In this document: piece after piece, positions 1 through 51,109 of the stretch
Numbering within the stretch: the stretch's first letter is position 1
Layout of the letters: each line of letters starts with the position of its first letter
From: Aequorivita sp.
GTDB lineage: Bacteria; Bacteroidota; Bacteroidia; Flavobacteriales; Flavobacteriaceae
DNA length: 51,109 nt
Reading direction: 5' to 3'
Assembly (NCBI GenBank): GCA_026646335.1
Contig: JAPKFY010000008.1
Coordinates: 1 to 51,109, forward strand
Translations under genes and position numbers: made by a program
The notes under the pieces: generated by a model
Told to the model about the DNA's origin: nothing
The model's database searches: none
What the model saw: the letters and a program-made list of their open reading frames with translations, nothing else

Positions 1-56
1 GGAACGATTTAAAAAAGCTGTCAAAATTATTGATGAATTGCTGAAGAAGAACTAAA

Positions 57-1580
57 ATGTTTACTGAAAAGAACATACAACAAATAAAAGCTCACGGTCT
101 TTCCGAAGCCAGTGTTAATGTCCAACTTCAAATATTTGAGAATGGAATTCCATTTGCAAATGTGGTGGAAGCTGCATCGGCAGATAACGGAATTGAAGTA
201 TTTTCGGAAAAGGAACAAAAATATTTTGCCAATCTTTTTGAAAGCGAAAGGAACAATCTCGATTTGCTAAAATTTGTTCCGGCTTCCGGTGCGGCTACTA
301 GAATGTTTAAATCTTTGCATCAGTTTTTGGAAACGTATGATCCAAAAGATGCGATAGAAAGATTTCTTCAAAAGATGGAAAACAGAAATCTAATAACGTT
401 TTTTTATTCAGTTGAAAATTTTCCTTTTTCGTCTCTGGTGAAAGCTAAGTTGGATAAAAAATATCCCGATTTTGATAATTTTGAAAAAGGGAAAAGGTAT
501 TATCTCTTTGTAAAGGAAATGCTGGAAGAAACAGGATTGAATTTCAGCAACACCCCGAAAGGACTCGTTCCTTTCCATAAATACGGTGAAAATTACGTAA
601 CCGCTTTTGGCGAACAATTATACGAAGCAGCTTATTATGCAACGTCAAATGGAATTGCAAATTTGCACTTTACCGTTTCCGTGGAACACGAAGAAAAATT
701 CAAAAAGCGATACGAAGAAATTCAGGAAACTCTTGAAAATAAAACTGGAGTTAAATTTAATATTTCGTATTCCTTTCAAAAAAAAGAGACAGATACCATT
801 GCGGCAACGCTTGAAAATAAAGCATTTTTAGATGAAAACGGCGATTTGGTTTTTCGTCCTTCCGGTCACGGAGCATTGCTCAAAAATTTGAATGAAGTAG
901 ATGCAGATATTGTATTCATCAAAAATATTGACAACGTAGTTTCTCAAAATTATGTGGAAACCATCGCTTTTCAGAAAAAAATGCTTGCGGGAAAATTGAT
1001 TTCGCTCCAGCAAAAAATCTTCGACTTTGTTGATAAAATTCATTCAGAAAATGTTTCGGAAGAAATATTGAACAAAGCCGTAGCATTTATTTCCGAAGAA
1101 CTTTACATAGAAATCACTCCTATAAATAGGAGCGCAATTTTGACAATATTGGAACGTCCCATCCGCGTTTGCGGTGTTGTTGAAAATACGGGAGCTCCCG
1201 GCGGCGGACCATTTCTCGTAAAAGACAAAGATGGAAACGTATCGTACCAAATTGTTGAAATGTCGCAGATTGATAAAAACAATCCACAACAAAAGGCTTT
1301 GGTTGAAAAGGCAACACACTTCAATCCTGTGGATTTGGTCTGCGGCGTGCGCAATTATAAGGGGAAAAAATTTAATCTTTTAGAATTTTCTGATCCTGAT
1401 GCAGGCTTTATTTCGAATAAATCGTATCACGGAAAACCCATTAAAGCATTGGAACTCCCCGGACTTTGGAATGGCGCCATGGCAAACTGGAACACTATTT
1501 TTGTGGAAGTACCGCTCATCACTTTCAACCCCGTAAAAACTGTAAACGACCTTTTAAACGAAGTGCATCAGCCTAAATGA
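57..1580 (+). CDS. DUF4301 family protein
   Basis: Long ORF; GVVENTGAPGGGPF and LICGVRNYKGKKF-like segments recalled from the DUF4301 family. Confidence 0.75.
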   Translation: MFTEKNIQQIKAHGLSEASVNVQLQIFENGIPFANVVEAASADNGIEVFSEKEQKYFANLFESERNNLDLLKFVPASGAATRMFKSLHQFLETYDPKDAIERFLQKMENRNLITFFYSVENFPFSSLVKAKLDKKYPDFDNFEKGKRYYLFVKEMLEETGLNFSNTPKGLVPFHKYGENYVTAFGEQLYEAAYYATSNGIANLHFTVSVEHEEKFKKRYEEIQETLENKTGVKFNISYSFQKKETDTIAATLENKAFLDENGDLVFRPSGHGALLKNLNEVDADIVFIKNIDNVVSQNYVETIAFQKKMLAGKLISLQQKIFDFVDKIHSENVSEEILNKAVAFISEELYIEITPINRSAILTILERPIRVCGVVENTGAPGGGPFLVKDKDGNVSYQIVEMSQIDKNNPQQKALVEKATHFNPVDLVCGVRNYKGKKFNLLEFSDPDAGFISNKSYHGKPIKALELPGLWNGAMANWNTIFVEVPLITFNPVKTVNDLLNEVHQPK

Positions 1581-1981
1581 ACACCGAAGTTTTAATATCG
1601 GAATTAAACTTTAAAGCCATCCGCAGCAGTGGGCCAGGCGGACAGCATGTCAACAAAACGGCTTCAAAAGTTGAGGTTTCTTTCGATTTGGAAAATTCCC
1701 AAGCACTTTCGGAATCGGAAAAGGAGCGACTTCAAAACAAAATTTCTGCAAAAATTTCTTCCGAAGGAATAATAACACTTCAATGCGGAGAGACGCGAAG
1801 CCAGCACCGAAACAAAACGATAGTTATTGAACGGTTGTTGAAATTGCTTCAAGAAAACTTAAAAATTGCAAAACCGCGAAAGAAAACAAAACCCTCAAAA
1901 GGGGCGATTGAAAGACGTTTAAAATCTAAAAAAGAACAAGCTTTCAAAAAGTCAAATCGCAAACCTCCCAAAATGGAATAA
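1577..1981 (+). CDS. arfB: Peptide chain release factor-like / alternative ribosome rescue factor (ArfB/YaeJ-like)
   Basis: RSSGPGGQHVNKTASKVEVSFD GGQ domain and basic C-terminal tail; ATGA overlap with previous gene. Confidence 0.85.
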   Translation: MNTEVLISELNFKAIRSSGPGGQHVNKTASKVEVSFDLENSQALSESEKERLQNKISAKISSEGIITLQCGETRSQHRNKTIVIERLLKLLQENLKIAKPRKKTKPSKGAIERRLKSKKEQAFKKSNRKPPKME

Positions 1982-2195
1982 CTTTTATACAACTGTTGTG
2001 TAAATTTTATACAGTTGCGCTACACATTACACACTTTTCATTTAACCAAAATAAATCAATATCGCTTTAAAGCTTTGTTTTAAAAGACTTTGATGAAATA
2101 TTCCTGCGCTTAATTTCTGTGGCACTACTTTTTCTGTATACAAGGCAACAAACAAACTTAGAGAAACGAATAAATAATTTTTAAAGACAGAAAAA

Positions 2196-2615
2196 ATGAA
2201 AAAGTTAATTTTAAGTACAGCGATCGTATTGGGAGGTTTAACTGCGGTAACCGCGCAAACCGACAAAGAAGCAACCGCACTGAACGATCAAAAACAAACT
2301 GCCGTTGAAGCACAAGTAGAAAGCAGAATTGAAGCTGCCCAAGACGTAGATGCTGTTGTTGCAACAAAGGCTGTTGGTGCGGAAAATGCAGCCACAGATG
2401 TTGTTCAGGACTTTAAAGAAGTAGATGCATCTGAAGTGCCACAAACCGTTAAAGATGCCGTAGCTAAGGATTTTAGCGGTGCCACTATTTCTAAGGCTTA
2501 TGTGAATGCCAATGGAGAATATAAAATTCAACTAGCCACTGCAGACGACAAAGCTGCAACCGTTTATGCAAACGCAAAAGGCGAGTGGATTAAAAATGAA
2601 TTAAAGAAGCAGTAA
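2196..2615 (+). CDS. Secreted PepSY-like small protein
   Basis: Signal peptide MKKLILSTAIVLGGLTAVTAQ; VPQTVKDAVAKDFSGATISKAY / GEYKIQL pattern. Confidence 0.5.
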   Translation: MKKLILSTAIVLGGLTAVTAQTDKEATALNDQKQTAVEAQVESRIEAAQDVDAVVATKAVGAENAATDVVQDFKEVDASEVPQTVKDAVAKDFSGATISKAYVNANGEYKIQLATADDKAATVYANAKGEWIKNELKKQ

Positions 2616-2650
2616 GCTGCAGGTATTTTAGATTCAATACTTCTGGGGAA

Positions 2651-2678
2651 GGCGTCCATAAAATGGGCGCCTTTTTTT
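2651..2678 (+). terminator. Intrinsic terminator
   Basis: ggcgtcc-ataaaat-gggcgcc followed by ttttttt. Confidence 0.8.
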
Positions 2679-2739
2679 ATGATAAATTTAAAGTTTGTCC
2701 AGCCATATACTCACTATTTTTACGGTCTCAGTAAACGTA

Positions 2740-4119
2740 ATGGCGCAGCAAATACATATAATTGAAGACGATGTAGCTTTTGGCAAGATGCTCACCTCTT
2801 TTTTGGAACGGAAAGGTTTTCAGGTTTCAGTTTCCCTAACGGGGGAAAGTGCCCGAAAAACGCTTGCGGAAAACAATTTCGACTTACTTATTACAGACTT
2901 ACAACTTCCGGATGATTCTGGATTGGAGCTTCTTGAATATTCCCAGTCTGTCTCTCCCAAAACAAAAGTGATTTTGATGACGGGTTATGCCGAAGTGGAT
3001 ACTGCGGTGAAAGCGATTAAGAAAGGTGCCTTGGATTATATTTCGAAACCATTTCGTCCTGAGGAATTGTTGATGATTATTGAAGAAGGTTTTCAAAATA
3101 CAGCATTTTCAGAAAAGATTTCTTCGGAAATTTCTGCTTCAGAAACAATTGAGAAGAGACAAATAAATTTGCCCAAAACAAATTCTGAAAAACCCATTTT
3201 TGTTGTTGGAATAAGTGAGACCTCAAAAAAATTCAACGAATATTTAAAGCTTGTCGGGCCAACGGATATGTGTGTTCTTATTCAAGGTGAAAGCGGTACA
3301 GGGAAAGAAGTTGCCGCAAAAGCCATTCACAAATACAGTTCGCGAAGGGATCAAAATTTCATAGCTGTAGATTGTGGTGCAATTCCAAAGGAAATTGCTG
3401 CCAGTGAATTTTTTGGACACCTTAAGGGAAGTTTCACCGGAGCCATAAACGATAAAAAAGGACATTTTGAGGCAGCCAATGGCGGCACACTTTTTTTGGA
3501 TGAAGTGGGCAACCTTTCCTATGAAAACCAAATTCAATTGTTGCGCGCTTTGCAGGAACGCAGAATAAAACCCGTGGGTAGCAATACTGAAATTGATGTG
3601 GATGTCCGAATTCTTTCCGCTACAAATGAAGATTTACTGAAAGCCGTTTCTGAAGGGAAATTTCGCGAAGATTTGTACCATCGGTTGAACGAGTTTTCAA
3701 TCCACATTCCTTCCTTGCACGAACGGAAAGAGGATCTTTTTCTGTTTATCGAATATTTTTTAGCAGAGGCAAATGCTTCTTTAGGAAAAGATGTTTTAGG
3801 ACTATCAAAAGAAGTGGAAAAAGCTTTTAAATACTACGCTTGGCCGGGCAATCTGCGCGAGTTGAAAAACGTAATAAAACGCTCGGTTTTATTGACCAAT
3901 TCAAGCTTGATTCCACTGGAAGTAATTCCACACGAAGTTTTATTTTCTGAAAAAGTAAAAAAAGAAACAGTAGATTTTTCAAAAGAAAGCAACGAAAAAC
4001 AGCTTATTTTAAACGCGTTGAAGGAAGCCGATTTCAATAAAACAAAGGCCGCAAAGCTGCTGAACATCACGCGAAAAACACTTTATAATAAATTGAAGTA
4101 TTACGAAATAGAACTTTAG
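2740..4119 (+). CDS. Sigma-54-dependent response regulator (NtrC family)
   Basis: Receiver IIEDDVAFGKML, AAA+ GESGTGKE and GAFTGA-like GSFTGA, Fis-type HTH at the C terminus; start moved to ATG at 2740 (track starts at 2695). Confidence 0.9.
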   Translation: MAQQIHIIEDDVAFGKMLTSFLERKGFQVSVSLTGESARKTLAENNFDLLITDLQLPDDSGLELLEYSQSVSPKTKVILMTGYAEVDTAVKAIKKGALDYISKPFRPEELLMIIEEGFQNTAFSEKISSEISASETIEKRQINLPKTNSEKPIFVVGISETSKKFNEYLKLVGPTDMCVLIQGESGTGKEVAAKAIHKYSSRRDQNFIAVDCGAIPKEIAASEFFGHLKGSFTGAINDKKGHFEAANGGTLFLDEVGNLSYENQIQLLRALQERRIKPVGSNTEIDVDVRILSATNEDLLKAVSEGKFREDLYHRLNEFSIHIPSLHERKEDLFLFIEYFLAEANASLGKDVLGLSKEVEKAFKYYAWPGNLRELKNVIKRSVLLTNSSLIPLEVIPHEVLFSEKVKKETVDFSKESNEKQLILNALKEADFNKTKAAKLLNITRKTLYNKLKYYEIEL

Positions 4120-6585
4120 CTATCGGTCTTCAAGAGCTTTTTGCAGATATCTAATGCTCATTACTAGTTTTTCATAATCTTTTTGCACTTCGATTTGGAT
4201 TTCGTTTTCTTTTTTAGTTTCATCAGGGTAATGTTCCATTTTTTCCAGAATAGGGATGACTTCTTTGGCTTTTATTTGGCGGAACATCGTGAGCATACGA
4301 TGTGCTATTTCTGAAATTGTTTTGGTGTCTTTTCGATCAATTAAACCGGTTAACTGCTGCAAATCTTTCTCGGTCTGTGCGTTGAAAACTTTTAGCACCT
4401 CTTCCAAAGCTTCAGACGTATTCAAAAAGGATTTTAGAAGTGAAAGATCGAATTTATCCGGGTTAGGAGAATTTGCTTGAAATATTTCGTCCGTTTTAAT
4501 TTCTTCCGAAAAATTCCTTAGCTGCGGGAAAATACGCTCTAAAACCGTAACCAGTTCCTGTTTCGAAAACGGTTTTGGAAGCATTTCCGCAAAACCTTTC
4601 TCAAAATAGAAACCGCGGCTGTGCTCACGGCTGCCCGTCATTGCAATTACGGGCTGATTTTTATAGGAATTTATTTCACCGTTTTTTAATCTTTTCAAAA
4701 CCGAAAAACCATCGGTCAGGGGCATTTGAATGTCGGTTAAAACGAAATCGATACTTCGGCTTTGCTCATTAATCGCAAAATCTTGAAAACTGCTGTAGGC
4801 CTCAGTTGTAATATTCATTTGCTCAAATATTTCTTGCAAAAGAGCACGCATTGCGTCGTCGTCATCAATTATTACAGCTTTTAGCCCATTAAAGGAATTT
4901 TCTTTTTCAGGACTAGCTTTGGATAAAACGCGTTCCGAATTTTTAAGCGGAAGGATTAAAGTAAAGTTGCTTCCTTCTTCTAAAACACTATCAACTTTTA
5001 AGGTTCCGTCCAAAAGCTCGGTGAGTTTTTTTGAAATTGCGAGCCCCAAGCCGCTTCCGCCAAATTTGTGCGCAATTTCAGTTTCGGCCTGCGTAAACTC
5101 GTTGAAAATAAGTTGCTGCTTTTCTTTGGAAATACCTATTCCTGTATCTATTATGGAGATTTGAACAGTTGAAGTTTTGTCGTTTTTTGCAATTTCTTCA
5201 ACCTTTATTTCAACACTTCCCTTTTCGGTAAACTTAAAAGCGTTGCCTACCAAATTGTTTATTATCTGCCGAATCCGCAGCGGATCGCTCTCGAAAATTT
5301 GGTTTTTTATTCCTTCGGAAATCGAAATTTTAAGAGTAACCGATTTTTGCAAATATTGCTGTTTCACTGCATTTCCTGCGTCAACAATAATATTTTCAAG
5401 TGAAAAAGGCACACTTTCAATTGGCAATTTTCCAGCTTCCAATTTTGAGTAATCCAGCAAATCATCCACCAAATGCGAAATAAAATGTGAGCTGGAAGTA
5501 ATCTGACCCAAATAGTACTTTTGCTTTTCCGAAAGGTTTGAATTTTCAAACAATTCAGCATAGCCGCTGATAGTATTTAATGGTGTTTTCAAATCATGGC
5601 TCACGGTTGAGATGAGCTGTTCGCGGCTTTTCAGTAGTGATTCGGCATAATCTTTAGATTCTTCCAAATTCTTCTTGAAACGCTCCGCCCTAAAAAAATC
5701 TGAAAGGATAAAATATGAAAAAAGCAAAACCATTATGCCACCTAAAATTCCTGCGAATTTTAGAATCTTCCCCGTTCGGTTCATGGATTCGGCTCGTTGC
5801 TGCTTTTCCAAATGGTTGTTCTTTGTAATCTCGCGGTCAAAACTGGCAATTATTTCACGCAGACGTTCTGAAATGTTAAGGTCGTTCCGAATGAGTTCGT
5901 TCTCTTTTTGCATCAGAGACTCGCGAATTCGGGAATTTTCTTTTTTCGCCTCGGCAACGATATATCGGGAGGCGATTAACATGGAATCCACAGTTTTTGA
6001 TTTTACTGTTGAAGTGTCGCGAGTTGCATCGCTATTGAGATAGTCGGCATAATTCTGCCAAATTCCGCGTTCCTTTTTGCTGAGTTTTGAAGGATTTCTG
6101 ATTAACGATTCCACGGAATTTAAACCTACCGAAGCTTCCAATTTTCGCACTTCGCGCATTATATCGTCTAGCGAAGCGTCTTTTTGGTTTGTTAAACGCA
6201 AAATGCGAAGTTGTTCAATATTTCGGTTTTTTTCCTTGAGCAGGGAATTTACACTGTCCAATTGTTTTATCTGAAATTGGTTTGTGGTGAGCGATTTAAT
6301 CTCTTCAATTTTTATGAAAAGCGAATCGGTTTTTGCCATATATTTCTCAAAATCACCATCGCTTTCGGTTAAAAGCGCGAGTCTTGAAAATCCGTCGGTT
6401 TCGTAAACCAAATTGATGAGCGTTCCAGTTTCAATGAATTTTTTTTCACCGGTTATTTCGTCGGATTGAGCAGTAAAATTTTTAAATTCCGAATATAAAA
6501 AAAGACCGACCAACACCGATAAAGCCCCCAAAACGAGGTAGCTGAGGATGATTTTAAGCGTGAATTTATTTTTTGAAGCGGCCAT
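4120..6585 (-). CDS. Hybrid sensor histidine kinase with receiver and Hpt domains
   Basis: STVSHDLKTPLNTISGYAELF, HATPase GGSGLGLAISKKL, receiver VIIDDDDAMRALL, Hpt EIAHRMLTMFRQI. Confidence 0.9.
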   Translation of the reverse strand: MAASKNKFTLKIILSYLVLGALSVLVGLFLYSEFKNFTAQSDEITGEKKFIETGTLINLVYETDGFSRLALLTESDGDFEKYMAKTDSLFIKIEEIKSLTTNQFQIKQLDSVNSLLKEKNRNIEQLRILRLTNQKDASLDDIMREVRKLEASVGLNSVESLIRNPSKLSKKERGIWQNYADYLNSDATRDTSTVKSKTVDSMLIASRYIVAEAKKENSRIRESLMQKENELIRNDLNISERLREIIASFDREITKNNHLEKQQRAESMNRTGKILKFAGILGGIMVLLFSYFILSDFFRAERFKKNLEESKDYAESLLKSREQLISTVSHDLKTPLNTISGYAELFENSNLSEKQKYYLGQITSSSHFISHLVDDLLDYSKLEAGKLPIESVPFSLENIIVDAGNAVKQQYLQKSVTLKISISEGIKNQIFESDPLRIRQIINNLVGNAFKFTEKGSVEIKVEEIAKNDKTSTVQISIIDTGIGISKEKQQLIFNEFTQAETEIAHKFGGSGLGLAISKKLTELLDGTLKVDSVLEEGSNFTLILPLKNSERVLSKASPEKENSFNGLKAVIIDDDDAMRALLQEIFEQMNITTEAYSSFQDFAINEQSRSIDFVLTDIQMPLTDGFSVLKRLKNGEINSYKNQPVIAMTGSREHSRGFYFEKGFAEMLPKPFSKQELVTVLERIFPQLRNFSEEIKTDEIFQANSPNPDKFDLSLLKSFLNTSEALEEVLKVFNAQTEKDLQQLTGLIDRKDTKTISEIAHRMLTMFRQIKAKEVIPILEKMEHYPDETKKENEIQIEVQKDYEKLVMSIRYLQKALEDR

Positions 6586-6690
6586 CCTTCAAATGTAAAG
6601 ACTATAAGAAAGAGGAAGTATTAAGGATATGGTAAAAAAATGAAATCGAAAACGAAAACGAAATGGAATGTGAATTTGGAAAAAGCAATG

Positions 6691-6698
6691 TATCTTTG
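6691..6698 (+). promoter_or_regulatory. Bacteroidetes -7 element TATCTTTG upstream of the TPP riboswitch
   Basis: Exact TAnnTTTG match about 15 nt before the riboswitch. Confidence 0.6.
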
Positions 6699-6710
6699 CC
6701 GAACATCTCA

Positions 6711-6850
6711 AAGGGGTGCTGATTTTAGTCTTGAGTCATTAGTGCTGAGAGGTGAGTCTTAAAACTCATAACTCATAACTCATAACTCGGAACTCAAAAA
6801 AGCTGAGATTATACCCAAAGAACCTGGGCGGGTAATGCTGCCAAGGGAAC
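6711..6850 (+). promoter_or_regulatory. TPP (thi-box) riboswitch with an expanded P3 region
   Basis: ggggtgct ... gctgagattatacccaaagaacctgggcgggtaatgctgccaagggaa matches the thi-box core. Confidence 0.93.
6761..6793 (+). repeat. actcata-type interspersed repeat inside riboswitch P3
   Basis: aaaactcataactcataactcataactcggaac; 31/33 identical to 22852-22884. Confidence 0.85.
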
Positions 6851-6861
6851 AAATTGTAACC

Positions 6862-6902
6862 CCCTGTAATAATACGCGACGTATTGTTTTCAGGGATTTT
6901 TT
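6862..6902 (+). terminator. Riboswitch expression-platform terminator
   Basis: ccctgtaataatacg-cga-cgtattgttttcaggg followed by atttttt. Confidence 0.8.
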
Positions 6903-6966
6903 ATTTAACCATTCAACAAACCAAGAATAACGCCCCTTTTATTCGTAAAAATTTAATTTATTACGA

Positions 6967-9147
6967 ATGAAAAAGTTATTGATTTCCGCAGTTTTAACTT
7001 CACTATTTATATCTGTTGCTGCACAGGAAAAAACACAGGATTCCACAAAGGTTGAAACTTTAGACGAGGTTTTGGTACAAGCCGTTCGCGTATCGGCAGA
7101 CTCGCCAATTACCCATTCAAACCTAGATAAAGAAGAACTTGAGAAGCGCAATCTTGGGCAGGATATTCCTTATATGCTCAATTATTTGCCTTCTGTTGTC
7201 ACTACCAGTGATGCTGGCGCGGGTGTGGGCTATACCTATATTCGTGTGCGCGGCAGTGATGCTTCGCGGGTAAATGTTACCCTCAATGGTATTCCTTATA
7301 ACGATTCCGAAAGTCAAGGAACTTTTTGGGTGAATTTGCCTGATTTTACTTCCTCGGTTCAAAGTTTGCAATTACAGCGCGGTGTGGGAACTTCTACAAA
7401 TGGTTCCGGAGCTTTTGGCGCGAGCTTGAACTTGTTGAGCGATGCTGTTTCAAATGAAGCCAATGGCGAAATTTCGAATTCCTTCGGAAGTTATAACACA
7501 CACAAGCACAATATCAAGTTCAGCACTGGCTTGCTTTCCGAGCATTTTGAATTAGCGGGAAGGTTGTCTACCATTCAATCTGATGGGTACATTGACAGGG
7601 CCAGTTCAGACTTGAAATCATATTTTTTACAAGGGGCGTTTGTTGATAGAAACACATTGATAAAAGCACTCGCTTTTGGAGGAAGAGAAGAAACATACCA
7701 GTCGTGGAACGGTTTGGAAGATCCTGAAAAACTTGAAAATGACAGATCCTACAACACCGCTGGAATGTACACCGATGAAGACGGAAACATTCAGTTTTAC
7801 GATAAAGAAGTAGATAATTATGCGCAGGATCACTATCAATTGCTTTGGAACCAGCGTTTCGATAACAATTGGAGCACGAACGTTTCTTTCAATTACACAA
7901 AAGGAAAGGGTTATTTTGAACAGTACAAAGAAGATGAAGATTTTGAAACTTATGGTTTTGAACCGATTGAAATTGGAGGTGATACAATAAATACGACCGA
8001 CTTAATCCGCCGCCGTTGGTTGGACAATGATTTTTATGCAGCCAATATTAACGTAAATTACAAAAACAATAAAATAGATTTCACGGGTGGAGCATTTTAT
8101 AGCTACTATTCGGGCGACCATTTTGGAGAAGTAATTTGGGCGCGCTACGCCAGTGATTCTGAAATCCGAGATCGTTATTACGACAGTAATGGGGCAAAAA
8201 GTGAATTCACGGTTTTTTCAAAAGCCACCTACAAAATTGATGACCAATGGAGTGCTTTTGGGGATTTGCAGGGTAGGTTTTTGAATTATAAAACTTCAGG
8301 GATTACTTCAGATTTGGTTGAAATGATTTATGACGAAGACTATTCGTTTTTTAATCCAAAAGCTGGCTTGACTTATAAATTGAATGCTGTAAATCAGTTT
8401 TATTTTTCCTACGGAAAAGCACATCGCGAACCTTCCCGAAATGATTACGAACAGGGAATAATTACTCCGGAAAAGTTGGACGATTTTGAACTTGGCTGGC
8501 GTTTCGCTTCTGAAAAAACAAAAGTGAATACGAATGTTTTTTATATGAATTACAAAGATCAATTGGTGCTTTCCGGCGAATTGAATGACGTTGGCGCAGG
8601 TCTGCGAACCAGCAGCGGGAAAAGCTATCGTTTAGGTTTGGAAGTGGATGCCGAAATACAGCTTTTGAAAAACTTGAGAACCTTGCCGAATATCGCTTTG
8701 AGTACCAATAAAAATGTAGATTTTGTTAGCTCTCGCAATGGTGAATTAGTGAATCTTGGCAACACAAACATTTCGTTTTCACCTTCAGTAGTTGCGGCAA
8801 ATATGCTGGAATATTCGCCAATCCAGAAATTGCAAATCGGGTTTTTGTCAAAATTTGTGGGAGAACAGTATATGGGAAATATTGATAGTGAAGCTTCAAA
8901 GTTAGATAGTTACTTCATAAATGATTTTAATATTGTTTACACTTTGGACGAACTTCCGTGGATAAAAGAAGTGGTTTTCTCGGCCTTGGTGAACAATATA
9001 TTCAACGTGAAATATATTTCCAACGGCTATTTTTATACGTACGATGATGACTTCAGCAATCCGGGAACGGTTACTACTGTTGAAGGTGCTGGGTATTATC
9101 CACAGGCGACGATTAATTTTTTGGTTGGGGCTACGGTGAAGTTTTAG
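6967..9147 (+). CDS. TonB-dependent outer-membrane receptor, probable thiamin transporter
   Basis: Plug domain SNLDKEELEKRNLGQDIPYMLNYLPSVV, beta-barrel C terminus; preceded by TPP riboswitch. Confidence 0.9.
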   Translation: MKKLLISAVLTSLFISVAAQEKTQDSTKVETLDEVLVQAVRVSADSPITHSNLDKEELEKRNLGQDIPYMLNYLPSVVTTSDAGAGVGYTYIRVRGSDASRVNVTLNGIPYNDSESQGTFWVNLPDFTSSVQSLQLQRGVGTSTNGSGAFGASLNLLSDAVSNEANGEISNSFGSYNTHKHNIKFSTGLLSEHFELAGRLSTIQSDGYIDRASSDLKSYFLQGAFVDRNTLIKALAFGGREETYQSWNGLEDPEKLENDRSYNTAGMYTDEDGNIQFYDKEVDNYAQDHYQLLWNQRFDNNWSTNVSFNYTKGKGYFEQYKEDEDFETYGFEPIEIGGDTINTTDLIRRRWLDNDFYAANINVNYKNNKIDFTGGAFYSYYSGDHFGEVIWARYASDSEIRDRYYDSNGAKSEFTVFSKATYKIDDQWSAFGDLQGRFLNYKTSGITSDLVEMIYDEDYSFFNPKAGLTYKLNAVNQFYFSYGKAHREPSRNDYEQGIITPEKLDDFELGWRFASEKTKVNTNVFYMNYKDQLVLSGELNDVGAGLRTSSGKSYRLGLEVDAEIQLLKNLRTLPNIALSTNKNVDFVSSRNGELVNLGNTNISFSPSVVAANMLEYSPIQKLQIGFLSKFVGEQYMGNIDSEASKLDSYFINDFNIVYTLDELPWIKEVVFSALVNNIFNVKYISNGYFYTYDDDFSNPGTVTTVEGAGYYPQATINFLVGATVKF

Positions 9148-9253
9148 ATGCTGTTATTTCGGCTCCAGCCTGTCCTGTGCTTGACGATTGGCTCAATGGC
9201 CAAAATGGTTGCTGGGCCCTTAGACTGTGTTCAGGATAAACTCCGCCGAAGCA

Positions 9254-9691
9254 CTAATTGCTTATAATAATATTATTCCCATTGCGCTCGGCGCGGTATG
9301 ATTGCATCGGGTATTTGGTGTCAGGGGCAGAAGTATGCCTTCCAAAATTTATGAGATTGTATTCATTGTCATCATTTGGGCAGGGACAACTTGCAATTGG
9401 TCCATTAATTTCCATTCTGGAACAGCTGCTGGGAAGATGGTTTGGATCAGTTAAATCATAGGCGAAATATTGCGTATCACTTACGCAAATTACCACGATA
9501 CCTTTGATGCCTTGGGAAGTTATTACGGTATTTCCCGGAAACTTCAATGGGTTGTATTCGGGCAAATTTAAGTTCAAATTCAAACTTACAACGGGATCTG
9601 ATAAATAAGGATTGCGCTCTTGCTTATCGTCATTTTTTGAACACGATAATGTTATAAAAACAATTAAAAGGAAGAAGATTTTATTTTTCAT
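9254..9691 (-). CDS. Lipoprotein resembling flavobacterial Rieske-like lipoproteins
   Basis: Lipobox ITLSCSK; YDLTDPNHLP...CSRM...SCPC...YPMQSYRAERNGNNIIISN pattern. Confidence 0.55.
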   Translation of the reverse strand: MKNKIFFLLIVFITLSCSKNDDKQERNPYLSDPVVSLNLNLNLPEYNPLKFPGNTVITSQGIKGIVVICVSDTQYFAYDLTDPNHLPSSCSRMEINGPIASCPCPNDDNEYNLINFGRHTSAPDTKYPMQSYRAERNGNNIIISN

Positions 9692-9750
9692 TAAAACAAT
9701 TAAATTAAGGGTCGAAATTACAACAAATTACGCAACAAGTAAATTTTTAG

Positions 9751-9758
9751 TATATTTG
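9751..9758 (+). promoter_or_regulatory. Bacteroidetes -7 element TATATTTG (greA promoter)
   Basis: TAnnTTTG match 120 nt upstream of greA ATG. Confidence 0.6.
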
Positions 9759-9766
9759 TTAAACAC

Positions 9767-9792
9767 AATCCCGTCACCGTATGGGATTTTTT
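9767..9792 (+). terminator. Terminator-like hairpin 1 in greA leader
   Basis: aatccc-gtcaccgtat-gggatt overlapping a T6 run. Confidence 0.6.
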
Positions 9793-9808
9793 CAATTTAT
9801 TAAAGGAG

Positions 9809-9833
9809 TCCCGCCACGAGTCGGGATTTTATT
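9809..9833 (+). terminator. Terminator-like hairpin 2 in greA leader
   Basis: tcccg-ccacgagt-cggga followed by ttttatt. Confidence 0.55.
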
Positions 9834-9877
9834 ATATTAAAGAATACGTATGTTCTGCATACACAAACGATGAAGTT

Positions 9878-10354
9878 ATGAGTAAAGTATCTTATTACAC
9901 CGCCGAAGGATTAAAAAAATTAAGGGACGAAGTGGACCAACTGCGTGATGTGGAGCGCCCAAAAGCGTCCAATGCTATTGCCGAGGCCCGCGATAAGGGC
10001 GATTTGAGCGAAAATGCCGAATATGACGCAGCCAAAGAAGCACAAGGAATGCTCGAGATGCGAATTGCAAAAATGGAAGAAATTCTAGCCAACGCACGTT
10101 TGATAGATGAATCGCAATTGGATTTGAGTAAAGTTTTGGTGCACTCAACCGTAAAAATTAAAAATCAAAACAACGGAATGGAAATGACTTATAAATTGGT
10201 GGCGCAAAGCGAAGCCGACCTTAAAACCGGAAAAATTTCCGTAGATTCTCCAATCGGAAAAGGATTGTTGGGCAAGCAAAAAGGCGAAATAGCCGAAATA
10301 CAAGTACCCAATGGTGTGCTTAAGTTCGAAATATTGAAAATTTCAAGAGATTAA
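9878..10354 (+). CDS. greA: Transcription elongation factor GreA
   Basis: YYTAEGLKKLRDEVDQL, RDKGDLSENAEYDAAKEAQ, SPIGKGLLGKQKGE. Confidence 0.97.
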   Translation: MSKVSYYTAEGLKKLRDEVDQLRDVERPKASNAIAEARDKGDLSENAEYDAAKEAQGMLEMRIAKMEEILANARLIDESQLDLSKVLVHSTVKIKNQNNGMEMTYKLVAQSEADLKTGKISVDSPIGKGLLGKQKGEIAEIQVPNGVLKFEILKISRD

Positions 10355-10356
10355 AT

Positions 10357-10752
10357 ATGGCATCAATTTTCACACAAATAATCGAGGGGGAAATTCCTTG
10401 TTACAAAATTGCCGAAGACGATAATTTTATTGCATTTTTGGACGTAAACCCAAATTCAAAAGGGCATACGCTCTGTGTGCCAAAAGAAGAAATCGATAAG
10501 ATTTTTGATATGGGGGAACACATGTACTTACAATTGATGCAATTTTCCCGAAAAGTTGCCCGAGCCATTGAAAAAACCGTTCCCTGCAAACGTGTGGGAA
10601 TGGCCGTTGTGGGTTTGGAAGTGCCTCACGTTCATGTGCATCTTATTCCCTTGAATGAAATGGACGATATGCGTTTTACCAAAAAAGTAAAAATGACTTC
10701 AGAGGAATTTGAAGCTTTGGCAGAAGCGATTGCCGAAAAACTGAAACCTTAA
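10357..10752 (+). CDS. HIT family protein
   Basis: SIFTQIIEGEIPCYKIAED, HIT motif HVHVHLIPL. Confidence 0.95.
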   Translation: MASIFTQIIEGEIPCYKIAEDDNFIAFLDVNPNSKGHTLCVPKEEIDKIFDMGEHMYLQLMQFSRKVARAIEKTVPCKRVGMAVVGLEVPHVHVHLIPLNEMDDMRFTKKVKMTSEEFEALAEAIAEKLKP

Positions 10753-11093
10753 GTAGGAATCAAAACATAGACTACTGCAGCAACCAGAACGATTGCCGCC
10801 ATCACCGAAATATAGAATAGCGGTTTTACCTTTAAATATTGTTTATTGGTTTCCGCTATTTTTTTGTTGTAATCAAAAACGCGTTCAATGTCTTCGGTCC
10901 AGTTTACGGGGTAAATATTGTTTTTGCACGTATGGCAGTATAGTTTGTTTTCTATTTCTGTAGCTGGGTTTTTAATGAGTAGAGTTTCTTTTTCCTCTTG
11001 TGTAAAAGTAAATTCCAAGCCGTCTGTTCCAAAGCAGGTCGGGCAGTTGTTTTTTAAGCGGGCTGTATGCAGCGTATGGGTTTTATGTTTCAT
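10749..11093 (-). CDS. Zinc-ribbon and C-terminal TM hypothetical protein
   Basis: CPTCFG and CHTCKN pairs, C-terminal hydrophobic helix. Confidence 0.6.
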   Translation of the reverse strand: MKHKTHTLHTARLKNNCPTCFGTDGLEFTFTQEEKETLLIKNPATEIENKLYCHTCKNNIYPVNWTEDIERVFDYNKKIAETNKQYLKVKPLFYISVMAAIVLVAAVVYVLIPT

Positions 11094-11095
11094 TG

Positions 11096-12271
11096 TTAAC
11101 TTTCTGTCTTTAGTGCTATTTCCATAGTAGTACCTTGGTTTGGGACGCTTTTTAAAACACGGATTTTCCCGTTGTGGTATTCCTCAATAATACGCTTTGC
11201 AAGTGAAAGTCCCAAGCCCCAACCTCGTTTTTTGGTAGTGTAACCTGGCGTAAAAATTCTTCTATATTCACTCTTTGTAAGTCCTTTTCCTGTATCGGTA
11301 ATTAGAATTAACGCATATTTTGAGTTCTTTTCTATGGAAATGGTTATGGTTCCTTTTCCTTTCATAGCATCTATACCATTTTTTACTAAATTCTCAATAG
11401 TCCAACTGAAAAGCTGTGGGTTCATTTCAACATAAATGGGGTTTTCTGGGATATTGAGGTTGAAATTTATAAGTTTTGAAGTGCGCTTTTGTAAATACTG
11501 AAAAGTGGCTTTTGTTTCTTCAACCAAATCGTGTTGTTCTAGTTTTGGCACCGAACCAATTTTTGAAAAACGGTCTGTGATAGTCTCCAAACGGGAAATG
11601 TCTTTTTCAATTTCTGCGATGTATTCCGGATTTACATTTTCACTTTTTAAAATTTCGGTCCAGCCCACCAAAGAAGAAAGCGGGGTGCCTATTTGATGTG
11701 CCGTTTCCTTCGCCATTCCAGCCCATAGCCTGTTCTGTTCAGCAGATTTGGAGGTTTTGTAGAATAGATAAACTGCTAAAATGAAAAGGAAAATTATCAA
11801 GATAAGCGCCGCGGGATAATATTTCAGTTTGTTAATCAAGGGTGAATTCCCGAAATAAATAATAGAAAGTACCTCATCCTTATACTTCACTTCAATAGGA
11901 TTGTATTCTGAGGAAAATTGCTTTATTAATTTCTGTTTTTTCTCAATTGTATTTACCTCAGTTGAATCAATATTTCGGTCTGTATATGATTTCTCTTTTA
12001 GTGTGTAAAGAATCATAGGAGTTGTGCTGTTGCTTTGTATAACGGCAAGTGCAGTTTCGCTTACAGCATTAACTTTACTATTTTCATCCGTTCCCACCTC
12101 TAAAAAACTTTGTGCCATTTCTTGTTGCGCAATTGCCCATATCTCCATTTTGGCACGTTCGTTTTCCTTCAATTGATTGAAGAAGATATACGTATTCCAC
12201 AGAATAAGACTGATAACAATAATAGAAGCCAAAATAAAACCCCAACGGGAGAGTGATTTGTTGCGCAGCAT
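11096..12271 (-). CDS. Sensor histidine kinase
   Basis: MAKETAHQIGTPLSSLVGW, HATPase DTGKGL...GWGLGLSLAKRIIEEYH. Confidence 0.92.
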   Translation of the reverse strand: MLRNKSLSRWGFILASIIVISLILWNTYIFFNQLKENERAKMEIWAIAQQEMAQSFLEVGTDENSKVNAVSETALAVIQSNSTTPMILYTLKEKSYTDRNIDSTEVNTIEKKQKLIKQFSSEYNPIEVKYKDEVLSIIYFGNSPLINKLKYYPAALILIIFLFILAVYLFYKTSKSAEQNRLWAGMAKETAHQIGTPLSSLVGWTEILKSENVNPEYIAEIEKDISRLETITDRFSKIGSVPKLEQHDLVEETKATFQYLQKRTSKLINFNLNIPENPIYVEMNPQLFSWTIENLVKNGIDAMKGKGTITISIEKNSKYALILITDTGKGLTKSEYRRIFTPGYTTKKRGWGLGLSLAKRIIEEYHNGKIRVLKSVPNQGTTMEIALKTES

Positions 12272-12369
12272 AAAGAATCTTTTTCCAGTTTAAATATAAA
12301 GCAAATATGTTGATATTATTGTACAATCAAGTTTTTACAAGCTATAATCTTTGGGTACATTTGCAAGTA

Positions 12370-13245
12370 ATGATTTCTATTGAACCACACGAATTATCCA
12401 CCGCAAAACTGCACGCATACCTTTTGGGGGCCGTGTCGCCAAGGCCTATATGCTTTGCAAGTACCGTGGACAGCGAAGGAAACGTAAATCTTTCGCCATT
12501 TAGCTTTTTTAATGTGTTTAGCGCAAAACCGCCAATCTTGGTGTTTTCACCAGCGCGTCGCGGTCGCGACAACACCACGAAGCACACTTACGAAAACGTT
12601 TTGCAAGTGCCCGAAGTGGCAATAAACATTGTAAGTTATTCAATGGTGCAACAAGTATCACTTTCTTCTACCGAATATGCAAAAGGCGTAAACGAATTTA
12701 CAAAAGCAGGTTTTACAGAAATCCCTTCCGAATTAATAAAACCACCGCGCGTGGCCGAGGCTCCTGTGCAGCTGGAATGTAGAGTGAACGATGTTATTGC
12801 ACTCGGAAAAGAAGGGGGCGCAGGCAATTTAGTGATTTGTGAAGTGTTAAAACTTCATATAAAAGAAGAAATTTTAGGTGAAGACGGCAACATTGATCCT
12901 TTTAAAATTGACACGGTTTCCAGACTTGGCGGCAATTGGTACAGCCGCGCAAAATCCGGTCTTTTTGAAGTGCCAAAACCGTTGACAACACTTGGAATGG
13001 GTATAGATATGCTTCCCGAAGAAATTCGCAAGAGTAAGGTGTTGACAGGAAATGATTTGGGGATGTTGGGCAACGTAGAAAATTTTCCAAATTCAGAAGA
13101 AATTAATACCTTTATAAATGCTTCGGAAGAACTAAAAAGAATAATGGCTTCAAACGATAATGAAGCAATTCATAAAAAAGCAAAAGAATTTCTTCACGAA
13201 GGAAAAGTTGAAGATGCTTGGAAAGTTTTGCTAGGTAAAAAATAG
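12370..13245 (+). CDS. Flavin reductase family protein
   Basis: LLGAVSPRPICFASTVDSEGNVNLSPFSFFN; TACATTTG promoter at 12356-12363 favours ATG at 12370 over the track start. Confidence 0.88.
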   Translation: MISIEPHELSTAKLHAYLLGAVSPRPICFASTVDSEGNVNLSPFSFFNVFSAKPPILVFSPARRGRDNTTKHTYENVLQVPEVAINIVSYSMVQQVSLSSTEYAKGVNEFTKAGFTEIPSELIKPPRVAEAPVQLECRVNDVIALGKEGGAGNLVICEVLKLHIKEEILGEDGNIDPFKIDTVSRLGGNWYSRAKSGLFEVPKPLTTLGMGIDMLPEEIRKSKVLTGNDLGMLGNVENFPNSEEINTFINASEELKRIMASNDNEAIHKKAKEFLHEGKVEDAWKVLLGKK

Positions 13246-13290
13246 CATCCAAAGAATAGAAAATAACAATAAAGAATAAACAATAAAACG

Positions 13291-13668
13291 ATGGAACTAC
13301 AAGGAAAAATTAAGATGATAGATGAAACCAAAACCTACGGCAACAATGGGTTTAGGAAACGCGAGCTGGTAATTACTACTGAAGAACAATATCCACAACA
13401 TATTTTGATTGAATTTGTACAGGACAAAACAGATTTGCTGAACAATTATAAAGTAGGGCAGGACGTGAAAGTGAGCATCAACGTTCGCGGTCGCGAGTGG
13501 GTAAACCCGCAAGGCGAAACTAAATATTTCAATTCCATAACTGGATGGCGCATCGAGAATATATCGCAAGCAACGGGAAGTGCCGATATGCCACCAATGC
13601 CTCCAGCTGAAGCCTTTGAGCCTGCTAATGACTTTAACGAAGAGGAACACGACGACCTTCCCTTTTAA
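13291..13668 (+). CDS. DUF3127 domain protein
   Basis: MELQGKIKMIDETKTYGNNGFRKRELVITTEEQYPQHILIEF. Confidence 0.85.
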   Translation: MELQGKIKMIDETKTYGNNGFRKRELVITTEEQYPQHILIEFVQDKTDLLNNYKVGQDVKVSINVRGREWVNPQGETKYFNSITGWRIENISQATGSADMPPMPPAEAFEPANDFNEEEHDDLPF

Positions 13669-13709
13669 TTAAGGGATTATTGCCATAATTTTATGGACTA
13701 ATAAATGAA

Positions 13710-13739
13710 CCCCAGAAAGCCATGTTCTGGGGTTTTTTT
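13710..13739 (+). terminator. Intrinsic terminator
   Basis: ccccaga...tctgggg followed by ttttttt. Confidence 0.85.
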
Positions 13740-13767
13740 ATGCGAAAAATTTTACCAATTTTGAGCA

Positions 13768-14406
13768 ATGCATTATTTAACTAAAACCCTTTGGTTTCCT
13801 AATCCTGAAGATGCAACAGCTGAAGGTTTGCTTGCCATTGGCGGCGAACTTTCAATGGAGCGCTTGCTGCTTGCCTACAATTCAGGAATTTTTCCGTGGT
13901 TTGAAGATGACGAGCCCATTCTTTGGTGGAACCCAGATCCGAGGATGGTGCTCTTTCCAGAAAAATTTAAGGTTTCCAAAAGTCTTCGGAAGACTTTAAA
14001 TAGCGGAAATTTTAAAATCACTTTCAACCAAAATTTTGCTGGGATCATAAAAAAGTGCGCCAATGTTTCGCGAAAAGGGCAAGCCGGAACGTGGATAACC
14101 TCAGAAATGCAGGAAGCCTATATTACATTGCACAACGCAGGCCACGCTGTTTCTATTGAGGTATGGGAAAACGATAAATTGGTTGGCGGACTCTATGGAA
14201 TAGACCTTCCTCAGAAAAAAGTGTTTTGTGGCGAGAGTATGTTCAGCTTGGTAAATGATGCTTCAAAAGTGGCGTTTTATTATCTTTCGGAATATGTAAA
14301 ATCTAAAAATTATAAGTTTATAGACTGCCAGATTTACAATGCCCATTTGGAGAGTTTGGGGGCGGAGGAGATTGATAGATCAATATTTTTGGCATTTCTT
14401 TCCTAA
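13768..14406 (+). CDS. aat: Leucyl/phenylalanyl-tRNA--protein transferase
   Basis: FPNPEDATAEGLLAIGGELS, GIFPWF, WWNPDPRMVLFPEKF. Confidence 0.95.
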   Translation: MHYLTKTLWFPNPEDATAEGLLAIGGELSMERLLLAYNSGIFPWFEDDEPILWWNPDPRMVLFPEKFKVSKSLRKTLNSGNFKITFNQNFAGIIKKCANVSRKGQAGTWITSEMQEAYITLHNAGHAVSIEVWENDKLVGGLYGIDLPQKKVFCGESMFSLVNDASKVAFYYLSEYVKSKNYKFIDCQIYNAHLESLGAEEIDRSIFLAFLS

Positions 14407-14493
14407 CTTTCTGCATGCTAAACTCTTTCACACAGCTATACAGCCAGAATAATAAAAAAACTTTATCTTCGTATTCCACAATCCGCTATTATT

Positions 14494-16242
14494 ATGAAAA
14501 ACAACTACACAAAATACCTCTTGGTATTGTTGATGGCATTGCAGACTACTTTCGCCATTTCACAGGAAAAGCCAAACCTTCCGCACAACTTAACCGAGAC
14601 AGAAAAAGCACTGGTTTCGGATTTTCAGTTTACGAGTCCGCGACTTTCGGCACCCCCTTCAGGTCCCGTTCGCGCTGCGGCAGAGTGGGAGGAGGTAGAA
14701 TATCTTTTGGTTACTTGGAATCCGTCTTATCCAAATATTCTTCGGCAAATAGTACAGGCTGGGGTGCAGGAATGTAAAGTGATTATTACAACCCAAAACC
14801 AAGCTTCGGTTTCCAATTATTTAACAACAAATGGTGTGGATATAACCAATGTTACTTTTTTAAACGTGCCGTGGGACAGTATCTGGATCCGCGATTATGC
14901 CGGAAACACCATCTATTCAGACGATGTGGGCGACCTTGCACTGACCGATTGGATCTACAACCGTCCGCGGCCAAATGATGACGTGATGCCAATTGCACAT
15001 GCTGCACAAGCGGGAATTCCGCTTTACACAACCAACTCTGGAACTAACGATTTGGTAAACACTGGCGGAAATTATATGAGCGATGGCATGGGCAATGCTT
15101 TTGCCTCAAAATTGATATTAAATGAAAACGCTGCTGGAAATCCGTATGGTGTTAGCGTAAAGACCGAGGCCCAAATAGATGGAATTATGCAGGAATATAT
15201 GGGCATCAACCGGTTTGTGAAAATGAATACGCTTCCGTATGATCAAATCCATCATATTGATATGCATATGAAACTGCTTGACGAAGAAACAATACTTGTA
15301 AGCAAATATCCGCCAGGAATAGCCGATGGTCCACAGATTGAAGCGAATATTCAGTATGTTTTGGATAATTTTGAATCGCCATTTGGCACGCCTTACAATA
15401 TTGAATGGATCGATGCGCCGCCAAGTACAAATGGAAACTACCCAAATACGGGCGGCCCATACAATACTTACAGCAACGCAGTTTTCGTAAATAAAACTAT
15501 TATGGTGCCAACGTATCGTCCTTCAGTTGATGCGCCTGCATTGGCACAATATCAAGAAATGTTGCCAGGTTATAATATTGTGGGCATAGATGTGGATAAC
15601 CCCGGTGAAAACTTGATTATTTCCAAGGGAGCCATTCACTGTATAACGCACACTATTGGTGTTGCAGACCCACTTTGGATTGTTCACCAACCAATTGATG
15701 AAGCCAATGCAGGAAGCACCGTTACTATTGAAGCAATGATTAAACATATTTCAGGGGTGGCGCAGGCAAAGGTTTTTTGGCGCGAGGAAGGCGCGACTAC
15801 TTATAATGAAATCGAAATGGCTCCATCAAACGGCGATAATTGGGCTGTAGATTTTACCATTCCAAATTCGCCCGTGAATATTGAATATTATATTTGGGCG
15901 AGAGCGATTTCGGGGAAGGAATTAAATCGCCCTATCGTGGCACCGGAAGGATATTGGACCATTCAAGTGGAGACTCTTTCTATAGATGAGTGGGCGCAGA
16001 ACCATATTTCAGCAGCCTATCCAAATCCAACAACAGGAAAAGTTTCGTTTAATATGAATGCCATTCAAGGTCCTGTGAAGGTAGAAATCCACAACCTTTT
16101 GGGTCAAAAATTATACGAAGCCAATGTTGAAAACGGGAATGGGAAAATAACATTGGACCTTAATCAAAACTGGCAGGGAACGTTGTTGGTTACTTTTGAA
16201 GGTGACTTTGGAAAGATTCACAAAAAAGTAATTAAGCTATAA
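14494..16242 (+). CDS. Secreted agmatine/peptidylarginine deiminase family protein with T9SS type A sorting domain
   Basis: Signal peptide, WIRDYAGN, HIDMHMK, GAIHCITHTIG catalytic motifs; C-terminal AYPNPTTGKVSF...KKVIKL. Confidence 0.88.
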   Translation: MKNNYTKYLLVLLMALQTTFAISQEKPNLPHNLTETEKALVSDFQFTSPRLSAPPSGPVRAAAEWEEVEYLLVTWNPSYPNILRQIVQAGVQECKVIITTQNQASVSNYLTTNGVDITNVTFLNVPWDSIWIRDYAGNTIYSDDVGDLALTDWIYNRPRPNDDVMPIAHAAQAGIPLYTTNSGTNDLVNTGGNYMSDGMGNAFASKLILNENAAGNPYGVSVKTEAQIDGIMQEYMGINRFVKMNTLPYDQIHHIDMHMKLLDEETILVSKYPPGIADGPQIEANIQYVLDNFESPFGTPYNIEWIDAPPSTNGNYPNTGGPYNTYSNAVFVNKTIMVPTYRPSVDAPALAQYQEMLPGYNIVGIDVDNPGENLIISKGAIHCITHTIGVADPLWIVHQPIDEANAGSTVTIEAMIKHISGVAQAKVFWREEGATTYNEIEMAPSNGDNWAVDFTIPNSPVNIEYYIWARAISGKELNRPIVAPEGYWTIQVETLSIDEWAQNHISAAYPNPTTGKVSFNMNAIQGPVKVEIHNLLGQKLYEANVENGNGKITLDLNQNWQGTLLVTFEGDFGKIHKKVIKL

Positions 16243-16267
16243 GTTAAAATTTGAAATATTTTTATTG

Positions 16268-16293
16268 AAAGCCACAATAATATGTGGCTTTTA
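16268..16293 (+). terminator. Intrinsic terminator
   Basis: aaagccaca-ataata-tgtggcttt. Confidence 0.75.
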
Positions 16294-16375
16294 TTGTTTC
16301 TTTGAACAACAAACCTCACAAACACTGCAATCCCAATATTACTGCAAGCGTTTGTAAAAAATCTTAATATTCCCA

Positions 16376-16723
16376 ATGATTACAAAGCGTAACCTACTTG
16401 TCTTATTTTTATTTGCCAGTATTTCCACCTTTTCTTTTTCGCAATCAAGCGTGAATAAAATAGATGTAAATAAAGACATTGACGTGGTTCGAGTTTACGA
16501 ACAAGTAGTAAAGGAAGGTTACGGCACCCCTTTCATTTATAAAAAATTAGCGACCGCGTATTATTTCAAAAGTGAATACGAAAAGGCATTGACATGGTTC
16601 CAAAAGTTATTTTCTGTAGAGAAAAACACTGATCCTGAACTTGCCCATCAATACTATCAAACTTTAAAGGCGGTTGCGGTTACTAATTCAACAAATTCTG
16701 AGAAAAAGTCTATCTTGAGATAA
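16376..16723 (+). CDS. Short secreted TPR protein resembling the N terminus of PorE/OmpA-family proteins
   Basis: Signal peptide; VRVYEQVVKEGYGTPFIYKKLATAYYFKSEYEKALTWFQKLF TPR-like. Confidence 0.5.
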   Translation: MITKRNLLVLFLFASISTFSFSQSSVNKIDVNKDIDVVRVYEQVVKEGYGTPFIYKKLATAYYFKSEYEKALTWFQKLFSVEKNTDPELAHQYYQTLKAVAVTNSTNSEKKSILR

Positions 16724-17293
16724 TCACACCTGGTGAAAGCGGAAGCAATCTTCAATATGATCGTTCACCATTCCTGTGGCTTGCATATGCGCATAAACCA
16801 CTGTACTGCCCACAAATTTAAAACCTCGTTTTTTTAGATCTTTGCTTAAAGCGTCACTTTCTGCGGTTGTTGCAGGCGCATCTTTATGCGTTTTCCAAAT
16901 ATTTTTGATGGGCTTATGGTTTACAAATCCCCAGATATAGTTGCTGAAACTGCCAAATTCTTTCTGAACCTCCATAAAGAGCTTTGCGTTGGTAACTGCG
17001 GAATGAACCTTCAGTTTATTGCGAATAATACCTTCATTTTGAAGTAGCGAATCAATTTTAGATTGGTCGTATTTGGCTATTTTTTTATAGTCAAAATCAT
17101 CAAAAGCTTTTCTAAAATTTTCGCGTTTCCGAAGAATGGTAATCCAGCTCAATCCAGCCTGAAAGGTTTCCAAAAGTAAAAATTCAAACATCGTTTTATC
17201 GTCCTTCACGGGAGCACCCCATTCCTCATCGTGATATTTCACGTAAAGCGGATCGGTGCCACACCATCCACAGCGTATTTTTTTTGAGTCCAT
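16724..17293 (-). CDS. tag: DNA-3-methyladenine glycosylase I
   Basis: KKIRCGWCGTDPLYVKYHDEEWG, FKFVGSTVVYAHMQATGMVNDH. Confidence 0.95.
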   Translation of the reverse strand: MDSKKIRCGWCGTDPLYVKYHDEEWGAPVKDDKTMFEFLLLETFQAGLSWITILRKRENFRKAFDDFDYKKIAKYDQSKIDSLLQNEGIIRNKLKVHSAVTNAKLFMEVQKEFGSFSNYIWGFVNHKPIKNIWKTHKDAPATTAESDALSKDLKKRGFKFVGSTVVYAHMQATGMVNDHIEDCFRFHQV

Positions 17294-17336
17294 AATTATA
17301 TTTTCTGATTACTGAACACTGCGAACTGAATACTGG

Positions 17337-18059
17337 TTATTGTTGCCCAGGAAAATTAAATGTAATGGTCCCAAGTTGTTGTGTCTTAGAAGCATCGGTG
17401 TTGAAGCGTGCTTGTCTGGAATAATCCAAAGCAGCATCAATCAAACATTCGTTGGATGTGGTGGAAGCGGTTTTGTTGTATGAATTTTTCACAACCTTTC
17501 CCAAATTATTGACCTCCACGTTTATAACCACTTTTCCAGACCCATAACACGTATAGACTGGATTTGGCAGATTGATATCTTTTCGGTTTACCAATTGATA
17601 GCTTATAGTTGTGTTTCTATTGCCACTTTTAACAACTGCTTCAGCGTCTTTCCCACTTTTGCTATTGGATAATTTTTTCTTTTTCTCCTTTTCGGGTTTT
17701 GTTATGGTTGTTGTTCCAGTGCCGTTATCGCTTTTGGAATTCTCCATGGCATCGATCATTTCCTGGAGTTTACCCTCGGTGGTCTCTGTAATTTCCTGAT
17801 TTTCGTTTTCAATGGAAGAGATAAATTTTTCGGCTTCGTTATAAGCTCGATTGGTTTCAACCTTTACTTTTTCAGGCGTAAGCTCTGCAATAGCAAGATC
17901 ATCGGGAAGCAATTCTTCTGGTGCCATCACAACATCATAAGTCTCTTCGTTGCTTTCCACTTGCTCACTAGAAAGTTTCACGCTGTATAGGAAAAGCACT
18001 AGACAGCCCGTAAGCAGGGAAGTTATGAGGAAAGCTCTGTATGAATAATTGAAATTCAT
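17337..18059 (-). CDS. TonB-like energy transducer family hypothetical protein
   Basis: N-terminal TM, periplasmic low complexity, C-terminal GSGKVVINVEVNNLGKVVKNSYNKTASTTSNECLIDAALDYSRQARFN; start set at internal ATG. Confidence 0.6.
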   Translation of the reverse strand: MNFNYSYRAFLITSLLTGCLVLFLYSVKLSSEQVESNEETYDVVMAPEELLPDDLAIAELTPEKVKVETNRAYNEAEKFISSIENENQEITETTEGKLQEMIDAMENSKSDNGTGTTTITKPEKEKKKKLSNSKSGKDAEAVVKSGNRNTTISYQLVNRKDINLPNPVYTCYGSGKVVINVEVNNLGKVVKNSYNKTASTTSNECLIDAALDYSRQARFNTDASKTQQLGTITFNFPGQQ

Positions 18060-18130
18060 TATTGCAAGTACCGAAATTTTGTGCAAAATTCCGCAAAACT
18101 GCTGACAATTAAGATAGTATTAGTGATATT

Positions 18131-18820
18131 TTAACTTGGCAGTGAAGCTTCAAACGCTTCAATTCCCACCGCATTTTCCACAGAATATTCACCGATTCTG
18201 GTTCTTCGCAAAGCGGAAAGATGCGCACCATTGCTTAAGGCCTTTCCAAAATCATTCGCCAAAGAGCGAATGTATGTGCCTTTGCTACAAACCACTCTAA
18301 AATGTACGTTTGGCAGTTCGATTTTAGTTATTTCAAATTCTGAAATAGTAACGGTTCTGAAAGGAATTTCCACTTCTTCGCCGCTTCGAGCGAATTCATA
18401 CAAGCGTTTTCCATCTTTTTTCAATGCCGAAAATACTGGCGGTTGCTGCTGTATTTCGCCTAAAAATTGTTTTGTGGCTTCCTTTATTTTTTCTGACGTA
18501 ATCTCTGAAGTATCAAAAGTGCAATCAATTTCAGTTTCCAAATCATAACTGGGCGTGGTTGCTCCCAAAGTAAAAGTACCGGTGTATTCCTTTTCTTGCG
18601 CTTGAAAAGTGTCTATTTTTTTGGTGAATTTTCCGCTGCAAATAATCAAAAGCCCGGTAGCTAAAGGATCAAGCGTTCCCGCATGGCCTACTTTTATTTT
18701 TTTTATCCCAAAGGATTTCCGAATCAACCAACGAACTTTGTTCACAGCTTGGAATGAGGTCCATTCCAACGGTTTGTCTATCAAAATTACTTGGCCTTCT
18801 TTGTAATCTTCCGCAGTCAT
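18131..18820 (-). CDS. truB: tRNA pseudouridine synthase B
   Basis: IDKPLEWTSFQAVNKVRW, KVGHAGTLDPLATGLLIIC. Confidence 0.97.
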   Translation of the reverse strand: MTAEDYKEGQVILIDKPLEWTSFQAVNKVRWLIRKSFGIKKIKVGHAGTLDPLATGLLIICSGKFTKKIDTFQAQEKEYTGTFTLGATTPSYDLETEIDCTFDTSEITSEKIKEATKQFLGEIQQQPPVFSALKKDGKRLYEFARSGEEVEIPFRTVTISEFEITKIELPNVHFRVVCSKGTYIRSLANDFGKALSNGAHLSALRRTRIGEYSVENAVGIEAFEASLPS

Positions 18821-19605
18821 TAAATTACAGTAAGTTCTTGAATAAAAAAGTGAATCAATAAAACTGCAATTCCAGCAATAATTCTATAGTAACCGAAGAT
18901 TTTAAAACCGTTTTTACTCAAATAGGAAATGAAGAATTTTATGGCGATTAACGCCACAATAAAACCAACTGCGTTTCCAATTATAAGTAGATTCACTTGT
19001 TCCGAAGAAAGCTGAAAACCTGCTTCGTAATAATCGTAACTCTTTTTCACAGTAGCTCCCAGCATCGTTGGAATAGCCAAAAAGAATGAAAATTCCGCAG
19101 CCACGGTTCGCGAAAGTTTTTGGCTCATACCTCCCACAATACTCGCACCGCTTCGAGATACTCCCGGAATCATTGCCAAACATTGAAAGAAACCAATTTT
19201 TAAAGCTGTTAAGTAAGATATTTCAGTCTGCTCACCATCGCCAAACCAATCGTCTACTTTCAAAAGAATAAATCCGCCAATTATTAACGAAACAGCAACC
19301 GTGATTGGATTTTCCAAAAGGCTGTCTATAAAATCGCTTAAAAGCAATCCTAAAAATACTGCAGGAAGAAAAGCTACAAAAAGTTTGTAGTAAAAATCCA
19401 TGCTCTGGAAGAAGCGCTTGAAGTACAAGACCACAACACTCATAATGGTTCCGAGTTGGATAACAATTGTAAAAAGTTTGGTAAAATCATCACCAGCAAT
19501 ACCAAAAAAGGAAGAAGCAATAATCATATGTCCCGTTGAAGAAACGGGTAAAAATTCAGTTAAACCTTCAATAATAGCAAGGACAATGGCTTGTAATATA
19601 TCCAC
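18820..19605 (-). CDS. uppP: Undecaprenyl-diphosphatase
   Basis: [32 protein letters not shown]. Confidence 0.97.
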
Positions 19606-19868
19606 TAATTTTCTTTTTTGCTATCGGGTTTCAATAAAATGGCATACACTTCAATCGCAAACCCCAAAAGCACCAATGCTGGAGCTAAACGGATGCGGCG
19701 CCAATTGTAAATCTCAGGATTGAAAACGTTGGGGTCGTCACTCCCTCCACCCGTCATCAATATAAAGCCCAAAACAATAAACGCCGCACCAATAAGCATG
19801 AATTTGTAATTTTTTCTCTCAAAAACAAATTCGGGTTTAAAATCTTCTTTTCGTTTCTTCTCTCCCAT
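19605..19868 (-). CDS. DUF3098 membrane protein
   Basis: [50 protein letters not shown]; between uppP and ftsX. Confidence 0.88.
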
Positions 19869-19955
19869 TATTTAAAAGTTTCAGGTTTCAAGTTTAAAGT
19901 TTCAAGTTGTGATTTTTAATTTTAAGAGTCAGGCTATTCCCTTTGATTAGGGGCA

Positions 19956-20834
19956 CTAATAATATAAATCGTCAGTGCGCAAATTTAAAAACCGTTGTGT
20001 AGCAATAAAAGTACTAATCCAGGTTATAAAAACACCCATTAAAAATATGAATACAAACAGCACAGCCAGCAGCATTGGATCACCCAATAATTGCAACTGA
20101 GGGAAACTTTGGTTGAGGTAATAAAGCACCACGCCCATCCCGATCATTGCTACAATTGCGCCAACAATTCCCAACCGAACACTTTTCCAAACAAATGGCT
20201 GACGGATAAATTTTTTGGTCGCACCCACCATTTGCATCGTTTTAATAGTAAATCGCTTTGAATATATGGAAAGTCGAATGCTGCTGTTTATGAGCAATAC
20301 AGCGATAAATGTAAAAATTCCGCTGATTACCAAAACCCAAAAACTAATGCGTTTCACGTTTTCGGTAAGTTGTGCAATCAAAGGTTTGTCATAAATTACA
20401 TCATCCACAAACCCCTTGCTTTTTAGCTCGTTGGTTATTTCCTCCATTTTTTGTGGCGTAACATAATCTGCCAAAATGTAAACGTCAATACTATTCTGAA
20501 GCGGGTTTTCACCCAAATATTCTATAAAATTCTCGCCCAAAGTTTCTTGATGTTCCTTTGCTGCTTCTTCTTTTGAAACAAAAGTTGCAGACTTTGTGTA
20601 TTCGGCCAAAGCCAAACTTTGCTTGAGCTGGGTGATTTCAACCTCTTTCGCATTGTCCTTTAGAAAAACGGTAATTGCTATTTGTTCCTTGAAATAATCA
20701 GCTACTTTTTTTGAATTCAAGACCAACAATCCCAACAATCCCAACATAAAAAGCACCAGTGAAATACTGATAACCACTGAAAAATAGGAAGAAATCAACC
20801 TGCGTTTTTGATATTTTTCAAAAGAAGAACCCAT
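19956..20834 (-). CDS. ftsX: Cell division protein FtsX
   Basis: Four TM segments, KEQIAITVFLKDNAKE, IYSKRFTIKTMQMVGATKKFI. Confidence 0.93.
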   Translation of the reverse strand: MGSSFEKYQKRRLISSYFSVVISISLVLFMLGLLGLLVLNSKKVADYFKEQIAITVFLKDNAKEVEITQLKQSLALAEYTKSATFVSKEEAAKEHQETLGENFIEYLGENPLQNSIDVYILADYVTPQKMEEITNELKSKGFVDDVIYDKPLIAQLTENVKRISFWVLVISGIFTFIAVLLINSSIRLSIYSKRFTIKTMQMVGATKKFIRQPFVWKSVRLGIVGAIVAMIGMGVVLYYLNQSFPQLQLLGDPMLLAVLFVFIFLMGVFITWISTFIATQRFLNLRTDDLYY

Positions 20835-20948
20835 AGGAATTGGAGAATTTTGCGGTAAAAATACAAGTAATTTTACATCTTGTGTTAAACAACGCCGAAA
20901 GTTTCCATTTTGTTATAATAAGATTAAATTTGAAGCGCCTTAAACTTA

Positions 20949-21827
20949 TTGATTATCAGACAAAACCTGCTAAAATCCCTAAAAATTTCCCGACCGGGAC
21001 TTTGGTTTCCAACAATTTGGATTTATTTGGTCCCTTTTGACCTAACTTCAAATTTCTGGGAACAGCCACTTTTTTGGGTAGGCCTCTTCTTTGTCACTTT
21101 TCCTTTGAATTTTATGGTTTATGGCTTGAACGATTTTGCCGATGGGAAGGCAGATTCGCTAAACCCGCGAAAGGGTAACTATCTGTTTGGTGCCCGATTG
21201 AGTAAAAAAGAATTGGCTAAGGTGCCACGGCACATATTTGTAGTAATGGTTCCTTTTTTGGCGTATTTTTCATACGTTGGCGGCAGCGAGCTCTTTATTT
21301 TATTGTTGTTTATGATAGTTATAAATATCATTTATAATTACAAACCTTTCCGACTCAAGGAACGTCCACCTTTTGACATATTAATCCAAGTAGGCTATGT
21401 TTTTACGGCCCTTTTCTGTATTCAGTTGAACGATTTGGAAATGATTCCGTGGCAAACATTTCTTTATCTTTCACTTTTTGCATTTCAAGCACACATTGCT
21501 GGGGAAATTATGGATATTGAACCAGATAAATTGGCTGGAAAGAGAACAACGGCAACTATAATAGGAAGAAAAAAAGCAAAATTCTTAATGCTTTTCCTCC
21601 TTTTATTCGAAGCGTATATCTTAAAATTTTGGTTTGATGATTGGGTACTGTCAGGCTTTTTGGTTGCTTTTTCATTTTGGCTTATCTTGGATATTTTCGT
21701 TTTTTTCAAGGACAAACCATATACACTCAAACAAATGAAACTATTTGGAATCGCTATGAACATTACAGCAATTCTTTCTATGGCCTGGGTGCTTTATTCC
21801 GGAAATTTACTACATCCAAATTTTTAA
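20949..21827 (+). CDS. UbiA family prenyltransferase
   Basis: SRPGLWFPT, YGLNDFADGKADS, GEIMDIEPDKLAGKRTTA; TTG start. Confidence 0.85.
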   Translation: MIIRQNLLKSLKISRPGLWFPTIWIYLVPFDLTSNFWEQPLFWVGLFFVTFPLNFMVYGLNDFADGKADSLNPRKGNYLFGARLSKKELAKVPRHIFVVMVPFLAYFSYVGGSELFILLLFMIVINIIYNYKPFRLKERPPFDILIQVGYVFTALFCIQLNDLEMIPWQTFLYLSLFAFQAHIAGEIMDIEPDKLAGKRTTATIIGRKKAKFLMLFLLLFEAYILKFWFDDWVLSGFLVAFSFWLILDIFVFFKDKPYTLKQMKLFGIAMNITAILSMAWVLYSGNLLHPNF

Positions 21828-21860
21828 ATTATTAGGGTTTTTACTTCTTCTAATAAACCT

Positions 21861-21868
21861 TAAATTTG
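21861..21868 (+). promoter_or_regulatory. Bacteroidetes -7 element TAAATTTG (leuS promoter)
   Basis: Exact TAnnTTTG match. Confidence 0.55.
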
Positions 21869-21923
21869 TCCGCAAACTCCGAAGCCTTGGCAAAGGAACG
21901 TCCTTTTTCAGAAAAAATTTATA

Positions 21924-24900
21924 ATGAGCAAATATCACTTCAACGAAATAGAAGCAAAATGGCAAAAGCATTGGGCCAAAAACCAAACTTTTAAAGCTGT
22001 TAATCCCTCCCCTTCGGGGGGAGGCCAGGAGGGAGACAAGCCAAAATACTATGTTTTGGATATGTTTCCCTATCCTTCCGGTGCTGGTTTGCACGTTGGG
22101 CATCCACTCGGCTACATTGCCAGTGATATTTATGCGCGCTACAAACGCCACCAAGGTTTTAATGTTTTGCATCCGCAGGGTTATGATTCCTTTGGGCTTC
22201 CGGCGGAACAGTATGCAATCCAAACCGGTCAACATCCCGCAAAAACTACTGAGGAAAACATTGCACGTTACCGCGAACAGTTGGATAAATTAGGGTTTTC
22301 ATTCGATTGGAGCCGCGAAGTTCGCACCAGCAATCCCGAATATTACAAATGGACACAGTGGATTTTCATTCAGCTTTTTGAATCTTGGTATTGTAAACAC
22401 GCCAATAAAGCGTTTCATATTTCGGAACTGATTGAAGTTTTTGAAGCAGAAGGAAATTACAATGTAGAAGCGGTTTGCGATGATAATGTTGAAATTTTTA
22501 CTTCAAAACAATGGCTCGATTTTTCAGAAACTAAAAAGCAGGAAATCCTTTTAAAATACAGACTTACCTATTTAGCCGAAACCGAAGTAAACTGGTGCCC
22601 ACAGCTAGGAACCGTTTTGGCGAATGACGAAATAGTGAATGGCGTTTCCGAGCGCGGCGGTTATCCCGTTGTCCGCAAAAAGATGAAACAGTGGAGTATG
22701 CGAATCACTGCGTATGCCCAACGTTTATTGGACGGACTGAACGAAATAGATTGGCCGCAACCGCTGAAGGATTCACAAACCAATTGGATTGGACGTTCCA
22801 AAGGTGCGACTGTTAAGTTCAGAGTTATGAGTTCAGAGTTAGGAAAAGGAGAAAACTCATCACTCATAACTCATAACTCTGAACTTGAAATTCCAGTTTT
22901 TACTACAAGACCTGACACTATTTTTGGAGTTAGTTTTATGACGCTTGCGCCGGAACACGATTTGGTTTCAAAAATCACGACTGCCGAACAAAAAGAAGCA
23001 GTTGAAAACTACATTGAAGCAACCGCAAAACGCAGCGAGCGCGAGCGAATGGCAGATGTAAAAACCATTACAGGCGTTTTTACGGGCGCGTATGCTGAGC
23101 ATCCTTTTTCAGGAGAGCAAATTCCAATCTGGATTGGCGATTACGTATTGGTGGGCTACGGAACGGGTGCCGTAATGAGCGTTCCCTGCGGCGATCAGCG
23201 CGATTATGATTTTGCGAAACATTTCAATTTACCGATTCCGAATATATTTAAGGATGCGGATATTTCTGAGGAAGCCTATTCCGATAAGGAAAATACAATT
23301 ATCACAAATAGCGACTTTTTAAATGGTCTAAATTATTCCGAAGCCACTGATAAAATAATCGCTGCCTTGGAGGAAAAAGGGATTGGCAAAGGCAAAATAA
23401 ATTACCGTTTGCGCGATGCCGTTTTTAGTCGCCAGCGGTATTGGGGCGAGCCGTTCCCGATTTATTACAAAGACGGAATGCCGCAAATTATCCCGACCGA
23501 ATGTTTGCCATTGCGCCTGCCCGATGTTGAAAAATATTTACCCACCGAAGAAGGCGAACCGCCTTTGGGCCGTGCTGATGATTGGGCATGGGATGTTGAA
23601 AAGTTGTCGGTTGTCAGTCGTCAGTTGATTGACCACAAAACCGTTTTTCCTTTGGAATTGAATACGATGCCCGGCTGGGCGGGAAGCAGTTGGTACTTTT
23701 TCCGATATATGGAAGATGAAAAACGCGACGAGGTTTTTGCCTCAAAAGAAGCTTTGGACTATTGGCAAAACGTGGATTTATACATAGGTGGCAGCGAGCA
23801 CGCTACTGGCCATTTGTTGTACAGCCGTTTTTGGGTAAAATTTATGCTCGACCGCGGTTTTGTAAATGTGGAAGAACCATTTAAGAAGTTGATAAACCAA
23901 GGGATGATTTTGGGGGAGAGTGCACTGATATATATGTTACAACCTACTGACTTGCCTCCTATTTTCATTTCAAAAGAAATTTATGAAAAAGAAGAAATAG
24001 ATCTTAAAGAAACAGGTAAAAGGGGAGATCTGTACGATTTATATTCAATTATATTTAAGAAGTATAATTTAAATAGTCCGGCTGGATTTGTTCATCAAAC
24101 TGTACATGCCGATGTTTCATTTGTAAATATTCAAAATGAATTAGACATCGAAGCTTTTAAAAATTGGAGACCAGAATACAAATACGCTATTTTCATTTTG
24201 GAAGATGGAAGTGTGTACGAACTAAACTCCTCCCCTTCGGGGAGGCCGGGAGGGGCCTTCAAAGTATCCCGCGAAGTAGAAAAAATGTCCAAATCCAAAT
24301 ACAACGTGGTAAACCCCGATGATATTTGCAACCAATACGGGGCAGATACTTTGCGGATGTACGAAATGTTCCTCGGCCCGCTGGAGCAGGCAAAACCTTG
24401 GAACACCGCTGGAATTACTGGCGTACACGGTTTCCTAAAAAAACTTTGGAAACTCTACCATTCTGGTCCGGATGAAAGTTTTTACGTAACGGACACCCCT
24501 CTTTCGGAGGGGCAGGGGGAGGCCTTGAAAACGCTTCATAAAACCATCAAAAAAGTACAGGAAGACATTGAGAATTTCAGTTTTAACACTTCGGTTTCGT
24601 CTTTTATGATTGCGGTGAACGAGCTTATTTCCCAAAATTGTAATTCGCGGGAAGTGTTGGAGCCTTTGGCAATACTTATTTCGCCTTACGCGCCGCACAT
24701 TGCGGAAGAACTTTGGCAGAAATTGGGGCATTCGGAAAGTATTGCCACAGCAGTTTTTCCAAAATTTGAACAGAAATTTTTAGTGGAGAGCAGCAAGGAA
24801 TATCCAATCTCTTTCAACGGAAAAATGCGCTTTACTTTGGAACTGCCTTTGGATTTAACAAAAGAAGAAATAGAATCTGCCGTAATGGCACACGAGAAAA

Positions 24901-24977
24901 CAGCCCAGTATTTGGAAGGTCGCGCGCCGAAAAAGGTAATTATCGTGCCCGGAAAAATTGTGAATATCGTAGGTTAA
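21924..24977 (+). CDS. leuS: Leucyl-tRNA synthetase carrying in-frame repeat insertions
   Basis: PYPSGAGLHVGHPLGY, FTTRPDTIFG, ELNTMPGWAGSSWYF, KMSKS. Confidence 0.98.
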   Translation: MSKYHFNEIEAKWQKHWAKNQTFKAVNPSPSGGGQEGDKPKYYVLDMFPYPSGAGLHVGHPLGYIASDIYARYKRHQGFNVLHPQGYDSFGLPAEQYAIQTGQHPAKTTEENIARYREQLDKLGFSFDWSREVRTSNPEYYKWTQWIFIQLFESWYCKHANKAFHISELIEVFEAEGNYNVEAVCDDNVEIFTSKQWLDFSETKKQEILLKYRLTYLAETEVNWCPQLGTVLANDEIVNGVSERGGYPVVRKKMKQWSMRITAYAQRLLDGLNEIDWPQPLKDSQTNWIGRSKGATVKFRVMSSELGKGENSSLITHNSELEIPVFTTRPDTIFGVSFMTLAPEHDLVSKITTAEQKEAVENYIEATAKRSERERMADVKTITGVFTGAYAEHPFSGEQIPIWIGDYVLVGYGTGAVMSVPCGDQRDYDFAKHFNLPIPNIFKDADISEEAYSDKENTIITNSDFLNGLNYSEATDKIIAALEEKGIGKGKINYRLRDAVFSRQRYWGEPFPIYYKDGMPQIIPTECLPLRLPDVEKYLPTEEGEPPLGRADDWAWDVEKLSVVSRQLIDHKTVFPLELNTMPGWAGSSWYFFRYMEDEKRDEVFASKEALDYWQNVDLYIGGSEHATGHLLYSRFWVKFMLDRGFVNVEEPFKKLINQGMILGESALIYMLQPTDLPPIFISKEIYEKEEIDLKETGKRGDLYDLYSIIFKKYNLNSPAGFVHQTVHADVSFVNIQNELDIEAFKNWRPEYKYAIFILEDGSVYELNSSPSGRPGGAFKVSREVEKMSKSKYNVVNPDDICNQYGADTLRMYEMFLGPLEQAKPWNTAGITGVHGFLKKLWKLYHSGPDESFYVTDTPLSEGQGEALKTLHKTIKKVQEDIENFSFNTSVSSFMIAVNELISQNCNSREVLEPLAILISPYAPHIAEELWQKLGHSESIATAVFPKFEQKFLVESSKEYPISFNGKMRFTLELPLDLTKEEIESAVMAHEKTAQYLEGRAPKKVIIVPGKIVNIVG
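22004..22036 (+). repeat. In-frame UUCG-hairpin repeat in leuS, copy 1
   Basis: tccctccccttcggggggaggccaggagggaga. Confidence 0.85.
22815..22886 (+). repeat. In-frame AT-rich inverted repeat in leuS
   Basis: aagttcagagttatgagt (22815-22832) and actcataactctgaactt (22869-22886) are perfect reverse complements. Confidence 0.92.
24227..24260 (+). repeat. In-frame UUCG-hairpin repeat in leuS, copy 2
   Basis: ctcctccccttcggggaggccgggaggggcctt; core matches copy 1 apart from a 2-nt indel and one substitution. Confidence 0.85.
24493..24526 (+). repeat. In-frame UUCG-hairpin repeat in leuS, copy 3 (diverged)
   Basis: acacccctctttcggaggggcagggggaggcctt. Confidence 0.75.
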
Positions 24978-25032
24978 AAAATTTGCACGCTTTTTGATTA
25001 AATTTGAAGTAAGAATTTAAAAAACTAAAAAA

Positions 25033-25722
25033 ATGTTTGGATACTATATAATTGCAGGGATTATCTTTTTGGTAAGTTGGTACGTGAGCCACAAATTAAA
25101 AAGCAAGTTTAAGGAATATTCGCAAATCCACCTTCAAAATGGAATGAGCGGAAAAGAGATTGCCGAAAAAATGCTAGCCGACAACGGCATTACCGATGTG
25201 CAGGTTATTTCGGTTGCAGGACAATTGACGGACCATTACGATCCTTCAAAGAAAACCGTGAACTTGAGCGAAGGGGTTTATATGCAGCGCAACGCAGCTG
25301 CGGCAGCCGTTGCGGCACACGAATGTGGTCACGCCGTGCAACACGCCACTGCGTACAGTTGGTTGAAACTGCGTTCAACGATAGTGCCTGCCGTGAGCGT
25401 TTCCAGCAAACTTTCAAATTTTGTGATAATGGCTGGTCTTATTCTTTTCGCAACCGGCTCTGCTTTCGGAACTTGGATTTTCGGAGTTGGAATTGTGCTT
25501 TTTGCTATAACTACTGCTTTTGCATTCGTTACACTTCCGGTGGAATTTGATGCCAGCAAACGGGCATTGGTTTGGTTGGAAAGCAGCAATATGGTGACTC
25601 CACAAGAACATGACGGTGCAGAGGATGCTTTAAAATGGGCAGCTAGAACTTACGTGGTTGCAGCACTTGGCTCATTGGCTACATTGCTTTATTTTATCTC
25701 AATTTTCTTGGGAAGAAGATAA
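25033..25722 (+). CDS. Zinc metallopeptidase (YugP-like)
   Basis: VAAHECGHAVQHATAYSWLKLRS HExxH-like zinc motif and TM helices. Confidence 0.9.
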   Translation: MFGYYIIAGIIFLVSWYVSHKLKSKFKEYSQIHLQNGMSGKEIAEKMLADNGITDVQVISVAGQLTDHYDPSKKTVNLSEGVYMQRNAAAAAVAAHECGHAVQHATAYSWLKLRSTIVPAVSVSSKLSNFVIMAGLILFATGSAFGTWIFGVGIVLFAITTAFAFVTLPVEFDASKRALVWLESSNMVTPQEHDGAEDALKWAARTYVVAALGSLATLLYFISIFLGRR

Positions 25723-25732
25723 AAAATTAATG

Positions 25733-25750
25733 TCCCGATAGCTATCGGGA
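25733..25750. repeat. Perfect 18-bp palindrome
   Basis: tcccgatagctatcggga. Confidence 0.9.
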
Positions 25751-25770
25751 TTAGATTGACGATGGTCGAT

Positions 25771-25814
25771 TGTGTCGTCCTAAATAATCGATACAGATTA
25801 TTTAGGACGACACA
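25771..25814. repeat. Perfect 19-bp-arm inverted repeat between convergent genes
   Basis: tgtgtcgtcctaaataatc-gataca-gattatttaggacgacaca. Confidence 0.95.
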
Positions 25815-25829
25815 TATCTCAATACTTTC

Positions 25830-27197
25830 TTAGTGAACGTTATCCGGATTGTAACCCGCATATTTCACTTCTTCTTCGTGAAAAATGATTCCGTTTTCCT
25901 TCAGTTCCTTTAAAATTGGTTCGTAAACTTCTTTTGCGATTGGAAGTTGAACTCCGGGAGTGGTTATTTCTTCGTTTAAAATTTTCAAAGCTGCAATTGC
26001 TACGGGAAGTCCAACGGTTTTTGCCATTGCGGTATAGGTTTGATCTTCTCCAATCAGTGCCATGTGGCTATCAATCTGGTGTTGTTTTCCATCCAATTCA
26101 TAACCAAATTTGTGATACATCACAATCATGTCTTTATCGTGTGGCGCCAATGTCCATTTGTCTTCCAATATTTTTTGAAGGGCCATTGCTGGAGTTGCAT
26201 CTTTGATTCCCAAAGTTTTTTCTTTATTGAAAATATCCAATTCCTCCAATTTTTCCCACATCAAATCATCTTGATCAATTTTTAGGGCGTAGCGAAGTTT
26301 AAGTTCAACGGTATCTGTTGGGGAATAAGCCAAAAATAAGTTTACAAATTCGCGATAGGTTAAGTTTTCTGAATCTGGAATTGTGTAGGTGTCGTCGGTC
26401 ATTCCCAATTGAACAAACATATTCCAAGCCTTGCTGAAGCCAACTCTTCTAATGGTTCCGCGGTATAGCGTAAGGATATTTTCCAGTCCGTAAACAGATT
26501 GGTATTGTAGGGAGTTTCTATTTGCTAAAACCTCAAATTTCCCATAGCCTTCAATATTTATAAATTCTGTTCTACGGAACAATCTGTGGTAAGGTATGTA
26601 CTTGAATTTTCCTTCCTGGATAAATTCAGCAGCGCCTCCTTGCCCGGCCAAAACCACATTGCGGGGGTTCCAAGTGAATTTGTAGTTCCAAAGATTGTCA
26701 TCGCTTTCGGGAGCAATCAAACCTCCGCAGAAAGATTCAAAAAGAAGCATTTTGCCGCCTTTTGCACGTATTCTGTCAATCACTTGCATTGCGCTCATAT
26801 GGTCCACTCCGGGATCGAGCCCAATTTCATTCATAAAAACCAACCCTTTTGATTCGGCTTTGTGGTTCAGCGCTTGCATTTCTTTGCTTACATATGACGC
26901 GGTTACCATATGTTTTCCAAATTCTATACAATCACGAGCTACTTCAATATGATAACGCGCAGGAAGCATCGAAATAACTAAATCGCTGTTTTCAACGGCT
27001 TCCTTTCTTTGCACATCGTTAAAAACGTCGAGCAAAATTCCGCGCGCGTTGGGATGGCCAGTTGTAAATTTTTGAGCAGACTGAATGGAAATATCCCCAA
27101 TGGTTATAAAAAGGTCTTCTTTTTCACTTTTGTCCAGCAAATAGCGTATTAAACTTGTGGCAGATCTTCCTGCACCTATAATTAATATGTTTCTCAT
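25830..27197 (-). CDS. Saccharopine dehydrogenase family protein
   Basis: ILIIGAGRSATSLIRYLLDKS Rossmann fold, NEIGLDPGVDHMSAMQVIDRIRAKGGKMLLFESFCGGL. Confidence 0.92.
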   Translation of the reverse strand: MRNILIIGAGRSATSLIRYLLDKSEKEDLFITIGDISIQSAQKFTTGHPNARGILLDVFNDVQRKEAVENSDLVISMLPARYHIEVARDCIEFGKHMVTASYVSKEMQALNHKAESKGLVFMNEIGLDPGVDHMSAMQVIDRIRAKGGKMLLFESFCGGLIAPESDDNLWNYKFTWNPRNVVLAGQGGAAEFIQEGKFKYIPYHRLFRRTEFINIEGYGKFEVLANRNSLQYQSVYGLENILTLYRGTIRRVGFSKAWNMFVQLGMTDDTYTIPDSENLTYREFVNLFLAYSPTDTVELKLRYALKIDQDDLMWEKLEELDIFNKEKTLGIKDATPAMALQKILEDKWTLAPHDKDMIVMYHKFGYELDGKQHQIDSHMALIGEDQTYTAMAKTVGLPVAIAALKILNEEITTPGVQLPIAKEVYEPILKELKENGIIFHEEEVKYAGYNPDNVH

Positions 27198-27268
27198 TGG
27201 GAGAGTTTTTTGTTAACTTTGGAGATAGATTTTGTAATGGACGAAATTACTAATTCCAAATTTTAAAA

Positions 27269-27667
27269 ATGACAGTTTTTGACAAAAAAATGGCGGTAAC
27301 AGCTTCTTTTCTCACCGCCGCCACAATTGCTCTGGGAGCTTTCGGAGCACATGGTTTAAAAAATATTGTGGAAGCTTCTGCATTAAATACATTTGAAACT
27401 GGCGTACGCTATCAAATGTATCATTGTCTTGCCATTTTAGTGTTGGGATTGGCGCCTTCAATTCCGGAGAAGTTAAAAAAAACTGTGTTTTGGTTTTTTA
27501 TTTTAGGAATACTTCTTTTTTCAGGATCAATTTATCTGCTTGCCCTGAATGAAGTTTTGCCTTTTAATGCCGCCAAGATTGGATTTGTAACCCCAATAGG
27601 GGGTTTGATGTTTATCATCGGGTGGTTTTGGTTTGCATATAAAATGCTTACGTTAAAGAAGCGATAA
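27269..27667 (+). CDS. DUF423 membrane protein
   Basis: ALGAFGAHGLKNIVEASALNTFETGVRYQMYHCLAIL. Confidence 0.92.
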   Translation: MTVFDKKMAVTASFLTAATIALGAFGAHGLKNIVEASALNTFETGVRYQMYHCLAILVLGLAPSIPEKLKKTVFWFFILGILLFSGSIYLLALNEVLPFNAAKIGFVTPIGGLMFIIGWFWFAYKMLTLKKR

Positions 27668-27737
27668 ATGTTTTTTATATTTTCTTCAATCTCTCTAAGA
27701 TTTGCTACTTTTGTACTCTACAAAATTTAAAAAAGGT

Positions 27738-29339
27738 ATGGTCGATAAAAACCAAGCTAGAAAAACGATTTCGGTTGACAAATACGGAATCAAAAACGCA
27801 AAAGTTAAATATCAACTTTCTTCTGAAGAACTTCACGACGAAACTTTGCAAAAAGGGCAAGGAGAAGAGGCCGCTAACGGTGCTTTGTCAGTAAACACAG
27901 GAGAATTTACGGGAAGGTCCCCGAAAGATAGGTTTATTGTAAAAGATGATGTTACGCGCGACAAAGTATGGTGGGGGAACGTAAACATTCCGTTTCCGCC
28001 AGATATGTTTGACAAGCTTTATGACAAGGTTGTTGATTATCTTTCAGAGAAAGAAATTTACGTGCGCGACAGCTATGCTTGCGCAGACGAAAACTACAAG
28101 CTCAACATCAGAGTTATTAACGAGACGCCTTGGTGCAATCTATTTGCCCATAACATGTTTCTTCGTCCAACTGAAGAAGAATTGGCATCTTTTGATCCCG
28201 AATGGCTTCTTGTTAATGCACCCGGATTTTTAGCAGATCCTGAGGTTGATGGAACACGTCAACATAATTTTGCCATCCTTAATTTCACGCGTAAAATTGC
28301 CTTGATTGGCGGTACAGGTTATACCGGTGAAATTAAAAAGGGTATTTTTTCGGCACTAAATTTTATTATGCCGGTAGATAAAAACACCTTGCCAATGCAC
28401 TGTTCGGCGAATGTTGGCAATAATGGAGAAACGGCAATTTTCTTCGGGCTTTCAGGTACGGGTAAAACTACACTTTCAGCAGATCCAGAACGAAATTTGA
28501 TAGGCGATGATGAACACGGCTGGACACCAGACAATACGATTTTTAATTTTGAAGGTGGATGTTATGCGAAGGTTATAAACCTTTCAGAAGAAAACGAACC
28601 GGATATTTTTAATGCAATAAAACCCGGAGCGCTGCTTGAAAACGTTGTGATGGACGCAGATGGAAACATAGATTTTGCAGATATTTCTATCACCCAAAAT
28701 ACGCGTGTAAGTTATCCAATCTATCACATCAACAACATTCAAGTGCCTTCCATTGGCCACAACCCGAAAAATATTTTCTTTTTGACGGCTGATGCTTTTG
28801 GCGTTTTGCCTCCAATTTCAAAATTGACTCCAGGACAGGCTGCTTATCACTTCATTAGTGGTTATACTGCTAAAGTTGCTGGAACAGAAGAAGGAATCAA
28901 CGAACCTACGCCAAACTTTTCAGCGTGCTTTGGTGCGCCTTTTATGCCGCTTCACCCAACGGAATACGCCGAAATGTTAAGCAAAAAGATGAAGGCTGCC
29001 GGGGTTAATGTATGGTTGGTAAACACAGGATGGACCGGTGGTCCTTATGGAGTGGGGAGCAGAATGAAATTGAAATACACCCGTGCAATGATTGCCGCTG
29101 CTTTGGAAGGAAAATTAAAAGATGTGGAATTTGAGAAACACCCAATTTTCAATCTGATGATGCCAAAATCCTGTCCGAACGTTCCCTCGGAAATATTAAA
29201 TCCAAAGGAAACTTGGAAGAACAAAAAGGCGTATGATATTCAAGCTAAAGAATTGGCAAACTCTTTCAAAGAGAACTTTGCTAAATTTGAAACCTATGCA
29301 AATGATGAAATTCTTGCTGGAGCTCCCGCTTCCGAATAA
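27738..29339 (+). CDS. pckA: Phosphoenolpyruvate carboxykinase (ATP)
   Basis: GEFTGRSPKDRFIV, FFGLSGTGKTTLSADPERNLIGDDEHGW; TACTTTTG promoter at 27706-27713 places the start at 27738. Confidence 0.97.
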   Translation: MVDKNQARKTISVDKYGIKNAKVKYQLSSEELHDETLQKGQGEEAANGALSVNTGEFTGRSPKDRFIVKDDVTRDKVWWGNVNIPFPPDMFDKLYDKVVDYLSEKEIYVRDSYACADENYKLNIRVINETPWCNLFAHNMFLRPTEEELASFDPEWLLVNAPGFLADPEVDGTRQHNFAILNFTRKIALIGGTGYTGEIKKGIFSALNFIMPVDKNTLPMHCSANVGNNGETAIFFGLSGTGKTTLSADPERNLIGDDEHGWTPDNTIFNFEGGCYAKVINLSEENEPDIFNAIKPGALLENVVMDADGNIDFADISITQNTRVSYPIYHINNIQVPSIGHNPKNIFFLTADAFGVLPPISKLTPGQAAYHFISGYTAKVAGTEEGINEPTPNFSACFGAPFMPLHPTEYAEMLSKKMKAAGVNVWLVNTGWTGGPYGVGSRMKLKYTRAMIAAALEGKLKDVEFEKHPIFNLMMPKSCPNVPSEILNPKETWKNKKAYDIQAKELANSFKENFAKFETYANDEILAGAPASE

Positions 29340-29362
29340 TTTCTGAAAATAATTCATAAACA

Positions 29363-29397
29363 AAAAGGCTTGCCAATGTGGCAAGCCTTTTTTATTT
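29363..29397 (+). terminator. Intrinsic terminator after pckA
   Basis: aaaggcttgcc-aatgt-ggcaagccttttttatt. Confidence 0.9.
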
Positions 29398-29411
29398 GCA
29401 ATTAATCGATC

Positions 29412-30161
29412 TTATTTTTTGTTGTTTACCTCCTTGATGTACTTTTCCAAAGCCATTGTCATAGACGGAGTTTCGGGGGTTGGGGCTTGAATGTCCACAC
29501 GCAGGCCTTCATCTGTAGCGGCTTTTACCGTTGTGTTCCCGAATACTGCTATGCGGGTATCATTTTGTTTGAAATCTGGAAAGTTTTCAAAAAGTGATTG
29601 GATTCCACTTGGGCTAAAAAACACCAATATGTCATAATACACATCGCGAAGGTCTGAAAGGTCGCTGATTACCGTTTTGTAAAATGTTGCTTCTTTCCAA
29701 TCTACTTTTAATTCATTCAATACCTGAGGCACTTCTGGCTTCAATTTATCTGAAGTAGGAAGCAGGAATTTTTCGTTTTTATATTTTTTGATCAGGGGAG
29801 CAAGTTCAGAAAAAGTTCTTTTTCCCACATAAATCTTTCGCTTTCTGTAAACAACATATTTTTGAAGATAGTAAGCTACTGCTTCACTCAAACAAAAATA
29901 TTTCATTGTGTCTGGCACTTTAAAACGAAGCTCGTCGGCAATCCGGAAATAATGGTCCACAGAGTTTCGGCTGGTAAGAATAATTGCCGAATATTGGGTG
30001 AGATCAACTTTTTGGGCTCGAACATCTTTGCCTGACACGCCTTCAACGTGTATAAAAGGGCGGAAATCTATTTTTACCTTTTGCTTTTCGATTAAATCGA
30101 AATAGGGTGAGTTTTCAATTTTAGGCTCGGGCTGGGAAACCAAAATAGTTTTCACTTTCAT
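29412..30161 (-). CDS. hemD: Uroporphyrinogen-III synthase
   Basis: HemD-like fold: SAIILTSRNSVDHYFRIAD, FFSPSGIQSLFENFPDF. Confidence 0.85.
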   Translation of the reverse strand: MKVKTILVSQPEPKIENSPYFDLIEKQKVKIDFRPFIHVEGVSGKDVRAQKVDLTQYSAIILTSRNSVDHYFRIADELRFKVPDTMKYFCLSEAVAYYLQKYVVYRKRKIYVGKRTFSELAPLIKKYKNEKFLLPTSDKLKPEVPQVLNELKVDWKEATFYKTVISDLSDLRDVYYDILVFFSPSGIQSLFENFPDFKQNDTRIAVFGNTTVKAATDEGLRVDIQAPTPETPSMTMALEKYIKEVNNKK

Positions 30162-30190
30162 AGATATTCCTGATTTTTTAAAATTGTATT

Positions 30191-30853
30191 CTACGAGACA
30201 AAAGTTTTGTAAAGGATAATATAGGGTGCGATTTCAAGTGCGCAAAGATACAAAATAAAATAGAAGAAATTGCTGATTATTAATTTTCCGTTTTTCTTAT
30301 AACTGTACAGCAATGCAATAGAGTTTAGCGCAAGGGCAAAGCCACCAAAAATGAGAAGTGCGTTTGCGGTTGGCGGGTAAATGTAGAGAAAAAAAAGATT
30401 GGCAATGAAAAACAATATGCCCAGAAAATTGCGATAGCTCAACTTTTGATATAGATAATTGTTGATAAGCACATCCAGGGAAAATATATTTCCGACAATT
30501 TTTTCCAAAGAAAATCTTATAAGTACAAAAACACTGTAAGCAGTGCAAATTTGAAGGAATAGCCATTCGTTTTTTTGAACTTCGGAAGGATTGAAAACCT
30601 TAAATAACAAAAAAATAAAAATCGAAACACATATTATTTGTACAACGAAAAGCATCATATTGAAAGGATGGTTCAGTTGGTCATTTTTGCCGTGAACGAA
30701 AAAATACTGATTGGTTATGGGCAGCAACGAAAACTCGTGAAATCTTTTTGGGTAAAAATATTTGGAGAGGGCGAAAAGAACAAAGCAGGCCACCAACAAA
30801 TAAGTGGCCCAATCGGTTGATGTGATAAGTCTTTCGCTGAAATCCACCTTCAA
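30191..30853 (-). CDS. DUF4271 membrane protein
   Basis: Multi-TM protein adjacent to hemD as in other Flavobacteriia. Confidence 0.75.
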   Translation of the reverse strand: MKVDFSERLITSTDWATYLLVACFVLFALSKYFYPKRFHEFSLLPITNQYFFVHGKNDQLNHPFNMMLFVVQIICVSIFIFLLFKVFNPSEVQKNEWLFLQICTAYSVFVLIRFSLEKIVGNIFSLDVLINNYLYQKLSYRNFLGILFFIANLFFLYIYPPTANALLIFGGFALALNSIALLYSYKKNGKLIISNFFYFILYLCALEIAPYIILYKTFVS

Positions 30854-30962
30854 TATTTTTGGTAAAGGTACAGTAAAATAAATTTCCTTTTTGGGGCATC
30901 AATTAGATTTCACTTCACATTTATTTATTCAAAAAAGGGTACATTTGCGCTAAAATTGCAGT

Positions 30963-31712
30963 ATGTCCAAGGCGGTAGTGGTGGTGCCAACCTACAATGA
31001 AATTGAAAATATAGAGCGGCTGTTGCGCACTGTTTTTTCGTTGCAGCGCGAATTTCACATTTTGGTTGTGGATGACAATTCCCCAGACGGTACAGCGCAG
31101 GTTGTTGAAGCAAATCTCAAAATATATCCCGACAGATTATTTATTCTCAAACGCACTGAAAAGAAGGGGTTGGGCTCTGCCTATATAGCAGGTTTCAAAT
31201 GGGCTTTGGAAAATGGATACGATTATATATTTGAAATGGACGCCGATTTTTCACATAATCCCAATGACTTGATTCGGCTATTCAATGCTTGCCATAAAGA
31301 TGGCAATGATATGGCTATTGGCTCACGATATGTGAAAGGCGTAAATGTAGTAAACTGGCCAATGAGCCGAGTTTTAATGTCTTGGTTGGCATCAAAATAT
31401 GTGCGCCTTGTGATGCGGATGGATATTTATGACACTACGGCCGGATTTATATGTTACAAAAGAAAAGTGCTACAGAGAATAAACTTGGACAATATTCGTT
31501 TTGTGGGCTACGCCTTTCAGATTGAAATGAAATTCAAAACCTATATCAGCAAATTCAAGATAAAAGAAGTGCCTGTTATTTTCACGGATCGCACAAAAGG
31601 CGAGTCCAAAATGAGTTCTGGCATTATTTCTGAAGCTATTTTTGGGGTGATTGCAATGAAATTTAAAAGTGTGTTTAACAGAAAAAAATTTAATGAAGCA
31701 TCTTTTCATTAA
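30963..31712 (+). CDS. Polyprenol monophosphomannose synthase (GT2)
   Basis: VVVPTYNEIENIERLL, VVDDNSPDGTA, EMDADFSHNP; TACATTTG promoter at 30940-30947. Confidence 0.92.
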   Translation: MSKAVVVVPTYNEIENIERLLRTVFSLQREFHILVVDDNSPDGTAQVVEANLKIYPDRLFILKRTEKKGLGSAYIAGFKWALENGYDYIFEMDADFSHNPNDLIRLFNACHKDGNDMAIGSRYVKGVNVVNWPMSRVLMSWLASKYVRLVMRMDIYDTTAGFICYKRKVLQRINLDNIRFVGYAFQIEMKFKTYISKFKIKEVPVIFTDRTKGESKMSSGIISEAIFGVIAMKFKSVFNRKKFNEASFH

Positions 31713-31779
31713 ATCTTAATATAGTGGAATATTGAAAGAAGATGTTCCATTTGTCCTAAAAAAAGAATATTATCCATAA

Positions 31780-33120
31780 ATGAAATCAATTTTAATTAAG
31801 AATGCAAATATTGTAAATGAAGGCGAAATCGTAAAAGGCGATGTACTTGTTCAGGATGGACGTATAGCGGAAATTTCTGAAACTATAAGCGCAAAATCTT
31901 CCGATACAAAAGTAATTGACGCTGATGGAAGCTATTTGCTGCCAGGGATGATTGACGACCAAGTGCATTTTCGTGAACCGGGACTGACGCACAAAGCCAA
32001 CATTGAAACCGAATCAAAAGCTGCGGTGGCGGGAGGAATCACTTCTTTCATTGAAATGCCTAACACGGTTCCGCAGGCTACAACTATTGAATTGCTTGAA
32101 GAGAAATTCGATATCGCTTCAAAAACTTCTTGGGCCAATTATTCCTTTATGTTCGGTGGAACCAATGATAATTTGGACGAAATTTTGAAAGTTGATCCGC
32201 AGAAAGTAGCTGGGTTGAAACTCTTTTTGGGCTCCTCCACGGGCAATATGTTGGTAGATGATCCAAAAATTTTAGAAGAAATCTTCAGCAAAACCAATCT
32301 GCTCATTTCCGCCCATTGCGAAGATGAAACAACCATAAAACAAAATCTTGAAAAGTATAAAGCGGAATATGGCGAAGATATTCCAATGGAACTTCACCCA
32401 AAAATCCGCAGCGTGGAAGCCTGTTATATTTCCTCTTCAAAAGCTATAAAACTCGCTGAAAAAACTGGGGCGCGCCTTCATGTTTTTCATCTTTCCACAG
32501 AAAAGGAAACGCATCTTTTCAGCAATAAAAAACCGCTTTCCGAAAAGAAAATCACAGCTGAGGTTTGCATTCACCATTTGTGGTTTACGGATGAAGACTA
32601 CAAAACCAAAGGCACCAAAATAAAATGGAACCCGGCCGTGAAAACTGAAAAGGACAGGGATGGATTGCTAAAAGCACTGCTGGACGATAGAATTGACGTG
32701 ATTGCCACAGACCATGCGCCACACACTTTAGAAGAAAAAAACAATAAATATCTAAATGCTCCATCGGGCGGACCCTTAGTGCAGCACGCTTTGGTGGCAC
32801 TTTTGGAAATGTATCACAAAGGAAAAATTTCTTTGGAAAAAATTGTGGAAAAAACGGCACATAACCCTGCGATTCTGTTTCAAATAAAAGAACGCGGTTT
32901 TATCCGAGAAGGCTTTAAAGCAGACTTGGTTTTGGTCGATCTCAATTCACCTTGGACCGTTAAAAAGGAAAACCTGCTCTATAAATGCGGGTGGTCGCCT
33001 TTTGAAGGTGCAATTTTTAAATCACGGGTTACGCATACTTTTGTGAACGGTATTGTGGTTTATGAAAATTCAAAATTCCCCAACAAGAGCAATCCGGAAA
33101 GACTTACCTTTAACAGATAA
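31780..33120 (+). CDS. pyrC: Dihydroorotase
   Basis: LPGMIDDQVHFREPGLTHKANIETESKAAVAGGIT, VIATDHAPH. Confidence 0.93.
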   Translation: MKSILIKNANIVNEGEIVKGDVLVQDGRIAEISETISAKSSDTKVIDADGSYLLPGMIDDQVHFREPGLTHKANIETESKAAVAGGITSFIEMPNTVPQATTIELLEEKFDIASKTSWANYSFMFGGTNDNLDEILKVDPQKVAGLKLFLGSSTGNMLVDDPKILEEIFSKTNLLISAHCEDETTIKQNLEKYKAEYGEDIPMELHPKIRSVEACYISSSKAIKLAEKTGARLHVFHLSTEKETHLFSNKKPLSEKKITAEVCIHHLWFTDEDYKTKGTKIKWNPAVKTEKDRDGLLKALLDDRIDVIATDHAPHTLEEKNNKYLNAPSGGPLVQHALVALLEMYHKGKISLEKIVEKTAHNPAILFQIKERGFIREGFKADLVLVDLNSPWTVKKENLLYKCGWSPFEGAIFKSRVTHTFVNGIVVYENSKFPNKSNPERLTFNR

Positions 33121-33551
33121 TGAAGCAATCGATAGTTTTTATAATATTCGCTTTAAGTCTCTTTGGCTGTCAGGAGGTAAACCAACCTGAAAAGCCCAAA
33201 AACCTTATAGCCAAAGATAAAATGATCGATATACTTACGGAAACCTATTTGGATAATGCCGCAAGAAGTGTGGACAATAGGTCAATTATTTCAAAAGGCA
33301 TCAAAATGGATTCCATGGTCTATAAAAATTTTGGGATAGATAGTTTGCAGTTCGCAAAAAGCAATGCGTTTTATGCTGCTGATGTGAACACCTATATGGA
33401 AATTGTTCGAGAGGTTGAAACTAGACTTACCGCAATGCAGCAAAAAATGGACAGTATTTGGGAAAAGGAGTGGGTCCGAAAAGATAGTATCAAGCGCTCA
33501 TTGAAGGAGAATAAAACGGAAACAGAGCCTGTAAAAGACAGTTTAATTTGA
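33120..33551 (+). CDS. DUF4296 lipoprotein
   Basis: Lipobox LSLFGCQ; KDKMIDILTETYLDNAARS. Confidence 0.85.
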   Translation: MKQSIVFIIFALSLFGCQEVNQPEKPKNLIAKDKMIDILTETYLDNAARSVDNRSIISKGIKMDSMVYKNFGIDSLQFAKSNAFYAADVNTYMEIVREVETRLTAMQQKMDSIWEKEWVRKDSIKRSLKENKTETEPVKDSLI

Positions 33552-34553
33552 TGCTTTCCCACTTTCTTTTGCAATTCTTTCCAGTGTTTCCTGGGTGGAT
33601 GTAAATTGAAAACCAAGTTCGTTTTTTATTTTAGAAGCATCGTAGAGCGATGATGAAAACATGGACCTAACGTTAGTTTTTATAATCCTTCTTTTGGTTC
33701 TGAAAAATTTATTCGACAGCCAATCCAATTTGCTCAGAAAAAGCATAACTCTTTTTGACAGTTTTTTTGTCGGCGGTTTTTTTCCAAATAAAGGGGCTAG
33801 TTTGGAGAGCAGTTTCTTATAAGTAATATTTTCGCTAACCAAAATAAATTGCTCGTTTTTTGTTTCAGAATCCATCAGATTAATCATCACTTTTGCCACA
33901 TCTTGGACATCAACGATGCCCATTGCTCCTGAAGGATAAAATGGAATGCCTTTGGCTGCCAAAGAAATGATGACACTGCTTCCACCACCGTCAGGCGATG
34001 TTCCCAAAATGATACCAGGATTAACGATTACTGCGTCTAAACCTTCCTGTGTGCCACGCCAGACTTCCATCTCGGCGCCGTATTTTGTGATGGTATAGAC
34101 GCTGTTTTTTTTACCGGGATTCCAAGGGGTTTCTTCGGTAATCAATTGATTGTGTAAATTACTTCCCAAAGTGGTGACCGAACTTACATAACAGAGTTTT
34201 TCAATTTTATTCGCCAAGCAGAGGTTCACAATATTTGCCGTACCTTCAATATTTGTTTTTTTGAGTACGTTATATTTTGAAGGGTTGAAAGTTATGAAAG
34301 CTGCACAATGGTAAACTCTTGTAATATTCTCAAAGGCAGCCGTAAGTGCAGGGATTTCTGTAATGTTGGCTTCAGTCCATTCAATTCTATTGAAAAGTGA
34401 ATCCACTTCGGAAGTATAAAGCGCAAAAACCTTCTTTACAGAACCGATGTCAGCATTCTTCCTATGAATTGCGCGCACCCGCTCGTTTTTCTTCAAAAGA
34501 AAACACAACAGATGCGAACCCACCAAACCTGTACCGCCAGTTACTAAAATCAT
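33543..34553 (-). CDS. NAD-dependent epimerase/dehydratase
   Basis: MILVTGGTGLVGSHLLCFLL, YTITKYGAEMEVWRG. Confidence 0.92.
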   Translation of the reverse strand: MILVTGGTGLVGSHLLCFLLKKNERVRAIHRKNADIGSVKKVFALYTSEVDSLFNRIEWTEANITEIPALTAAFENITRVYHCAAFITFNPSKYNVLKKTNIEGTANIVNLCLANKIEKLCYVSSVTTLGSNLHNQLITEETPWNPGKKNSVYTITKYGAEMEVWRGTQEGLDAVIVNPGIILGTSPDGGGSSVIISLAAKGIPFYPSGAMGIVDVQDVAKVMINLMDSETKNEQFILVSENITYKKLLSKLAPLFGKKPPTKKLSKRVMLFLSKLDWLSNKFFRTKRRIIKTNVRSMFSSSLYDASKIKNELGFQFTSTQETLERIAKESGKASN

Positions 34554-34573
34554 AAGGCGAAAATACTCTTTTT

Positions 34574-34610
34574 GAAATCGAAATCGAAATCGAAATCCAA
34601 ATCGAAATTG
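34574..34610. repeat. Hexanucleotide tandem repeat (GAAATC)n
   Basis: gaaatcgaaatcgaaatcgaaatccaaatcgaaatt: four perfect units plus two degenerate. Confidence 0.9.
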
Positions 34611-34783
34611 ACATTCGTGAATATTGATTACTGGGCCCTTCCAAATTACTTAAGACAAACTTCGGCTAAGTATAAATATTGTCCCGAATTCTCGAGATTG
34701 AACCTTGAATCTTTAAGAGAGAACCCTATCTTTGCATCCTCATACTCCAAAAACTTGACGACGGAGTAAAAATTTTACAAAAA

Positions 34784-36082
34784 ATGGAGCTGAAAAATTT
34801 CGTTGAAGAGCTACAATGGCGCGGCATGATACATGATGTAATGCCCGAAACCGAAACACACCTTATGGAAACCATGCGCGCTGCCTATGTGGGTTTTGAC
34901 CCCACGGCAGATTCATTGCACATTGGTAATTTGGTGCCTATAATGCTTTTGTCATTCTATCAACGCTGTGGTCATAAACCGGTTGCATTGGTTGGTGGTG
35001 CCACGGGAATGATTGGTGATCCTTCTGGGAAAAGTGCCGAACGGAATCTGCTAGATGAAGCTGCTTTGCGCCACAATCAGGAATGTGTGAAAAACCAGCT
35101 TTCACAGTTTTTGGATTTTTCTTCGGGAGCTAAAAACCAAGCCGTGCTTGTTAATAATTACGACTGGATGAAGGAGTTTTCGTTTCTCGATTTCATCAGA
35201 AATGTGGGCAAGCACATTACCGTAAACTATATGATGGCGAAAGATTCCGTCAAGACCAGATTGAGCGGTGAAAGCGCAGACGGACTTTCGTTTACTGAAT
35301 TCACCTATCAATTGATCCAAGGCTACGATTTTCTTCACTTATACAGAAATTTGAATTGCACACTGCAAATGGGCGGCAGTGACCAATGGGGAAATATCAC
35401 CACGGGCACTGAACTTATACGCAGAATTGCTGGCGGAAAAGGCTATGCACTAACTTGTCCGTTGATCACAAAAAGTGACGGCAGCAAGTTTGGAAAAAGT
35501 GAAGGCGGAAATGTTTGGTTGGATGCCAATAGAACTTCACCGTACAAATTTTACCAATATTGGCTAAACACTAGCGATGACGATGCCGAAAAGTATATCA
35601 AGATTTTTACTTTTCTCGATAAGGAAACTATAGAAAGTTTAGTTGCCGAACACAAAGAAGCACCGCATTTGCGATTGCTTCAAAAGCGCTTGGCACAAGA
35701 AGTTACCACGACTGTTCACAGTGCTGAAGAATTTGAAAATGCCGTGAAAGCTTCCGAAATATTGTTTGGAAATTCCACCTCTGAAGATTTGAAAACGCTT
35801 GATGAAAAAACCTTTCTAGATGTTTTTGAAGGCGTGCCGCAAGCAGAAATTTCAAGAGAAGAATTTAAAAACGGACTTGATATTATTGGTGCATTGGCTG
35901 AAAAAACTGGATTTTTGAAATCCAATGGGGAAGCCCGACGTGCTTTGAAGGAAAATTCAATTTCAGTGAACAAAGAAAAAGTTTCCGATGATTTTACCGT
36001 TTCCGAAAACGATTTGATCAATGGGCAATTCGTTTTACTACAACGCGGAAAGAAGAATTATTTTATTATTAAAGTAGTTTAG
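34784..36082 (+). CDS. tyrS: Tyrosyl-tRNA synthetase
   Basis: [50 protein letters not shown] promoter at 34727-34734. Confidence 0.97.
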
Positions 36083-36103
36083 TAAATGATGGTTTAAGCA
36101 AAT

Positions 36104-36138
36104 AAAAAATCCCCGGCAAAGTCTGCGCGGGGATTTTT
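36104..36138 (+). terminator. Intrinsic terminator after tyrS
   Basis: aaaatccccg...cggggattttt. Confidence 0.9.
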
Positions 36139-36250
36139 CGATTAACTAACCAACCAAATTATGAAAAATAATCACTTTTTCATGTTTTCTTGGTCGAAGG
36201 ATTTATAATAAACTTACATTTTATTTCAACGGAGAGTGTTAAAAATTTCC

Positions 36251-37237
36251 CTATAAAACCATCAAATTGCAGCCGCGTATATCGCTGTTGTCAAACCGTC
36301 CCAAAACTTCAAAAGTGCCATCAGCAAAAGTTTTTCCCAAGTCTTGGGTTGCAATGAAGGAACAGGAATATAGGTTTGCCAAATCAATCACGTTAATTCC
36401 TCCTGTTTTACCAACTTTATAAGATAGCGCATCTTCGGGATCGCGTGTTAAGACTTTCATCCAGGGTGGGCAGGAAAAAAGGCCATTGCCAACCGAATAT
36501 GCCTGGGAGAGCAGCTCCGTCATTCCATATTCGCTATGGATTTTTTTAACACCAAAACCGTTTTTTAAAATTTGGTGCAGTTCCTCTTTTATCATTTCCT
36601 TTCTTCGGCCTTTCATTCCGCCAGTTTCCATCACTATTGTGTTTTTAAGTTGAAAACCGTTTTTTTCAATAAAATCGAGTAGAGCATAAGAAACACCAAT
36701 AAGTATCGTACTTTGATTGTTTCTATCCAATAAATCCAACTTTTCTATCAGCGCATCCATTTCATATAAATAAAAACCACTGTTTGGATTGTCGCTTTTT
36801 TCAATTAAACTTTCAACCATATAAATCAATGAAGAGCCTTCGCGCTCCAAATAGGAGGGCAGCAGTGCCAAAATAGCAAAGTCTGAAGGTTTGCCATACT
36901 GTCTTTCAAAGGCTTTGAGAAAACTTTTTTCGTATAACTTTAAATCGGCGACATAATGTTTACTGGTTATGCTGCCCGTGGTGCCGCTGCTTGTGAAGAT
37001 TATTTCTTCGGATAGATTTTCAGCGATTATTTTATGGCTTTTGAAAAACTGAATTGGCAGAAAAGGAATGTTGTCAATTGTTTTTACTTCGATAGAATTT
37101 ATGTTTAACAGATTGCAGAAAGTGCGATAAACAGGAACGTTTTCATACTGAAAGCGGAATACTTCCAGCGCAAGACGTTCAAAATCTTCGAGGGTACTGA
37201 TATTAAAAATTTCCTTTTCCAGCATATTTTTCAACAA
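36251..37237 (-). CDS. LuxE-like acyl-protein synthetase / acyltransferase
   Basis: VPFLPIQFFKSHKI-type region, FTSSGTTGSITSKHY, SEYGMTELLSQAYS. Confidence 0.85.
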   Translation of the reverse strand: MLKNMLEKEIFNISTLEDFERLALEVFRFQYENVPVYRTFCNLLNINSIEVKTIDNIPFLPIQFFKSHKIIAENLSEEIIFTSSGTTGSITSKHYVADLKLYEKSFLKAFERQYGKPSDFAILALLPSYLEREGSSLIYMVESLIEKSDNPNSGFYLYEMDALIEKLDLLDRNNQSTILIGVSYALLDFIEKNGFQLKNTIVMETGGMKGRRKEMIKEELHQILKNGFGVKKIHSEYGMTELLSQAYSVGNGLFSCPPWMKVLTRDPEDALSYKVGKTGGINVIDLANLYSCSFIATQDLGKTFADGTFEVLGRFDNSDIRGCNLMVL

Positions 37238-37264
37238 CGAAATATCATTTCAAAAATAGGTAAA

Positions 37265-37300
37265 TAAAAAAGCTCCTGCCGAAACAGGAGCTTTAAAAAA
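37265..37300 (-). terminator. Intrinsic terminator (T-rich on both sides)
   Basis: aaaaaagctcctg-ccgaaa-caggagctttaaaaaaaa. Confidence 0.85.
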
Positions 37301-37316
37301 AATATTTTATAACGGA

Positions 37317-38144
37317 TTACTTAACAACCAATTTTTTGGTAGTCGAAGATTTTCCTTGCTCGATTTTCAATATGTAAATACCACTGTTTAAAGTTGAAAT
37401 GTCTAATCTTTCGCCATTTAATGTGGTTTTTATAACTTGTTTTCCCAATACATCAAATACTGAAATACTCTTCGTTCCACTTATTTTTGAGTATATATAT
37501 AAATAACCATTTGTAGCAGGGTTAGGAAATATCTTGAACCTATCTATTTGTGATTGGTTAATGCCCAATACGCACGCATTTTCAGCGCGCAATGTTGGTA
37601 GGGTCACACAAAAACTTCCGGCGCCATCACTTTGAATTGATTCCGTTTCCTTGTTTCCATTAAGATCTTCATCATATTGGACGGTTTGGTTTAGTCCTGC
37701 CAATAGCTCAGGATCATCGTCATCGTCGGTTCCGTAAACAATTGCATCAATCAAGTTTACGCTTGTAACGGGCGTTCCATTTGGGAAATTACTGGCACTG
37801 TCTTGATAAATAGCAATAGCATCAGGCCCATTTTGTATGGTGTTGCTGGTTCCAATAGAAATGTCAACTCCGGGTGTTGCACTACTGCCAATGATGAAAA
37901 ATCCCTCTGAATCTGTAACATACCCTGTTAAATCTACAGTTTTGTAGCTTTCGTCGTCTGAACCATTATAAAATACCACAATGTAACCTTCTAATGAGAA
38001 GTTTGGGGAATCGGACAGAATTTCAACAAATTCTGTAACATCGGTTCCAGTTTGATCTACATCCACTTCATTTATGCCTATTTGCGAAAAAGAAACGGTA
38101 CAGAACAATAAGCTTGCAATAAGAGTAATTGTTTTCATAACCAT
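37317..38144 (-). CDS. Secreted lamin-tail-domain-like protein with T9SS type A sorting domain
   Basis: Signal peptide, INEVDVDQTGTDVTEFVEI...; C-terminal FKIFPNPATNGYLYIYS...TTKKLVVK. Confidence 0.8.
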   Translation of the reverse strand: MVMKTITLIASLLFCTVSFSQIGINEVDVDQTGTDVTEFVEILSDSPNFSLEGYIVVFYNGSDDESYKTVDLTGYVTDSEGFFIIGSSATPGVDISIGTSNTIQNGPDAIAIYQDSASNFPNGTPVTSVNLIDAIVYGTDDDDDPELLAGLNQTVQYDEDLNGNKETESIQSDGAGSFCVTLPTLRAENACVLGINQSQIDRFKIFPNPATNGYLYIYSKISGTKSISVFDVLGKQVIKTTLNGERLDISTLNSGIYILKIEQGKSSTTKKLVVK

Positions 38145-38365
38145 CTGTTTTTAAGTTATTTAACTAAAGCTATAAAAAAATATTCAATTTAAAAAGACTA
38201 AATACTAATTTATTTTTAAATGTGTTTTACGTCTAAAATTGATGCCAATGGTCGTGACTTTCAATGTTATTAAACGGTTATTATAACATTAACAATAAGC
38301 GTGCTGAATTTTACTGAGGTTAATTAATAGTATCTTTGAAGCATTAGAAAAGATTCATTTTTAAT

Positions 38366-39046
38366 ATGAAAAAAGATGACATTATAATTCTACTGGTAGA
38401 TGATGAACCGGATATTCTAGAAATAGTCCGATACAACCTTACCTCTGAAGGCTACTGTGTTGAAATTGCAGAAAACGGTGTTGAGGCCATAGCACAAGCC
38501 AAAAAGATAAGGCCACATCTCATTATTATGGATGTAATGATGCCAAAAATGGACGGTATTGAAGCTTGCCAAAAAATCAGGAATATCCCGGAACTTTCCG
38601 AAACCGTAATTACTTTTTTAACTGCACGCGGGGAGGATTATTCACAAATGGCCGGTTTTGAAGCTGGTGCCGATGATTATATAACAAAACCAATCAAGCC
38701 CAAAATCCTTGTAAGCAAAGTAAAAGCATTGTTGCGCAGGTTTAAAGAAGAAGTTGAAGAAGAAAAAATCAAGCTTGGAAATTTAACCATCAACCTTGAA
38801 GAATACAAAATTCTACTTGGCAAAGAAGAAATTACCCTTCCGCGAAAGGAATTTGAGCTTTTGGCTTTGCTTGCGTCAAAACCTGGAAAAGTCTTTAAAC
38901 GCGAAGAAATTTTGGACAGGATATGGGGCAATGACGTGATTGTAGGTGGCCGTACAATAGATGTCCACATCAGAAAACTCCGTGAAAAAATTGGTGACAA
39001 TAAATTTAAGACAGTAAAGGGCGTTGGCTATAAATTTGTGGTTTAA
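38366..39046 (+). CDS. OmpR/PhoB family response regulator
   Basis: LLVDDEPDILEIVRYNL, C-terminal winged helix GGRTIDVHIRKLREKIGDNKFKTVKGVGYKF; TATCTTTG promoter at 38331-38338. Confidence 0.95.
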   Translation: MKKDDIIILLVDDEPDILEIVRYNLTSEGYCVEIAENGVEAIAQAKKIRPHLIIMDVMMPKMDGIEACQKIRNIPELSETVITFLTARGEDYSQMAGFEAGADDYITKPIKPKILVSKVKALLRRFKEEVEEEKIKLGNLTINLEEYKILLGKEEITLPRKEFELLALLASKPGKVFKREEILDRIWGNDVIVGGRTIDVHIRKLREKIGDNKFKTVKGVGYKFVV

Positions 39047-39050
39047 AAAA

Positions 39051-40088
39051 ATGAAATTTCCCAAAAAATATAATTTTGCAGCCTCCACCTCGCTTCTCAT
39101 TGCGTTTTGCTCAACATTGGCTATGGGCATTTTTCTATATTTTTTATTTGATTTGATTTCCGCTTGGTTGCTTCTCCTCTTTCTAGTTTTGTTTTTGCTC
39201 ACGTTTTTCATCATTCAATATCGAGTTGAGAAATTCATTTACTTCCGAATAAAAAAAATATACAAAGACGTTCGCATTCTAAACGAGAAGGATTTTCCAA
39301 AACCATCCGTAACCACTGATTTAGAAGTGCTTACCCGCGAAGTTGAGAATTATGTTAATGTCAAAAAACTTGAAATAGAAACCCTAAACATTCGCGAAAA
39401 TTACCGAAAGGAATTTATGGGAAATATTTCGCACGAACTAAAAACTCCTTTATTTACTGTGCAAAGTTATATTTTGACTTTGCTAGATGGCGCAATGAAA
39501 GATAAGGCGGTGCGTAAAGAATACTTGCGAAGAGCAAATAAAGGTGTGGAAAGGCTCATTTATATTGTGAAAGAGCTGGACATGATTTCCAAACTGGAGG
39601 TGGGAGGTCTGGTGCTGAATAAAGAAAATTTCAACGTATTGGAATTGATTAAAAATATTTTTGATTTGTTGGAAATGAAGGCTGCCAAAAAAAATATATC
39701 CCTTGTTTTTGACAAGGAATATTTTGAGGAAATAATTGTAAAAGCAGACCGGGAGCGAATTGAACAAGTGCTTACAAACCTTATAGTAAATTCTTTGAAA
39801 TATGGAAAACAAGACGGAACTACGGAGGTAAGCATTGAAAATATTGTGAAAAACAAAGTTCTGGTCCGTGTTACCGATAATGGCGAAGGAATTTTAAAAG
39901 AAAATATGCCCCGTATTTTTGAGCGTTTTTATCGCGTTGACAAAAGCGGCTCCAGAAAGGAGGGTGGAAGCGGGTTGGGCCTATCCATTGTAAAGCATAT
40001 TGTGGAAGCCCACAACGAAAAAATCTATGTGGAAAGCCAATTTGGCATTGGTTCTGAATTTTCATTCACCCTCGAAAAGGGAAAATAA
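39051..40088 (+). CDS. PhoR-like sensor histidine kinase
   Basis: EFMGNISHELKTPLFTVQSYI, GGSGLGLSIVKHIVEAH; start set at ATG 39051. Confidence 0.93.
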   Translation: MKFPKKYNFAASTSLLIAFCSTLAMGIFLYFLFDLISAWLLLLFLVLFLLTFFIIQYRVEKFIYFRIKKIYKDVRILNEKDFPKPSVTTDLEVLTREVENYVNVKKLEIETLNIRENYRKEFMGNISHELKTPLFTVQSYILTLLDGAMKDKAVRKEYLRRANKGVERLIYIVKELDMISKLEVGGLVLNKENFNVLELIKNIFDLLEMKAAKKNISLVFDKEYFEEIIVKADRERIEQVLTNLIVNSLKYGKQDGTTEVSIENIVKNKVLVRVTDNGEGILKENMPRIFERFYRVDKSGSRKEGGSGLGLSIVKHIVEAHNEKIYVESQFGIGSEFSFTLEKGK

Positions 40089-41129
40089 TTCCGTGAAATC
40101 TACGGGTTGTTGTGTCAAGGTTTTCAAACCCTTGTAAGCAACAATTTTGTCGAGTTTTTTCAATTTGAATTTATCCTGCCCGCAAGAAGGTACAATCCCA
40201 AGGTTTTTTAAGCGACTTGCCAAATATTCCTGTTCGTATTGTCCCGGAGTTGGAATGAAAAACGCTTTTTTTTCAAGTATCGCTAAATCCATAATTGTAG
40301 TGTATCCGGAGCGGGAAATAACAACTTCGCTTTTGTTTATGGTGTCTTCAAGCTCGTTGCTTTTTATAAAGTTCACCATTTTTATGTTTTCGAAATTTCC
40401 CCACTTTTGTTCTTTTTCAACAATTCCGCGGACCATTAAAATCTTGTTTTCGCTTTTTTTCAATGACTCCTTCAATTTTTCTTCCAAAATAGTTCGCTGT
40501 GGTTCGGGACCTGAAAGCAAAACCAAGATGTCTATGGTTTTTGGGACTTCCTTTTTTTTCATTCGGCTTAAAACCCCGATGTATTTTATTGGAAATGGCT
40601 CCCCCGTTAAATGGCCTAGTTTTCCACTGAGGTTCATCAGCACGTCATCAGAATCTGGCACCCAGCAAGCATCAAATTTCGCAATGATATTTTGGTGTAT
40701 TTTACTGCTGAAGTAGGAAGTGCTCCCCGTTAAAACGTTCAATTGGTGCGTAATAAAAACGGAAGGTATTTTTGAATCTCTCAAGCCAAATCGGTTGTCA
40801 CTTATAATTCCATGGATTTTTCCTTCAGCAACGAGATGCTTTACAATTCGTTTTTCAGCAGCAATTGTTCTTTGAATTTGAGGAAGTTTCAACAGGATTT
40901 TCCATTTAAAATAGCCGCCTTTTTTAGGATATGTAATATTGTATGAAGGCAATTCCAAAGATTCCAATTCGGGAAATTCTTTTTGAAGAAGCAAGAGAGC
41001 AGCCCCGTCTGAAGCTATCATAACCTCAAATTTATGGTCAAGCAATGCGCGAATTATAGGAATACAGCGCGTAGCGTGTCCCAACCCCCAATGCAAGGAA
41101 GCAACTAATATCGTTTTCTTTTTCAGCAT
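40062..41129 (-). CDS. MurG-like glycosyltransferase family protein
   Basis: VASLHWGLGHATRCIPIIRALLDHKFEVMIASDG; SRSGYTTIMDLAILEKKAFFIPTPGQYEQEYLA. Confidence 0.85.
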   Translation of the reverse strand: MLKKKTILVASLHWGLGHATRCIPIIRALLDHKFEVMIASDGAALLLLQKEFPELESLELPSYNITYPKKGGYFKWKILLKLPQIQRTIAAEKRIVKHLVAEGKIHGIISDNRFGLRDSKIPSVFITHQLNVLTGSTSYFSSKIHQNIIAKFDACWVPDSDDVLMNLSGKLGHLTGEPFPIKYIGVLSRMKKKEVPKTIDILVLLSGPEPQRTILEEKLKESLKKSENKILMVRGIVEKEQKWGNFENIKMVNFIKSNELEDTINKSEVVISRSGYTTIMDLAILEKKAFFIPTPGQYEQEYLASRLKNLGIVPSCGQDKFKLKKLDKIVAYKGLKTLTQQPVDFTELFSLFEGE

Positions 41130-41194
41130 AAAAACAAAGGTAGCAATAATTGCTGCGGTAGTATATTTCCTTAATTTTACCGAAAATTTAAATT

Positions 41195-41869
41195 TTGGGA
41201 AGCAAAAACAAACTGAGACGCTTTAGGGAAAATGAAACTTTTTCAAACGTCGTGCAGCCTTCACGCGAGGAAGTATTGAGCGATGCGTTGAAATTAAAAG
41301 GAAATTGGCGCAAAAATTTCTTCAAAAACAACAATCCCTTGGTTTTGGAATTGGGCTGTGGCAAAGGAGAATACTCCGTGAACCTTGCAAAAGCATATCC
41401 CGAAATGAATTTTTTGGGAATAGACATTAAAGGTGCCCGTTTTTGGCGTGGGGCAAAAATCGCTTTGGAGGAAAACCTAAATAACGTAGGTTTTTTACGT
41501 ACCCAAATTGAACTCGTGGACCACATTTTTGAAGAAAATGAAGTAGATGAAATTTGGGTCACCTTTCCAGATCCACAAATTAAATACAAGCGCACCAAAC
41601 ATCGTTTGACGAATGAAGACTTTCTTAAGAAATATAAAAAAATCCTAAAACCAGATGGGTTTGTTCACCTAAAAACCGATAGTGAATTTATGCACGGCTA
41701 CACCCTTGGCCTGCTGCATGGTTTGGGCGAAAATATTGAATACGCACACCACGATGTTTACGGCAGCCAAGGCGCGCCAGAGGCGGTAACCAATATTCAG
41801 ACTTTTTATGAGAAGCAATATCTTGAAATTGGCAAGAAGATAACTTACATTCGGTTTAAATTCCGTTAG
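41195..41869 (+). CDS. trmB: tRNA (guanine-N7-)-methyltransferase
   Basis: MGSKNKLRRFRENETFSNVVQP, LELGCGKGEYSVNLA, VTFPDPQIKYKRTKHRLT; TTG start. Confidence 0.95.
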   Translation: MGSKNKLRRFRENETFSNVVQPSREEVLSDALKLKGNWRKNFFKNNNPLVLELGCGKGEYSVNLAKAYPEMNFLGIDIKGARFWRGAKIALEENLNNVGFLRTQIELVDHIFEENEVDEIWVTFPDPQIKYKRTKHRLTNEDFLKKYKKILKPDGFVHLKTDSEFMHGYTLGLLHGLGENIEYAHHDVYGSQGAPEAVTNIQTFYEKQYLEIGKKITYIRFKFR

Positions 41870-41907
41870 TTAGAAATTCAGTATATTCACAGAAATAACC
41901 GCCCTAA

Positions 41908-42534
41908 ATGGCACTATTTTACAATTTACTTATAGGTTTTCTAGGTTCATTTATCGGTGTGCTTCCTCCGGGTTTGATAAATATGTATACCGCAAAAATA
42001 AGTATGAAAGAGGGTAGGAAAAGAGCCTTTCTTTTTTCGATTGGGGTTTGCATTACGGTGATGCTTCAAACTTATATTGCGCTTATTCTTGCCCGTTATA
42101 TCGGAAAGCATCCAGATGTGGTTAGAATGCTTCAAAAAGTGGCCTTGGGTATATTTATCAGTCTTACGATTTACTTCATATTTATAGCGAAGGATACCCG
42201 TAGGGAAATCCGTGATCACAATGAAAATTCCAAAAGAAACCGCTTCTTTTTGGGAATTTTTATCGCAATGCTAAACATTTTGCCAATTCCATATTGGATC
42301 TATCTAAGCATAACTTTTTCGACATTTGGGGTGTTTTCTTTTTCACAACTCGGGCTTTTAATAACTGTAATCGCTTCTGGAGTAGGTACTTATGCTAGTT
42401 TGGCTCTATATGTGCAATTTTTTAGGCCGAAAGAACATTCGCATAAGCTAAGCCTTAATATGAATTATGTTATAGGTCTTGTTACCGCTGCTATTTCGGT
42501 AATTACTTTACTGAAAATTTTAAAGGAATTTTAA
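41908..42534 (+). CDS. LysE family transporter
   Basis: Multi-TM; GVLPPGLINMYTAKISMKEGRKRAFLFSIG. Confidence 0.8.
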   Translation: MALFYNLLIGFLGSFIGVLPPGLINMYTAKISMKEGRKRAFLFSIGVCITVMLQTYIALILARYIGKHPDVVRMLQKVALGIFISLTIYFIFIAKDTRREIRDHNENSKRNRFFLGIFIAMLNILPIPYWIYLSITFSTFGVFSFSQLGLLITVIASGVGTYASLALYVQFFRPKEHSHKLSLNMNYVIGLVTAAISVITLLKILKEF

Positions 42535-42536
42535 AG

Positions 42537-42860
42537 ATGTCCAACGAAGGTTTTTTCGAAAAAGTCTATCAAGTAGCGGCACTTATTCCCTACGGAAGGG
42601 TTACTTCTTATGGTGCAATCGCAAAGTATTTAGGCGCTACCGGAAGTGCCCGTATGGTAGGTTGGGCAATGAACGGAAGTGTAAACAAAGACGTTCCTGC
42701 ACACCGGGTTGTAAACCGAAATGGATTGCTCACGGGGAAACACCATTTTCAGGGTACAAACTTGATGCAACAGCTTCTGGAAAGTGAGGGCATTGAAGTA
42801 GTTGAGAACAAGGTTCAAAATTTTGAAAAATATTTTTGGGACCCTATGAAGGAGCTTTGA
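42537..42860 (+). CDS. MGMT-domain alkyltransferase-like protein lacking the active-site Cys
   Basis: VYQVAALIPYGRVTSYGAIAKYLG; DVPAHRVVNRNG in place of PCHR. Confidence 0.92.
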   Translation: MSNEGFFEKVYQVAALIPYGRVTSYGAIAKYLGATGSARMVGWAMNGSVNKDVPAHRVVNRNGLLTGKHHFQGTNLMQQLLESEGIEVVENKVQNFEKYFWDPMKEL

Positions 42861-43006
42861 AAAGGAAAATCCCAAATACCAAAAGGAATACTTCGAAAAT
42901 TAAAGCAGTAGTATTTTCTATTTTTTTTAAAATTTACAAATAATTAGGATATAATTTCAACCAAACTTACTGCGAGCAGCCACTGTGTACTGCCAACTTA
43001 TTTTAG

Positions 43007-43014
43007 TATATTTG
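43007..43014 (+). promoter_or_regulatory. Bacteroidetes -7 element TATATTTG
   Basis: Exact TAnnTTTG match upstream of mrp. Confidence 0.65.
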
Positions 43015-43017
43015 CAC

Positions 43018-43034
43018 TTTAGAATGAATCTAAA
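43018..43034. promoter_or_regulatory. Dyad operator candidate TTTAGA-ATGAA-TCTAAA
   Basis: Perfect 6-bp dyad overlapping the predicted transcription start. Confidence 0.5.
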
Positions 43035-43049
43035 TATTGTGATAAAAAA

Positions 43050-44189
43050 ATGAGCATTTCAAAACAAGATATCCTTCAAGCCCTTGAAACCATTACAGTT
43101 TCAGGTGAAGGAAGAAATATGGTAGAGAGTGGTGCTGTGCAGAATGTTGTGACTTTTGCAGACGAAATTATCGTGGATCTGAAACTTTCCACACCGGCAC
43201 TTCACATAAAAAAACGCACTGAGGCAGATATTGTCAAAACCATTCACGAAAAAGTGGATGCCAATGCCAAAGTACAAGTAAATATTAAGGTTGAGGCTCC
43301 TGCAAAACCTCAAAACCCGAATTTGATAAAAGGGAAACCCATTCCCGGGATTCAAAATATAATAGCCGTAGCTTCCGGAAAAGGAGGTGTCGGTAAATCA
43401 ACGGTGGCGGCAAATTTGGCGGTTACGCTTTCCAAAATGGGTTTCAAGGTTGGAATTTTAGATGCTGATATTTACGGCCCCTCCATCCCGATTATGTTTG
43501 ACGTTGCAATGGAAAAGCCACTTTCGGTAAACATTGGCGGCAAAAGCAAAATGAAGCCCGTTGAAAACTACGGAATAAAAATTCTTTCCATCGGCTTTTT
43601 CACCCAACCCGACCAAGCCGTAATCTGGCGTGGACCAATGGCCGCCAAAGCATTGAACCAACTCATTTTTGATGCTGCTTGGGGCGAATTGGACTTTATG
43701 CTGATAGACCTTCCACCGGGAACAGGTGATATTCATTTAAGTATTATGCAGTCATTGCCAATCACTGGAGCGGTGGTGGTCAGTACGCCACAAACCGTCG
43801 CTTTGGCCGATGCTCGAAAAGGTGTAGCAATGTTCAGGCAGGAAAACATAGATGTTCCTGTTTTGGGAATCATCGAGAACATGGCATATTTCACGCCTGC
43901 TGAGCTTCCAGAAAATAAATACTATATCTTTGGGAAAGAGGGTGCTAAACATTTAGCTGAAGATTTGGACGTTCCATTTTTAGGCGAAGTGCCATTGGTG
44001 CAAAGCATTCGCGAAGCGGGTGATGCAGGAAGGCCAGCAGCGCTGCAAACAGCAACGCAAATTGAAGAAGCTTTTGAAGCAATTACTAGAAATGTAGTTG
44101 AGGAAACAGTTCGCAGAAACGAAAATCTTCCGCCAACGGCAGCTATAAAAATTACAACAATGGCAGGTTGCAGCGCCGTAAAAAAATAA
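43050..44189 (+). CDS. Mrp/NBP35 family Fe-S carrier ATPase
   Basis: DUF59 N terminus, VASGKGGVGKSTVAANLAVTLSKMG. Confidence 0.95.
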   Translation: MSISKQDILQALETITVSGEGRNMVESGAVQNVVTFADEIIVDLKLSTPALHIKKRTEADIVKTIHEKVDANAKVQVNIKVEAPAKPQNPNLIKGKPIPGIQNIIAVASGKGGVGKSTVAANLAVTLSKMGFKVGILDADIYGPSIPIMFDVAMEKPLSVNIGGKSKMKPVENYGIKILSIGFFTQPDQAVIWRGPMAAKALNQLIFDAAWGELDFMLIDLPPGTGDIHLSIMQSLPITGAVVVSTPQTVALADARKGVAMFRQENIDVPVLGIIENMAYFTPAELPENKYYIFGKEGAKHLAEDLDVPFLGEVPLVQSIREAGDAGRPAALQTATQIEEAFEAITRNVVEETVRRNENLPPTAAIKITTMAGCSAVKK

Positions 44190-44190
44190 T

Positions 44191-44427
44191 ATGACAACCC
44201 AGGAACTAACAACAAAAGTAGAAGAAGCATTAGACGAGATCCGTCCATTTTTGCAGAACGATGGAGGCGATATTTCGCTTGTTTCCATTGAAGAAGGCAA
44301 AGTAGTGAACGTTCAGTTGCAAGGAGCTTGCGTTGGCTGTTCCGTAAACCAAATGACGTTAAAGAGCGGTGTGGAAATGACTATTAAAAAGTATGCTCCT
44401 CAAATTGAAAAAGTAGTAAGTGTTTAG
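44191..44427 (+). CDS. NifU C-terminal domain Fe-S scaffold
   Basis: VEEALDEIRPFLQNDGGDISLV, LQGACVGCSVNQMTLKSGVE. Confidence 0.95.
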   Translation: MTTQELTTKVEEALDEIRPFLQNDGGDISLVSIEEGKVVNVQLQGACVGCSVNQMTLKSGVEMTIKKYAPQIEKVVSV

Positions 44428-44432
44428 CAACA

Positions 44433-44452
44433 ATGACAACCGTCATTTTTTT
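44433..44452 (+). terminator. Short intrinsic terminator
   Basis: atgac-aacc-gtcat followed by T run. Confidence 0.65.
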
Positions 44453-44500
44453 AACTCAATTTCAAAACTATTTTTGAACCCAATAAAGAAATAGTCTTTC

Positions 44501-45553
44501 ATGATAAAAACGGATATTCTCATCATCGGCGCAGGACCTACGGGTCTTTTTACGGTTTTTGAAGCAGGATTGCTTAAATTGAAATGTCATTTGATTGATG
44601 CACTTCCGCAAGCTGGTGGACAGTGTGCAGAAATATATCCTAAGAAGCCTATATACGATATTCCCGGCTTTCCAGAAATATTAGCTGGCGATTTGGTAAG
44701 CAATTTGATGAAGCAGATTGAGCCATTTCAGCCCGGCTTCACTTTGGGTGAACGTGCGGATACGATTGAAAAATTAGATGACGGTTCTTTCATCGTCACC
44801 ACAGATAAAGGCACAAAACATCACGCCCCAATAGTCGCCATTGCAGGTGGCTTGGGAAGTTTTGAACCGCGAAAGCCCCCAATTCCCAATCTTTCCACAT
44901 TTGAAGATAAAGGTGTGGAATACATTATCCGCGATCCTGAATTGTATCGAAATAAAAATGTCGTTATTTCTGGCGGTGGTGATTCTGCTCTTGATTGGAG
45001 TATTTTCTTGACAGACGTTGCAAAGAGTGTAACACTCATTCACCGAAGAAATGAATTCCGTGGTGCATTGGACAGCGTTGAAAAAGTTCAGGAACTAAAA
45101 AATCTTGGAAAGATTGAACTGATAACTCCTGCTGAAGTAATTGGTTTGGTTGGAAATAATAGTCTTGAAGAAGTAGTAATAAAACAAGGTGCTGCCATTT
45201 TCAATCGAGAGTGCGACCATTTTATTCCTTTGTTCGGATTATCTCCAAAGTTAGGCCCAATAGCTGATTGGGGACTTGAAATTGAAAAAAACGCGATTAA
45301 AGTTGACAATTCTTTAGATTATCAAACAAACATTCCCGGAATCTATGCCATTGGCGACGTAAACACATATCCTGGAAAATTGAAGCTAATTCTCTGTGGT
45401 TTTCACGAAGCTACGTTGATGTGCCAAAGTGCCTACCAACGAATATTCCCAGATAAACGGTATGTAATGAAATACACCACCGTTGGGGGTGTGGAAGGTT
45501 TTGACGGCAGTAAAAAAGAAGCGCCCAAAGCAGTAATTAAGTCAATTGATTAA
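44501..45553 (+). CDS. Ferredoxin--NADP(+) reductase, thioredoxin-reductase type
   Basis: ILIIGAGPTGLFTVFEAGLL, VVISGGGDSALDW, GIYAIGDVNTYPGKLKLILCGFHEA. Confidence 0.93.
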   Translation: MIKTDILIIGAGPTGLFTVFEAGLLKLKCHLIDALPQAGGQCAEIYPKKPIYDIPGFPEILAGDLVSNLMKQIEPFQPGFTLGERADTIEKLDDGSFIVTTDKGTKHHAPIVAIAGGLGSFEPRKPPIPNLSTFEDKGVEYIIRDPELYRNKNVVISGGGDSALDWSIFLTDVAKSVTLIHRRNEFRGALDSVEKVQELKNLGKIELITPAEVIGLVGNNSLEEVVIKQGAAIFNRECDHFIPLFGLSPKLGPIADWGLEIEKNAIKVDNSLDYQTNIPGIYAIGDVNTYPGKLKLILCGFHEATLMCQSAYQRIFPDKRYVMKYTTVGGVEGFDGSKKEAPKAVIKSID

Positions 45554-45556
45554 TAG

Positions 45557-45886
45557 ATGACTGACATCAAAATTACAATCACTGATCGCCTAGGAGTGAA
45601 ACACGAAGTTGAAGCCCCAACAGATATGAATATGAACCTTATGGAAATAGTTCGTTCCTACGAATTGGCGCCAGAGGGAACCATCGGTATCTGTGGTGGA
45701 ATGGCGATGTGCGCATCTTGCCAGTGTTATGTTCTAAGTGAACACGAGCTACCTGAAATGAGCTATGATGAAGATTTGATGCTTGCCGAAGCCTTTAATG
45801 TGAAAGACAATAGCCGCCTTGGCTGCCAGATTTTTATAAAAGAAGAACTCGATGGATTGGAAGTAGAATTGGCTCCTGAAGTTTAA
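45557..45886 (+). CDS. 2Fe-2S ferredoxin
   Basis: GICGGMAMCASCQCYV and RLGCQI cysteine motif. Confidence 0.93.
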   Translation: MTDIKITITDRLGVKHEVEAPTDMNMNLMEIVRSYELAPEGTIGICGGMAMCASCQCYVLSEHELPEMSYDEDLMLAEAFNVKDNSRLGCQIFIKEELDGLEVELAPEV

Positions 45887-45920
45887 GGAACTGTTTTTAT
45901 AAGTTTACAATACTAAAGAA

Positions 45921-46817
45921 CTATTCAGTTTTATAATCAATCAACTTTTGTGGCCCTTCAAGCAATACGCGTTGAACTTTCAGCGTACCATCTTCCGTAG
46001 TAGAAATCTGCCATTTTATCAATGAAATCTCGCCATTTTCTATTTCCAAACCGGTAATGCTTCTTGGATGCACGCAGCTTCCATCGTTAAAAAAAGCAAT
46101 ATCTCCTGGTTCCGGAAAACGCGGTCTATGTGTGTGGCCAATGATGGTAAAAATATTTTTGTTTTCAACAATCCAACGTTTTGTCCTTCTTTCAACCTTG
46201 ATGAGTTCTTTGTAATTTTTTGCTGGGCTTGTAGGGTCGCCAATACCGAAAATCTGTAATTGCCGCCAAAGCACCCGTACCATAAAACGGTTGAATTTCC
46301 AACCTACATAATTCATCCAATCAGCTTGGTGGCCGTGCATCATGAAAATTTCCTGTTGGCTGGTTTCATGTTTTAAAATTAACCCTTCTGTAAACTCGAT
46401 TCCAGGGAAAAGTGGCGCATCTTTTCCGGTTATTTTATCAAAATAGCTGAATAGATGTTTTTCAACGTATCTTTTGTTTTTATAGACCATGTCATGGTTG
46501 CCCATTAATCTATAGAGCCTTCCTTCGTTGAAATAAAGTTTCATCAAAGCGTAAACATTTTGATGGGCTTCAAAAATATCTTTGAAAAAGGTATTTTCCC
46601 AAAGTTCGTCGCCATCGCCAATTTCACAATAGGTAAATCCGTTCTTATAGTAATCCTGGAGCGCGTGAAAGTAGATGTTTCTGTTGTTGGCGAAATCGTC
46701 TGCAAAACTGTTGTCGCCACGGTGACAATCACTGAAAATTACAAATTTTGAAGTGTCATTAAAAGTAATCCGGCGTGCAGATTGGTAAGCTCTGGAAATT
46801 CTTTTAAATGAGGACAT
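45921..46817 (-). CDS. Metallophosphoesterase
   Basis: FVIFSDCHRGD, GDGDELWE, MGNHD, GHTHRPRFPE. Confidence 0.92.
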   Translation of the reverse strand: MSSFKRISRAYQSARRITFNDTSKFVIFSDCHRGDNSFADDFANNRNIYFHALQDYYKNGFTYCEIGDGDELWENTFFKDIFEAHQNVYALMKLYFNEGRLYRLMGNHDMVYKNKRYVEKHLFSYFDKITGKDAPLFPGIEFTEGLILKHETSQQEIFMMHGHQADWMNYVGWKFNRFMVRVLWRQLQIFGIGDPTSPAKNYKELIKVERRTKRWIVENKNIFTIIGHTHRPRFPEPGDIAFFNDGSCVHPRSITGLEIENGEISLIKWQISTTEDGTLKVQRVLLEGPQKLIDYKTE

Positions 46818-46833
46818 TGTTGAAAATTTTAAA

Positions 46834-46877
46834 CCGCGAATTCACGAATATACTATAAAATATTCGTGAATTCGCGG
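46834..46877. repeat. Perfect 18-bp-arm inverted repeat
   Basis: ccgcgaattcacgaatat-actataaa-atattcgtgaattcgcgg. Confidence 0.95.
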
Positions 46878-46900
46878 CTTTTTTAAAGATGTCCTTCGGT

Positions 46901-48079
46901 TTATTGAAAAGCGTTAAGCCCAGTAATGTCCAGACCTGTAATTAACAAATGAATGTCATGCGTTCCTTCGTAAGTTATCACGCTTTCAAGGTTCATGGAA
47001 TGGCGCATAATACTGTATTCACCTGTAATGCCCATTCCGCCGAGCATTTGTCTAGCTTCTCTCGCAATGTTGATGGCCATATCCACATTGTTGCGTTTTG
47101 CCATAGAGATTTGTGCACTGGTTGCTGTTCCTGCATTTCGCATTACGCCCACACGCCAAGCCAACAGTTGTGCTTTGGTGATTTCGGTAATCATTTCGGC
47201 AAGTTTTTTCTGCTGAAGTTGGAATTGGCCAATTGGCTTTCCAAATTGCATTCTCTCTTTTGAATAGCGAAGTGCGGTATCATAACAATCCATTGCAGCG
47301 CCTATTGCGCCCCAAGCAATTCCATAACGTGCAGAATCTAAACAGCCAAGCGGCGCGCCTAAACCTGATTTGTTTGGAAGCAAGTTTTCCTTCGGCACTT
47401 TTACGTTGTCAAAAATAAGTTCGCCCGTTGCCGAAGCACGGAGCGACCATTTGTTGTGGGTTTCGGGGGTAGAGAAGCCTTGCATGCCACGTTCTACAAT
47501 CAGGCCGTGGATTCGTCCTTCCTCATTTTTTGCCCAAACTACGGCAACCTGTGCAAAAGGCGCATTGCTGATCCACATTTTGGCGCCATTCAAAAGGTAG
47601 TGGTCGCCCTTGTCTTTGAAATTAGTGGTCATCCCGCCGGGATTGCTTCCATGGTCTGGTTCGGTCAATCCGAAACACCCCATCCATTCGCCTGAAGCGA
47701 GTTTTGGCAAGTATTTTTTGCGTTGTTCTTCGTTTCCATATTTCCAGATTGGATACATAACAAGAGAAGATTGAACCGAAGCCGTGCTGCGAACACCACT
47801 GTCGCCGCGCTCAATTTCCTGCATAATCAATCCGTACGAAATTTGGTCAAGCCCGGCGCCGCCGTATTCTTCGGGAATGTAAGGGCCAAAAGCACCAATC
47901 TCGGCAAGGCCTTTAATGATTTGGCTAGGAAATTCAGCCTTTTGGGCGTATTCTTCTATAATGGGCGATACGTCGCGCTTCACCCAATCACGGGCAGCTT
48001 GGCGTACCAATTTGTGTTCGTCGGAAAGTAATTCGTCAAGATTGTAGTAATCTGGAGCTTCGAATAAATCTGGTTTCAT
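46901..48079 (-). CDS. Acyl-CoA dehydrogenase, glutaryl-CoA dehydrogenase-like
   Basis: IPEEYGGAGLDQISYGLIMQEIERGDSGVRS, GLTEPDHGSNPGGM, YEGTHDIHLLITG. Confidence 0.92.
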   Translation of the reverse strand: MKPDLFEAPDYYNLDELLSDEHKLVRQAARDWVKRDVSPIIEEYAQKAEFPSQIIKGLAEIGAFGPYIPEEYGGAGLDQISYGLIMQEIERGDSGVRSTASVQSSLVMYPIWKYGNEEQRKKYLPKLASGEWMGCFGLTEPDHGSNPGGMTTNFKDKGDHYLLNGAKMWISNAPFAQVAVVWAKNEEGRIHGLIVERGMQGFSTPETHNKWSLRASATGELIFDNVKVPKENLLPNKSGLGAPLGCLDSARYGIAWGAIGAAMDCYDTALRYSKERMQFGKPIGQFQLQQKKLAEMITEITKAQLLAWRVGVMRNAGTATSAQISMAKRNNVDMAINIAREARQMLGGMGITGEYSIMRHSMNLESVITYEGTHDIHLLITGLDITGLNAFQ

Positions 48080-48128
48080 ATGCTATAATTTAAAGGAGTA
48101 CAAATGTAGAAATCACAAGTTGAAAGAC

Positions 48129-48839
48129 CTACATTTTCAAGTAAAATTCCTGAACGAGTTTTTTATAATCGTCAGTGTAATTATGTCGCGAAATTTCAAT
48201 GGTGAGATTTTCAATTTTTGATGAAACATTATCAAATGAAAGCTCCAAAATGCTTCTTTTTTCTTCAGATTCTTCATTGCCACGAACCCTACAAATCCGC
48301 TTCGGGAAAAGGTTTACCCCTGAAGCCAATGCAATAAAATTTTCTTCTTCTTTTCGAGGAATGATTACAGCAAATATTCCTTCGTCAGAGAGCAGAAGCG
48401 AAGCGCTTTCAATCAATTCATCAAAAGGAAGCGCATCGGTAAAACGCGCTATATCACGAGATTCATCTGCAGTTTTGTAATCTTCGGAGTAGAATGGTGG
48501 ATTGGAAATTATGAGGTCGTATTTTTCCGCTATTTCTTCAACGAACTCTTCCAAAGAGGCGTGATAGCAAAAAAGCCTATCGGCCCACGGGGAGTTTTCA
48601 AAATTATCAACACATTGTTCGAAAGCATTTTCGTCAATTTCAAGGGCGTCTATCATTTCGGCATTGGAACGCTGGGCAAGTTGCAAAGCAATAATTCCCG
48701 TGCCTGCGCCAATATCCAAAATTGAAAAGGGCTTATTTATCAGGGAAACCCAAGCCCCCAGCAAAATGCCGTCTGTGCCAATCTTCATTGCGCAACGGTC
48801 TTGCTCAACAGTGAATTGTTTGAATTTAAAAGGCTTCAA
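48129..48839 (-). CDS. tRNA1(Val) (adenine-N6)-methyltransferase-like
   Basis: FKFKQFTVEQDRCAMKIGTDGILLGAW, LIISNPPFY. Confidence 0.92.
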   Translation of the reverse strand: MKPFKFKQFTVEQDRCAMKIGTDGILLGAWVSLINKPFSILDIGAGTGIIALQLAQRSNAEMIDALEIDENAFEQCVDNFENSPWADRLFCYHASLEEFVEEIAEKYDLIISNPPFYSEDYKTADESRDIARFTDALPFDELIESASLLLSDEGIFAVIIPRKEEENFIALASGVNLFPKRICRVRGNEESEEKRSILELSFDNVSSKIENLTIEISRHNYTDDYKKLVQEFYLKM

Positions 48840-48852
48840 TGGATTTTAGATT

Positions 48853-48945
48853 TACGATTGCCGATTGCTGATTGAAGATTTTGGAATTTGGGATTTACTT
48901 TTTGGGACTTATTTGGAATTTGGTGCTTGTAATTTGGAATTTGCT
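48853..48945. repeat. Degenerate ttggaattt/gattgc word-repeat array
   Basis: gattgccgattgctgattgaagattttggaatttgggattt...tttggaatttggtgcttgtaatttggaatttg. Confidence 0.75.
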
Positions 48946-48946
48946 G

Positions 48947-49471
48947 TTAAAGGTACATTTCAATCAACCCTTCCGGCACATTCAAAAGAATGGTTTTAGT
49001 TTCACGATCCACTTTTTTAATGAAATGGTCGATCATCGGTATCAAAATTTGTTTTCCGTCCCGATCAATTTCAAACAGGGCCTGTGAAGAAGTGTCGTTA
49101 ACACCTGTAATTTTACCAATTTTTCCAAAAACCTCATCTTTCGCAGTAAAGCCTATGATTTCGTGATAGTAGAATTTATTGCCAGAAAGTTTTGGAAGAA
49201 ATTTCAAGGGCAGGTAAAGATGCGCGCCAATCAGAGCATCCGCTTCGGCTTCGGTTTTTACATCCTCAAAACGCACGCGAAGCAGTTCGCTTTTGTGCAG
49301 TGAGCTTTCTTCAATAAAAAATGGAATCAGGTTTTTGCGTTGTTCCACAAAAACCGATTCCATTTCAGTAAAAAGTTCGGGTTCGTCTGTGTCAAGTTTA
49401 ATGAGCAGTTCCCCCTTAAAGCTGTATTTTCTAACGATTTTGCCCAAGTAGAAGCAATTCTCCTTTTGCAT
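48947..49471 (-). CDS. rimM: Ribosome maturation factor RimM
   Basis: CFYLGKIVRKYSFKGELLIKLDTDEP; next to rpsP. Confidence 0.95.
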   Translation of the reverse strand: MQKENCFYLGKIVRKYSFKGELLIKLDTDEPELFTEMESVFVEQRKNLIPFFIEESSLHKSELLRVRFEDVKTEAEADALIGAHLYLPLKFLPKLSGNKFYYHEIIGFTAKDEVFGKIGKITGVNDTSSQALFEIDRDGKQILIPMIDHFIKKVDRETKTILLNVPEGLIEMYL

Positions 49472-49482
49472 CGTTCTGAAAT

Positions 49483-50082
49483 TTATGCTTCTTTCCCTTC
49501 GCCTTCGGTAGCTTCAGCGGAGGAAGGTTCGTCTTCTTTTGTCTCTTCAGCAGGAGCTTCAGTAACAGGAGTTTCGGTAGCTTCAGTTTCTACTGCTTCA
49601 GCTTCCTCAGTTACTTCTTCTGCAGGAGCAGCGGCAGCGGCAGCATCAGCCGCACGTTTGTCGCTTACAGCTTTTTCAGCAGCAAGTTTTTCAGCTTTCG
49701 CTTTGTCCTTAGCATCAGAAAGAGTTGCTTTTTTGTGGTCAATTGAACCTTTTTTAGATTCCAACCACTCGTTGAATTTTGCTTCGGCTTGTTCTTCAGT
49801 CAAAGCGCCTTTGCGAACACCACCAGCAAGGTGGTTTTTCATTAAAGCTCCTTTGTAAGAAAGAATAGCGCGGGCAGTATCTGTAGGTTGTGCTCCATTT
49901 TGAAGCCACTTTACAGTGCTGTCCACATCTAGGTCAATCTGTGCAGGGTTGGTCGTTGGATTGTAAAATCCTAATTTTGCAAGGAATTTACCATCCCTTT
50001 TGCTACGGCTATCAGCCGCGATAATCCAGAAATAAGGCTTACCTTTCTTCCCGTGTCTTTGTAGTCTGATTTTTACAGGCAT
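49483..50082 (-). CDS. rpsP: 30S ribosomal protein bS16 with long Ala/Glu-rich C-terminal extension
   Basis: MPVKIRLQRHGKKGKPYFWIIAADSRSKRDGKFLAKLGFYNP. Confidence 0.97.
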   Translation of the reverse strand: MPVKIRLQRHGKKGKPYFWIIAADSRSKRDGKFLAKLGFYNPTTNPAQIDLDVDSTVKWLQNGAQPTDTARAILSYKGALMKNHLAGGVRKGALTEEQAEAKFNEWLESKKGSIDHKKATLSDAKDKAKAEKLAAEKAVSDKRAADAAAAAAPAEEVTEEAEAVETEATETPVTEAPAEETKEDEPSSAEATEGEGKEA

Positions 50083-50131
50083 ATTAAAATTAATTTTTGG
50101 GGTTCCCGACCCCGGTTATAATTAAGGACGG

Positions 50132-50139
50132 CAAAGATA
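50132..50139 (-). promoter_or_regulatory. Bacteroidetes -7 element TATCTTTG on minus strand (rpsP promoter)
   Basis: caaagata on plus strand upstream of rpsP. Confidence 0.6.
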
Positions 50140-50217
50140 GTATATTTTCTTTTTGAAATTCAACCAATTAAAGTTTTTATTTTACATTTGTCAAAACCCC
50201 TAAATACCACTTAACCG

Positions 50218-51012
50218 ATGAAAAATATTCTATTTGTTCTTTTAGCCGCTTTATCACTTATTTCCTGTGAAGATATAGAAACCAATGATGTTGCTTTGCA
50301 AGCCAATGTGGACAATAGGTTATACAGATCTAATGATGCGCGTGTAGCTTTAAATGAAAACGGCAGCCTTACCATTCAAGGGTTTACTGATGAGGAATCT
50401 CTTACATTGCACGTTTCGCGCTTGGCCGAAGGAAATTTCACCATTGCCGAAGGCCTCCCCAATTATGCGATTTATGAAGATATTGGCGGGAGTATATACA
50501 CCACAAGGCCTAATGGGGAAGGGGTGATTACGATTTCAGAAGTGAACGAAGCTAACAAAACCCTTTCAGGGACTTTCAATTTCAACGCTTTTCTTCCAGG
50601 TATTGACACAATATATGTTTCAAAAGGGGCTTTGCACAATGTTTCTTATTCGGGTGGCGATATTACAGATCCAACCAATGCGGGAACTTTTAGTGCCAAA
50701 GTTGATGGCAATCAGTTTTTGCCAATAACCGTAACTTCCCGCAACACGGGCAACACCATAATAACTTCGGGGAGCACGGCAAATTCCACTATTTTGATTT
50801 CAGTAACCGCAAATGTGGAGCCAGGTGAATACACTTTGCCTAGAGTAGGTTTTTCTGCAAAATTCCAAGGTGTTAACGGCCCTGAAACTACTGCTGGTGG
50901 ATTGATAAAAATTATAGAGCACAACACTACTGAAAAAACCCTAAAGGGAACTTTTTCCTTTATCACAAACCGATCTGAAATAACCGAAGGTCAGTTTGAT
51001 GTTGCTTATTAA
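50218..51012 (+). CDS. DUF6252-like lipoprotein
   Basis: Lipobox LSLISCED; repeated beta-rich domain GTFSAKVDGNQFLP. Confidence 0.65.
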   Translation: MKNILFVLLAALSLISCEDIETNDVALQANVDNRLYRSNDARVALNENGSLTIQGFTDEESLTLHVSRLAEGNFTIAEGLPNYAIYEDIGGSIYTTRPNGEGVITISEVNEANKTLSGTFNFNAFLPGIDTIYVSKGALHNVSYSGGDITDPTNAGTFSAKVDGNQFLPITVTSRNTGNTIITSGSTANSTILISVTANVEPGEYTLPRVGFSAKFQGVNGPETTAGGLIKIIEHNTTEKTLKGTFSFITNRSEITEGQFDVAY

Positions 51013-51037
51013 CTGCAATTTTTATTAAAAGTTTTAT

Positions 51038-51068
51038 ACCGCTCCCATAACAAGGAGCGGTTTTTTTT
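51038..51068 (+). terminator. Intrinsic terminator
   Basis: accgctcc-cataacaa-ggagcggtttttttt. Confidence 0.9.
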
Positions 51069-51109
51069 ATTGTGAACAACTCGTAATAATTTAACTTCCC
51101 AAAGGCGGT

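Follow-up and report, generated by a model that had tools for sequence, protein, structure and literature searches.

The Rickettsia palindromic elements and REP/MITE-like sequences are small dispersed palindromes, some of which lie in frame within genes. Heterocyst-forming cyanobacteria reportedly have STRR heptanucleotide repeats in their RNase P RNA gene, and heptanucleotide repeats within a structured RNA are in this respect a known phenomenon. The same is true of variation in the peripheral stems of the TPP riboswitch (THI element, RF00059), which differ in length, as exemplified by P3a in diatoms (PMC9544697). Direct repeats of the heptamer TAACTGA are dispersed in Beggiatoaceae, Cyanobacteria, and some Bacteroidetes, mostly in intergenic regions and just 5′ of start codons, where a translational role has been proposed; riboswitches go unmentioned in that account (PMC4679880). 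That one riboswitch helix should repeatedly have its entire heptad hairpin replaced by an unrelated one, as described here for Aequorivita and other Flavobacteriaceae, looks new. A search of the open literature, with subscription papers outside its scope, turned up no account of riboswitches in Bacteroidetes that carry heptad palindromes.

The DNA analyzed, a stretch of 51,109 nucleotides referred to here as the window, belongs to a 3.05 Mb genome (G000) whose nearest relatives are Aequorivita species of the Flavobacteriaceae. A permissive covariance-model scan aligned RF00059 end to end (model positions 1–105) over 6702–6865 on the plus strand, with extra bases in the P3 loop. GGGGTGC (6713–6719), which supplies the 5′ strand of P2 and the base of P3, is followed in order by GCTGAGA (6802–6808), the conserved TPP-binding segment, and by a stretch (6813–6826) comprising ACCC (the 3′ strand of P2), AAA, and the core segment GAACCTG, the last three placed by sequence and model alignment; P2 and P4/P5 are present as well. 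As with described TPP riboswitches, these elements lie 5′ of a presumed thiamine transport gene, here a TonB-dependent receptor gene at 6967–9147 (+) with plug and barrel domains (Pfam PF00593 and PF07715), presumed to encode a thiamine receptor because of the riboswitch in its leader. The difference from the described systems is that P3 consists of a genomic heptad repeat, in place of which close relatives carry unrelated ones.

In a search of 401 bases, the Infernal match scores 27.7 bits with an E value of 0.0015, under the 54.3-bit gathering score of RF00059, so that a default Rfam scan overlooks this riboswitch; the cut-off is a library threshold and no structural feature. Both the long P3 insert and the lack of a P3a depress the score, and the 82-nt insertion in P3 is probably what takes it below the cut-off. 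Combined with a weak P1 closing helix, most of whose pairs in the covariance-model alignment are non-standard, the low score might suggest that the insertion broke the aptamer and that the leader is now a non-functional relic. We consider decay of this kind very improbable. Core and terminator are intact both in the window and in relatives with a long P3, the receptor gene is likewise intact, and low scores are usual in this group: most related genomes have TPP matches, yet only 38 of 148 exceed the RF00059 cut-off. Matches to ROSE_2 and MIR6288 in the permissive scan were dismissed as far under their own cut-offs. Elsewhere in the window, a ribosomal protein leader (S16-Flavobacteria, RF03138; 50089–50122, −) scores 42.5 bits, above its cut-off.

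A first-pass annotation, made from the letters of the window, had pointed to 33 AT-rich bases (6761–6793) said to match a segment of leuS (22852–22884) at 31 positions, to sit between two thi-box segments, and to face a decayed complementary arm. These statements proved accurate: the two 33-mers read as quoted and differ by two mismatches, GGGGTGC and GCTGAGA flank the repeat, and the upstream elements TTGAGT (6731–6736) and GGTGAGT (6751–6757) still pair with it in the predicted fold. The covariance-model alignment, a check named beforehand, puts the repeat inside P3 and rules out a location outside it. The feature extends well beyond the 33 bases, to the full 82-nt P3 (6720–6801, +), a GAGTT-type hairpin built of GAGTT-NN/AACTC-NN heptads with about five paired and two spacer bases per unit and about five units per arm. 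Its 3′ arm (6763–6796, +) was resolved by Tandem Repeats Finder as 4.9 copies of AACTCAT, and its 5′ arm (6731–6759, +), delimited from the fold and from alignment with relatives, is a diverged complement of the 3′ arm. Considered by itself, P3 shows a period-7 z of 8.1 and folds better than its shuffles (z = −3.0); the fold of the whole leader reaches z = −4.1. The repeat unit, TAACTCA, is one base apart from the dispersed TAACTGA heptamer, itself a 7-nt repeat, but forms two-armed hairpins in an aptamer helix rather than direct repeats.

The leuS copy is also two-armed (22815–22886, +; delimited by sequence and by pattern matches on both strands) and lies in frame just 5′ of the TTRPDT motif of the editing domain; at that point, no heptad hairpin is found in relatives such as L231 and L234. 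A scan for ACTCATAACTCATAACTC on both strands with up to three mismatches gave nine matches, all at the P3 and leuS loci, where 0.02 were expected, ruling out a chance likeness of two AT-rich stretches. The point before TTRPDT is an insertion hot spot of LeuRS in Aequorivita (window 22815–22890; L229–L257), occupied by nothing, by a heptad hairpin, by a VPSSAVEKS stretch, or by an in-frame DUF559 domain. DUF559 nuclease-like inserts of roughly 100–150 residues occur in L246, L247, L248, L250, and L255; that of L246, the one tested against Pfam, matches PF04480 with an E value of 4.7e-35. No description of DUF559 within LeuRS appeared in the open literature searched, subscription papers being outside that scope. 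The leuS gene of the window (21924–24977) contains further repeat-like or variable stretches: NPSPSGGGQEGD close to the N terminus; LSVVSRQL, with the heptad AGTTGTC, at 23602–23627; SSPSGRPGGA close to the C-terminal third; and a variable segment flanked by INQGMI and HADVS.

Within its own genome, the GAGTT/AACTC family occupies about eleven places, including P3, leuS, and prmC, the remaining copies lying outside any long open frame. The gene identified by its sequence as prmC (G000:C126:1917-1942, L002) carries one-arm AACTCAT heptads in frame, SEQKLITHNSQPIT, directly followed by the methyltransferase motif GTGSGCIA. When the complete hairpin of L038 was used as a query, all 19 Aequorivita genomes gave matches, whereas the five genomes tested from other genera gave none. 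Several of these span most of the hairpin at loci unlinked to the riboswitch, with 79–87% identity, and three of them share one conserved intergenic place. The family thus consists of tandem 7-nt units at many loci and is palindromic, dispersed, and multi-copy, resembling the Rickettsia palindromic elements and REP/MITE-like sequences in its in-frame occurrences in leuS and prmC. It differs from them in being built of 7-nt units. Its ends vary from locus to locus, and no target duplication is visible where P3s have been swapped.

To place this P3 among its relatives, 80 orthologous flavobacterial leaders were compared with that of the window (81 sequences in total), the core segments being searched with at most one substitution each. 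All 80 orthologues retain the core segments, GGGGTGC and GCTGAGA included, while P3 ranges from 8 to 94 nt with a bimodal distribution: 40 of the 81 sequences have a P3 of 32 nt or less, 6 fall between 34 and 69 nt, and 35 between 70 and 94 nt. Most long P3s are heptad hairpins, belonging to at least three unrelated families besides less clear ones. GAGTT-type hairpins are found in the window and in L032, L033, L038, L042, L044–L046, and L058; the TACGA type in L029, L030, L035, L048, L051, and L056; and the GATTG type in L031, L034, L036, L039, L041, L043, and L100. No period-7 signal was seen in the long P3s of L079, L097, and L099. The orthologues therefore differ in P3 sequence, the second point named for checking beforehand. 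The proposal that one repeat family had colonized both an aptamer helix and a coding sequence is supported, as the same hairpin occurs in P3 and in frame in leuS. It needs one correction: P3 receives more than a single repeat family, for relatives have there either a short stub or a heptad hairpin from one of at least three unrelated families. The cyanobacterial STRR repeats likewise lie in tandem inside a structured RNA gene, but in another RNA and another phylum, and here a single helix of a ligand-binding RNA is filled alternately by two-armed hairpins of several unrelated families.

P3 occupants change often. Changes were counted on a tree of the receptor protein, whose gene is linked to the leader. 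On this quick reconstruction, which has several weak forks, a minimum of 19 changes of P3 type falls among 42 sequences and a minimum of nine among 19 Aequorivita. The leaders of L047 and L049 are near-identical to that of L048 on both sides of P3, yet their P3s are unrelated, and the switch falls exactly at the core; L030 and L046 form a second such case. These two cases are the strongest evidence for P3 interchange. Neither displays a visible target duplication, and the leaders compared yielded no recent insertion with a duplicated target. A second unrelated stretch distinguishes L048 from L047 and L049 just 3′ of the aptamer, before the receptor gene. By eye, the TACGA-type P3 of L030 looks like that of the more distant species L035, a likeness suggestive of transfer through recombination. 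The flanks of the window's P3 are common to other GAGTT-type species, so the insertion would either be older than the window's own lineage or have come by recombination.

An alternative is that ancestral short P3s grew long in place, through 7-nt replication slippage and palindrome-restoring template switching, and that they resemble repeats elsewhere because one mutational process is at work throughout, with no copy transferred. Heptads of many kinds, reversed control patterns included, are indeed common in these genomes; according to PMC4679880, the survey of Mrazek et al. (2007) found heptanucleotide repeats to be the most abundant class in most of its genomes; and the P3 of L034 is short of about one heptad relative to other GATTG-type P3s. 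We nevertheless judge in-place growth unlikely, given that a complete two-arm GAGTT hairpin recurs at the unlinked loci noted above, that near-identical leaders differ by an entire unrelated P3 with no intermediate, and that the GAGTT-type P3 keeps a length of 82–83 nt across eight species. This constancy hints at constraint rather than free drift, and it leaves phase variation of the switch by heptad slippage unsupported.

Dispersed GAGTT copies are more numerous in genomes whose P3 is of the GAGTT type (one-sided p = 0.02–0.03 with the P3 copy discounted and phylogeny ignored), and GATTG and TACGA show a like tendency (p about 0.05, P3 copies again discounted, in a test that ignores phylogeny). 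Leaving the P3 copies out of the count weakens the association, and the tendency of the P3 family to match the family abundant elsewhere in the same genome is a weak one.

Downstream of the aptamer, an intrinsic terminator is predicted at 6860–6902 (+), in which CCCCCTG pairs with CAGGG ahead of six T. It is kept in Aequorivita leaders through stem changes on both sides (AATAC/GTATT, AATGC/GCATT, ATTGC/GCAAT); in L044 the T run is shorter. GGGGT (6713–6717) could pair with ACCCC (6859–6863) as an antiterminator, a plausible arrangement for a TPP-off switch. The riboswitch most likely still works by terminating transcription: with TPP present, the core would form and leave CCCCCTG free for the terminator, and with TPP absent, the GGGGT–ACCCC pairing would block it. 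For the Aequorivita leaders, a structure that has P2 and keeps GCUGAGA mostly unpaired is predicted to lie 0–3.5 kcal/mol from the minimum. Judging from the conservation of core and terminator and from these folds, riboswitch function, ligand binding included, would survive the P3 insertion, as the first-pass annotation had thought possible.

The hairpin might instead be retained for a function of its own, tuning the switch through folding rate, transcription pausing, or alternative pairing of GCTGAGA, or serving as a protein-binding site. Flanks and length are conserved among GAGTT-type species, and some pairs stay paired through two-sided changes. An alternative helix between GATTTTAGT and GCTGAGATT, which hides GCTGAGA, is available in all eight GAGTT-type leaders and slightly favored there, and P3 may accordingly affect switching. 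The covariation is modest, however: of the pairs in the folded region, two-sided changes leave intact four of 31 among GAGTT-type leaders and four of 36 among GATTG-type leaders. Nor is the alternative helix favored by the GATTG and TACGA types of Aequorivita. Moreover, close relatives lack the long hairpin: P3 is only 23 nt in L037 (A. vitellina), the window's sister, and 8–9 nt in many genera. We therefore find a functional hairpin quite unlikely as the main explanation.

Other structured RNAs were searched for comparable occupants. A cobalamin riboswitch (G000:C22:8284-8552, −; L351) contains, in a variable helix flanked by GGGAAATAGG and CCTATGCTGTTCCC, heptads of the GATTG type, and its best period-7 score was unmatched in 300 mononucleotide shuffles; the cobalamin riboswitch of L336 has just a short stem at this position. 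RNase P RNA was rejected as a further landing site, as it showed no clear heptads except in L335. This RNase P RNA, from A. capsosiphonis (G160), is the longest of the set at 391 nt and has a short period-7 stretch, CCCGATTCCCGATTCCCGATAGC. A bolder reading would treat the heptad palindromes as active small mobile or copied hairpins of the Flavobacteriaceae, surviving where a self-paired hairpin is harmless, that is, in peripheral riboswitch helices (P3 of the TPP aptamer, the variable cobalamin helix) and at one LeuRS site. Under it, the DUF559 domain at the LeuRS site of relatives may point to a spreading enzyme. We offer this as speculation and think it decidedly improbable.

The reading that we consider probable is that P3 is a structurally tolerant slot in which dispersed heptad palindromes have been inserted and swapped, with aptamer and terminator predicted to work still. 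A self-complementary dispersed heptad repeat would occupy the P3 helix; as such a repeat pairs with itself, its presence there would only lengthen P3 and leave the TPP-binding core free. P3 length would be near neutral. Gains and losses of the occupant, and its replacement by unrelated heptad families, would have recurred in Aequorivita and other Flavobacteriaceae, with recombination between relatives a likely route for at least some swaps.

One practical caution is that riboswitches with repeat-filled helices drop under Rfam cut-offs, as the window's own does. More broadly, the aptamer core stays near-invariant while one of its helices is exchanged for unrelated genomic repeats between close relatives. 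These leaders form a natural P3-swap series with which the freedom of a riboswitch to vary could be tested, and they offer a handle on the spread of heptad palindromes.
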